NCBI GenBank assembly: GCA_007120695.1
Contig: SKND01000181.1
Coordinates: forward strand, 1-45,945
Source of the DNA: Bacteroidales bacterium
Lineage (GTDB): Bacteria > Bacteroidota > Bacteroidia > Bacteroidales > PUMT01
Length of the DNA: 45,945 bases
Direction: 5' to 3'
Shown here: piece by piece, positions 1 through 45,945 of the stretch
Position numbering within the stretch: the first letter of the stretch is position 1
Layout: each line of letters begins with the position of its first letter
Position numbers and translations under genes: made by a program
Notes under the pieces: generated by a model
What the model was told of the DNA's origin: nothing
The model's input: the letters and a program-made list of their open reading frames with translations, nothing else
Database searches by the model: none

Positions 1-2244
1 CCGGAAATTATCGGACCGGTGCCGAATCAGAATCTGCACGGAACAGGCAGGACCGATATGGTAATTGTTACTCACCCGGACTTTATTAGTCAGGCAGCAC
101 AACTGGCAACTCACCGTCAAAAAAACGATGGCCTCGAAGTTCTGGTGGCAACGCCTGAACAGATCTACAATGAGTTCTCGTCAGGAAAGCCTGACATCAC
201 CGCCATCAGGGATTTCATGAAAATGCTTTATGACAGGGCTGAATCAGAGCCGGAGATGCCACGCTACCTTTTACTTTTTGGTAAAGGTTCATATGACAAC
301 CGGCCAGGCAACCCCTCGGCGATGAACTTTATTCCCACTTACCAGTCCCCAAACTCAATCCGCCCAACCCAGTCATTTGTGAGCGACGACTTTTACGGGC
401 TGCTTGATGACGGAGAGGGTGAGTTTGAGGGACTTGTAGACATTGGCACAGGCCGTTTACCGGTTTCATCACCTGAACAGGCACAGGCAGTTGTAAACAA
501 GATAATTAATTACAACACCGCCGGGAAAAAAGGGGATTGGCAAAATATTCTCTCCTTTATTGGTGATGACGGCGACAACAACATCCACATGCGTGATGCA
601 GATATTCTGGCTGAAGGGGTTAAGAGTAATTATCCTGTATATAATATTGAGAAAATCTACCTGGATGCATGGCCCAAAATAGGAACATCGCTGGGACAAA
701 GATATCCCGGGGTTAACCAGGCTATTTCAGAAAGGATCAGGAAGGGGTCACTTATTATAAATTATACTGGTCATGGAAATGAATTAAGGCTGGCAGATGA
801 AAATATTATTGACATCAACGATGTTCTTTCGTGGAACAACCGTGACCGCCAGCCTGTATTTATGACGGCTACATGTGAATTCAGCCGGTTTGACAACCCT
901 GAAAGAGTATCGGCAGGAGAGATGCTTCTGCTTAACCCGGATGGCGGAGGTATAGCATTATTTTCCACGACCAGGCTGGTATATGCGACCCCTAACTTTT
1001 TCCTGAATCAGAATTTCTACAGGTTTATTCTGGAAAGGTATTATAGCGGCAGGGAGATGCGCCTTGGTGATGTCATGAGACTTACAAAAATAAATTCCGG
1101 TTCAGGCATCAATAAAAGGAATTTTACTTTGCTTGGTGATCCATCGATGAAGCTGGCAATTCCGGATTACCGGATAGAGGTAACATCAATAAATGAATCA
1201 CCGGTATCAGAGACTCCAGATACTCTGAGAGCCCTTGGCAAGGTGACCGTTTCAGGCCGGATAGTCACGTCAGGCGGAGTCCCGGCTGATGATTTCAATG
1301 GAATGGTATATCATACTGTTTATGACAAAAAGCTTGCCAGCACTACACTTGGTAATGACGGTAGCACCCCCTTCAGTTATTCAAGCAGGAGTAATGTAAT
1401 ATATAAGGGGAAAGCATCAGTAACTTCAGGCATTTACAGTTTCAGCTTTATTGTGCCCAAAGATATTGCATATCATTTTGGTAATGGTAAAATAAGCTCA
1501 TTTGCGGCTGACGGGCTGTCGGATGCCGCAGGTTATTATAAAAATGTCATTATTGGTGGTTCTGACCCCGACGCACAAGTTGATAGCAGGGGACCTGAGA
1601 TAGAATTGTATATGAACGACCAAAACTTTGTATCAGGAGGCATGACCGACCAGAATCCGAGACTTATTGCATACCTCACTGACAGCAGCGGGATCAATAC
1701 TGTAGGAAGCGGTATAGGTCATGATATAACACTGTTGATAAATAATGACCCGTCAACACTTCTCGTTCTTAATGATTACTATGTGGCTGATGCCGACAGT
1801 TATCAGAGTGGAAAGATTGAGTATCAGTTCTCCGATCTTGAACCGGGAAACTATAACCTGAAACTTAAGGCGTGGGATGTCTTCAATAATTCTTCGGAAA
1901 CCGGGATTGAATTCCAGGTTGCAGAATCAGCAAGACTCACACTCAGGAACGTATTCAACTACCCTAATCCCTTTACACAAAATACAACCTTTCATTTTGA
2001 ACACAATCGTCCTGATAATCCCATGGATCTATTGATACAGATTTTCACTGTAGCAGGCAGGCTTGTGAAGACAATTGATGCATCAGTTCATACTCCGGGA
2101 TTTAAGCCGGAACCGGTACCATGGGACGGAAAGGATGATTATGGCGACAGGATCGGGCGAGGGGTTTATATCTACAGGCTAAGATTGCGGTCAGCCGACG
2201 GGGAAACAGCAGAAAAATATGAAAAGCTGGTCATACTAAAATAG
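1..2244 (+). CDS. porU: Type IX secretion sortase PorU, C-terminal part (5' end outside window)
   Basis: The reading frame is open to base 1, so the N-terminus lies outside the window; the first GTG at 19 is not a credible start. The protein has a gingipain-type (C25) cysteine peptidase domain. The catalytic His is in NYTGHGNE (codon 772-774) and the catalytic Cys in MTATCEF (codon 874-876). The C-terminus has a YPNPF motif and a FlgD/T9SS-CTD-like beta domain ending WDGKDDYGDRIGRGVYIYRL. In the family, PorU sits on the cell surface and acts as the sortase of the type IX secretion system, removing the C-terminal signal of cargo and attaching cargo to anionic LPS. porV follows 136 bp downstream, the same adjacency as PG0026-PG0027 of Porphyromonas gingivalis, which supports PorU over a secreted C25 protease. 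Confidence 0.93.
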   Translation, partial: PEIIGPVPNQNLHGTGRTDMVIVTHPDFISQAAQLATHRQKNDGLEVLVATPEQIYNEFSSGKPDITAIRDFMKMLYDRAESEPEMPRYLLLFGKGSYDNRPGNPSAMNFIPTYQSPNSIRPTQSFVSDDFYGLLDDGEGEFEGLVDIGTGRLPVSSPEQAQAVVNKIINYNTAGKKGDWQNILSFIGDDGDNNIHMRDADILAEGVKSNYPVYNIEKIYLDAWPKIGTSLGQRYPGVNQAISERIRKGSLIINYTGHGNELRLADENIIDINDVLSWNNRDRQPVFMTATCEFSRFDNPERVSAGEMLLLNPDGGGIALFSTTRLVYATPNFFLNQNFYRFILERYYSGREMRLGDVMRLTKINSGSGINKRNFTLLGDPSMKLAIPDYRIEVTSINESPVSETPDTLRALGKVTVSGRIVTSGGVPADDFNGMVYHTVYDKKLASTTLGNDGSTPFSYSSRSNVIYKGKASVTSGIYSFSFIVPKDIAYHFGNGKISSFAADGLSDAAGYYKNVIIGGSDPDAQVDSRGPEIELYMNDQNFVSGGMTDQNPRLIAYLTDSSGINTVGSGIGHDITLLINNDPSTLLVLNDYYVADADSYQSGKIEYQFSDLEPGNYNLKLKAWDVFNNSSETGIEFQVAESARLTLRNVFNYPNPFTQNTTFHFEHNRPDNPMDLLIQIFTVAGRLVKTIDASVHTPGFKPEPVPWDGKDDYGDRIGRGVYIYRLRLRSADGETAEKYEKLVILK

Positions 2245-2347
2245 CTGTTTTGTTTGTTTTACATAAGTATCAGCCCGGTATAAACACCAGATTTGCTATC
2301 AGGGTCTTGTTTTACTTTATATAATACCGTAATTTACTTAATTATTA

Positions 2348-2355
2348 TATTTTTG
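2348..2355 (+). promoter_or_regulatory. Putative -7 promoter box upstream of porV
   Basis: TATTTTTG fits the Bacteroidota -7 consensus TAnnTTTG. It lies 25 bases before the porV ATG in the 136-base gap after porU. No clear -33 TTTG is seen about 20 bases upstream, so this is a partial match only. It would let porV be transcribed independently of porU. Confidence 0.4.
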
Positions 2356-2380
2356 CACACTCTAACCTCTAGATAAGAAT

Positions 2381-3595
2381 ATGGTCAAGAATCCTTTTTT
2401 GTTGTTCACACTATTAGTGCTCTTCCAGATTTTTCAGGGATCCGTTGCAGCGCAGGATCTTACCCCTTATGAATTGGGGGGACAATTAAACGTAGTACAT
2501 GTTGCAGTCCCCTTCCTTACTGTAGCCCCTGATTCAAGAGCAGGTGCTATGGGTGACGCCGGTATAGCTACTAGTCCCGATGTATATTCAATGCACTGGA
2601 ATCCGGCCAAGTTTGCCTTTACTGAAAATGATTTCGGAGCCGCCCTCTCTTATACACCCTGGCTGAGAAGCCTCATCAACGACATCAACCTTGCACATCT
2701 GGCAGGTTATAAAAGGTTAGACAACTACCAGGTCATTGCAGCATCACTAACATATTTTTCTTTGGGTGAGATAATTTTTACCAACATGGCGGGTGAACCT
2801 GACGGCCAGCATACCCCAAATGAATTTGCCGTCGATGCCGCCTATTCAAGGCTGTTCTCGGAGAATTTCAGCGGGGGTGTGGCTTTCAGGTATATCAGAT
2901 CAGACCTTACAGGCGGAGCTTACGTGCAAGGAATGGCGTCGAAGGCTGCCCAGGCCTTTGCTGCCGACGTATCGGCATATTACAGGAATGATATATCGGT
3001 ATCTGACCTGCCGGGGAGACTGGCACTGGGCATGAATATTTCAAACATTGGCAACAAGATCACATATTCAGATAATCAAAACGCACAGTTTATTCCGATC
3101 AACCTCGGTATCGGAAGTTCGTTAAGGCTCGATCTGGACCCCTATAACAGTCTTGCACTAGCACTTGATCTGAATAAACTGCTTGTGCCTACTCCTCCTG
3201 TCTACCATCAGGATATGGTTGATGATGAAGGGAATCCGGTAATCAGGGCAGGACTAAATCCGAATGTATCTGTTCCCATGGGAATGTTGCAATCATTCTA
3301 TGATGCCCCCGGTGGTTTCAGAGAAGAGCTTCGTGAGATTTTCTATTCATTTGGAATGGAGTACTGGTATATGAACCAGTTTGCAGTCAGAGGAGGCTAT
3401 TACCACGAACATGAAACCAAAGGTAACCGGAAATATTTTACTACCGGTATAGGATTGAAGCTGAATGTTTTCGCACTTGATATTGCCTACCTGATCCCGG
3501 TATACCGAACAAATCCCCTGGCAAATACTCTCAGGTTCTCCCTGGCATTCGATTTTGAGGGTCTGAGACGAAGCAGTCCGGATGAAAGACTTTGA
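2381..3595 (+). CDS. porV: Type IX secretion outer membrane protein PorV
   Basis: 404 residues with a signal peptide (hydrophobic residues about 5-20, likely cleavage near VAAQ-D at 25). The mature protein starts with a hydrophilic segment, then the family-typical AVPFLTVAPDSRAGAMGDAG and ATSPDVYSMHWNPAKFAF. The rest is aromatic, alternating beta-strand sequence ending in an outer membrane barrel pattern (LRFSLAFDFEGL). PorV (LptO, PG27) is a FadL-like 14-strand barrel that carries T9SS cargo from the translocon to the PorU sortase. Its place directly after porU agrees with that role. Length is normal for the family. Confidence 0.95.
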   Translation: MVKNPFLLFTLLVLFQIFQGSVAAQDLTPYELGGQLNVVHVAVPFLTVAPDSRAGAMGDAGIATSPDVYSMHWNPAKFAFTENDFGAALSYTPWLRSLINDINLAHLAGYKRLDNYQVIAASLTYFSLGEIIFTNMAGEPDGQHTPNEFAVDAAYSRLFSENFSGGVAFRYIRSDLTGGAYVQGMASKAAQAFAADVSAYYRNDISVSDLPGRLALGMNISNIGNKITYSDNQNAQFIPINLGIGSSLRLDLDPYNSLALALDLNKLLVPTPPVYHQDMVDDEGNPVIRAGLNPNVSVPMGMLQSFYDAPGGFREELREIFYSFGMEYWYMNQFAVRGGYYHEHETKGNRKYFTTGIGLKLNVFALDIAYLIPVYRTNPLANTLRFSLAFDFEGLRRSSPDERL

Positions 3596-3613
3596 TAAAA
3601 TTCCGGCTGACAC

Positions 3614-4093
3614 ATGAAGCTAAGAACCGGTATCGGATTTGATGTTCATCAGCTTGCAGAAGGCAGACGCCTGGTTCTGGGAGGTATCGAAATACCTCAT
3701 GAGAAAGGCTGTGTTGCTCATTCTGACGGTGATGTGCTTATTCACGCTATTTGCGATGCACTTCTGGGTGCAGCAGCCCTTGGGGATATAGGTGTGCACT
3801 TCCCTGATACCAGCAATAAATACAAGGATATCGACAGCAGGATCTTACTCGGCAAGGTTTGTTCGCTTATTTACGAAAAGGGTTTTGAAATAAGCAACAT
3901 TGATTGTGTCATATCATTGCAAAAGCCAAAAATAAGAGATTATATTCAGGGCATGCGATCATCGATTGCAAATATTCTTGGTATTGACCCCGGCGATGTA
4001 TCGGTCAAGGCAACTACAACAGAAAAACTCGGATTCGTAGGGCGTGAAGAGGGTGTTTCAGCCTGGGCAACTGTCCTGATCGCAAAAGATTAA
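3614..4093 (+). CDS. ispF: 2-C-methyl-D-erythritol 2,4-cyclodiphosphate synthase IspF
   Basis: 159 residues, full family length. The metal ligands are visible as GFDVH (D10, H12) and H44 in SDGDVLIHAICDALLGA. LGDIGVHFPDT and the C-terminal KATTTEKLGFVGREEG are family signatures. IspF cyclises CDP-methylerythritol 2-phosphate to the 2,4-cyclodiphosphate with release of CMP in the MEP isoprenoid pathway. It lies 18 bp after porV and is probably co-transcribed with it. Its product ultimately feeds quinones, undecaprenyl carriers and the carotenoids implied by the cluster at 35.4-39.5 kb. Confidence 0.97.
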   Translation: MKLRTGIGFDVHQLAEGRRLVLGGIEIPHEKGCVAHSDGDVLIHAICDALLGAAALGDIGVHFPDTSNKYKDIDSRILLGKVCSLIYEKGFEISNIDCVISLQKPKIRDYIQGMRSSIANILGIDPGDVSVKATTTEKLGFVGREEGVSAWATVLIAKD

Positions 4094-4165
4094 TATACTT
4101 TAGGGCAACCAGTTTATGAGTCGCCGCTAACAGGTCAAAAAAAAATTTGCATGGTATTACAAATA

Positions 4166-4195
4166 TTGGAGTTTTGTAAAAAAACCTTAATTTCG
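4166..4195 (+). promoter_or_regulatory. Putative promoter of the CoA-binding protein gene
   Basis: A TTG at 4166-4168 is followed after 19 bases by TAATTTCG at 4188-4195, one base off the Bacteroidota -7 box TAnnTTTG. The gene's ATG is at 4229, leaving a leader of about 25 bases. Confidence 0.35.
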
Positions 4196-4228
4196 ACCCA
4201 TCTAAACATATAAATAAACAGCCTCTAT

Positions 4229-4594
4229 ATGACAACAAAAAAAACTCTTGTCCTGGGTGCAAGCCCAAATACAATAAGATTTTCTCACAAAGCCGTCAAA
4301 AGCCTTCAGCGTCATGATGTGCCTGTGGTACCGGTTGGCATTAAAAATGGTGAGATTGGTGGTATTGAGATTATTAAAGACAAACCGGAAATTGATGACA
4401 TTCATACTGTGACGCTGTATGTCGGACCGGCACGGCAAAAAGAGTATTACTCATGGCTGTTATCCCTGAATCCTTCACGTATTATTTTCAACCCGGGAAC
4501 AGAAAACCCGGAATTTATGGAGATGGCCAAAAAAGAAGGAATTGAGGTACTGGAAGATTGCACTCTGATTATGCTTAGCTCGGGGAGATACTGA
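4229..4594 (+). CDS. CoA-binding (Rossmann) domain protein
   Basis: 121 residues forming a single CoA-binding domain of the succinyl-CoA synthetase/YccU type: an N-terminal strand and turn KTLVLGASPNTIRFSHKAV (residues 5-23), VVPVGIKNGEIGGI, the strand IHTVTLYVGP, and a C-terminal IIFNPGTENPEF followed by EVLEDCTLIML. Small stand-alone members of this family are widespread in Bacteroidota and have no settled function; binding of CoA or a nucleotide is inferred from the fold. It is monocistronic, with its own likely promoter and a convergent minus-strand gene behind it. Confidence 0.85.
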   Translation: MTTKKTLVLGASPNTIRFSHKAVKSLQRHDVPVVPVGIKNGEIGGIEIIKDKPEIDDIHTVTLYVGPARQKEYYSWLLSLNPSRIIFNPGTENPEFMEMAKKEGIEVLEDCTLIMLSSGRY

Positions 4595-4687
4595 TCATAA
4601 AGGCACATATACCTCATATAACCAGCCAACTATCAGGAAGTATTTCATTATTCTGTCAGATGTAATATCCAAATCCCTGATGATAGT

Positions 4688-5092
4688 TTAGTTCCGCTTT
4701 TCGAATACCGCCGTATAATCATCCGTATCGATCCTGTAGTTCCAGTTGATTTTGCGTAAATTGGTTGTTGCAGTGCCACTTCCAGAGATAGTGAAATTGT
4801 TACGGCGTGAGTCCTGAACCGTCTGTCCCGGAATAGTAAGAATAAGTCCGCTAATGCTGGCCTCAACCTCGACAATCATATCCAGGTTTCCGAAATTCCC
4901 AATTATTATCCTGGTTTCGTCACCTGAAATATACTCTATCCCAACAATAAATGTCTGCGGTCCATGCGCTTCACTGTTTTCGGTAACATTCCATGTTCCC
5001 TCCAGGGAACGCGGACCAAATAGCTCGTCGTCACAGGATACAGCTGCCCAAACGATTATTGTCATCGCGATGACAAGCCGGATTCTTTTCAT
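4688..5092 (-). CDS. Small lipocalin-like lipoprotein, function unknown
   Basis: 134 residues. A lipoprotein signal is visible: basic MKRIR, hydrophobic stretch, then AAVSC with C20 as the lipidated cysteine, followed by DDE. The mature part has SLEGTWNVTENSE, which is a lipocalin-like GxW opening, then alternating beta strands (GLILTIPGQTV, NFTISGSGTATTN, WNYRIDTDDYTAVFEK). It probably forms a small beta barrel on the periplasmic side of a membrane. It starts 11 bp after the urocanate hydratase gene and is likely co-transcribed with it, but nothing links it to histidine catabolism. Specific function not recognised. Confidence 0.75.
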   Translation of the reverse strand: MKRIRLVIAMTIIVWAAVSCDDELFGPRSLEGTWNVTENSEAHGPQTFIVGIEYISGDETRIIIGNFGNLDMIVEVEASISGLILTIPGQTVQDSRRNNFTISGSGTATTNLRKINWNYRIDTDDYTAVFEKRN

Positions 5093-5103
5093 AGTTTTTT
5101 CTT

Positions 5104-7155
5104 TTAAATTACCGAATCTATCAAATCATCATCAGCCATATTGGGCAAAGTAACCTTAAGCAGTGGTGTACGCTGCATTTCACGCTGTATTGTCGATATT
5201 GCTCCTTTGCTCCTTGCCCAGCTCCTGCGGGCAATCCCGTTGTTTACATCCCAGTGAAGCATCATGGCCAACCGCCGGTCTGCCTCCCCGGAACCATCAA
5301 GAAGCATGCCAAACCCGCCGTTTATTACCTCACCCCAGCCAACTCCTCCTCCATTGTGAATTGAAACCCAGGTAGCACCACGAAAAGAGTCGCCAATAAC
5401 ATTGTGGATGGCCATATCGGCCGTAAAAGCAGAACCATCGTAGATATTGGAGGTTTCCCTGAAAGGAGAGTCTGTACCTGACACGTCATGATGATCACGT
5501 CCCAGCACAACCGGGGCCGAAATCCTCCCTTCCCTTATCGCCTTGTTGAATGCCGCTGCAATTTCAATCCTTCCCTGTGAATCTGCATAAAGGATCCTGG
5601 CCTGCGAACCCACAACCAGGTTGTTTTGCCCTGCTTCCCTTATCCAGTGAAGATTATCTTCCAGTTGAAAGCGTATTTCATCTGGTGCCTCATCAAGCAT
5701 CTCCCCGATCACCTGTGCAGCAATTATGTCGGTAATCTCAAGATCGGCCGGATCGGATGATGTACAAACCCAGCGAAACGGACCGAAGCCATAATCGAAA
5801 AAGAGCGGTCCCATTATATCCTGCACATACGAAGGATACTTATAATTGCCCTCTCTGTCAAAAACATCGGCACCCGCCCGTCCCGCTTCAAGAAGAAACG
5901 CATTCCCGTAATCCCAGAAATACATACCCCCGGATACAAGTGCATCTATTGCACTAACATGACGGTGAAGTGACTGACGAACATGATCCCTGAACTTCTC
6001 AGGGTCACCGGCCATCATAATGTTGGCCTCATCAAAACTTAGGCCGGCCGGATAATAACCACCCGAATAGGGATTATGCAAAGAAGTCTGGTCAGAACCA
6101 AGCTCAACCTCCACGCCCTCAGTCACCAGTTTCTCGAGCAAATCAACCACATTTCCTCTATAAGCAATGGAAACAGCCTCTTTACGCTTTTTTGCAAACA
6201 ATGCACGATGAACCAGTTCGTCAAGATCATCAAAAACCTCATCGACCCATCCCTGAGAAAACCTGGTTTCAATGGCTTTTGGATTTACCTCTGCAACCAG
6301 GCATATGCCTCCGGCTATTACGGTCGCCCTGGGCTGTGCACCCGACATACCGCCGAGTCCGCTGGTAACAAATATCTTTCCTGCCAGCCCTTTATCTCCC
6401 TTACCGGCAATTCTTCTGCCTGCATTCAGCACGGTGATTGTTGTTCCGTGCACTATGCCCTGGGGCCCAATATACATGAATGATCCGGCCGTCATTTGTC
6501 CATACTGGCTTACCCCAAGCGCATTGAATTTTTCATACTCTTCTTTCGAAGAATAATTGGGAATCACCATACCATTAGTTACTACTAAACGGGGGGCCTC
6601 CATGTGTGAGGGAAACAATCCCAAAGGATGGCCCGAATAAAGAACAAGGGTTTGTTCATCACTCATTGAGGCCAGGTATTTCATTGTAAGGCGGTACTGT
6701 GCCCAGTTCTGAAAAACAGCACCGTTTCCGCCGTATGTGATCAGTTCATGGGGGTGCTGGGCAACAGCATGGTCGAGGTTATTATGCAGCATCAGCATTA
6801 TAGCGGCGGCCTGAACTGATTTGTGCGGGTAGTCAGATATTCTTCCTGCTTTTATTTCGTATAACGGTCTGAACCTGTGCATGTATATTCTGCCATACTC
6901 ATCCAGCTCGGCGGCAAACTCTTCTGCAAGGACCTTGTGATGCTTTCGCTCAAAGTACCGGAGTGCATTCCGCAATGCCATCTTCTTCTCCTTTATACTT
7001 AATACATCCTTGCGTTTTGGTGCATGATTCACTCTAATGTCATAATCCGGAACCGGAGGAAGATCCTCCGGTATCCCCTCAATTACAGCCTTTTGAAACT
7101 CGTCTCTGGTCATAGTTAAACGGGTTAAATTATTGATAATTATCTCTCCGGCCAT
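5104..7155 (-). CDS. hutU: Urocanate hydratase
   Basis: Urocanase converts urocanate to 4-imidazolone-5-propionate in histidine breakdown, using tightly bound NAD+. Family signatures include YGGNGAVFQNWAQY (141-154), LYSGHPLGLFPSH, QYGQMTAGSFMYIGPQGIVHG and the NAD-binding SGLGGMSGAQP (265-275). At 669-683 residues it is the long form seen in Bacteroidota, about 110 residues more than the classical bacterial enzyme. Start: the outermost ATG is used here, but Met15 (codon 7111-7113, MTRDEFQKAVIEGIPEDLP) fits the family better and is quite possibly the true start. No hutH, hutI or ftcD gene lies in the window, so the rest of the pathway must be elsewhere. Confidence 0.95.
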   Translation of the reverse strand: MAGEIIINNLTRLTMTRDEFQKAVIEGIPEDLPPVPDYDIRVNHAPKRKDVLSIKEKKMALRNALRYFERKHHKVLAEEFAAELDEYGRIYMHRFRPLYEIKAGRISDYPHKSVQAAAIMLMLHNNLDHAVAQHPHELITYGGNGAVFQNWAQYRLTMKYLASMSDEQTLVLYSGHPLGLFPSHMEAPRLVVTNGMVIPNYSSKEEYEKFNALGVSQYGQMTAGSFMYIGPQGIVHGTTITVLNAGRRIAGKGDKGLAGKIFVTSGLGGMSGAQPRATVIAGGICLVAEVNPKAIETRFSQGWVDEVFDDLDELVHRALFAKKRKEAVSIAYRGNVVDLLEKLVTEGVEVELGSDQTSLHNPYSGGYYPAGLSFDEANIMMAGDPEKFRDHVRQSLHRHVSAIDALVSGGMYFWDYGNAFLLEAGRAGADVFDREGNYKYPSYVQDIMGPLFFDYGFGPFRWVCTSSDPADLEITDIIAAQVIGEMLDEAPDEIRFQLEDNLHWIREAGQNNLVVGSQARILYADSQGRIEIAAAFNKAIREGRISAPVVLGRDHHDVSGTDSPFRETSNIYDGSAFTADMAIHNVIGDSFRGATWVSIHNGGGVGWGEVINGGFGMLLDGSGEADRRLAMMLHWDVNNGIARRSWARSKGAISTIQREMQRTPLLKVTLPNMADDDLIDSVI

Positions 7156-7233
7156 GACCTGCAGTGATATCCCGACATATCCCTGATTACCGGTTCAGAT
7201 GCTGATAAGTTATAATTTCTGCTAATACTCATT

Positions 7234-7273
7234 TAAAAAAACCCCGAACCCTTCTTAAGGATGCGGGGGTTTC
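7234..7273 (-). terminator. Rho-independent terminator of the Nif3/zinc-ribbon operon
   Basis: Read on the minus strand, the arm AAACCCCCGCATCCTT pairs with AAGGGTTCGGGGTTT around a 3-4 base loop and runs straight into a T tract. It lies about 75 bases after the zinc-ribbon protein stop and before hutU, so it ends the upstream minus-strand operon. Confidence 0.85.
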
Positions 7274-7346
7274 ACTATCTGGACTTTATATTTTATATTA
7301 TCTACTATTAAAGGCCCGGGTAAAATATGGGGATATTAATCAATAA

Positions 7347-8126
7347 CTATTCCGGGGCTCCCTCTTTGGTAATGATCTCGCTGTCGACGAGTATCCGTCC
7401 GCAATATTCGCAAACAATTATCTTTTTCCTTGAGCGAATATCAAGCTGCCTCTGGGGTGGTATTTTATTAAAACAGCCACCGCACGCATCCCTTTCTACC
7501 GGAACCACGGCCAGTCCATTCCTTGCATTCTTGCGAATCCGTTTGTAGGCAAAAAGCAGTCGTGATTCAATCAGGTTTTCAAAGTTGTCAGAACGCTTCT
7601 TAAGATCTTCCTCCTCCTTCTGGGTTTCGGAGATAATACTGTTCAGTTCACTCTTTTTATCCTCAAGGTCGCCTGTACGCTCTTCAAGCAATGCCTTGGA
7701 CTCTGTCTCGAGTATTTTCTTTTCTTCCAGCTGACCGGCAAATTCTTTTATCCTTTTCTCCGACAATTCTATCTCAAGGGTCTGAAATTCAATCTCCTTT
7801 GAAAGGGAGTCATACTCCCTGTTGTTTCTCACATTGTCTTGCTGTTCCTGATATTTCTTTATTAATCCCTGGGAGTCGATAATCTCATTTTTCTTTTTCT
7901 GTATTGAAACCTCAAGATCTTTCACCTCCTCCTGGATATTTGAGAGTCGTGTCTGCAAACCGGCAATCTCATCCTCAAGGTCCTGGACTTCCAGGGGCAA
8001 TTCACCCCTCAGGATCTTGATCTTGTCGATTTCCGAATCAATCAGTTGTAATTCAAAGAGAAATCTCAATTTTTCCTCTGTTGATCTTTCTGCCTGTTCC
8101 TGTGCTTTTTTAGTTTCGGTTGCCAT
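7347..8126 (-). CDS. Coiled-coil protein with C4 zinc ribbon (COG1579 / DUF164 family)
   Basis: 259 residues. Residues about 15-190 are strongly heptad-like, charged and helical, predicting a long antiparallel coiled coil. The C-terminus holds a zinc ribbon with C215-x2-C218 (ACGGCFNKIPPQRQ) and C239-x2-C242 (VCEYCGRIL). The family is common in bacteria and its role is unsettled; nucleic-acid or nucleoprotein binding is only inferred from the ribbon. It begins 6 bp after the Nif3-like gene, an arrangement common in Bacteroidota, and the pair is closed by a strong terminator at 7234-7273. Confidence 0.9.
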   Translation of the reverse strand: MATETKKAQEQAERSTEEKLRFLFELQLIDSEIDKIKILRGELPLEVQDLEDEIAGLQTRLSNIQEEVKDLEVSIQKKKNEIIDSQGLIKKYQEQQDNVRNNREYDSLSKEIEFQTLEIELSEKRIKEFAGQLEEKKILETESKALLEERTGDLEDKKSELNSIISETQKEEEDLKKRSDNFENLIESRLLFAYKRIRKNARNGLAVVPVERDACGGCFNKIPPQRQLDIRSRKKIIVCEYCGRILVDSEIITKEGAPE

Positions 8127-8132
8127 AGACTT

Positions 8133-9227
8133 CTAAAAATAATGAATGGGGTTTGTATTTACATCTGAAAAATGAACCGCAAAGTTAGGGAAATTTTTTG
8201 TAAGTATCTCATAAAAAATTTCCACGGTAAACTGTTCGCTTTCAAAATGTCCGATATCGGCAATCATCATATCAGGGCCACCATCAAAAAAGTCGTGGTA
8301 CTTAAAATCACCCGACACAAAGACATCCGCATTGTGTCTTTTGGCTTCTCTTATAAGAGAACTGCCGCTACCACCACAAACAGCCACTCTTTCTATGTCC
8401 TTTTCCGGAGGCTTTGTATGTCTTATCGATTTTGTCCCGAATAAAGATTTCAGAAAGCTCAGAAAAGAATAAGGATCGTTATGATTGTTAAGCTCACCAA
8501 CAATACCCATACCTGCCCGGTCCCAGTGGTTTTGGAGCGCATATATATCGTATGCAACTTCTTCATAGGGATGCGCCTTTATCATACTCTTTATTATGCT
8601 GTTTTCGAGAAAAGCCGGAAAAATAGTTTCGACGCGGACCTCTTTCTCATAATGGATTGCACCTGCACTTCCTGCAAACGGTTTTGATTCATCCGACCCT
8701 CTGAATGATCCTTCACCTTCAAGATTAAAGCTGCAATGGTCATATTCGCCTATATGGCCTGCACCTGCATTAAATATTGCCTCCCTGACTTTCGGTGCAT
8801 GAACGGAGGGGACAAAAACAACCAGTTTCCTGAGAATTCCGTCCGCCGGCAATATCACTTGTTGTTTAGACAATCCTATTTTACCGGCAATTCTGCTGTT
8901 TACACCACCCCAGGTATTATCAATATTCGTGTGAGATGCAAACAAAGCAATATTTTCCCGAAGAGCCCTCATTACAATACGTTCAACAGGATTTGACCCT
9001 GTTATTTTCTTTAATCCTCTAAATATCAATGGATGATGTGATACAATAAGTCCGCACTTCTTCAATATTGCTTCTTCAACAACATCCTCAGTTACATCCA
9101 GACATAACAAAACGGCATCAATTTCCTTCTCTTTCTCTCCCACCAGCAAACCAGCATTGTCATATGATTCCTGCAAGGCAGGTGGAGCAAATTTCTCAAG
9201 AACTTTTGTGATATCTTTGACTTGCAT
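8133..9227 (-). CDS. Nif3-like dinuclear metal-centre protein (YbgI/YqfO family)
   Basis: 364 residues. The N-terminal half has PPALQESYDNAGLLVG and the metal-binding LIVSHHPLIFRG (H64, H65); the C-terminal half has VAVCGGSGSSLIREA, DVFVSGDFKYHDFF and IADIGHFESEQ, which complete the two-metal site. The extra middle region (about 130-245, ending AHPYEEVAYDIYAL) is the PII/CutA-like insert of the longer YqfO-type members, so the length is normal for that subgroup. Family members form toroidal hexamers. A GTP cyclohydrolase-like activity has been proposed for relatives, but the role here is unknown. It is co-transcribed with the zinc-ribbon gene 6 bp downstream. Confidence 0.93.
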   Translation of the reverse strand: MQVKDITKVLEKFAPPALQESYDNAGLLVGEKEKEIDAVLLCLDVTEDVVEEAILKKCGLIVSHHPLIFRGLKKITGSNPVERIVMRALRENIALFASHTNIDNTWGGVNSRIAGKIGLSKQQVILPADGILRKLVVFVPSVHAPKVREAIFNAGAGHIGEYDHCSFNLEGEGSFRGSDESKPFAGSAGAIHYEKEVRVETIFPAFLENSIIKSMIKAHPYEEVAYDIYALQNHWDRAGMGIVGELNNHNDPYSFLSFLKSLFGTKSIRHTKPPEKDIERVAVCGGSGSSLIREAKRHNADVFVSGDFKYHDFFDGGPDMMIADIGHFESEQFTVEIFYEILTKNFPNFAVHFSDVNTNPIHYF

Positions 9228-9386
9228 GTAATTAAATTTTATATAGGTAAATGTATATTAAATTTTTTCGGCGTAAAATTACATACAGATTCATGAAAAA
9301 AAATTTATTGGAAAGATATAAATTTGACTCTTTCAGAACAATGAATTTGTGTTATGTTTTGAATGAAAGGTTTATCTTACAGATAT

Positions 9387-9418
9387 AAAAAAAGACCGGA
9401 TATAATATGTCCGGCCTT
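9387..9418 (-). terminator. Rho-independent terminator after the MerR-type gene
   Basis: On the minus strand, GGCCGGA and TCCGGTC pair around an AT-rich loop and are followed by a run of seven T. The hairpin lies about 85 bases past the regulator's stop codon and ends the M23-MerR transcript, so the downstream Nif3 gene probably has its own promoter. Confidence 0.8.
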
Positions 9419-9502
9419 ATGTATTTTGCGGGGTGAATTTTTAATTCTCGTGTCCCAGGATCAATCTGTCGCTATTCAGAAACAGGGTAATGTTAAAAGG
9501 AT

Positions 9503-9838
9503 TTAGAGACTTTCCTTTATCTCGATAAGTATGCCCCTGACGTCTTTCAGTATCTTAACAAGTTCAAAATTCTTAACGGTGTCATCGCGGTTCTCCCTGA
9601 GTTTTTTCTTGGCACCCTTTAGTGTCATCCCCCTGCCCTTGACCAGTTCATGTATAAGATAGAAGTTATTGATATCGTCAATTGTAAAAAAACGGTTTCC
9701 CTTTTTGTTCTTTTTTGGCTTTATTATATCAAACTCTTTTTCCCAGTAACGAATTAGCGAGGTATTAACATTGAACATGTCGGCAATCTCTCCGATGGAG
9801 TAGTAAAGCTTCTCAACTTTTTTCTCTTTATAAGGCAC
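9503..9838 (-). CDS. MerR-type HTH transcriptional regulator
   Basis: 111 residues. The N-terminal winged helix-turn-helix reads YYSIGEIADMFNVNTSLIRYWEKEF (about 12-36), followed by the wing KNKKGNRFFTIDDI and a helical segment with GRGMTLKGAKKKL. The C-terminal helix (about 90-111) is short, with no effector domain or Cys cluster, so no ligand can be predicted. The start is GTG (codon 9836-9838); no ATG is available upstream and the peptide MPYKEKKVEKLYYSIGE fits the Bacteroidota family. It lies 15 bp after the M23 peptidase gene, so it is probably co-transcribed and could act on envelope genes; that is inference only. Confidence 0.9.
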   Translation of the reverse strand: MPYKEKKVEKLYYSIGEIADMFNVNTSLIRYWEKEFDIIKPKKNKKGNRFFTIDDINNFYLIHELVKGRGMTLKGAKKKLRENRDDTVKNFELVKILKDVRGILIEIKESL

Positions 9839-9853
9839 AGCAACAGGATTATT

Positions 9854-10834
9854 TTACATACCAAGAAAAGAGCCTCCCTGTAATGACATCTCAATCATGG
9901 CATCATACTCGTCTGCCGACAGGTCATTAAAATAATAATTGATCGGATCAACAGCCCGTCCGTTAAGCCTTACTTCATAATGCAGATGGGGAGCAGTTGA
10001 TGCCCCGGTATTACCAACAAATCCTATCACATCACCTCTTTTGACTTCCTCTCCCACTCTTACATTTACCTCATCAAGATGGGCATAAAAAGTTCTGTAA
10101 CCATAACCATGGTCAATCTCGATAAAGGTACCATAGTCTCTTCTGGCTCTGGATCTTATAACCCTTAAAACCACTCCCTTCCCTGTTGAATATACATCTG
10201 TGCCCAGCGGTGCGGAAATATCGTGACCGCTATGGTGATGCGGTGTTTTATAAATAGGATGAATACGTCTTCCAAAAAAACCGGCAATCCTTCTCTGGTC
10301 CCTTATTGCAACCGGCTGGATTGAAGGTATGCTGGCAAGCATTATCTCTTTGTTTACAGCAAGATCGATTACTTCATCATATGAGGTGGACTGCACGTAT
10401 GCCTGTTTTTTAAGTATATCAAGTCTTCTGGCAGTCTCTATTATCAGATCACTGTTGTCATAGCCATCAAGCTCGGCATAGCGGTTTACACCACCAAACC
10501 CGGCTGTTCTGATAGACTTGGGTATCGGCTCTGAATTGAAAACTACCCTGTAAATATTGTCGTCACGATTCTGAATATCCTCCATAACATAGCTCATATG
10601 GTCAAGCTGTTTGTTAAGTATCTCATACTGGAGGCTCATCTGTGTAACCTCCCTTTTAAGAATCTTCTCCTTTGGCAGATCAAAGAAGTGACTGAAAACA
10701 AGAAAGTAGATGACAGCCAGTACTGCACTTGCAGACAAGTAGGTCAAAAAGTTCATTAACTTATCCCTGAAGGTATGGTTAATCTGGTCGTACTGTAGGG
10801 AATCGGGATTAAATTTGTATTTCTGTTTTACCAT
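9854..10834 (-). CDS. M23 family metallopeptidase, membrane anchored
   Basis: 326 residues. Residues about 28-50 form one transmembrane helix after a basic N-terminus, then a coiled-coil-like stretch (54-90), then a LytM/M23 domain (about 180-300). The zinc ligands are H201 and D205 in HSGHD and H283/H285 in HLHYEV; all are present, so it is likely an active peptidoglycan endopeptidase rather than an EnvC-type activator. It acts in the periplasm on stem-peptide cross-links. It is divergent from alaS with a 154-base gap and is followed by the MerR-type gene. No nearby divisome gene gives a more exact role. Confidence 0.93.
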   Translation of the reverse strand: MVKQKYKFNPDSLQYDQINHTFRDKLMNFLTYLSASAVLAVIYFLVFSHFFDLPKEKILKREVTQMSLQYEILNKQLDHMSYVMEDIQNRDDNIYRVVFNSEPIPKSIRTAGFGGVNRYAELDGYDNSDLIIETARRLDILKKQAYVQSTSYDEVIDLAVNKEIMLASIPSIQPVAIRDQRRIAGFFGRRIHPIYKTPHHHSGHDISAPLGTDVYSTGKGVVLRVIRSRARRDYGTFIEIDHGYGYRTFYAHLDEVNVRVGEEVKRGDVIGFVGNTGASTAPHLHYEVRLNGRAVDPINYYFNDLSADEYDAMIEMSLQGGSFLGM

Positions 10835-10950
10835 AAATCTGATTTTGAAGCAAATAACCTAAATTATTTATACTATTCAACAAATCTAAATGAATTAAAC
10901 TAATTTTACAAAATTGTTTGCAAGAAAATAAAATACAATTAACTCAAAAT

Positions 10951-10966
10951 AACATATCAATATGTT
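10951..10966. promoter_or_regulatory. Perfect 7-bp-arm palindrome between the M23 gene and alaS
   Basis: AACATAT-CA-ATATGTT is a perfect inverted repeat with a 2-base centre, 23 bases before the alaS ATG in the divergent intergenic region. Its place suits an operator acting on alaS, but AT-rich palindromes also arise by chance. Confidence 0.3.
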
Positions 10967-10988
10967 TATAAAAATAAAGTAGTTTTTT

Positions 10989-13610
10989 ATGAATTCCAAT
11001 CATCTCAGGTCACTTTTTCTGAATTTCTTCAGTAATAAAAACCATAAAATCCTCCCCTCCGCTCCCATCGTCGTCAAGAACGATCCGAGTCTCATGTTCA
11101 CCAATGCCGGCATGAACCAGTTCAAGGATTTTTTTCTCGGCACAAGGCAACCGGATCATCCAAGAGTTGCCAACTCACAGAAATGTCTCAGGGTGTCAGG
11201 TAAACACAACGATCTTGAAGAGGTTGGTCATGACACCTATCACCATACTATGTTTGAGATGCTTGGCAACTGGTCGTTCGGAAACTATTTCAAAGAAGAT
11301 GCTATCAAATGGTCATACGAATTTCTGGTAAAAGAGTTACATATTTCTCCCGAAAGGTTGTATGCTACAATATTTGAAGGAAGCGAACAGGAAAACCTTG
11401 GCACTGACAATGAAGCTGCAGAGTGCTGGAAAAAATACCTTCGGGAGGAACAGGTACTTCCGGGATCCAAAAAAGATAATTTCTGGGAAATGGGCGATAC
11501 CGGACCATGCGGACCTTGTTCTGAATTACATATAGATATAAGGCCGGATGAGGAGAGAATAAAGACCTCCGGAGCATCACTGGTCAATAAGGATCACCCC
11601 CTGGTTATTGAGATATGGAACCTGGTGTTCATACAGTATAACAGGAAGGCAGACGGATCACTGGAAACACTTCCTTCAAAACACGTTGACACAGGAATGG
11701 GGTTTGAGCGATTATGTATGGTAGTACAGGATAAGAGATCAAGTTATGATACTGACCTTTTTCGTCCCATCATTGATGAAATATCGCAGATAACCGGGAA
11801 ACCATACGGGACTGATAATAACAGTGATATTGCAATGCGGGTTGTTGCAGACCACCTGAGAACCCTGGCGTTTTCGATTGCCGACGGTCAGATACCATCC
11901 AACAATAAGGCCGGATACGTAATCAGACGGATACTCAGAAGGGCCATCAGATACGGTTTCAGCTTTTTGGGTCAGTCAGAACCTTTTATCCATAAGCTTC
12001 TGCCATCACTTATCAGAATTATGGGTGAGGCATATCCCGAACTTGTGGCCCAACAGCAACATATAAAGAGGGTCATCAGGGAGGAGGAGATTGCGTTTCT
12101 GCGTACTCTGGAGACCGGAATAAAGATGCTCGACCAGATCATTGAAAGGTCAGATTCAAAGGAAATTGACGGAAAAATCGCATTTGAACTCTACGATACA
12201 TACGGGTTTCCCCCTGACCTTACCGGATTGATTTTGCGGGAAAAAGGCTATACTCTTAACCAGGAAGATTTCAGTGAGCAAATGGAAGCTCAGAAAAACA
12301 GATCAAGAAAGGATGCCAGGGTTGAAGCAGGCGACTGGACAATTGTAGTAAACAGCAAAGAAGAAGAGTTTGTAGGGTATGACCAGCTGGAAGCAGAAGT
12401 CGAAATTACAAGATATCGTAAAATCAAATCGAAAGGTAAGGAGATGTACCAGATGGTATTCAACAAGACACCTTTCTATGCCGAAAGTGGAGGACAGATA
12501 GGTGATACGGGGACCCTTACCAACGGGAACGAAAAAATCAGGATAGTCAACACCTTGAAGGAGAACGAGCTTAATATACACCTTACAGACAGACTACCCG
12601 CGAATACAGGAAAATCATTCAGAGCTATAGTAGACAGGGAGAAAAGGATGCTTACAGCCAATAACCATACTGCTACCCATCTGCTTCACGATGCTTTAAA
12701 GGATGTTCTGGGCAATCATGCTGAACAAAAAGGCTCGCTTGTTCACTATGACTATCTGCGGTTTGATTTTTCACATTTCCGGAAGCTTAGTGATGAGGAG
12801 ATCAGTACTATTGAAAACCTGGTAAACCGGAAAATACGGGAAAATATTTCCCTGGAGGAACAGCGCAAGATACCCATCGAGGAAGCAAAAGCCGCGGGAG
12901 CGATCTCACTTTTCGGCGAAAAATACGGCAACCAGGTACGTACCATAAGATTTGGGAGATCAATCGAGCTTTGTGGAGGAACACATGCCGACCTGACCGG
13001 TCAGATAGGTCTGTTCAAGATTACTTCAGAATCTGCAATAGCAGCGGGAATCCGAAGAATTGAAGCAATAACGGGTGCCCGTGCCGAAGAGTGGGTGAAT
13101 GATCATATCAGCAAGCTTACACAAATAAAATCGTTGCTCAAAAGCACAGGCGATCCTATTAAGTCGGTTGAACAACTGATAAAAGAAAAGGCACGGCTTG
13201 AGAAACAACTTGACCGGTTCAAAATGGATCAGGCCAGCAGCCTGAAGTCGGTTCTCCTTGAAAAGATAAAAATAGTTGGTAACACCTCAGTAATCACAGC
13301 CAAAATAGATGCCGATTCACCGGGAACATTAAAGGATATAGCCTTCCGGTTAAAAAGTGAAGTTCAGGGACTGGTACTGGTACTTGGTGCAGAAGTATCA
13401 GGTAAGGCACATCTGGCAGTTATGGTATCCGAAGATATCGTAGAGAGCCACAACCTAAAAGCAAATGAAATTATCCGTTCAATTTCAGGCCATATAAAGG
13501 GTGGCGGCGGGGGTCAAACATTTTTTGCAACTGCGGGAGGAAAGGATCCGGCGGGGATTGACGCTGCAATAAAAGAGGCGCTGGATATCATAATAGCTGC
13601 ACTTCAATAG
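10989..13610 (+). CDS. alaS: Alanyl-tRNA synthetase
   Basis: 873 residues, full length. The class II catalytic domain is at the N-terminus (SAPIVVKNDPSLMFTNAGMNQFKDFFLG, then motif 2 region VGHDTYHHTMFEMLGNWSFGNYFK). The editing domain keeps its zinc ligands H560/H564 (HTATHLL) and C662/H666 (CGGTH). The C-terminal domain ends with the glycine-rich GGGGGQTFFATAGG typical of the C-Ala/DHHA1 region. It charges tRNA-Ala and hydrolyses mischarged Ser/Gly. It is a single transcription unit convergent with the ChaN-like gene; alaS next to the M23/MerR pair is a common Bacteroidota order. Confidence 0.98.
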   Translation: MNSNHLRSLFLNFFSNKNHKILPSAPIVVKNDPSLMFTNAGMNQFKDFFLGTRQPDHPRVANSQKCLRVSGKHNDLEEVGHDTYHHTMFEMLGNWSFGNYFKEDAIKWSYEFLVKELHISPERLYATIFEGSEQENLGTDNEAAECWKKYLREEQVLPGSKKDNFWEMGDTGPCGPCSELHIDIRPDEERIKTSGASLVNKDHPLVIEIWNLVFIQYNRKADGSLETLPSKHVDTGMGFERLCMVVQDKRSSYDTDLFRPIIDEISQITGKPYGTDNNSDIAMRVVADHLRTLAFSIADGQIPSNNKAGYVIRRILRRAIRYGFSFLGQSEPFIHKLLPSLIRIMGEAYPELVAQQQHIKRVIREEEIAFLRTLETGIKMLDQIIERSDSKEIDGKIAFELYDTYGFPPDLTGLILREKGYTLNQEDFSEQMEAQKNRSRKDARVEAGDWTIVVNSKEEEFVGYDQLEAEVEITRYRKIKSKGKEMYQMVFNKTPFYAESGGQIGDTGTLTNGNEKIRIVNTLKENELNIHLTDRLPANTGKSFRAIVDREKRMLTANNHTATHLLHDALKDVLGNHAEQKGSLVHYDYLRFDFSHFRKLSDEEISTIENLVNRKIRENISLEEQRKIPIEEAKAAGAISLFGEKYGNQVRTIRFGRSIELCGGTHADLTGQIGLFKITSESAIAAGIRRIEAITGARAEEWVNDHISKLTQIKSLLKSTGDPIKSVEQLIKEKARLEKQLDRFKMDQASSLKSVLLEKIKIVGNTSVITAKIDADSPGTLKDIAFRLKSEVQGLVLVLGAEVSGKAHLAVMVSEDIVESHNLKANEIIRSISGHIKGGGGGQTFFATAGGKDPAGIDAAIKEALDIIIAALQ

Positions 13611-13704
13611 CTAACATTCAGCAAGATACTCTTATCTTATAACAACCTGTTTAGTCAGCAAAACATATCATCCGGTCAATAACATCAAGCGCTCCGGTAT
13701 AAAA

Positions 13705-14574
13705 TCAGAATGTTCTTGTCATGCTATCCGGCACAACTATAATAAAGTTTGCCCTGCCGGCTATATCATCATTAATAATGTCTGGAGCCTCACTTGTGGT
13801 TGTAGATATAGTAACTATTCTCAAGTCAGGATTGTGATGCATAAGATACCAGTATATCCCTTCAAAATTATCGGAATGGTAAGTGCCGTGGAAATGTATG
13901 AGAAGATCACCGTGTGACCAGTTTTCAAGAATAAAATGGGCCATGGTTGCATCTTTTATTGCCTGTGCTTTAGGCAGGTTTTCATTGGCATGCCCCATAC
14001 CATGGCTGCTCATCTCCAGCATTGATTTATAACCCGGCAAATCCGGATCATAAGGTATTGGCAGCGGAGCAACAAAAGCCAATGCCTCAGTTGAAATTGA
14101 CTCCAGCGTATCGAACCCCCCTTGAAAAACCAGATTTGCATACCGTCTGGGAATATTCGAAGCTATGAAATCAAGCGAGTTTTTCCGGGCAAACTCCACC
14201 AATGGCTTATAATCGGTCTTATAGTTATTCCATAGTCTCGCCTCATCTTCAAACCTTGATTCTGAAATCAGCCCGCTAACATACTCATTAATAATCAGCT
14301 GATTATCAGCCTCAAACATTTCTGCTGCAAGTATCAGATTCCTTTCCGCACCTTTATAAAGATCTTTTGTAACTTCAAATTGCAGCCAATGAGAAATAGG
14401 GTTGTCATGCAGTTCGCCAAAAAGCACTATATCTGCCTTGCTCAGGTTCCTTATCATATTGCGGTAACTTACCTCCCTTCCATTTTCATTGTATAATTTA
14501 TAAGCCGGCTTGTGACGGTCAAAACCTGTAAATACTAACGAGCCAATAATAAATAACCAAATCTGTAATTTCAT
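13705..14574 (-). CDS. ChaN-like (haem/iron-regulated) exported protein
   Basis: 289 residues with a hydrophobic N-terminal segment (about 3-17) that could be a signal peptide; there is no lipobox cysteine, unlike Campylobacter ChaN. The TIKI/ChaN-type core is recognised by ADIVLFGELHDNPISHWLQ (about 50-68), LAAEMFEADNQLIINEYV, the central IASNIPRRYANLV and HGMGHANENLPKAQAIKDATMAHFI with conserved His residues, and HFHGTYHSDNFEGIYWYL. Family members bind haem or metals in the periplasm, and related TIKI proteins are metal-dependent proteases. Which activity applies here cannot be told. The gene stands alone between alaS (convergent) and an acyl-CoA ligase (divergent). Confidence 0.85.
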   Translation of the reverse strand: MKLQIWLFIIGSLVFTGFDRHKPAYKLYNENGREVSYRNMIRNLSKADIVLFGELHDNPISHWLQFEVTKDLYKGAERNLILAAEMFEADNQLIINEYVSGLISESRFEDEARLWNNYKTDYKPLVEFARKNSLDFIASNIPRRYANLVFQGGFDTLESISTEALAFVAPLPIPYDPDLPGYKSMLEMSSHGMGHANENLPKAQAIKDATMAHFILENWSHGDLLIHFHGTYHSDNFEGIYWYLMHHNPDLRIVTISTTTSEAPDIINDDIAGRANFIIVVPDSMTRTF

Positions 14575-15034
14575 GTGAACGAATTAGGTTAATAAAGTTA
14601 ATATCCACTTAGTTATATTTAGCACGGAATTGAATTCCGGTATTTCTAACCCATGGATCCCCCTGGTTTGTTCATCTCTTTTTGTGTGACTTGGCATATG
14701 GATGATTCATAATAAAATTGTATTAAATCACATAATAGCCAGTCACCGAATAACCATAACATTCAAAATAAACCCGTATCATCCTTCGATAGGAACAGCC
14801 GGTAAATCATTTGGTTTAATTTGCAGGAAAAATTTACTCAGAGACGATGCAATTTAAGAAAATCATGAATATAAACTCCCAATAATGGCAAGTGACACCA
14901 AGATATTGACCGGTCGAATTTTTACAATATTGTCATCATTTTTTAAATACTGTTTTTCAAACTATTAAACAATTTTTTATTTTATTTTTGACCGCAAGAT
15001 GGATTCTGGTCGAACAATTTGAGTTAAAATGCTA
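14575..15034. other. Intergenic region without a recognised gene
   Basis: About 460 AT-rich bases between the divergent ChaN-like and acyl-CoA ligase genes. I see no convincing ORF, tRNA or terminator. An 8-base palindrome GACCGGTC sits at 14908-14915 with a similar TGGTCGAACAA further down at about 15007-15017; this could be an operator but is weak. Confidence 0.5.
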
Positions 15035-15042
15035 TATATTTG
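15035..15042 (+). promoter_or_regulatory. -7 promoter box of the acyl-CoA ligase gene
   Basis: TATATTTG matches TAnnTTTG exactly and lies 31 bases before the ATG at 15074. The nearest TTTG upstream (15018-15021) is only 13 bases away, short of the usual 19-21, so the -33 element is not clear. A transcript starting here would begin downstream of the ATG at 15029, which argues for the 15074 start. Confidence 0.5.
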
Positions 15043-15073
15043 TTCAATTCAAATATTCATAAAAACAAATATT

Positions 15074-16924
15074 ATGCAAGTAACCAGAACCTTTGACATT
15101 CTAACTGCATTCAGTCAAAAATGGCCCGGGAAAGAAGATGCACTGGCATCAAAACAGAACGGAGAATGGAAGAAATACAGCATTTCAGAGTATGCTGAAA
15201 TGGCTGAACTGTTTTCCTGCGGCCTCCTGAGTCTCGGATTCAGCAAGGGAGACAAAATAGCAACAATTTCAAATAACCGGCCGGAGTGGAATTTTGCAGA
15301 TATGGGTATGTCGGCAATCGGGGTTGTGCATGTACCTATATATCCGACAATAAGTGACCAGGAGTTTGAATACATTCTTGAGCACTCTGATGCCGGCATG
15401 CTTATCGTATCCGACAAGTCTCTGTACACCAGGCTCAAACCTGTATCAGACAAAATTTCCGGATTGAAACACCTGTACACTTTTAACCATATCGAAAGCG
15501 CATCAAACTATACTGAAATAATAGAGTTGGGCAGAAAGAATGCCGAAAAATATAAAGAAGACCTGGAAAAAATAAAAGAGGGCATCAATCCTGATGATAC
15601 CGTCTCAATTATTTATACATCAGGAACAACCGGAGTGTCAAAGGGAGTAATGCTTTCACACAATAATATTATAACCAATGTGAAAGCCGTTGACCCGCGA
15701 TTCAACATTACTCCCGACTTCAAGGTTTTGAGCTTCCTCCCTCTGTGCCACATTTATGAGAGAATGGTTAACTATATATACCAGTACAAGGGAGTCAGCA
15801 TCTATTATGCTGAAAGCATGGGGACAATTGCCGACAATCTCAGGGAACTGAAAGTAAATCTTTTTGTAACGGTACCACGCCTTTTGGAAAGAGTATATGA
15901 TAAAATAATAGGAAAAGGAAAGGATCTGAAAGGCATCAAAAAAGTGATATTTTTCTGGGCAGTCTCTCTTGGCCTTAAATACAAGGATACCGGGAACAAC
16001 TGGTGGTATAATCTCAGACTTAAAATTGCACGGAAGCTGATCTTCAGCAAATGGCAACAGGCTCTCGGCGGAGAGATCAGATTTATTATGACAGGAGGGG
16101 CGGCAATACAGGTACGTCTTGCCAGGATATTCTGGGCAGCCGGGATACCGGTTCTTGAAGGATACGGACTTACGGAGACCTCTCCCGTTTTGGCGGTTAA
16201 CTACTTCGAAGAACCGGACAACGTAAGATTTGGCACTGTCGGACCTCCGCTTGACAATGTTGAGATTAAAATTGCCGAAGACGGTGAAATACTGGCCAAA
16301 GGTCCAAATATAATGAAGGGGTATTATAAGGACCCACAACAAACCTCTGAGGTAATTGACAGCGAAGGCTGGTTCCATACCGGTGATATCGGTATTATAA
16401 CAGAGGGCAGATTTCTGAAAATAACTGACCGGAAAAAGGAGATATTCAAGACCTCCAGCGGCAAATATATTGCCCCTCAGGTTATTGAGAACAAAATAAA
16501 AGAGTCACTTTTTATTGACCAGGCCATGGTTGTTGGTGAGAATGAGAAATTTGTCTCAGCCCTTATATCACCCAACTTTGAGTTTTTGCACAACTGGTGC
16601 TCCATACATAAAGTGAGCTTCAGGGATAATACTGAATTGATAAAAAACCCCCAGGTTGTGGCCAGGTACCAAAAGGAAATAAATATGGTAAATGAAGGAC
16701 TTGGCTTGACAGAGCAGATAAAAAGATTCAGGCTGGTGCATGAAGAGTGGGGCCCGCTTACGGGTGAACTGAGTCCTACTTTAAAATTGAGAAGGAATGT
16801 AGTGTACGACAAATATGATCATCTGATGCAGGAAATATACGGGCACAGTGGAAATAAGGACGAAGCTGAAATGCTGGATAAAATGAGGAGAAAGACTGCT
16901 AACAATTCGGTTAACAAAAAATAA
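15074..16924 (+). CDS. Long-chain fatty-acid--CoA ligase (AMP-forming)
   Basis: 616 residues from the chosen start. An upstream in-frame ATG at 15029 would add MLYICSIQIFIKTNI, but the -7 box lies between the two and homologues begin at MQVTRTFDILTAF. The adenylation domain has the P-loop YTSGTTGVSKGVMLS (from residue 181), VLEGYGLTETSPVL and GWFHTGDIG, and the hinge ITDRKKEIFKTSSGKYIAP. It is the FAA1/COG1022-type enzyme that activates long-chain fatty acids with ATP to acyl-CoA. It is peripheral or soluble, with no clear membrane span. It is monocistronic and ends in a strong hairpin terminator. Substrate chain length cannot be read from the sequence. Confidence 0.95.
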   Translation: MQVTRTFDILTAFSQKWPGKEDALASKQNGEWKKYSISEYAEMAELFSCGLLSLGFSKGDKIATISNNRPEWNFADMGMSAIGVVHVPIYPTISDQEFEYILEHSDAGMLIVSDKSLYTRLKPVSDKISGLKHLYTFNHIESASNYTEIIELGRKNAEKYKEDLEKIKEGINPDDTVSIIYTSGTTGVSKGVMLSHNNIITNVKAVDPRFNITPDFKVLSFLPLCHIYERMVNYIYQYKGVSIYYAESMGTIADNLRELKVNLFVTVPRLLERVYDKIIGKGKDLKGIKKVIFFWAVSLGLKYKDTGNNWWYNLRLKIARKLIFSKWQQALGGEIRFIMTGGAAIQVRLARIFWAAGIPVLEGYGLTETSPVLAVNYFEEPDNVRFGTVGPPLDNVEIKIAEDGEILAKGPNIMKGYYKDPQQTSEVIDSEGWFHTGDIGIITEGRFLKITDRKKEIFKTSSGKYIAPQVIENKIKESLFIDQAMVVGENEKFVSALISPNFEFLHNWCSIHKVSFRDNTELIKNPQVVARYQKEINMVNEGLGLTEQIKRFRLVHEEWGPLTGELSPTLKLRRNVVYDKYDHLMQEIYGHSGNKDEAEMLDKMRRKTANNSVNKK

Positions 16925-16999
16925 CAATTATCTGCAGGAACCAACTTGAGAGCAAGTTGAGAGAGTCCGGCAACAAGGCATTTAAAACAGTCCGTATAT

Positions 17000-17040
17000 A
17001 AGGCAGCTTTCAGGTGAATGAATCTGAAAGCTGCCTTTTT
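17000..17040 (+). terminator. Strong Rho-independent terminator after the acyl-CoA ligase gene
   Basis: A perfect 14-bp stem, AAGGCAGCTTTCAG with CTGAAAGCTGCCTT, encloses a 10-base loop and is followed by a T run. It lies 75 bases past the ligase stop. It may also partly stop the convergent symporter transcript, although the T tract on that side is poor. Confidence 0.92.
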
Positions 17041-17114
17041 ATTAACCAATGCCTGGCAGTGAGCAAAGTAGCATTGTTACATTCCTGATAATTATATAAA
17101 ATCAGAGATGCCGG

Positions 17115-18575
17115 TTACTCTCTTTTTGTCAGTCCGCTTTTCCGCAGAAAAAACAAACCGGCAAAAGTAATCAACCCGTTCACAACCACCAGCTCATAAC
17201 CAAAACTGTATCCATTCAGAAGTGCAACAGAGTTTCTATCCAGCAGCCAGGTAAGGAAAGGAGAGAGAACCGCAATAAGGGGCACCCACCTGTCTTTTAC
17301 TTCAAAACGTGTGAAAATCCCGAAAGAGAACAAGCCAAGCAACGGACCATAGGTATATCCAGCCACTGTGAACAGCACGCTTATAACACTCTGATCATTA
17401 ATCATCCTGAAAAGAATAATAACAATACCAAGGGTGACCGCCATTACAATATGCACCAATTTCCGAGTTCTTACCAGACCCCTTTCATCCTGCGACCCGG
17501 CATCCAGAATATCAATTGTAAAGGAAGTAGTAAGGGCCGTGAGGGTTGAATCAGCACTTGAATATGTTGCAGCAACCAGTCCGACGATAAAAAACACCAT
17601 AATGAAACCCGGCAGATATCCCTGGGTGGCTATAACGGGAAAGATATCATCGGCCCTTTCCGGCAAATGTATGCCGGTTTGTGATGCGAAAAGAAGTAAC
17701 AGGATACCAAGTGATAACAATAACAACTTAACCGGCACAAGGGCAACACTAAACCAGTACATATTCCTTTTAGCATCCCTTAAATTCCTGCAGCTTAAAT
17801 TCTTCTGCATCATATCCTGATCAAGACCGGTCATAACAATAGCTATAAAAACTCCTCCGACAAACTGCTTCATAAAATGACGGCTGTCTTTCCAGTCGTC
17901 AAAAAAGAATATCCTTGAATATTCGCTTGAACCTATCTCTCTCACCATGGACCCAAAACCAAGCTGAAGTTCACCTGCCAGGATCCAGACTGTTGCTCCT
18001 GCAGCGATCAGCATGAACAATGTCTGCAAAGTGTCAGTCCATATTATTGTTTTTATCCCTCCCCTGAATGTATACAGCCAGATAAGAAAGATTGTAATAA
18101 CCACCGTTGCATAAAAGGGTATTGACCATGCATCGAATACGGTAATCTGCAATACTCCTGCCATAAGATAGACCCTGAAAGAAGCTCCGGCGAGACGCGA
18201 AATAAGAAAAAACAAGGCTCCGGTTTTATATGAACTGTTTCCAAACCTCATATTAAGGTATGTGTATATGGAGGTCAGGTTCAACCTGTAATAGAGCGGC
18301 ATTAAGAGATTGGCAATTATATAATAGCCAACAAGGTACCCAAGAACCATCTGCATATAAGACAAACTGCTCTCCCCTACCCAGCCAGGTATGGATATGA
18401 ATGTGACACCCGACAGAGTAGCTCCTATCATTCCGAATGCCACAATATACCAGGGTGACTGCCTGTTCCCAAGGAAAAAAGCTGCATTTCCACCACTCTT
18501 CCCTGTAATCCGGGAAATCAGGATTAATAGCAGAAAATAGGCAAAGACTATCGACAAAACATAAATTGGCGACAT
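17115..18575 (-). CDS. Sodium:solute symporter (SSS family)
   Basis: 486 residues, almost wholly hydrophobic with about 13 predicted membrane helices. SSS signatures are the early GATLSGVTFISIPGWVG (about 51-67), the FRGGIKTIIWTDTLQ segment, GLDQDMMQKNLSCRN, and GLVAATYSSADSTLTALTTSF, which carries the Ser/Thr residues of the Na2 site. It belongs to the LeuT-fold, Na+-coupled uptake family (SLC5-like). The substrate is unknown; close relatives are poorly characterised, and the neighbours (recR divergent, acyl-CoA ligase convergent) do not help. Confidence 0.93.
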   Translation of the reverse strand: MSPIYVLSIVFAYFLLLILISRITGKSGGNAAFFLGNRQSPWYIVAFGMIGATLSGVTFISIPGWVGESSLSYMQMVLGYLVGYYIIANLLMPLYYRLNLTSIYTYLNMRFGNSSYKTGALFFLISRLAGASFRVYLMAGVLQITVFDAWSIPFYATVVITIFLIWLYTFRGGIKTIIWTDTLQTLFMLIAAGATVWILAGELQLGFGSMVREIGSSEYSRIFFFDDWKDSRHFMKQFVGGVFIAIVMTGLDQDMMQKNLSCRNLRDAKRNMYWFSVALVPVKLLLLSLGILLLLFASQTGIHLPERADDIFPVIATQGYLPGFIMVFFIVGLVAATYSSADSTLTALTTSFTIDILDAGSQDERGLVRTRKLVHIVMAVTLGIVIILFRMINDQSVISVLFTVAGYTYGPLLGLFSFGIFTRFEVKDRWVPLIAVLSPFLTWLLDRNSVALLNGYSFGYELVVVNGLITFAGLFFLRKSGLTKRE

Positions 18576-18634
18576 CCTGATGGTTCTGTTTTTTTAGTGA
18601 GTTATTGCCAGGTTGAAATAAATGCAAGGTTACA

Positions 18635-18642
18635 CAAAAATA
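18635..18642 (-). promoter_or_regulatory. Putative -7 box of the symporter gene
   Basis: On the minus strand this reads TATTTTTG, an exact TAnnTTTG match, 60 bases before the symporter ATG. No good -33 TTTG is seen at normal spacing, so the promoter is tentative. Confidence 0.35.
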
Positions 18643-18690
18643 AATTAAACTGGTTAATCATTCTATCAGGTGATTTTGAGATCAAGCTTT

Positions 18691-18797
18691 CTAAATAGAG
18701 CCCCTTCAGACACTGACTTAGTAGACAGACTAAATAGAGTCCGTTCAGACACTGACTTAATAGACAGACTAAATAGAGTCCGTTCAGACACTGACTT
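18691..18797. repeat. 39-bp tandem repeat, about 2.7 copies
   Basis: Units begin at 18691, 18730 and 18769 with CTAAATAGAG, followed by a near-identical body containing CGTTCAGACACTGACTT. Copies 1 and 2 differ by only a few bases (CCCC versus TCCG, and G versus A before TAGACAGA). The third copy diverges after 18797. It fills the space between the divergent promoters of the symporter and recR. Confidence 0.93.
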
Positions 18798-18841
18798 TAT
18801 TTACAAACTCTAAAAAATGGTTATTAAATAGCTAATCAATG

Positions 18842-18873
18842 TTTGTTAATACCCGGGATTGATAGTAATTTTG
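18842..18873 (+). promoter_or_regulatory. Promoter of recR (Bacteroidota -33/-7 type)
   Basis: TTTG at 18842-18845, a 20-base spacer, and TAATTTTG at 18866-18873 match the Bacteroidota primary-sigma consensus at both elements. The predicted start of transcription is near 18880, leaving a leader of only about 12 bases before the GTG start of recR. Confidence 0.75.
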
Positions 18874-18891
18874 CCTTGAAAAACAGATACC

Positions 18892-19530
18892 GTGAATCAC
18901 GACCACTATCCGTCCAAATTACTCGAAACGGCAACATCAGAGTTTGCAAGCCTTCCGGGCATAGGCAGGAAAACAGCTCTCAGGCTGGTATTGCACCTGC
19001 TGAAACAGGATTTAGCTGATGTAGAGAGGTTTTCATCATCTTTGCTGCAACTGAAAAAAGAGATAAGACATTGCTCGTATTGTCATAATATTTCAGACAC
19101 CGAAACATGCAGCATATGTTTAGACAGTAAACGTGATAACTCGCTGGTATGCGTGGTCGAAAACATAAGGGATGTTATGTCCGTTGAGAACACCCGTCAA
19201 TATCCGGGTCTTTATCATGTGCTTGGTGGAATAATATCACCCATGGACGGAACCGGACCAGGTGATCTCAATATTCTTTCACTCGAAGAAAAAGTTGCAG
19301 GAGGCGGGATTAGAGAGGTTATTCTTGCCCTAAGCACAACGATGGAGGGAGACACAACAAATTTCTACATATACAGAAAACTGAACAAATACCCGGTTAA
19401 AATTTCAACAATTGCCAGGGGAGTCTCCATTGGTGACGAACTTGAATATGCAGATGAGGTTACGCTGGGTCGTTCCATTGCAAACCGCACACTCTTTGAG
19501 TCCTCTTTTAATAATGGAAAAGCATACTGA
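18892..19530 (+). CDS. recR: Recombination protein RecR
   Basis: 212 residues. The N-terminal helix-hairpin-helix reads [19 protein letters not shown] (about 18-36). A C4 zinc finger follows (CSYCHN...CSICLD, about 63-81). The Toprim domain starts at [16 protein letters not shown], and the C-terminal Walker-like part has [22 protein letters not shown]. RecR loads RecA at gaps together with RecO/RecF. The start is GTG at 18892; no ATG lies upstream in frame and the promoter places transcription start about 12 bases before it. It appears monocistronic, and no dnaX gene precedes it. Confidence 0.96.
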
Positions 19531-19627
19531 TTTTATTTAAAAGTCCGAACCTTTTTCTGTTTTTTCCGTAAATCTATCTAAAGTAAGATGCAGATAAGTT
19601 TGCCGGCATTCAGCCGGCAGCATCATT

Positions 19628-19780
19628 AACATAAATCCCAGAAATGATGTTGCATACTATAACAGGGGAATGGCATTTCTCAGATCAGGTAACCCGGTTC
19701 ATGCGTGTGTTGATTTCCATACGGCCTGCCAGATTGGAAGCCGAAGTGCTTGTCAGATGATTATCATGGAGTGCCAGTAG
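19628..19780 (+). pseudogene. Remnant of a TPR protein gene (C-terminal tail only)
   Basis: A 51-codon open stretch ends at TAG (19778-19780). It encodes a tail beginning INPRNDVAYYNRGMAF, continuing LRSGNPVHACVDFHTACQIG and ending SRSACQMIIMECQ. This is a TPR helix pair with the Cys spacing often seen in Sel1/TPR repeat ends. Upstream in the same frame a stop lies about 30 bases before it and no start or further TPR sequence is visible. It therefore looks like the surviving end of a deleted gene, although expression from the internal ATG cannot be excluded. Confidence 0.6.
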
Positions 19781-19914
19781 AAATTACGTGTTATTCGGCT
19801 ATTTTTTTTTAAACCCTTCAAAATATTTGCTGTTGATCATTACAATTTGCAACTTCGTAAAGTTATGAGACTCGATTCTATCAGCTTCTTCGGCAAACTA
19901 TAAATCATAAGGCT

Positions 19915-21126
19915 ATGGTCAGCGATCTGAATAAGATATTCAACAGGCAAATCACTTCACAGAAGAAATCTGCCATACGTGAAGTCCTCAAGCTCACCCA
20001 GCTACCGGACATCATATCCTTTGCAGGAGGACTTCCTTCTCCGGATTCTTTTCCTGTAGAACATCTCAGAAAAATAGTATGTGAGTTGTTTGACTCTGAT
20101 GATGCATTCCAGGCCCTGCAATACGGTACAACCGAAGGAGATATTCAGCTCAGGAAACTACTGGTTGACCGGTACATAAAACAGGGACTGGATATCGGAA
20201 CAGAGAATTTGATAATAACTACAGCCTCCCAGCAGGCACTCGACCTGCTCCCTAAAATCTTCGTAGATCCGGGAGATAAGATTATTTGCGGATTGCCTTC
20301 CTACCTTGGAGGTATAAGCGCTTTCAGCTATTATGGTGCAAAGATGGAAGGGATTTATCTTGACAAGCACGGAATGAGGTCTGATCTCCTGAATGAGAGG
20401 CTTAAAAAGATGAAAGCATTCGGGGAGAAACCAAAATTCATCTATATCATACCCGACTTTCAGAATCCGGCAGGCATTACAATGCCTGAGTCCCGCAGGC
20501 AGGAGATAATTGATATTGCCAGGAAGCATGATGTTCTTATTGTTGAGGACAGTCCCTACCGGGAACTGCGGTTCGAAGGCAAATCTCAGAAAATGATATA
20601 TGCCATGGATAATACCGGACACGTAATATCAATCGGCACTTTCTCAAAGATACTTGCTCCGGGGTTCAGAATCGGATGGGTAATAGCTCATGAAGATATA
20701 ATTGACAAACTCGTTACTGCAAAGCAGACGGCAGACCTGTGCACCTCTCCATTTCTGCAGAAAATTGCAGCAAAGTACCTCGAAACCGGCATATTTGATG
20801 ACCATATCACCAGGATTGTTGATATGTACAGGGAAAAAAGAGATATTATGCTGGCTGCGCTAAAGGAATATATGCCAAAGGGTGTTACATGGACTGAACC
20901 TGAAGGTGGCCTTTTCCTGTTTCTTACTCTTCCTGATTATATGGATGCCGGTGAGCTCTTTATGCAGGCCCTGGAGGAGAAAGTGGCATTTGTGCTCGGT
21001 AATGTCTTCTTTTGTGACGGCTGTGGCAAAAATACAATGCGGCTCAATTTTTCCTTCCCCTCCAAAGAGATGAATGTTGAGGGTATCAAAAGACTTGCCA
21101 GGGCTATAAGAAACAACCTGAGATAA
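19915..21126 (+). CDS. PLP-dependent aminotransferase, class I/II (MocR/LysN-like)
   Basis: 403 residues with no N-terminal HTH domain, so it is an enzyme rather than a MocR regulator. The early ISFAGGLPSPDSFP (about 34-47) and LQYGTTEGDIQLRKLL are typical of the 2-aminoadipate/aromatic aminotransferase group. The PLP lysine is K245 in SIGTFSKILAPGFRIGW, with IIPDFQNPAGITMP and the phosphate-binding TASQQALDLL upstream. The likely reaction is amino transfer between 2-oxoglutarate and an amino acid (aromatic, aminoadipate or branched-chain). The exact substrate cannot be assigned. It stands alone on the plus strand. Confidence 0.92.
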   Translation: MVSDLNKIFNRQITSQKKSAIREVLKLTQLPDIISFAGGLPSPDSFPVEHLRKIVCELFDSDDAFQALQYGTTEGDIQLRKLLVDRYIKQGLDIGTENLIITTASQQALDLLPKIFVDPGDKIICGLPSYLGGISAFSYYGAKMEGIYLDKHGMRSDLLNERLKKMKAFGEKPKFIYIIPDFQNPAGITMPESRRQEIIDIARKHDVLIVEDSPYRELRFEGKSQKMIYAMDNTGHVISIGTFSKILAPGFRIGWVIAHEDIIDKLVTAKQTADLCTSPFLQKIAAKYLETGIFDDHITRIVDMYREKRDIMLAALKEYMPKGVTWTEPEGGLFLFLTLPDYMDAGELFMQALEEKVAFVLGNVFFCDGCGKNTMRLNFSFPSKEMNVEGIKRLARAIRNNLR

Positions 21127-21268
21127 TTTTCAGTAATGGGATATTTCAGGGAGATGCCACCTGACAATAAATTTATTCAGAAAAATTACTGAGGATATAA
21201 TTTTTTATTTTATTTTATGTAATCTTTTATGGAAAAATGTTTTTTAAAGCGTTTGATCCAGCATAATA

Positions 21269-22534
21269 ATGAAGCTTTCCGTAATTATTGTTAGTTATAA
21301 TGTCAGGAATTTCCTTGAATCCTGCCTTTATTCAGTTGAAAAAGCTGCAACGGATATAGATATGGAAGTAATAGTGGTGGATAACAACTCTTCCGACAGT
21401 TCAGTTGCAATGGTTGCAGAAAAGTTCCCCGGGTTTAAGCTTCTGCGAAATAAAGAAAATCGTGGCTTTTCAAGGGCAAACAACCAGGCGAGAGAACTGG
21501 CAACAGGTGAATATATACTATTTCTTAATCCTGATACACTTGTTAAGGAGAATACTTTCAGGGTATGCATCGATTTTATGGACTCACACCCGGGGGCAGG
21601 AGCAATGGGTGTAAAAATGACTGACGCAGAAGGTAAATTCCTGCCTGAATCAAAAAGGTCCATTCCAACTCCGATGGTTGCATTTTATAAAATCAGCGGA
21701 CTGACAGCATTATTCCCCAGGTCAAAAAGCATTGGAAGATACTACCTGGGCCATCTTGATAAGAATATGCCTCACCAGATAGAGGTCCTGACCGGGGCAT
21801 TCTTTTTCGCAAGAAAAAAAGTTCTTGACGAAACCGGTTGGTTTGACGAGGCATTTTTCATGTATGGAGAAGATATTGATCTATCATGCAGGATAATTCA
21901 AAAAAATTACACAATACATTACCACCCCGGAACAAGTATTATTCACTATAAAGGAGAAAGCACCAGAAAATCAAGCATCAATTATGTTCTTGTTTTCTAT
22001 AAGGCAATGGCAATATATGCCAGAAAGCATTTCAACTCACCGGGCACGTTCCTGCTCATATATCTGCTCTTTATCGCCATCTACTTTCGGGCATTTCTGT
22101 CAATTGCAAAACGGATTATTAGCAGGTTGCTGCTCCCTGTATCAGATGCAGCAATTATTTATCTAGGTTTTCTCATAATACCTTCAACATGGGAACAACA
22201 AATTTCAACAACAGGAAGTGGGTACCCACCTGAAAACCAGGCGGTGATAATCCCGGCATTGATTACGTTGCTAATTGTATCCGTTTATATATCCGGAGGT
22301 TACAGCAAGCCTTTCAGAATAGAAAAGACATTGCGGGGATTATTTTACGGAGGTATAACTATATTGATCATATATGGAATGCTAAGTGATCAATGGTACC
22401 TTAAACTGATCACAATAATCCCGCTTGCAATCTGGGCAGGTATTGGAACAACTATTGTCCGAATTTTCCTCGCCTCTCTCGCCGGCAGACCCGGTAGTGC
22501 TGCATGTGTCAGCAATACCGGCCACCCTGGCTAA
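21269..22534 (+). CDS. Family 2 glycosyltransferase with C-terminal membrane region
   Basis: 421 residues. A GT-A domain fills residues 1-240: KLSVIIVSYNVRNFLESCL at the start, VVDNNSSDSS, the donor-site LFLNPDTLV, TGAFFFARKKVLDETGWFDEAFFMYGEDIDLSCRI with the acidic acceptor motif, and HYKGEST. This resembles WbbL-type rhamnosyl/hexosyl transferases of cell-surface polysaccharides. From about 262 to 410 there are four or five hydrophobic helices, longer than the single anchor of many relatives, so the protein is an integral inner membrane enzyme. No other polysaccharide gene lies beside it. Sugar and acceptor are unknown. Confidence 0.9.
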   Translation: MKLSVIIVSYNVRNFLESCLYSVEKAATDIDMEVIVVDNNSSDSSVAMVAEKFPGFKLLRNKENRGFSRANNQARELATGEYILFLNPDTLVKENTFRVCIDFMDSHPGAGAMGVKMTDAEGKFLPESKRSIPTPMVAFYKISGLTALFPRSKSIGRYYLGHLDKNMPHQIEVLTGAFFFARKKVLDETGWFDEAFFMYGEDIDLSCRIIQKNYTIHYHPGTSIIHYKGESTRKSSINYVLVFYKAMAIYARKHFNSPGTFLLIYLLFIAIYFRAFLSIAKRIISRLLLPVSDAAIIYLGFLIIPSTWEQQISTTGSGYPPENQAVIIPALITLLIVSVYISGGYSKPFRIEKTLRGLFYGGITILIIYGMLSDQWYLKLITIIPLAIWAGIGTTIVRIFLASLAGRPGSAACVSNTGHPG

Positions 22535-22572
22535 AACCTGCATAAAACCACTTGTTCCGGGAACCCGATTTA

Positions 22573-22603
22573 TTGCGGATTGAACAGTTTTTAGTTATTT
22601 TTG
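22573..22603 (+). promoter_or_regulatory. Promoter of the E2 acyltransferase gene
   Basis: A TTG at 22573-22575 is followed by a 20-base spacer and TATTTTTG at 22596-22603, an exact TAnnTTTG. The ATG at 22643 follows with a leader of about 30 bases. Confidence 0.6.
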
Positions 22604-22642
22604 TATAGACTATTCTGTTAATTCAATTAAGGATCCTCTGTT

Positions 22643-23995
22643 ATGGCAAAATTTGAGCTGGCATTACCCGCAATGGGTGAAGGCATTATAGAAGCAACAA
22701 TTACCAGATGGCTTGTAAAAGAGGGAGACAAAGTTACAGAGGACCAGCCACTGCTTGAGATTGCCACAGATAAGGTAGATTCAGAGATACCATCGCCGGT
22801 AAACGGAATCATATCAAAGATATTGATGGATGAAGGTGAAGTGCCTGCAGTAGGAAGTCTGCTTGCAGAGATCGAAACGGATGAGCAGGATGACAGACAG
22901 GAAAGCAAAGAGGTTTTGAATGAGGCTGAAAGGATAAAGGCACCATCCCGGCATAAATCACCGCCAGCAGAAACTTCAGGAATTCCCCGGCGCACACCCT
23001 CTGGAAAATTTTTAACTCCCCTGGTAAGGAGTATAGCACATAAAGAGAATTTATCAGTTGAGGAACTTGATAAAATCAACGGCAGTGGTGAGGCCGGGAG
23101 AATAACCAGGGAAGATATACTGGAGTACATGGAAAAAGGACCGGGGCATGAAAAGAAAGACGCAGATAAAAAAATTAAAGGATCTGTTTCAGAAGGTGCT
23201 CCGGAGCAGATGAAATCAGATCAGCCCACAGAAAAAAAGATGCCGGAGTATCACGTTCAGCAACACTCTTCCCCTGCACCTGGCGAAGGAGACAAACTGG
23301 TCGAGATGGACAGGATGAGGAGATTGATAGCCGGGCATATGATTGACTCAAAAAAAACCTCACCCCATGTAACTTCATTTATTGATGCAGATGTTACTCA
23401 AATTGTAAAGTGGAGAGAAAAAATCAGGGAGGAGTTCAGAAAACGTGAGAACGAAAAAATAACCTATACGCCGGTCTTTATAGAGGCAGCTTCAAAAGCC
23501 CTTCGTGACTACCCCATGGTAAATGTATCTCTTGACGGAACTACGATCATTGTAAAAAAGAACATAAACATCGGAATGGCTGTGGCCCTGGCTGATGGGA
23601 ATCTTATTGTTCCCGTTATAAAAAATGCAGACGAAAAGAGCCTGAGGGGACTGGTTAAGTCCTTAAATGATCTTGCAAACAGAGCAAGGATAAACAAGCT
23701 GTTACCCGATGAGATAAAAGGAGGCACCTTCACAATTACCAATTTCGGGACATTTGGAAATACAACCGGCACCCCTATTATCAACCAGCCTGAAGCTGCA
23801 ATTCTCGGAGCCGGAGCCATCATAAAAAAACCTGTGGTAATTGAAAGCGCTCAGGGAGATGTCATTGCCATCAGGCACATTATGACGCTATCACTTTCTT
23901 ACGACCACCGTATTATTGATGGTGCACTGGGTGGTATGTTCCTTAAAAGAATTGCAGAATATCTTGAATCATTTGATCCTGAACGAAAAATCTGA
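22643..23995 (+). CDS. Dihydrolipoamide acyltransferase (E2) of a 2-oxoacid dehydrogenase complex
   Basis: 450 residues with the full E2 layout. A lipoyl domain spans 1-78 with K44 in EIATDKVDSEIPSP. A charged linker leads to a peripheral-subunit-binding domain at about 123-163 (TPLVRSIAHKENLSVEELDKI, GRITREDILEYM). After a second linker the catalytic domain runs to the C-terminus, with active-site H422 and D426 in SYDHRIIDGALGG. It transfers the acyl group from lipoamide to CoA. E1 and E3 genes are not adjacent, so it is transcribed alone. The sequence resembles the branched-chain/acetoin-type E2s, but the oxoacid cannot be fixed. Confidence 0.95.
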   Translation: MAKFELALPAMGEGIIEATITRWLVKEGDKVTEDQPLLEIATDKVDSEIPSPVNGIISKILMDEGEVPAVGSLLAEIETDEQDDRQESKEVLNEAERIKAPSRHKSPPAETSGIPRRTPSGKFLTPLVRSIAHKENLSVEELDKINGSGEAGRITREDILEYMEKGPGHEKKDADKKIKGSVSEGAPEQMKSDQPTEKKMPEYHVQQHSSPAPGEGDKLVEMDRMRRLIAGHMIDSKKTSPHVTSFIDADVTQIVKWREKIREEFRKRENEKITYTPVFIEAASKALRDYPMVNVSLDGTTIIVKKNINIGMAVALADGNLIVPVIKNADEKSLRGLVKSLNDLANRARINKLLPDEIKGGTFTITNFGTFGNTTGTPIINQPEAAILGAGAIIKKPVVIESAQGDVIAIRHIMTLSLSYDHRIIDGALGGMFLKRIAEYLESFDPERKI

Positions 23996-24105
23996 TCAAT
24001 AAACCGCATTTTTTCACTATTCTGATCTTTCCCTTATTTTTTTTAAATTTGTTTTTAGTACATTCGTCTGGAGTATAAGGGGTTTTTTTTGATATATAAT
24101 ATTTC

Positions 24106-26091
24106 ATGATAAGATTAATACTGTTTCTTCTAGCTGGAATTTTAACCAGCAGCAGGGCAGAAACACAAGTATATTCCCAGTTATACACCGGCAGGCAGGA
24201 GATGTTTCTTGAGGCGGAGTCATATCTCCTTTTTGAAGAATTCAATGAAGCATTACCACTGTATCTTGAACTGATCAGAGAGCAGCCCGACAATGCATTT
24301 CTTAACTACAGGACTGGAATAACATATCTGAATATTCCCGGAGAAAAGGAGCTGGCAATTGAGTATCTTGAGAAAGCTACAACTGACATGGACAGCCGGG
24401 ACAGACGGCCATCATACAGGACTACTAAAGCCCCGGTTGATGCATTGTTTTACCTGGGTAACGCTTACCACATCAATTACCAGTTTGATAAGGCTTTGGA
24501 GAAGTATGAGCGTTTTAAGGAGGTTCTTAACCCGTCAGTATATAATAAAGAAATAGTTCTGGAGCATATAAAGGCATCAAAAAACGCAATGGAGAGTATA
24601 CGCAATCCTGTTTTATTTATAGAAGAAAACCTTGGAGAACGCATTAATACCAGATTCTCTGAAACAAATCCAGTTGTATCGGGAAATAGAAAAGTATTAG
24701 TATTTTCAAGAAGTATGCAATTTTATGATGGTGTATTCTTGTCCCGGAATAATGATGAAGGCGAATGGTCATGGCCTGTTGATATTACTCAACAGTTAGG
24801 AAGTGACGGGGATTGTTACCCGGTATCAATTTCATATGACGGAACAGAACTTTACCTGTATAAATCCGACAACCTTGTAGGAAATATTTATGTCAGTCAT
24901 TTAGTTGATAATCAGTGGACCGGCATAAAAAAGCTTAACGAAAATATTAATACCGGTTACTGGGAATCCCATGCAAGCATATCGGGAGACGGAAACACTC
25001 TTTACTTTACAAGCAACCGTCCCGGCGGATTTGGCGGGCTGGATATATATTATTCCCAACGAGACAACAGAGGTGAATGGGGACCGGCTGTAAATCTGGG
25101 ACCGGTAATCAATACACCATTTAATGAAGAGACTCCGTTTGTGTCGGAGAATGGCAGCACATTGTTTTTCAGCTCATATGGTCATCATAATATAGGGGGT
25201 TATGACATTTTTTATTCAAAGCGGAGTGATGACGGTAATTGGTCTATACCTGAAAACATGGGATACGGGGTCAACACCCCTGATGACGATCTGTTTTTTC
25301 ACCCTCTTAAAGGTGGAATTTATGCATATGTTTCAAAGTTTGATGACGAAGGTTTTGGTGAAGCGGATATATTCAGGTATGAATTCTTTTCTGATTTAAA
25401 TCCGCGAAAATTTCTTTTAAAGGGCTTGATGCAAAGAAATGATGGCTTACAGACAGGCATAAGAGCCAGCATAACGGTTATAGATCCCTCAACCGGCGAC
25501 ACAATAAAAACTGCAAGACCAAACCAGATAACTGGAGAATATGAGGTTGAGTTAGAACATGGAGAATGGGAGATTGTTTTTATGGAAGAAGGTCAGCAGA
25601 AGACAACCAGGTTATTGAATCTGCCTCCTGACAGAAAGGACCAGGAGATTATAATGGATACCAGGCTTGAAAGAAAGGAGCCGGAGATACCGGGTATAAA
25701 TGATGTTATCACTGACAGGATAATCCTTCCTGCAGAGCCCATGACAGACCACTCCCCCGAAATCAGACCTTTGACAGCAGACGATACAATCAGTCAGGTA
25801 TACCCGGACAGTACCCCGGAAATCCTTACCCGGGAGAAGGAAATTAGTCGTACTCCTTTTCAGGAAGATACGGATGATGATACTGACGGAGAGGAAATTA
25901 GTCGTACTCCTTTTCAGGAAGATACGGATGATGATACTGACGGAGAGGAAATAAGTCCTCAAGAGGAGGTGGATGTCACTCCCGGAGGCAAGGCAGTACC
26001 GATGTGGTGGATCCTTATAGTCATAGTGCTTATTTTGTCAGCTTATTACTTAATTAAACGAAATGCAGGGAAGCAAAGCAGGTCACAATAA
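24106..26091 (+). CDS. Exported TPR + PD40 propeller protein with C-terminal membrane anchor
   Basis: 661 residues. A signal peptide (residues 1-19, LFLLAGILTSSRAETQ) precedes TPR helices (about 30-145, including FEEFNEALPLYLELI and DALFYLGNAYHINYQFDKALEKY). PD40/WD40-like blades run from about 190 to 425 (SYDGTELYLY, SGDGNTLYFTSNRPGGFGGLDIYYS, FFSSYGHHNIGGYDIFYS), then a carboxypeptidase-regulatory-like fold (about 435-525). An acidic linker with a duplicated 18-residue unit leads to a hydrophobic helix at 633-650, followed by a basic tail. The expected topology is an inner membrane anchor with a large periplasmic part. It is a paralogue of the next gene, 11 bp downstream, but lacks its OmpA domain. 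Function unknown; the order resembles PorE of the T9SS up to the linker. Confidence 0.88.
   Translation: MIRLILFLLAGILTSSRAETQVYSQLYTGRQEMFLEAESYLLFEEFNEALPLYLELIREQPDNAFLNYRTGITYLNIPGEKELAIEYLEKATTDMDSRDRRPSYRTTKAPVDALFYLGNAYHINYQFDKALEKYERFKEVLNPSVYNKEIVLEHIKASKNAMESIRNPVLFIEENLGERINTRFSETNPVVSGNRKVLVFSRSMQFYDGVFLSRNNDEGEWSWPVDITQQLGSDGDCYPVSISYDGTELYLYKSDNLVGNIYVSHLVDNQWTGIKKLNENINTGYWESHASISGDGNTLYFTSNRPGGFGGLDIYYSQRDNRGEWGPAVNLGPVINTPFNEETPFVSENGSTLFFSSYGHHNIGGYDIFYSKRSDDGNWSIPENMGYGVNTPDDDLFFHPLKGGIYAYVSKFDDEGFGEADIFRYEFFSDLNPRKFLLKGLMQRNDGLQTGIRASITVIDPSTGDTIKTARPNQITGEYEVELEHGEWEIVFMEEGQQKTTRLLNLPPDRKDQEIIMDTRLERKEPEIPGINDVITDRIILPAEPMTDHSPEIRPLTADDTISQVYPDSTPEILTREKEISRTPFQEDTDDDTDGEEISRTPFQEDTDDDTDGEEISPQEEVDVTPGGKAVPMWWILIVIVLILSAYYLIKRNAGKQSRSQ
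25839..25946 (+). repeat. Exact 54-bp direct repeat inside the linker of the TPR/PD40 gene
   Basis: Two identical 54-base copies (25839-25892 and 25893-25946) plus the start of a third (GGAAATAAGTCC) encode an 18-residue unit, EISRTPFQEDTDDDTDGE. The period is a multiple of three, so the frame is kept. The lack of any difference between copies points to a recent slippage duplication or an unstable length-variable linker. Confidence 0.95.
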
Positions 26092-26102
26092 AAAATCAGT
26101 TT

Positions 26103-28127
26103 ATGCGGCTCATTATTACATCCATCTTAATTACCCTCCTGCTGGCCTCAAAAGCAGGTTCCCAGTTCAGACTCAGTCCATCTGAAACCTTTGCAGAGGC
26201 ATTTGACTTTTTCAGCTATGAGGAATATGATGAAGCCCTTCCATTGTTTCTTTCCCTCTTAAGACGCGATGAGTCCAATAGCCATCTGCAGTACCTGACC
26301 GGTATATGTTACCTGAACAGTGAAGGTCAAAAACAGAGGGCTCTTAAATATCTTGAAAGAGCCGCCGGGAGCATTTCACTTGAACACAGAACAGGAGTAT
26401 TTGAGGACATAACGGTGCCGGTTGATTGCTTTTATTATCTGGGACTGGCTTACAGGATGGCATACCGTTTTGATGAATCTCTGGAAAGTTTTAAAATGCT
26501 CAAGGGTAAAGTTGGTGATCGTTATGACCTTGATCCGGTTGAGCATGAGATAACGATAACAAAGAATGCGGCACACTTTTTTCGTAACAGACACAATATA
26601 AAGATCATTGATGATATAGAACTGCCGGCAACTGATGCACTCCACAAAAACGTCATTATCAGCGGAGATGAATCTACTGTTGTGTATTCAGAACAACAGA
26701 AGTTCTATGATGCAGTATTTTTCACCAGGGATATTGGTGACGGTTGGACAAGGCCTGCAAATATCACAATGCAACTGGGATCCGATGGTATGGCCTATCC
26801 GGTATCACTGTCATATGATGGACATGAGCTATACCTGTATCAGTATGATGGTTTCTCAAACACCAATTTATATGTCAGTCGCTTTACCGAAAACAGTTGG
26901 TCGGCAATGGAAAAACTTAGCAATAATATTAATTCGTCAAGTTTCGAGCAATATGCTTCCATAACCAAAGACGGACAGGTACTCTATTTTTCCAGCGACC
27001 GTGTTTCAGGGAGGGGCGGCTTTGATATTTACCGGTCTGTCAAGGATGATAATATGGGATGGGGACAGGCACAGAACCTGGGGTATCCGGTTAATACCGT
27101 GTCTGATGAGTCTTATCCCTATATCAGCCCGGACGGCAACATACTGTTTTTCAGCTCAAAAGGACATACCGGTATCGGAGGTTATGACATATTCATATCC
27201 GTCAAATCAGAATCCGGTGAGTGGTCGCCTCCCCGTAACCTGGGTTTTCCTGTAAACACCCCTGATGATGATGCTATTTTTATACCGGTAAACAATGGAA
27301 AGAGTGCATATTTCAGCATGAGAACGGAAGAAAATAACGACATCAGGGAGTTCAGAAAAATAGAATCATTTGATGTTGACATGTCATCTTCTGCAATTGC
27401 CGGCATTAGCGTAAAACCAGAACCTTCAATTCCCGGTCATGTTCCCTCTTTTGAAATAAGCCTCCACCAGATATCTCCTCAGGAAAATATCATTGCGTCA
27501 TCTTCAATTGAGGAGGATCAATACAAGGAATACAACCTGTCATGGGGTAACTATCTGATTGAATTTAAACATGAGGATTATACTAAAAAGACCATTCCTT
27601 TCACAATACCGGAATATTATCCGGAGGACAAGTATGATATTACGGCAGTGCTTTTTGCCAAAGATCCGGACAAAATTTCAACTGAACCAGTTCAGGAAAT
27701 CCCTGACACCCTCATTATAGATAAAGAACCCATCCTGTTTGGATTTGACAGCAAGGAGCTTGATGAGAAATACATACCCATGGTTACCAGAGCAGCTGAA
27801 CTGTTAAATGACTTTGATGAGGCGGGGATTGAACTTAAAGGTTATACCGACGCTCTTGGTCCTGCCGCCTATAATGAATATCTTGCAGGACTCAGGTCTG
27901 AAACCGTTGCTGAAGCATTGGAACAGAGGGGGGTTGATATGGATCGGATTACTATTGCAGCAGTTGGTATGGAAAATTACGTTGCCAGAAATACTACACC
28001 AGATGGAAGAGACAACCCCGAAGGCAGAAGATACAACCGAAGAGTTGAACTGTTGTTTACGGGTTTACCGGGACATATAATAATCAGAGACATATTGATA
28101 ATTCCGGAACATCTTAAAATTGACTAA
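26103..28127 (+). CDS. Exported TPR + PD40 + OmpA protein (PorE-like architecture)
   Basis: 674 residues. After a signal peptide (about 1-21; no lipobox Cys) come TPR helices (about 30-135, YEEYDEALPLFLSLL, FYYLGLAYRMAYRFDESLESF). PD40 blades follow (about 180-430, SYDGHELYLY, FSSDRVSGRGGFDIYRS, FFSSKGHTGIGGYDIFIS), then a short regulatory-like beta region, then an OmpA C-terminal domain (about 540-660). The peptidoglycan-binding pair D583 and R598 has the same 15-residue spacing as E. coli OmpA. This is the domain order of PorE, the T9SS outer membrane-peptidoglycan linker, but PorE is a lipoprotein and many Bacteroidota envelope proteins share the layout. It is a tandem paralogue of the upstream gene. 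Confidence 0.9.
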   Translation: MRLIITSILITLLLASKAGSQFRLSPSETFAEAFDFFSYEEYDEALPLFLSLLRRDESNSHLQYLTGICYLNSEGQKQRALKYLERAAGSISLEHRTGVFEDITVPVDCFYYLGLAYRMAYRFDESLESFKMLKGKVGDRYDLDPVEHEITITKNAAHFFRNRHNIKIIDDIELPATDALHKNVIISGDESTVVYSEQQKFYDAVFFTRDIGDGWTRPANITMQLGSDGMAYPVSLSYDGHELYLYQYDGFSNTNLYVSRFTENSWSAMEKLSNNINSSSFEQYASITKDGQVLYFSSDRVSGRGGFDIYRSVKDDNMGWGQAQNLGYPVNTVSDESYPYISPDGNILFFSSKGHTGIGGYDIFISVKSESGEWSPPRNLGFPVNTPDDDAIFIPVNNGKSAYFSMRTEENNDIREFRKIESFDVDMSSSAIAGISVKPEPSIPGHVPSFEISLHQISPQENIIASSSIEEDQYKEYNLSWGNYLIEFKHEDYTKKTIPFTIPEYYPEDKYDITAVLFAKDPDKISTEPVQEIPDTLIIDKEPILFGFDSKELDEKYIPMVTRAAELLNDFDEAGIELKGYTDALGPAAYNEYLAGLRSETVAEALEQRGVDMDRITIAAVGMENYVARNTTPDGRDNPEGRRYNRRVELLFTGLPGHIIIRDILIIPEHLKID

Positions 28128-28129
28128 AT

Positions 28130-28675
28130 TTGAGCATTCTTAAAGGAAATAATATTAACCTCAGGGCATTGGAACCTTCCGATGTTGACCTTCTTTACGG
28201 ATGGGAGAACAATTCAAACATCTGGTCAGTAAGCAATACCCTGGTACCTTTCTCCAGATTCGTACTTGAGAAATATATTGCTGATTCTCATCTTGATATT
28301 TTTCAGGCCAGGCAGTTAAGGCTGATGATAGACCTGGTCGGTGCAGGCCACAATGAAACAATTGGAGCAATAGATCTATATGATTTTGATCCGATGAACA
28401 AACGGGCGGGAATTGGCATACTGATAAGTGACGAAAAATACCGAAACAAGGGTTATGCCACTGAAGCACTGGGACTACTGATCAATTATTCATTTGACAT
28501 ATTGCAACTGCACCAGATATTTTGTTATATTGATTGCGACAATAAAATAAGCATCAACCTGTTTGAAAAATTCCGGTTCAAAATAACAGGAGAAAAGAAG
28601 GACTGGAATATCACGCCGGAAGGCTGGAAAAGTGAATTTATGCTTCAGCTTATTAACCCCCGTTCCCGCAGTTGA
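28130..28675 (+). CDS. GNAT family N-acetyltransferase (RimJ/RimL-like)
   Basis: 181 residues. The fold is recognised by NINLRALEPSDVDLLYGWENNSNIW at the N-terminus and, in the centre, IGILISDEKYRNKGYATEALGLLINYSF, where RNKGYA is the acetyl-CoA pyrophosphate-binding motif A. FCYIDCDNKISINLFEKFRF follows. It should transfer acetyl from acetyl-CoA to an amine, perhaps a protein N-terminus or small molecule. The start is TTG at 28130, 2 bases after the previous stop; the next Met would lose the first strand. It is the third gene of the PD40 operon and its end overlaps the convergent nuclease-fold gene by 23 bases. Confidence 0.9.
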   Translation: MSILKGNNINLRALEPSDVDLLYGWENNSNIWSVSNTLVPFSRFVLEKYIADSHLDIFQARQLRLMIDLVGAGHNETIGAIDLYDFDPMNKRAGIGILISDEKYRNKGYATEALGLLINYSFDILQLHQIFCYIDCDNKISINLFEKFRFKITGEKKDWNITPEGWKSEFMLQLINPRSRS

Positions 28676-29123
28676 TAACATCAAAACCAGGAACTTCACT
28701 CAGGAACTGCCAACTGCCGCCTTTGTGATCAAGCCTGGCACAGTAGTGATCCATCCCATTGCTGACGATCAGATACTCAACCTTGAGATCAATATTATAA
28801 CGTGCGGCCTGGTCAAAAACTTTCTGAGAGATTTTAATTGATGGTGCTTTGCATTCAACAATCACAGCAGGAGTACCCTGTTTTGAAAACAGTATTATAT
28901 CAGCACGCCTTTCCATCCGGTTAACCCTGAGCGGCATTTCAACAGCAATAAGGGAAAGCGGATACCCCTTTTCTTTAACCAGCCATGTTACAAGATTCTG
29001 CCTGACCCACTCCTCCGGTGTCAAAACAACATAACGCTTTCGTATATTATCAAAAATATACTTTCTTTGTCGTTCGGTTTTTATCCTGAAAGAATATTGT
29101 GGTAAATTTAATGACTGTACCAT
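28653..29123 (-). CDS. HsdR N-terminal-like (PD-(D/E)XK) domain protein
   Basis: 156 residues. The core matches the type I restriction enzyme R subunit N-terminal nuclease-fold domain: ADIILFSKQGTPAVIVECKAP gives the D...ExK catalytic pattern, followed by QAARYNIDLKVEYLIVSNGMDHYCARLD. No helicase, HsdM or HsdS gene is near, so this is not an active restriction system. Stand-alone proteins of this type occur next to holA and amn in other Bacteroidota and are of unknown role, perhaps DNA repair. It is divergent from the AMP nucleosidase gene with a 33-base gap. Confidence 0.85.
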   Translation of the reverse strand: MVQSLNLPQYSFRIKTERQRKYIFDNIRKRYVVLTPEEWVRQNLVTWLVKEKGYPLSLIAVEMPLRVNRMERRADIILFSKQGTPAVIVECKAPSIKISQKVFDQAARYNIDLKVEYLIVSNGMDHYCARLDHKGGSWQFLSEVPGFDVINCGNGG

Positions 29124-29141
29124 GATAATATTTAATTATAA

Positions 29142-29149
29142 CAAAGGTA
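29142..29149 (-). promoter_or_regulatory. -7 box for the HsdR-N-like gene
   Basis: On the minus strand this reads TACCTTTG, an exact TAnnTTTG match, 19 bases before the gene's ATG. A CAAA (TTTG on the minus strand) at 29165-29168 gives a short 15-base spacer. It sits within the 33-base gap to the divergent AMP nucleosidase gene. Confidence 0.45.
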
Positions 29150-29156
29150 TTAAGAT

Positions 29157-29927
29157 ATGAAAACAAAACAGGAAATTGTTCATAACTGGCTTCCAAGATA
29201 TACCGGAAATCCAATTGAAAATTTCACTAAACATATCTTGCTTACAAATTTCGGCAATTACCTCGAATTGTTTGCAGAGATGCATGATGTTTCTGTTATC
29301 GGAGAGAATAATCCAATGCCCTGTGCAGTTGCAGACGGAATCACGATAATAAACATTGGCATGGGCAGTGCCAACGCTGCAACCATAATGGATCTGCTTA
29401 GCGCAATAGAACCTCAGGCTGTTCTGTTCCTTGGTAAATGCGGAGGACTCAAAATGAAGAACAAACTTGGTGACCTGATCCTGCCAATTGCTGCCATCAG
29501 GAGTGAAGGGACTTCCAACGACTATCTTCCACCCGAAGTTCCGGCCCTTCCTGCCTTTAACCTGCAGAGGGCTGTCTCATCGGCAATAGTAAAAGCAAAA
29601 AGGGATTATTATACCGGCACTGTATTTACAACCAACAAAAGAGTTTGGGAGTATGATGACCGGTTTAAAAGATATTTGCAGAAAACAAGGGCAATGGCAA
29701 TAGATATGGAAACAGCCACTATTTTCATAGTTGGTTTTGCCAACGGAATTCCTTCCGGTGCACTCCTTCTGGTATCGGACCAGCCAATGATATCAACGGG
29801 GATAAAAACCTCGGAAAGCGACAAGAAAGTCACTGAAATGTTTGTTCATGATCACCTGACAATTGGGATCAACTCATTGAGAGAGATAATAAATCACTCT
29901 TCATCGGTTAAGCATCTTAAATTTTAA
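29157..29927 (+). CDS. amn: AMP nucleosidase
   Basis: 256 residues, the short form typical of Bacteroidota (the E. coli enzyme is about twice as long with an extra N-terminal domain). The nucleoside phosphorylase fold is shown by GITIINIGMGSANAATIMDLL, FLGKCGGLKMKNKLGDLILP, and AMAIDMETATIFIVGFANGIPSGALLLVSDQP, which holds the ribose-binding Met-Glu and the base-binding Asp. It splits AMP into adenine and ribose 5-phosphate in the cytoplasm. holA follows after 4 bases, so the two are co-transcribed. Confidence 0.93.
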   Translation: MKTKQEIVHNWLPRYTGNPIENFTKHILLTNFGNYLELFAEMHDVSVIGENNPMPCAVADGITIINIGMGSANAATIMDLLSAIEPQAVLFLGKCGGLKMKNKLGDLILPIAAIRSEGTSNDYLPPEVPALPAFNLQRAVSSAIVKAKRDYYTGTVFTTNKRVWEYDDRFKRYLQKTRAMAIDMETATIFIVGFANGIPSGALLLVSDQPMISTGIKTSESDKKVTEMFVHDHLTIGINSLREIINHSSSVKHLKF

Positions 29928-29931
29928 CCTG

Positions 29932-30936
29932 ATGACCGTACACGATATCATCAACGAGCTAAGAAACAAAACCTATCGTCCGGTATACCTGCTATCCGGC
30001 CAGGAACCCTATTATATTGATCTGGTTACAGATTTCATCATAAATAATGTCATTTCAGAAGAGGAAAAAGCGTTTAACCAGACCGTATTGTACGGCAAGG
30101 AGACCGATGTTGTATCAATAATCAATGCAGCCCGCAATTTCCCGATGATAGGCAGTCACCAACTGATAGTCATAAAGGAGGCTCAGCAGTTGAAGGATAT
30201 TGACAAACTGGCTGTGTATGCTGAGAAACCGCTTAAATCCACATTGCTGGTAATCAACTACAAGCATAATTCTTACGACAAAAGAAAAAAGCTATATAAA
30301 GCAGTTCAGGCATGTAACGGAGCTCTCCTTGAGTCACCAAGGCTTTATGAAAATAAGATCCCTGACTGGATTAATTCCTGGTTGAGTAGCAAAAACTGCA
30401 GCATCTTACCGGAAGCCTGTATGTTGCTTGTTGAATACCTTGGTACAGATCTGGGAAAGATCTCTAATGAACTTGAAAAGCTAATTATTAGCTTACCTGA
30501 AAATGACAAAAGAATAACACTGCAAAGTATTGAGAGAAATATTGGGATAAGCAAAGATTACAACACTTTCGAGCTTCAAAAGGCGCTCGTCCAGAAAAAT
30601 GTACTAAAAGCAAACCGCATTATCAATTATTTTGCAAAGAACCAGAAAACCAATCCGTTTACCTTAACAATCACATCACTTTTCTTTTTCTTCTCCAGGG
30701 TATTCACATGGCACTTCATCAAAGACAAATCATCAAAGAATATAGCATCTGCCCTGAAGGTCAACCCATACTTTGTTCAGGAATATGAAAGAGCCGCAAA
30801 GAAATATAACCCGAGAAAGACTGCACAGATCATCTCATGGTTGAGAGAATACGACATGAAATCAAAAGGATTCGGCAATGCATCAACTACTGAGGGAGAT
30901 CTGCTTAAGGAACTAATTTACAAGATAATGCACTGA
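29932..30936 (+). CDS. holA: DNA polymerase III subunit delta
   Basis: 334 residues. The N-terminal AAA+-like region has the family opening YRPVYLLSGQEPYYIDLVTDFI (about 16-37) and NAARNFPMIGSHQLIVIKEAQQL. The middle has LVEYLGTDLGKISNELEKLI and the C-terminal domain ends AAKKYNPRKTAQIISWLREYDMKSKGFG. As expected for delta, there is no working Walker A. It opens the beta clamp as part of the clamp loader. It lies 4 bp after amn. The family assignment is secure and the length is normal. Confidence 0.93.
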   Translation: MTVHDIINELRNKTYRPVYLLSGQEPYYIDLVTDFIINNVISEEEKAFNQTVLYGKETDVVSIINAARNFPMIGSHQLIVIKEAQQLKDIDKLAVYAEKPLKSTLLVINYKHNSYDKRKKLYKAVQACNGALLESPRLYENKIPDWINSWLSSKNCSILPEACMLLVEYLGTDLGKISNELEKLIISLPENDKRITLQSIERNIGISKDYNTFELQKALVQKNVLKANRIINYFAKNQKTNPFTLTITSLFFFFSRVFTWHFIKDKSSKNIASALKVNPYFVQEYERAAKKYNPRKTAQIISWLREYDMKSKGFGNASTTEGDLLKELIYKIMH

Positions 30937-31160
30937 TATCGAAACAACCGGACTATCGAAGCAACAATTCTTAAAGCCCTCAACATTATAGATTACCCCA
31001 ACTACTCCCGGCAGAATGATCGTCTGTAAGAGCAGGCCAGGCACCCTGTTTTTGCCAGAATAACACTAAATGATGTTTTTTGATAAACTTAAATTACATA
31101 TCACTGATTTATAAACTTAGAAATACCCTTGAGTCTTTGAACTTTGGGGGTATATTTTTT
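30937..31160. other. Intergenic region after holA, no gene recognised
   Basis: About 220 AT-rich bases with no convincing ORF, RNA gene or strong terminator hairpin. Together with the doubtful 64-codon ORF at 31161-31355 it makes up the 470-base gap between holA and the rhomboid gene. Confidence 0.5.
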
Positions 31161-31355
31161 TCACCATAAAGACACCGGGATGCCGGAATTCATCATGATA
31201 TGAATGTTTGTGTGTAATTTAAGATGAAAAAAACTGACCTGAAGGTCGATTTCTCTTGCAATATCTAGCCATTTGTTGTTATTTTCAACAAATGAGAAAT
31301 TCATATATATTTTAACCAGGGTTAGAAGTAGTTTTTCCAATGATCTGTCTGACAT
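31161..31355 (-). CDS. Doubtful small ORF, 64 codons
   Basis: An ATG-initiated ORF in the gap before the rhomboid gene, encoding a protein that opens SDRSLEKLLLTLVKIYMNF with helical character and continues NNNKWLDIAREI. I recognise no family. Its 5' end overlaps the promoter of the divergent rhomboid gene. It could be a small gene, a remnant, or chance; base composition is like the surrounding intergenic DNA. Confidence 0.25.
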   Translation of the reverse strand: MSDRSLEKLLLTLVKIYMNFSFVENNNKWLDIAREIDLQVSFFHLKLHTNIHIMMNSGIPVSLW

Positions 31356-31378
31356 CTGTATCCGGTTTCGTATATTTG
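31348..31378 (+). promoter_or_regulatory. Promoter of the rhomboid protease gene
   Basis: TCTG at 31348-31351, a 19-base spacer, and TATATTTG at 31371-31378 fit the Bacteroidota -33/-7 pattern, with an exact -7 box. The ATG at 31408 follows with a leader of about 23 bases. Confidence 0.6.
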
Positions 31379-31407
31379 CACCATTATTCTAAATCCTATC
31401 CCGTAAT

Positions 31408-32025
31408 ATGACGATTTTTATTGTAGCGCTAACTTCTTTAATATCTATCATGGCCTTCTCAAGGCCCGAACTGATGATGAAACTCCAGTTCAACCCATAC
31501 CAGGTTCACCATCGCAGGCAGTATTACAGGCTTCTCACTCATGCTTTATTGCACGCCGACTGGGTGCATCTGTTTATTAACATGCTGGTGCTATTATCTT
31601 TCGGAACAGCAGTGGAAAGGTATTTCGGTCGACTGGAAACTATGGGAATGCTGAGGTTTCCGGGACTTGTTTACCTGCTTCTTTATATCGGTGCCGTTGT
31701 AGCATCATCACTTACCACCCTGAAAAAGCACAAGGATAACCATTGGTATAATTCAGTGGGAGCTTCAGGCGGAGTCTCGGCAGTAATATTTACCAGCATC
31801 TTTTTTGCACCCTGGCAAAATCTTTTGCTTTATGCCATAATCCCAATACCCGGCATTGTCTTCGGCGGACTATATCTGGCATACTCACATTATATGAGCA
31901 AAAAAGCCTCTGACAATATAAACCATGATGCCCACTTCATTGGTGCAGTCTTCGGACTGCTATTCCCGTTGCTGATTAACATCAGTCTGATAGGAACCTT
32001 TTTTGAGCAGCTATTCCGCATCTAA
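31408..32025 (+). CDS. Rhomboid family intramembrane serine protease
   Basis: 205 residues with about six membrane helices. The catalytic Ser is in VGASGGVSAVIF (GxSG, about residue 115) on helix 4 and the catalytic His in HDAHFIGAVFGLLFP on helix 6. The L1-loop HADWVHLFINMLVL with HxxxN is also present, so the enzyme looks active. It lies in the inner membrane and cleaves membrane-spanning helices of substrates not identifiable here. It leads a run with the HAD phosphatase and class IV aminotransferase genes, spaced 58 and 30 bases apart. Confidence 0.95.
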   Translation: MTIFIVALTSLISIMAFSRPELMMKLQFNPYQVHHRRQYYRLLTHALLHADWVHLFINMLVLLSFGTAVERYFGRLETMGMLRFPGLVYLLLYIGAVVASSLTTLKKHKDNHWYNSVGASGGVSAVIFTSIFFAPWQNLLLYAIIPIPGIVFGGLYLAYSHYMSKKASDNINHDAHFIGAVFGLLFPLLINISLIGTFFEQLFRI

Positions 32026-32083
32026 GCGGGTGAGCTGTAAAACCTGCTTTGAACCTGCTTGACACCGGGTAACGCAAAAAATT

Positions 32084-32584
32084 ATGAGTTTAACACCAAA
32101 CCCTTGCAAAGCTGTATTTCTTGACAGGGATGGTGTGATCAACCGGGAAAAAGGCAGTTATATTTTTGAGCCCGGAGAGTTCGATATTAACGCCGGAGTA
32201 ACAGAGGCACTGAGAATTTTCAGGGACAGGGGATTTATCCTGGTTGTAATAACAAACCAGAGTGGTATTGCTCAGGGGATATATACTCATGCACACGTAG
32301 ATAAGATACATTGCATCTTAAGGGAGCAATTTAAACTGCAGGGGATAGATTTTGCAGAAATTTATTATTGTCCCCATCACCCGTCGACAGGAAAATGCCT
32401 CTGCCGTAAACCCGGAAGTATTTTGATTGAGAAGGCCATCGGCAGATTCGGTATTGATCCTTCATTATCATATATGATCGGTGACAGGCCGAGAGATATC
32501 GAAGCTGCCGAAAGAGCAGGTATCAAGGGCATACTGATTGACTCGAATGACTCGTTAATGAATTATGCCGGCGAGATTATCTAG
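32084..32584 (+). CDS. HAD-IIIA phosphatase, GmhB-like
   Basis: 166 residues. HAD motif I is FLDRDGVINREKG (about 12-24), motif II is VVITNQSGIAQG, and motif III/IV is MIGDRPRDIEAAERAGI. The zinc-binding loop YYCPHHPSTGKCLCRKPG (Cys/His cluster) is the hallmark of D,D-heptose 1,7-bisphosphate 7-phosphatase. It would remove the C7 phosphate in ADP-heptose synthesis for LPS inner core. No other heptose gene is nearby, and histidinol-phosphatase relatives share the motifs, so the name is held at GmhB-like. Confidence 0.88.
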   Translation: MSLTPNPCKAVFLDRDGVINREKGSYIFEPGEFDINAGVTEALRIFRDRGFILVVITNQSGIAQGIYTHAHVDKIHCILREQFKLQGIDFAEIYYCPHHPSTGKCLCRKPGSILIEKAIGRFGIDPSLSYMIGDRPRDIEAAERAGIKGILIDSNDSLMNYAGEII

Positions 32585-32614
32585 TTCTTTGCCGGACAAT
32601 ATAAAACCGTATTA

Positions 32615-33463
32615 ATGCATAAACAGTTTATTTGCCTGAACGGGGAAATGCTCCCTGCAGGAGAACCTTCACTTTATCATAATAACAGGGCCTTTTGCTA
32701 CGGAGATGCGCTGTTTGAGACTATACACGCGAACGGCACCAGCCTGCAATTCTTCTTAGAACATTATAACAGGCTCAGTGAGGGTATGCAAACACTCAGG
32801 ATGGATCATACTATTCCCGGAAACGATACACTCGAAGCAGACCTGGTAAGACTGCTTAATAAAAATCATCTGTATAAAGGGGTCAGGATAAGACTAAGCG
32901 TTTTTCGGAATACAGGTGGTTTTTACTCACCGCAGGACAACTCAGTCTCATATATGGCCGAGACCATTCCTTTGGAACATGATCATTACACCCTGAACCG
33001 TAAAGGATTGAAGACAGAGGTATTTAAAAGACTGTCGAAACAGGCAGATATGTTGTCAAACCTGAAAACAGCAAATTCACTACTTTATATCCATGCCGGG
33101 ATATTTAAAAGTGAACAGGGACTCGATGATTGTTTCATTATCAACACTGAAGAAAGATTAATTGAGGCAATAAGCTCCAATTTGTTTATAATCAAAGACA
33201 AGACCCTTTATACACCACCCCTTGATGAAGGTTGTGTTGCCGGTATAATGCGGGGCCAGATTATAAGGATAGCCGGAAATGAAGGAGTTGAGTGCGTGGA
33301 AGCGCCGGTTACAGAAGAAGATCTGCTAACGGCTGACGAATGTTTTCTGACCAATGCAATTTCAGGAATAAGGTGGGTTCTGGCGTTCAGAAACAAAAGA
33401 TTTTACAACAAAACATCCAGACTTCTGACAGCATCACTAAACAGGGAGCAGTTCGGAATTTGA
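32615..33463 (+). CDS. Class IV aminotransferase / aminodeoxychorismate lyase-like
   Basis: 282 residues of the fold type IV PLP family. Signatures are YHNNRAFCYGDALFETI (about 20-36), the likely PLP lysine in SNLKTANSLLYIHA, and EAISSNLFIIKDKTLYTPPLDEGCVAGIMRG, followed by LTADECFLTNAISGIRWV. Candidates are branched-chain amino acid aminotransferase and 4-amino-4-deoxychorismate lyase (PabC, folate). The TNAISGI ending and short length lean towards PabC, but no pabA/pabB gene lies beside it. It follows the GmhB-like gene by 30 bases and converges on yqgE. Confidence 0.85.
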   Translation: MHKQFICLNGEMLPAGEPSLYHNNRAFCYGDALFETIHANGTSLQFFLEHYNRLSEGMQTLRMDHTIPGNDTLEADLVRLLNKNHLYKGVRIRLSVFRNTGGFYSPQDNSVSYMAETIPLEHDHYTLNRKGLKTEVFKRLSKQADMLSNLKTANSLLYIHAGIFKSEQGLDDCFIINTEERLIEAISSNLFIIKDKTLYTPPLDEGCVAGIMRGQIIRIAGNEGVECVEAPVTEEDLLTADECFLTNAISGIRWVLAFRNKRFYNKTSRLLTASLNREQFGI

Positions 33464-33467
33464 TCAT

Positions 33468-34058
33468 CTAATTCATGCCTGGATTTTCCGGGAAGTTTGT
33501 CCACAATCTATATTTTCCACCGAGAGAATTCAGTACCTGTTGCCAGAATTCCTTACCCCGGCTATTCATTATCTTCCGGCTATCCAGTTCACTAACCACC
33601 CAGGAGTTTTCAGATATTTCTCTTTCAAGCTGTCTGGGTTCCCAGCCTGAGTACCCTACAAAAAACCTTATCTGATCATCCTTCAGTGCTCCGCCTTTAA
33701 TAAGTTGTTTAACAAGTTCAAAATCACCTCCCCACCATATATCATTTGTCACCTTGACACTGTTGGGTATTATATCACCCAGGCTATGTATGTAATGCAC
33801 GGCATTTGTTCCAACCGGACCACCTACCGAAATTGATGTATCTATTGCAGGAAAGTCTGAGAGAATTTCGCTTATTGTAACTTCAACAGGCTTGTTAAGC
33901 ACAAGGCCCACTGTACCCTTGTCGTTGTGTTCTGTCAACAGCACAACCGAACGTTTAAAATAGGCATCATTCAGAAAGGGATCGGAAATAAGAATCCTTC
34001 CCTGCCCGGGCATTATATTGTTGTGGTCTATCCTGAATATGTCAAATTTAAGATCCAC
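33468..34058 (-). CDS. YqgE/AlgH family protein
   Basis: 196 residues. The family opening is GQGRILISDPFLNDAYFKRSVVLLTEH (about 18-44), then GTVGLVLNKPVEVTISEIL, a VGGPVG turn, DIWWGGDFELVKQLI, and RFFVGYSGWEPRQLEREI. The family is a conserved single-domain cytoplasmic fold; AlgH affects alginate in Pseudomonas, but the biochemical role is unknown. The start is GTG at 34056-34058; the internal Met at residue 17 would remove the first strand. It is monocistronic, convergent with the aminotransferase gene 4 bases away. Confidence 0.93.
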   Translation of the reverse strand: MDLKFDIFRIDHNNIMPGQGRILISDPFLNDAYFKRSVVLLTEHNDKGTVGLVLNKPVEVTISEILSDFPAIDTSISVGGPVGTNAVHYIHSLGDIIPNSVKVTNDIWWGGDFELVKQLIKGGALKDDQIRFFVGYSGWEPRQLEREISENSWVVSELDSRKIMNSRGKEFWQQVLNSLGGKYRLWTNFPENPGMN

Positions 34059-34186
34059 GACTCTTTTTTTTAAGCAATTTAACTAATAAATCAGATATTG
34101 TCAATAATTAACAATCTGAATTATCAACAGCAAAACATATTCCAGTGTTTTTAGATACCACAAAAAATTAGAATTTTTAAGAAATT

Positions 34187-35017
34187 TTAATCATTACCGG
34201 TTTTATATAAAGATGCAGCCTTTTCGGCTGAAAGAGCAATCCCTTTGATCATCGCCGAGCTGAATCCTTCATACTCCATCAGGTTCAGACCTGCAATAGT
34301 ACAACCTTTAGGTGTTGTGACCCTGTCGATCTCCTGCTCGGGATGACTGCCGGCGGCTAGCAGAAGAGATGCTGCTCCCCTTGCTGCCTGGGTAGCAATT
34401 CTTAGTGCATGTGACGACTGCAAACCTATCTCAATACCTCCCTGCGAGGCAGCCCTGATTGCTCTCAGGAAGAATGCAACCCCACAGGCTCCTATGGCAG
34501 TTGCAGCTATCATCTCCTCTTCATTAATAACCAGGGTGGATCCTGACATGTCAAAAAGCCTGGTCGCCATATCCATTGTTTCATCACTCAGCCCTTTCCC
34601 TGCAAGGCATGTCATTGATTCGCCAACCGATATTGCAATATTAGGCATTGCCCTGATAACAGGTATTTTATCACCGATAATTTGCGCAATCTGACTAAGC
34701 CGGACTCCTGTAACAATTGATATTACAGTATGCCTGCCAGCATCCAGAACAGGTTGGATTTCTCTTAGCAGACCGTTCATCTGTTGTGGTTCAACAGAAA
34801 TAATAACCAGTTCAGAAGCCTCAACTGCCTTTTTGTTATCACTATGGATCATCACTCCTGATTCTTTAATTTCTGACAGCAGGTGAGAACGTCTGCGGGT
34901 CAGGGTTATATTTCCTGAAGAAAATTTTCCCGACCGCAATATTCCCCGGGCTATTGAAAGCCCGATATTACCTGCACCAAGGATGGCAATCCGGCTATTT
35001 TTATCAAGTTTCATCAT
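34187..35017 (-). CDS. proC: Pyrroline-5-carboxylate reductase
   Basis: 276 residues from the chosen ATG at 35015-35017. The frame stays open upstream to an ATG at 35143, but that extension precedes the Rossmann strand and is not like the family. Visible features are the NAD(P)-binding RIAILGAGNIGLSIARGIL, VISIVTGVRLSQIAQ, IRAMPNIAISVGESMT, and the dimerisation domain GACGVAFFLRAIRAA with DRVTTPKGCTIAGLNLMEYEGFSSAMIKGI. It reduces pyrroline-5-carboxylate to proline. TPKG replaces the more common TPGG of the family and may be tolerated. No other proline gene is adjacent. Confidence 0.92.
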   Translation of the reverse strand: MMKLDKNSRIAILGAGNIGLSIARGILRSGKFSSGNITLTRRRSHLLSEIKESGVMIHSDNKKAVEASELVIISVEPQQMNGLLREIQPVLDAGRHTVISIVTGVRLSQIAQIIGDKIPVIRAMPNIAISVGESMTCLAGKGLSDETMDMATRLFDMSGSTLVINEEEMIAATAIGACGVAFFLRAIRAASQGGIEIGLQSSHALRIATQAARGAASLLLAAGSHPEQEIDRVTTPKGCTIAGLNLMEYEGFSSAMIKGIALSAEKAASLYKTGND

Positions 35018-35358
35018 TATTTTTCTGATTAGGATTAAATATTCTATGTCAATTGCTTGCATTCTGCCGGCAGGGAACAGTAATAAACCGGCAGAAAGAT
35101 AGCCGACATGCATATACCCGGCAAACAAAACAATTTTTTTCAAAAATAGCTAAATTTAAGGAATATGATAAATATCACATTAAGAACACATATTATAAAA
35201 ACAGAACTCATTTACAAACCCGGATTCTTAGAAAAACAATTAATTTAGCCTTATTAGAATATTCACATCATTTTGTAATTATACGTCCTGGTGTCTCCGG
35301 GGAAAAAAAATTTTCTGCAAAGTTCAAAGGTTCAAGAATATTTCTAAGTTTATGGGCT
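35018..35358. other. Intergenic region between proC and crtI, no gene recognised
   Basis: AT-rich divergent intergenic region of about 340 bases up to the hairpin at 35359. An open frame at 35053-35373 has no recognisable protein content. No RNA gene seen. Confidence 0.5.
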
Positions 35359-35381
35359 CCGGGATTGGATTAAGGTCCCGG
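35359..35381. promoter_or_regulatory. Inverted repeat upstream of crtI
   Basis: CCGGGA and TCCCGG pair around an 11-base loop, about 35 bases before the -7 box of crtI. It is a possible operator for the pigment gene. No T run follows, so a terminator is unlikely. Confidence 0.3.
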
Positions 35382-35415
35382 GAATGTGCTTTACAATATA
35401 AAGATTGTGATTAAT

Positions 35416-35423
35416 TATCTTTG
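35416..35423 (+). promoter_or_regulatory. -7 promoter box of crtI
   Basis: TATCTTTG matches TAnnTTTG exactly, with a TTTA at 35390-35393 as a weak -33 element 22 bases upstream. The ATG at 35433 lies only 9 bases beyond the box, so the transcript would be nearly leaderless. This rules against the in-frame TTG at 35421. Confidence 0.5.
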
Positions 35424-35432
35424 AATTTCAAT

Positions 35433-36908
35433 ATGACAAAAAAAACTTCAGTTATTATAGGTGCAGGTATCGGGGGACTGGCATCAGGGATCCGGATGGC
35501 AGCCAAAGGTTACAGGGTAATTCTCTTCGAACAGGCATCGCACACGGGCGGAAAGATATCGGAAATCCGTTACCGGGGATTCCGGTTTGACCGGGGACCT
35601 TCTTTGTTGACACTACCTGGATTAATTGATGAATTGTTCTCCCTGTGCGGAGAGAATCCGCGTGAACATTTTAACTACAAAAGACTTGATCTTTCTTGTA
35701 AATATTTTTGGGAGGATGGCTCTGTCGTAAATGCCTGGCAGGATCCGGGGAGGTTTTACCGTGAAGTTAACCAGCAGAGCGGGGTTCCTCCGGCAAAACT
35801 AGAGGGGTTCTTTAAAAAAAGCCGGCAACTCTACGATCTAACAGCAGAATCTTTCCTGTTCAGCTCACTGCACAAGGCAGCAAATTTTAAATCAAAAGCA
35901 TTTATCAGGACAATGCTTAACTCTTTCAGGCTCGATCCCTTCTATACAATGCACAAGAGAAACACTAAGTGGTTTACCGACAAAAGAATTGTCCAGCTAT
36001 TCGACCGTTATGCAACATATAATGGTTCCAACCCATATAAAACACCGGCAACGCTTAACATCATTGCACATCTTGAGCACAGCCTGGGGACATGGTTCCC
36101 GGATAAGGGAATTTACAGTATTCCGGAATCTCTTACAATGCTTGCCAAAAGGATGGGTGTTGAAATCAACCTGAGTACAAAGGTGAACGAGGTCATTCAT
36201 GCAAACGGAACAGTCAGGGGTATCAGGACAGGAAAGAGTTTCATTCCGGCCGACATAGTGGTGAACAATACCGATGTAAACCTGTTTTACAATGAGCTAA
36301 TGCCCTCAGCGAAGGTGCCGCGGCGACTGGAACGGAGTGAAAGGTCAACTTCGGCCCTGATATTTTACTGGGGTATCAATACAACCGAACCAAGGTTAAA
36401 ACTTCACAATATCCTGTTCTCAAATAATTACCGTGATGAGTTCAATCATCTCTTCACCCTGAAGACTATCAGTTCTGATCCTACTGTATATATATATATC
36501 AGCTCCAAATCTGTAAAACAGGATGCACCGGAATCATGTGAAAACTGGTATGTAATGATCAACGCCCCCGAAAACAACGGGCAGGACTGGAATCTGATGA
36601 TCACTGAGGCAAGGCACAATATAGTATCAAAAATCAACCGTATACTGGGTTTGAATATTGAGAATCACATACTCTTTGAAAAGACAGCCAGTCCCCCGAC
36701 AATAGAAAGTGAGACCGGTTCATACAGGGGATCTCTTTATGGAATAAGCTCAAACAGCATGTTTGCGGCTTTCAACCGTCATGCCAACTTCCGGAATAAA
36801 TTCAAAAATCTGTTTTTCTCGGGTGGCAGTGTGCATCCTGGAGGCGGCATGCCCCTCTGCCTGGCGTCGGCAAAGATCATCGATAAGGAGATTATTCCCT
36901 GTCGCTGA
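35433..36908 (+). CDS. crtI: CrtI-type phytoene desaturase (carotenoid FAD oxidoreductase)
   Basis: 491 residues. The FAD Rossmann motif is SVIIGAGIGGLASGIRMAAKGYRVILFEQ with SHTGGKISE (residues about 5-43). FDRGPSLLTLPGLIDELF and the C-terminal FFSGGSVHPGGGMPLCLASAKI are CrtI signatures. The family works at the membrane, introducing double bonds into phytoene or later carotenes. Which step (CrtI, CrtD-like 3,4-desaturation or ketolation) cannot be told by eye. Start: ATG 35433 chosen over TTG 35421. It is followed by a CruF-like gene after 184 bases and opens the pigment cluster. Confidence 0.9.
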   Translation: MTKKTSVIIGAGIGGLASGIRMAAKGYRVILFEQASHTGGKISEIRYRGFRFDRGPSLLTLPGLIDELFSLCGENPREHFNYKRLDLSCKYFWEDGSVVNAWQDPGRFYREVNQQSGVPPAKLEGFFKKSRQLYDLTAESFLFSSLHKAANFKSKAFIRTMLNSFRLDPFYTMHKRNTKWFTDKRIVQLFDRYATYNGSNPYKTPATLNIIAHLEHSLGTWFPDKGIYSIPESLTMLAKRMGVEINLSTKVNEVIHANGTVRGIRTGKSFIPADIVVNNTDVNLFYNELMPSAKVPRRLERSERSTSALIFYWGINTTEPRLKLHNILFSNNYRDEFNHLFTLKTISSDPTVYIYISSKSVKQDAPESCENWYVMINAPENNGQDWNLMITEARHNIVSKINRILGLNIENHILFEKTASPPTIESETGSYRGSLYGISSNSMFAAFNRHANFRNKFKNLFFSGGSVHPGGGMPLCLASAKIIDKEIIPCR

Positions 36909-37092
36909 TATTGCAAATGTGCCCCAGGTGCCATGGTATCAATGCCTGCAATGTAATTTTTTTACCGGTTTGAACAAGATCCTGCAATTTTGGTTTTACA
37001 AATTGTATGACTAACGAAATATAATAAATGATTAAACAAAATTTTCAAATATATTAATCCTCATAATTTAAATAAACCGATATCCATAATTT

Positions 37093-37752
37093 ATGCAGAT
37101 GAGCTTAATATCCAGAATGTCGCAGACCCGAAAAATACTCATAATACTGGTCATATTCTATGCATTTGGAGTATTCTGGCTGTCATTCCCTCCGACAAAA
37201 GGCATAATTGAGACCCTTACTCCTTACACCCTGCTGATGAACTTGTTACTGCTTATGCTCTTCCATAAACCATGGACGGTTAAGCACATAGTTCTTTTTG
37301 CGGTTATTGCAGTATCCGGTTTTCTTGTGGAGGTTGCAGGTGTTCAAAGCGGACTGGTTTTCGGCGACTACCAATATGATCATGTGCTTGGCACAAAAAT
37401 ATTTGGCACACCTCTCATTATTGGGGTCAACTGGCTCATGCTGATCTATTTCGTGTATCACCTGACAGGCAGGACAAAGATAAACAGGTTGCTGCAAATC
37501 ATTGCAGGAGCATTAATGATGGTTACCTATGACATTTTCCTTGAACCCGTTGCCATAAGGATGAACATGTGGAACTGGTCGGACAACCAAATTCCTGTTC
37601 AAAACTATGTTGCATGGTTTTTTATATCCATTGTATTTCTGTCATTGTTGCATATCTTTAAGGTAAAAGCTGAAAACAAGATATCGCGGGGACTTATGGC
37701 TGTGCAGGCCGGGTTCATCCTGTCGCTTAATATAATCTACCGGTTTATATGA
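37093..37752 (+). CDS. CruF-like carotenoid biosynthesis membrane protein (COG2324)
   Basis: 219 residues with about seven membrane helices. The diagnostic regions are FLVEVAGVQSGLVFGDYQYDHVLGTKIFGTPLIIGVNWLM (about 76-115) and MMVTYDIFLEPVAIRMNMWNW, with the conserved acidic residues of the family. Characterised relatives are CruF, a carotenoid 1',2'-hydratase, and bisanhydrobacterioruberin hydratase; they add water across the terminal double bond and create the tertiary hydroxyl that can later carry a sugar. Its stop overlaps the start of the acyltransferase gene (ATGA), so the two are translationally coupled. Confidence 0.88.
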   Translation: MQMSLISRMSQTRKILIILVIFYAFGVFWLSFPPTKGIIETLTPYTLLMNLLLLMLFHKPWTVKHIVLFAVIAVSGFLVEVAGVQSGLVFGDYQYDHVLGTKIFGTPLIIGVNWLMLIYFVYHLTGRTKINRLLQIIAGALMMVTYDIFLEPVAIRMNMWNWSDNQIPVQNYVAWFFISIVFLSLLHIFKVKAENKISRGLMAVQAGFILSLNIIYRFI

Positions 37753-38369
37753 TAAAGGCAGAACATTCATGGTTGCATCAACTGTTTTTCAGAAATTATT
37801 TCCGGTATATCCTGTGGAAAGACTTTCACAGGATGGAAATCACAGGAGAATACTATGACAGGGGGTTGCCGCTTCTGATAATAGGAAATCATATTAGCTG
37901 GTGGGACGGTTTTTTTCCATATGAGCTTAACCGCAGGATATTAAAGAGGCGGTTCCATATATTGATACTGGAGGAACAACTGCAAAGAATCAAATTTTTC
38001 AGAAGACTCGGAGCATTTTCAATTGATCCGGGAAAACGTTCTGCCCTGCAATCGGTCAGCTTCGCTTCGGAAATACTTAAAAGCAAAGACAATATGCTGG
38101 TATTGTTCCCACAGGGAGAGATCCGGTCACAGTACCAGGAAGAGATTATTTTCCGCAAGGGATGGTTCAGGATACTTAAAAACGCCTCCAACCCGGTGCA
38201 TGTCCTTTTCATGGCAAACCTAACAGACTATTTATCTCACAGGAAACCAAAACTCAGCATGTACCTGGAAAGTTATAGTAAAACAGATAACTTTGTTTTC
38301 GATGACCTTTGCAAAAGCTACAACGGTTTCTATCAAAGATGTCTTGAAAATCAAAAACGGCGTCAATGA
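37749..38369 (+). CDS. PlsC-type acyltransferase in the carotenoid cluster
   Basis: 206 residues. The catalytic NHISWWDGF (Hx4D, about 48-56) and a later LFPQGEIRS (about 119-127) with the family Pro-Gly-Glu are those of lysophospholipid acyltransferases. Within a gene set of CrtI, CruF-like and GT2 proteins it is more likely to acylate the sugar of a glycosylated carotenoid, as CruD does in Chlorobaculum, than to make phosphatidate; that is inference from context. It overlaps both neighbours by 4 bases. It has no clear N-terminal membrane span and is probably membrane associated. Confidence 0.85.
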   Translation: MIKAEHSWLHQLFFRNYFRYILWKDFHRMEITGEYYDRGLPLLIIGNHISWWDGFFPYELNRRILKRRFHILILEEQLQRIKFFRRLGAFSIDPGKRSALQSVSFASEILKSKDNMLVLFPQGEIRSQYQEEIIFRKGWFRILKNASNPVHVLFMANLTDYLSHRKPKLSMYLESYSKTDNFVFDDLCKSYNGFYQRCLENQKRRQ

Positions 38370-39502
38370 CCTGGCTGGCCTACTTCATATTGGGATCACA
38401 GTTACTGCGCTTTCTCGTAAGCCTTTCAAACCTGATCACTATTCAGTGGCTTAAGAAGGCAGATACTGATCAGACAGAAAAAACGGCACTCTCGCCGCAG
38501 GTTTCTGTTCTGATCCCTGCCCGTAATGAAGAAGACAAAATAGATAAACTGCTTAATGACCTGCTGAGACAGGATTATAAAAACTTTGAAGTGTTGGTCT
38601 ATGACGACCTTTCTGACGACAAAACGGTAACAAAAGTAAAAGAATTCATCGGACAAAGCAGCAGGATAGGGCTTCTGAAGGGTTCTTCACTTCCGGCCGG
38701 ATGGCTTGGCAAGAATTATGCATGCCACAGGCTTTCACTTGAAGCCAAAGGTGAATTTCTTCTTTTCCTGGATGCCGATGTGAGGGCACAACCTTCATTG
38801 ATCAAAAACAGCCTTGCCCATATGCAGAAGCACCGACTCGACCTGCTCTCAATCTTCTCCAAACAGGTTATGAAAACATTCGGAGAGAAAATAACCGTTC
38901 CTGTCATGAACTGGGTTCTGACCGGGTTATTACCATTGATACTAACCAGGATATCATCATGGCCCTCTTTCTCTGCCGCAAATGGCCAGTTTATGCTCTT
39001 CAGGGCCGATGTATACCACAGGTATGGCTTCCACAGCATGATCAAAGGAGAGATAGTGGAGGATATAGAAATATTCAGGCAGATGAAAAAAACCGGACTC
39101 CGTACTCATACAATCCTGAGCAATGGCGATATAACCTGCCGGATGTACGGATCATGGAGTGATGCCATAAAAGGATTCTCCCGGAATGTTACCGAATTTT
39201 TTGGCGGACATACAATTGTTGCAGTCCTGTTTGCATTGTTAACCACCCTCGGGTTCATCCCGGTTATTCTTTATCTGCCTCCGGAGGCAGTCCTTGCGTT
39301 TTTTACATTGCTGGTTTTTCACAGAACACTAATTTCGGGTTTAAGCCGTCAGCCTGTACTGCAAAACCTTTTGCTTGCGCCGCTGCAGCAATTCTCATTC
39401 TGCACAATGATCGCAGCCGCAATATGCAACAGGGCGAGACATACAATGACCTGGAAAGGAAGGGTAATTTACGGTGCAACTACCAAAACACGGGTTATAT
39501 GA
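38366..39502 (+). CDS. Family 2 glycosyltransferase, CruC-like
   Basis: 378 residues. An N-terminal hydrophobic helix (about 3-25) precedes a GT-A domain: PQVSVLIPARNEEDKIDKLL (about 44-63), VLVYDDLSDDKT, the donor-site FLLFLDADVRA, and GEIVEDIEIFRQMKKTG with the acceptor-side acidic motif. Two or three C-terminal membrane helices follow. CruC of Chlorobaculum and CrtQ of Staphylococcus are GT2 enzymes of this type that glycosylate carotenoids. The gene is chained by ATGA overlaps to the acyltransferase before and the TPR gene after. The sugar is unknown. Confidence 0.87.
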   Translation: MTWLAYFILGSQLLRFLVSLSNLITIQWLKKADTDQTEKTALSPQVSVLIPARNEEDKIDKLLNDLLRQDYKNFEVLVYDDLSDDKTVTKVKEFIGQSSRIGLLKGSSLPAGWLGKNYACHRLSLEAKGEFLLFLDADVRAQPSLIKNSLAHMQKHRLDLLSIFSKQVMKTFGEKITVPVMNWVLTGLLPLILTRISSWPSFSAANGQFMLFRADVYHRYGFHSMIKGEIVEDIEIFRQMKKTGLRTHTILSNGDITCRMYGSWSDAIKGFSRNVTEFFGGHTIVAVLFALLTTLGFIPVILYLPPEAVLAFFTLLVFHRTLISGLSRQPVLQNLLLAPLQQFSFCTMIAAAICNRARHTMTWKGRVIYGATTKTRVI

Positions 39503-40377
39503 ATAAGTCAGAAGAATCAGGCACAATAACAGTTATTGCTCATAAAACAGGACTTATCGGTGAAGAAAAAACAAAACCTTCATTTTTAAGCGCCGGCCCC
39601 CCTCAAGCAAACATTTTGCCAAATATCCTGCAACCACAGATCAGGAATTATCTTCTGAGCCTTCTTTTAATGCTGTCAGTAACAGGTCTATCAACATCGG
39701 TTCACGCAGCCGGGCCCCGGGAAATGATATACCGTGCATTTGTTGAAGAGAAGATGGAAATGTGGGTCGAAGCGATAAACATCCTGGAAAAAGAATACAG
39801 CAGAACCGGAGGCACTGACCTGCTTTATGAGCTTACCCTGGCAAGGTATGGATATATAGGTTACAGCCTGGGGATTGACAACAGGTCAGAGGCCAGAAAA
39901 CATATAGGACTTGCCGAAGAGACAATTGACATTCTTACTGCAACACCCGGATATGAATCTTCGGCCTACGCTCTTCAGGCCGCACTTTATGCATTCCGGA
40001 TCTCTATGGCTCCGTGGAGGGCTCTGTTTTGGGGACAAAGGAGCATGAACCTTATTGACAAGGCTATTGAAACAGACCCAAACAACCCCTCCGCATGGAT
40101 AGAGCATGGCAACGCCATGTTTTATGCACCTTCTGCACTTGGCGGATCAAAGGAGGAGGCTGTAAAAAGCTATAGCCGGGCAATAAGGCTGATGGAAGAA
40201 GAGATGTTGGATATTCACAGGTGGCTGTATCTCAATACCCTGGTAAGCCTGGCCAAAAGCTACCGCGAAACAGATAACCGCCCGATGTCGCTGATCACCT
40301 ACCGGAAGGCACTTGAGTTTGAACCTGATTTCAAGTGGGTTAAAGACGATCTGCTACCTGAGCTTTTAAATGAGTGA
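39499..40377 (+). CDS. Exported TPR protein coupled to the carotenoid cluster, function unknown
   Basis: 292 residues from the ATG that overlaps the glycosyltransferase stop (ATGA at 39499-39502). An earlier in-frame ATG at 39424 lies inside the previous gene and is less likely. A hydrophobic signal (NYLLSLLLMLSVTGLSTSVHAA) begins only around residue 50, so either the N-terminal extension is cytoplasmic or translation starts further in. The exported part is helical with TPR-like units (MWVEAINILEKEYSR, AIETDPNNPSAWIEHGNAM, MSLITYRKALEFEPDFKWVKDDL). This resembles a periplasmic TPR scaffold. I do not recognise a named family. It is the last gene of the operon. Confidence 0.75.
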   Translation: MNKSEESGTITVIAHKTGLIGEEKTKPSFLSAGPPQANILPNILQPQIRNYLLSLLLMLSVTGLSTSVHAAGPREMIYRAFVEEKMEMWVEAINILEKEYSRTGGTDLLYELTLARYGYIGYSLGIDNRSEARKHIGLAEETIDILTATPGYESSAYALQAALYAFRISMAPWRALFWGQRSMNLIDKAIETDPNNPSAWIEHGNAMFYAPSALGGSKEEAVKSYSRAIRLMEEEMLDIHRWLYLNTLVSLAKSYRETDNRPMSLITYRKALEFEPDFKWVKDDLLPELLNE

Positions 40378-40394
40378 CCAGCCTTATATATAGA

Positions 40395-41720
40395 TTACGG
40401 CCTTTTGTGTGGTATTTTAAGATAGAATGCCGAACCCTGGCCTGGTTTTGATACAACCCGGATACTTCCACCCAGCATCTCAATATATTCCTTTGCAATC
40501 GAAAGTCCCAGACCAGTTCCGCTGTACCTTCGGCTGTCAAGAACCTCAACCTGCCGGAAACGTTTGAAGATTTCATCGTGCATATCTTCAGGTATACCAA
40601 TTCCCGAATCTTTCACATAAAATTCAAGGTCGTCACCTTTTTTCCTGTACCCGAATTCAATCTTTCCGTTCTCCGTAAACTTAACTGAATTGCATATAAG
40701 ATTATTCAGGGCCTGGTTCAGTTTGGATTTATCAGTCATAATCCATGCTTCAGCATCAGGCATCCTGGCTTTGAACGTGAGGGTATTCCCCCTGTCGCCG
40801 GCTCTTTTCAGAAATCTGCCATGCAATACTTCTAATATGTAGTTAGCGTTGGCCTGACAGATTTCGGCTCTGGCCTGCCCGCTCTCAATTGCTGCTACAT
40901 CGATAATATCGGCAATAATGGACAGGAGATAATCACTGCTTTCCATTATAATGTTCGCAAATGACTCCTTTCTCTCATTTGATAATTGCGAATCTGACAA
41001 AAAAGCACAAAATCCGGTAATAGCGTTAAGAGGAGTCCTTATTTCATGAGAAATGTTGTTGAGAAAAGAGGTTTTCAGCCGGTCACTCTCTTCGGCTTTC
41101 ATCTCTGCCATTTTTCTTTCCGTAATATCGGTAATTGTTCCTATATAACCTGTAAATTCCCCGTCATTATTGAATTCCGGAACAGTATTTCCTATTACCC
41201 ATGCAACAGTTCCGTCCTTCCGTATAAAACGGTATTCAGCATATGAACCGCTCATTGTTAAAACGGCATTTTGCCAGTTTCTTGTCAGCGAAGCAATGTC
41301 ATCAGGATGAACAGCTTTCAGCCAGCCATTGCCCAGGGCCTCTTCAAATTTAATTTGAGTGATCTTACACCAGTAAGGATTTACATAAACTGTATTTCCA
41401 CGGGTATCGGCATTAAAAATACCAACAGGTGCTGTTTTGGCAAGAACCGAATACTTTTTTTCACTTGCCTCCAACTCCTCAATCCTCTTTTTGAGAGCTT
41501 TGTTTTCAGCTTTCAATCCCTCTGTAAGATTCTTGTCATCAGACTGCTGCTTCCCGTAACGGACTGAATATTTATCACCATGATTTTTCGTGCCATCTGT
41601 GGTGGCACTCTTATTGAAAGCGGGTCTGTTTTTCAAATTTCTCAGTATATCGGTAAACGTAATTATTTTTACGCAAACGACCCGGATTTGTTTCAACTTT
41701 CGCCTTTTTCCTTGTTTCAT
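40395..41720 (-). CDS. Soluble PAS-domain sensor histidine kinase
   Basis: 441 residues with no membrane helix. A short basic N-terminus leads to a coiled coil (about 62-90), a PAS domain with PAC (about 88-208, TAPVGIFNADTRGNTVYVN, FIRKDGTVAWVIGN, YIGTITDITERK), the HisKA helix with phospho-His in SFLNNISHEIRTPLNAI (about 226), and a HATPase domain with N box NQALNNLICNSVKFT, DSGIGIPEDM and YSGTGLGLSIAKEY. All catalytic motifs are present. Its signal is cytoplasmic and unknown. No response regulator gene is adjacent, so it is an orphan kinase. The ATG at 41718-41720 is used; the preceding TTG is possible. Confidence 0.92.
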   Translation of the reverse strand: MKQGKRRKLKQIRVVCVKIITFTDILRNLKNRPAFNKSATTDGTKNHGDKYSVRYGKQQSDDKNLTEGLKAENKALKKRIEELEASEKKYSVLAKTAPVGIFNADTRGNTVYVNPYWCKITQIKFEEALGNGWLKAVHPDDIASLTRNWQNAVLTMSGSYAEYRFIRKDGTVAWVIGNTVPEFNNDGEFTGYIGTITDITERKMAEMKAEESDRLKTSFLNNISHEIRTPLNAITGFCAFLSDSQLSNERKESFANIIMESSDYLLSIIADIIDVAAIESGQARAEICQANANYILEVLHGRFLKRAGDRGNTLTFKARMPDAEAWIMTDKSKLNQALNNLICNSVKFTENGKIEFGYRKKGDDLEFYVKDSGIGIPEDMHDEIFKRFRQVEVLDSRRYSGTGLGLSIAKEYIEMLGGSIRVVSKPGQGSAFYLKIPHKRP

Positions 41721-41799
41721 CAAACCGGTAATAAATACAATCAGGCATAAGATCTTTAATGGTGCCTGTGGAAAAAGTAACCCGGATACTCCCGGGATC

Positions 41800-44034
41800 C
41801 TACCTGTTCCTTCTGAAGATCCTCCTGATCATTGATCGTCTGCGGGGTCTGGTATCTCTCTCTTCTTCCTCGAAAGAGAAATCATCTCTTTGGAAACGTT
41901 CAAAAAACCTGTCCAGAAAAGATGGTTCGCGGTAATCGGGACAATCCAGTGATCTTTCAAGATCAAAGGGAAGCTCCGGAAACGGTTGTGACCATTGACC
42001 TGCCAATGAACGGTCACGCTGTGCTGATCGCAACGTTAATGCCACAAGTGGTAATGCGAGTGCACTTCCCGAGCCGTTTGATCCGGTGTTAAAATGAACA
42101 GCACGGGTTGATGCACCAACCCTGGTTACCATCACAACAGACGGATTGAATGAGGCAAACCATGCATCGGAATAATTCTGGGATGTACCGGTTTTCCCTG
42201 CCAACGGAAGTGTTACCCCATAAGCATACCGCAATGAAGCTCCCGTACCTTCGTCCACAGCCTTTTCAAGCATGGCGCCCATCAACATAGCCGACCACCC
42301 CGACATTATGCGGTCCCTCCTTAATCCCTGATCTCTGCTAAATATTATCTCGCCGTCGGAAGTTGTTATTGACACAATGCTGTAAGGATTGATTCTATAA
42401 CCACCATTTGCAAATGCAGAATAGGCCATTGCGGTTTCAAGCAGATTTGCTTCTGCAGTGCCAAGAGCAAGTGAAGGGGAGTTATTCAGTGAAAAGGTAA
42501 AACCCATAGCTTTCCAGAATTCTTCAACCGCTTCAAAACCCACTTCTTCATACAGGTGGTAAGTGGGTACGTTCATCGAAAGTGAAAGTGCTCCAGCCAG
42601 TGAATACTGGCCCCCGTAAGCATGGTCATAGTTAACCGGACTCCAGTTTTCGTACTCGCCGAGAACAATTGAATCATTATCAAAATACCGGCAGGGACCA
42701 ATACCCTGTTCCAGTGCGGTGGCATAGAGTATGGGCTTAAAGGCAGAAGCCATCTGCCGGCGGGCCAGAACCTGGTCAAATGGCTGGGTGTGATGATCAA
42801 TGCCCCCGACCCAGCATTTGATAGCTCCGGATGCCGGATCAATTGCCAGCAGTCCTGCATGGAGCAATGTCAGAGCCTGCCTCAGGCTGTCCATAACAGT
42901 GACTGATTTGTTGTAAGAACCACTCCAGTCGAATATCCTCATAAAAATTGTGTCATCCAATCGCCCGGCAAGGTTCAAACGACTTGCCTCCCGCTGAGCT
43001 ATCTCTGAAAGCCACCTCTCCCCTGCTCCGGAGCCATACTGTTGACTCAACCTTTGCTGCATTGAAGGCAAATGACTGTGAAATGAATTGACAGCATAAT
43101 TCTGGAGTCTCAGATTCAATGTAGTATTTATAATCAGGCCGTCCTCTTCCAGGTTCCATTCTGTAACGGTTTCTTCGTTTAACCCGGAAAGGATCTCTTC
43201 AGCCTCCTTTCTTACCTGAACAAGAAAATACCCGGCAGGATTAACTGCCTCAAGATTCCGGTAATCCAGGGCAAGGGGCAGCAAAGAAAGAGAATCTGCT
43301 GCATTTTTTTCAATAAATTCATATTTTTCCATTTGACTAAACACTACATTTCTGCGTGTAAAGGCGTTTTCAGGATAGAGCCGGGGATTATAGAAGGTAT
43401 TGGCCTTCAGCATCCCTATAAGTACCGCCGATTCGTCAAGGCTGAGTTGATCAACTTGTTTGTTGTAATACCGCCGGGAGGCAGCCTCGATGCCATAAAC
43501 ATTCTCGCCGAACGAAACGGTGTTCAGGTACAGTGTAAGTATCTCTTCCTTGCTGAATGTCCTCTCCAGGCGGTATGCCAGTAGTATCTCCTTTATTTTG
43601 TTAACAGGAAGTGACAGAAAACCGAAATCCTCCCTGCCGTAAATATTTTTGGCAAGCTGCTGCGATATTGTGCTCCCTCCCCCGGAAGCAGGATCATTAA
43701 GGATTACCGACCTGATAGCTACCCTTAACATACTCCTGATGTCAATTCCGTTATGCTTATAGAACCGTACATCTTCAGTTGCTATAAGGGCTTCTACAAG
43801 ATAACCTGGGATTTGCCGGTAATTAACATTTGTACGGTTTTTGTAGAAGAACCTGCCGGCTATCTCCCCCTCCTCAGAAATTACCAGTGAGGCCGTGGCA
43901 CCCCTGTAACTTTGCAGCTCCTCACTTTTCTGCAAACGACCGAATGCTCCCCAGTAAACCGCAAGAACAAACAGACAGGTCAGAACCACTGCCGCAAGAA
44001 AAGAAATTGCTATGACCAATCCCGCCTTTTTCAT
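41800..44034 (-). CDS. Class A penicillin-binding protein (PBP1A-like)
   Basis: 744 residues. A transmembrane anchor (about 5-28) precedes a GT51 transglycosylase domain with E87 in ATEDVRFYKHNGID and GGSTISQQLAKN (118-130). The transpeptidase domain carries the nucleophile S430 in ASAFKP (SxxK), S486-M-N488 (SxN) and KTGTS at 614. All are intact, so both glycan polymerisation and cross-linking should work. It acts in the inner membrane facing the periplasm. The C-terminal tail is unusually basic and Arg-rich (RPRRRSMIRRIFRRNR). It lies 124 bases after purL on the same strand. Confidence 0.95.
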   Translation of the reverse strand: MKKAGLVIAISFLAAVVLTCLFVLAVYWGAFGRLQKSEELQSYRGATASLVISEEGEIAGRFFYKNRTNVNYRQIPGYLVEALIATEDVRFYKHNGIDIRSMLRVAIRSVILNDPASGGGSTISQQLAKNIYGREDFGFLSLPVNKIKEILLAYRLERTFSKEEILTLYLNTVSFGENVYGIEAASRRYYNKQVDQLSLDESAVLIGMLKANTFYNPRLYPENAFTRRNVVFSQMEKYEFIEKNAADSLSLLPLALDYRNLEAVNPAGYFLVQVRKEAEEILSGLNEETVTEWNLEEDGLIINTTLNLRLQNYAVNSFHSHLPSMQQRLSQQYGSGAGERWLSEIAQREASRLNLAGRLDDTIFMRIFDWSGSYNKSVTVMDSLRQALTLLHAGLLAIDPASGAIKCWVGGIDHHTQPFDQVLARRQMASAFKPILYATALEQGIGPCRYFDNDSIVLGEYENWSPVNYDHAYGGQYSLAGALSLSMNVPTYHLYEEVGFEAVEEFWKAMGFTFSLNNSPSLALGTAEANLLETAMAYSAFANGGYRINPYSIVSITTSDGEIIFSRDQGLRRDRIMSGWSAMLMGAMLEKAVDEGTGASLRYAYGVTLPLAGKTGTSQNYSDAWFASFNPSVVMVTRVGASTRAVHFNTGSNGSGSALALPLVALTLRSAQRDRSLAGQWSQPFPELPFDLERSLDCPDYREPSFLDRFFERFQRDDFSFEEEERDTRPRRRSMIRRIFRRNR

Positions 44035-44133
44035 TTTGCCTTCACGTAATCAATAAGAAACGTTGCGAGTACTCAAAAAGTACCCGGGATTTTCCGGAAA
44101 ATTATCCTCCCCTTATCTACAGCCTAATGACTG

Positions 44134-44151
44134 CCATAAGGCATCTTATGG
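44134..44151. other. Hairpin just after the purL stop
   Basis: CCATAAG-GCAT-CTTATGG is a perfect 7-bp stem with a 4-base loop, 8 bases past the purL stop codon. No T run follows on the minus strand, so it is more likely an RNA 3'-end stabiliser or a weak terminator than a classical one. Confidence 0.35.
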
Positions 44152-44158
44152 TAAGTGC

Positions 44159-45945
44159 TCATTTAGCATTATTACGGGTAATCCACTCCCTGGCATTTAC
44201 AAAAGCTTCCAGCCAGGGTGTGATCTCGTCTCCGGATTTCTTATTTGCAGTAGCACCGGTAATCCTTTCTTCCCTCCTGTCGCCCGGGTAATCGGCCCAG
44301 TTATGACGATAAAGTGACCTTTCAAGGTGCGGCATCATGGCAAGGTGCCGGCCGTCGGCGCTGCAAATAGCTGCGGTGGAGAAGTCCGATCCGTTAGGAT
44401 TACCCGGGTATTCCCGCCAGGAATACTTCATTGAAATATTATGGTCATTTTCATTGCCCGGCAACCTGAATTTACCTTCGCCATGAGCAATCCATATGCC
44501 AAGTCTGCTTCCTGAAAGTGATTTCAGCATAACTGAATTGTTGCGGGTTATATCAACATTCACAAAAGCAGATTCAAATTTATGAGAATCATTAAACAGC
44601 ATTTCCGGTTTGTTCTCTCCTTCCTCGCCAACCAGTCCCAGTTCCACCATAAGCTGGCAACCATTGCATACACCAAGACTCAGCGTATCAGTCCTCGCAT
44701 AAAAATTATCAAGAGCCCTCTTCGCCTTTTCATTATACAGAAATGCCCCTGCCCATCCCTTTGCCGATCCAAGCACATCGCTGTTGGAGAAACCACCAAC
44801 AAACACTATCATATTAACATCTTCAAGTGTCTCATGGCCGCTTATCAGGTCGGTCATATGAACATCCTTCACATCCATGCCTGACAGGTGCATGATCCAT
44901 GCCATCTCCCTGTCGCCGTTCACACCTTTCTCCCTTATAATAGCAGCCTTTATACCGCTCTTTTCCCTGCGGTCAGGATTAATGCCATACTGCGATAATT
45001 TTCCTGTAAAGCCATGCGGAAATTTGTATGACAGTGGCTGCTTTCCATAATTACGGAACCGCTCCATGGCAAGTTTCCCACCCGACTGTCTGCGGTCAAG
45101 AAGATAGGAAGAGCGGTACCACACATCCCTTAGCTTATCTATATTCAGATCATATAACCCGTCATCATGCTTTACCGTAAATTCACGCCGGCCATTATAC
45201 TGGCCGATCAGTTTCGCCTCCACCCCGCTTTTAGCCAGTTCGCCGATCACCTTGCCTGCATCAGCAACCTGGATAAGTACCGCCGGCTTTTCGCTAAACA
45301 TAAGGTTTATTGGATTTTTCTCAAACCCGGATAAGTCAAGATCCATTCCTGATTCCGTTTCAGGGAAACACATTTCCAGCAACGCAGTAACAATTCCGCC
45401 AGCCGACACATCATGACCGGCCAAGATCATATTTCTCGAAACAAGCTTCTGTATTGCATTGAACGCCCTCACAAAATATTTCGGGTCAGTTACGTCCGGG
45501 CACTCACGGCCCACAAAATTCATTGATTGTGCAAAACTGCTCCCACCAAGCGAGAAACTATCATTTGACATGTCAATATAAAGAACAGAGCTACCCGTCA
45601 CGTCCTTAAGCCCGGTGCTGACCACTTTTCTGATGTCGGTAACCTCGGCAGCCGCAGAGATGATAACCGTTCCGGGTGCATAAACCGTTGTCCCGTCCTT
45701 GTACTTCTGAGTCATTGACAATGAATCTTTCCCGGTGGGAATGTTTATCCCGAGTGCTTTGGCAAAATCAGATGCTGCCTCAACTGCCCTGTATAAGCGG
45801 CTGTCCTCTCCCTCATGCCTGGTAGGCCACATCCAGTTTGCACTGAGCGACACCCCCCTGATGCCGTCCTGAAGCGGTGCCCATATAATATTTGTCAGAG
45901 CTTCGGCAATTGAAAGTACAGAACCCCTGGCAGGATCAACCATAG
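44159..45945 (-). CDS. purL: Phosphoribosylformylglycinamidine synthase PurL, C-terminal half (5' end outside window)
   Basis: 595 residues in frame to the window edge; the first ATG at 45943 is internal, since full-length enzymes of this type are about 1200-1300 residues. The visible part holds the second AIR-synthetase-like FGAM synthetase half (VSLSANWMWPTRHEGEDSRLY, IPTGKDSLSM, LAGHDVSAGGIVTALLEMCF) and the glutaminase domain with catalytic Cys in LGVCNGCQ (codon at 44666-44668) and MMPHLERS near the end. It converts FGAR, ATP and glutamine to FGAM in purine synthesis. It is the large single-chain type, with the glutaminase fused at the C-terminus. Confidence 0.97.
   Translation of the reverse strand, partial: MVDPARGSVLSIAEALTNIIWAPLQDGIRGVSLSANWMWPTRHEGEDSRLYRAVEAASDFAKALGINIPTGKDSLSMTQKYKDGTTVYAPGTVIISAAAEVTDIRKVVSTGLKDVTGSSVLYIDMSNDSFSLGGSSFAQSMNFVGRECPDVTDPKYFVRAFNAIQKLVSRNMILAGHDVSAGGIVTALLEMCFPETESGMDLDLSGFEKNPINLMFSEKPAVLIQVADAGKVIGELAKSGVEAKLIGQYNGRREFTVKHDDGLYDLNIDKLRDVWYRSSYLLDRRQSGGKLAMERFRNYGKQPLSYKFPHGFTGKLSQYGINPDRREKSGIKAAIIREKGVNGDREMAWIMHLSGMDVKDVHMTDLISGHETLEDVNMIVFVGGFSNSDVLGSAKGWAGAFLYNEKAKRALDNFYARTDTLSLGVCNGCQLMVELGLVGEEGENKPEMLFNDSHKFESAFVNVDITRNNSVMLKSLSGSRLGIWIAHGEGKFRLPGNENDHNISMKYSWREYPGNPNGSDFSTAAICSADGRHLAMMPHLERSLYRHNWADYPGDRREERITGATANKKSGDEITPWLEAFVNAREWITRNNAK

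Follow-up and report, generated by a model that had tools for sequence, protein, structure and literature searches.

PorE (PG1058), which belongs to the type IX secretion system, is a lipoprotein of the outer membrane (PMC7192894), and in a 2025 paper it was read as a CpoB-TolB-Pal fusion that ties the outer membrane to the wall (PMC12204202). The survey in the same paper recognised no tol-pal loci in Bacteroidetes, proposed PorE as a fused outer-membrane-wall substitute, and expected that further such systems are still to be found (PMC12204202). Another described protein, CHU_0125 of Cytophaga hutchinsonii, is a TPR-PD40-OmpA protein of outer-membrane integrity (PMC5891637). The stretch of DNA analysed here, referred to as the window, comprises positions 1 to 45,945 of a contig from a Bacteroidales bacterium (SKND01000181.1). 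It carries two adjacent genes, named gene 1 and gene 2, which belong among the PorE/TolB-Pal-like scaffolds. Their relatives form an ordered array with one inner-membrane PorE-like head and usually a wall-binding one, found in 13 families, and this array could form the inner side of such a system. In the open-access PubMed Central literature searched, no description of an inner-membrane-anchored TPR-PD40 protein was found.

Two related genes with different ends

The features of the locus are as follows (CRD, carboxypeptidase-regulatory-like domain).

22643..23995, plus strand: 2-oxoacid dehydrogenase E2 acyltransferase; syntenic, bordering the array on the left
24106..26091, plus strand: gene 1, 661 aa; TPR, PD40 propeller, CRD-like beta domain, acidic linker, predicted C-terminal membrane helix
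24193..24600, plus strand: gene 1 TPR helices, aa 30-165 (Pfam and AlphaFold model)
24616..25386, plus strand: gene 1 five-bladed PD40 propeller, aa 171-427 (Pfam and AlphaFold model; closest solved folds TolB and TolB-Pal)
25408..25668, plus strand: gene 1 carboxypeptidase-regulatory-like beta domain, aa 435-521 (model; weak CarboxypepD_reg matches in relatives)
25690..25998, plus strand: gene 1 acidic linker, disordered, aa 529-631 (pLDDT below 50; composition)
25833..25957, plus strand: 54-bp tandem repeat within the gene 1 linker, 2.3 copies, 97% match
26002..26061, plus strand: predicted gene 1 C-terminal membrane helix, aa 633-652 (model; hydrophobicity and conservation in 40 anchored proteins)
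26062..26088, plus strand: basic tail of gene 1, interpreted as cytoplasmic (39 of 40 proteins have a net positive tail)
26103..28127, plus strand: gene 2, 674 aa; TPR, PD40 propeller, CRD-like domain, OmpA, without lipobox
27735..28052, plus strand: gene 2 OmpA peptidoglycan-binding domain, aa 545-650
27849..27896, plus strand: gene 2 D583, N591 and R598, equivalents of PorE Asp576, Asn584 and Arg591
28130..28675, plus strand: GNAT acetyltransferase; syntenic, bordering the array on the right

The initial annotation described two adjacent, clearly related genes with different ends, and this description holds. The genes are separated by 11 bp (26092-26102), and their products share 37% identity over 555 aa (BLASTP, 322 bits, E 3e-105), a match that includes the motifs quoted earlier as common to both (SYDG-ELYLY, FFSS--GH--IGGYDIF and VNTPDDD). 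TPR and PD40 matches are present in both products (Pfam), and the common head consists of a signal peptide, TPR, a five-bladed PD40 propeller and a regulatory fold. The difference lies behind the head: OmpA was detected by Pfam in gene 2 only, and the acidic linker, helix and basic tail of gene 1 are indicated by the model and by composition.

In the AlphaFold model of gene 1, an N-terminal helix is followed by the TPR helices at 30-165, by a propeller of five three-stranded blades (186-427) and by the beta domain (435-521), and these TPR helices, blades and beta domain make up the confidently predicted head. Disorder extends over 529-631, where 30 D/E stand against 7 K/R, and a terminal helix covers 633-660; the tail has a net charge of +4. 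The solved structures nearest to gene 1 are those of TolB, including TolB-Pal complexes (Foldseek). When a longer gene 1 congener was compared with a second-look aligner, five-bladed sugar hydrolases ranked first (Z about 18, TolB 16.7); such a match reflects a common fold and says nothing on function, and the propeller was not taken for an enzyme. Gene 1 thus reads as a type I membrane protein with a signal peptide, a periplasmic head, a flexible linker, a membrane helix and a short basic cytoplasmic tail, a topology predicted from the sequence.

The spacer between head and anchor is variable in length among gene 1 relatives, and the head and the anchor are constant: the linker of gene 1 has about 100 residues, and relatives in other families reach about 1490 aa in total. 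The 54-bp repeat (25833-25957) duplicates part of the acidic linker and is absent from the aligned congeners, several of which carry a longer, partly folded spacer in place of the repeat-bearing linker. In one of them (L011:6001-8349), structure prediction shows two additional domains behind the regulatory fold and ahead of the membrane helix, one beta-sandwich-like (556-634) and one helical (644-730); they have no Pfam name and are missing from the gene 1 of the window.

TolA meets its motor through a conserved polar residue in its helix. No conserved polar residue of this kind is seen in the gene 1 membrane helix when the anchored proteins are compared, so there is no sign of proton-driven motor coupling and the helix is taken as passive. 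Neither was a motif common to the 40 anchored proteins found just before the C-terminal helix, a single glycine being invariant within the genus, and on this ground gene 1 was rejected as a substrate of PEP-CTERM, GlyGly-CTERM or LPXTG sorting.

The domains of gene 2 were assigned from sequence, by Pfam and by homology with gene 1 that includes the beta domain. The OmpA match (5.6e-15, aa 545-637), in which a D/R binding pair had been pointed out earlier, contains D583, N591 and R598, with spacing identical to that in PorE (8 and 15; PMC7192894). The first 40 residues of both products are free of cysteine, hence there is no lipobox, and lipobox-like sequences are scarce in the family set (3 of 156). 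The proposal that the two proteins are inner-membrane and cell-wall or outer-membrane partners is therefore retained as an inner-membrane/cell-wall pair; its outer-membrane part, together with gene 2 as an outer-membrane protein, was dropped for want of a lipobox. From its sequence, the gene 2 product is expected to be soluble in the periplasm and to bind the wall, unlike an outer-membrane lipoprotein of the PorE type.

A conserved array at one chromosomal site

Genes 1 and 2 are flanked by a block of housekeeping-type genes that is syntenic across Bacteroidales, and they are a reduced form of an array kept at this site across many families of the order. Depending on the genome, one to five head proteins are encoded there, built from TPR and a five-bladed propeller and in most cases a regulatory fold. 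They end in a membrane helix, OmpA, SPOR, OmpA plus SPOR, or nothing, and the wall-binding tails are interchanged at this position, being OmpA in some cases, SPOR in others, or the two together. SPOR was assigned with a home-made profile, with which Pfam agrees for the majority of the members examined, at E values of 5e-9 to 0.11. Membrane-anchored members were found in 39 genomes of 13 families, exactly one per array and never two. C-terminal hydrophobicity is bimodal in 157 family members: 38 lie at 1.9 or above, and the range from 1.5 to 1.9 is empty. Of 40 anchored proteins, 39 carry a net positive charge behind the helix, as expected of a cytoplasmic tail.

The adjacency noticed in the window goes beyond chance, as the anchored member precedes the first wall-binding one in all 22 complete arrays that have both. 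Outside the genus, 20 of 22 complete arrays with an anchored member also include one with OmpA and/or SPOR, often with a soluble member too; the loci were selected for their likeness to gene 1, a choice in favour of arrays that contain an anchored member, and these fractions describe arrays with a close gene 1 relative rather than the whole order. The head family itself is large in the order, with up to 26 matches per genome.

Some further genes at the site can be mentioned. A stand-alone 156-aa HSDR_N_2 protein (type I restriction R-subunit N terminus) is encoded at 28653-29123 on the minus strand; its gene overlaps the GNAT gene tail to tail and neighbours GNAT at the same site in many families. 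A rhomboid protease gene (31408-32025) belongs to the conserved block, and this protease might conceivably act on the membrane-anchored head protein. In one family-mate (L112, genome G015), the site has no anchored gene, and two unrelated genes (1106 and 487 aa) lie upstream of an OmpA-type member.

Gene 2 within the genus and the history of the family

The gene directly after gene 1 was in view in nine relatives of the same genus. It is gene 2 in three of them (G007, G008 and G011), and GNAT follows gene 1 directly in six (G003, G004, G006, G009, G010 and G012), where no close gene 2 relative was seen elsewhere in the genome. The initial annotation had proposed a matched pair and had named a wide occurrence of gene 1 without gene 2 as evidence to the contrary; this arrangement was found among the congeners, and an obligate pair does not stand. 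Since gene 1 stands alone in these six relatives, it has some function in the absence of gene 2. The congener genomes sampled nevertheless contain a wall-binding sister of one kind or another. The observation made in the window is thus real and ordered, and the wider locus strengthens the system and weakens the obligate two-protein pair.

At another locus, a SPOR-type third paralogue was noted in the genome of the window (L003, contig C18) and in the family members sampled (L191-L197), so that membrane, OmpA and SPOR versions of one head are present within a single genome; the C18 gene itself helped to build the SPOR profile and has no Pfam SPOR support. The Pfam SPOR match is weak in L191 and clear in L193. 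An OmpA-type paralogue is present in G012 (L198).

The membrane-anchored type is old, as relatives occupy the same site in 13 families. On a 92-row tree, only two changes of the anchored label are needed, and 20 of the 25 anchored rows fall into one well-supported group; the quick search on these 92 rows overlooked a tree that keeps genes 1 and 2 together and is better by 12.6 log units. A single origin of the anchored type is compatible with the tree tests, 14 soluble members form a strong cross-family group, and gene 2 clusters tightly with its three congeners at the end of a long stem. A phylogeny of the propellers had been suggested as a way to date the duplication; the trees made here give no date and allow two histories. 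A within-genus duplication from gene 1 was not rejected by AU tests on three trees (p-AU 0.27, 0.71 and 0.26), nor was orthology of gene 2 with the wall-binding members of other families (p-AU 0.087 and 0.22). Simple orthology with the short wall-binding OmpA members of several other families is opposed by the long stem of gene 2 and by its regulatory fold, which is absent from those members. An origin of the pair by "duplication and end swap" is therefore possible, without a date.

Proposed mechanism and alternative explanations

The arrangement described above suggests that the array makes PorE/TolB-like heads targeted to different envelope layers, which would serve as a passive tether or scaffold between the inner membrane and the wall; we give this reading a probability of about one half. 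Genes 1 and 2 would be the remaining members of a conserved Bacteroidales PorE-like array, differing mainly in how they are tethered. Gene 1 would be exported by its signal peptide, and its C-terminal helix would hold it in the inner membrane with the tail in the cytoplasm, allowing the head to reach into the periplasm on the flexible linker. The exported, soluble gene 2 product would grip peptidoglycan with its OmpA domain. If the heads are protein-binding platforms, as in PorE, CpoB and TolB, equivalent platforms would be placed at the inner membrane and at the wall. Binding of the heads to each other, or to a shared client, would then tie the inner membrane to the wall or position an envelope machine. 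Against the tether, gene 1 lacks gene 2 in six of nine congeners, and with a head family so large the adjacency could reflect tandem duplication alone.

These observations also suit ordinary paralogue expansion, a possible though not favoured explanation, in which the genes encode independent PorE-like scaffolds with their own clients, adjacent by tandem duplication and without a joint function. The persistence of gene 1 without gene 2 in the six congeners, the heavy expansion of the head family across the order, and the interchange of OmpA, SPOR or both as wall-binding tails at the same site would all be expected. However, one anchored member at most per array and a fixed order are more orderly than random, and the anchored and soluble lineages stay together across many families.

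Returning to the tether or scaffold, one elaborate form of it appears rather doubtful. In this form the array would be a compact trans-envelope tether in which an inner-membrane CpoB/TolB-like head pairs with two sisters, one soluble and one Pal-like and attached to the wall by OmpA or SPOR, as the inner-membrane-to-wall counterpart of the outer-membrane-to-wall tether proposed for PorE.

It is improbable that both proteins are type IX secretion accessories, that is, PorE paralogues anchoring or positioning the secretion machine. The domain order of gene 2 is that of PorE (PMC7192894), and 15 type IX sorting-tail matches in the genome exceed the family cut-off. On the other hand, the genome has a separate PorE gene, there is no lipobox in genes 1 and 2, and no secretion genes were identified among the neighbours, which are of housekeeping type. 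It is very improbable that the gene 1 C-terminal helix serves in sorting or processing and is cleaved off, for example by the syntenic rhomboid protease, rather than being a lasting anchor: a rhomboid gene lies near the site in many genomes and a helix with a basic tail also suits sorting signals, but the 40 anchored proteins share no pre-helix motif, only one glycine being constant in the genus, and the rhomboid gene also adjoins an array without an anchored member (L128).

Comparison with known systems

PorE is among the closest described proteins. Gene 2 has the same order of TPR, propeller, regulatory fold and OmpA and the same three peptidoglycan-contact residues (PMC7192894); it differs in having no lipobox, and gene 1 differs in having a membrane helix instead of OmpA. 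With the PorE model NF052230, genes 1 and 2 score 129.3 and 153.1 bits and do not reach the curated cut-off of 600, and the genome's own PorE is a separate gene (C384) at 702 bits. Genes 1 and 2 were for these reasons rejected as PorE or type IX components. With its own PorE and the sorting-tail matches, the genome probably has a working type IX system.

Among NCBIfam models, that of the CHU_0125 family (NF053607) fits both genes best, with 142.8 bits for gene 1 and 157.4 for gene 2, below the cut-off of 620. The domains of this family are those of gene 2 (PMC5891637), but another gene of the genome (C339) fits the model better, at 350 bits.

In the Tol-Pal system, the likeness lies in the fold, TolB being the nearest solved structure to gene 1. 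The TolB model gives 10 bits against a cut-off of 343, and gene 1 has TPR helices and five blades, whereas TolB has six blades and a Rossmann domain. For gene 2, Pal_lipo gives 44 bits against a cut-off of 125; Pal is a short lipidated OmpA protein, in contrast to the 674 aa of gene 2 without lipobox. Genes 1 and 2 include neither a lipidated Pal nor a TolA-like N-terminal helix, and gene 1 differs from the Tol-Pal arrangement in that it would place a TolB/CpoB-like head on the inner membrane.
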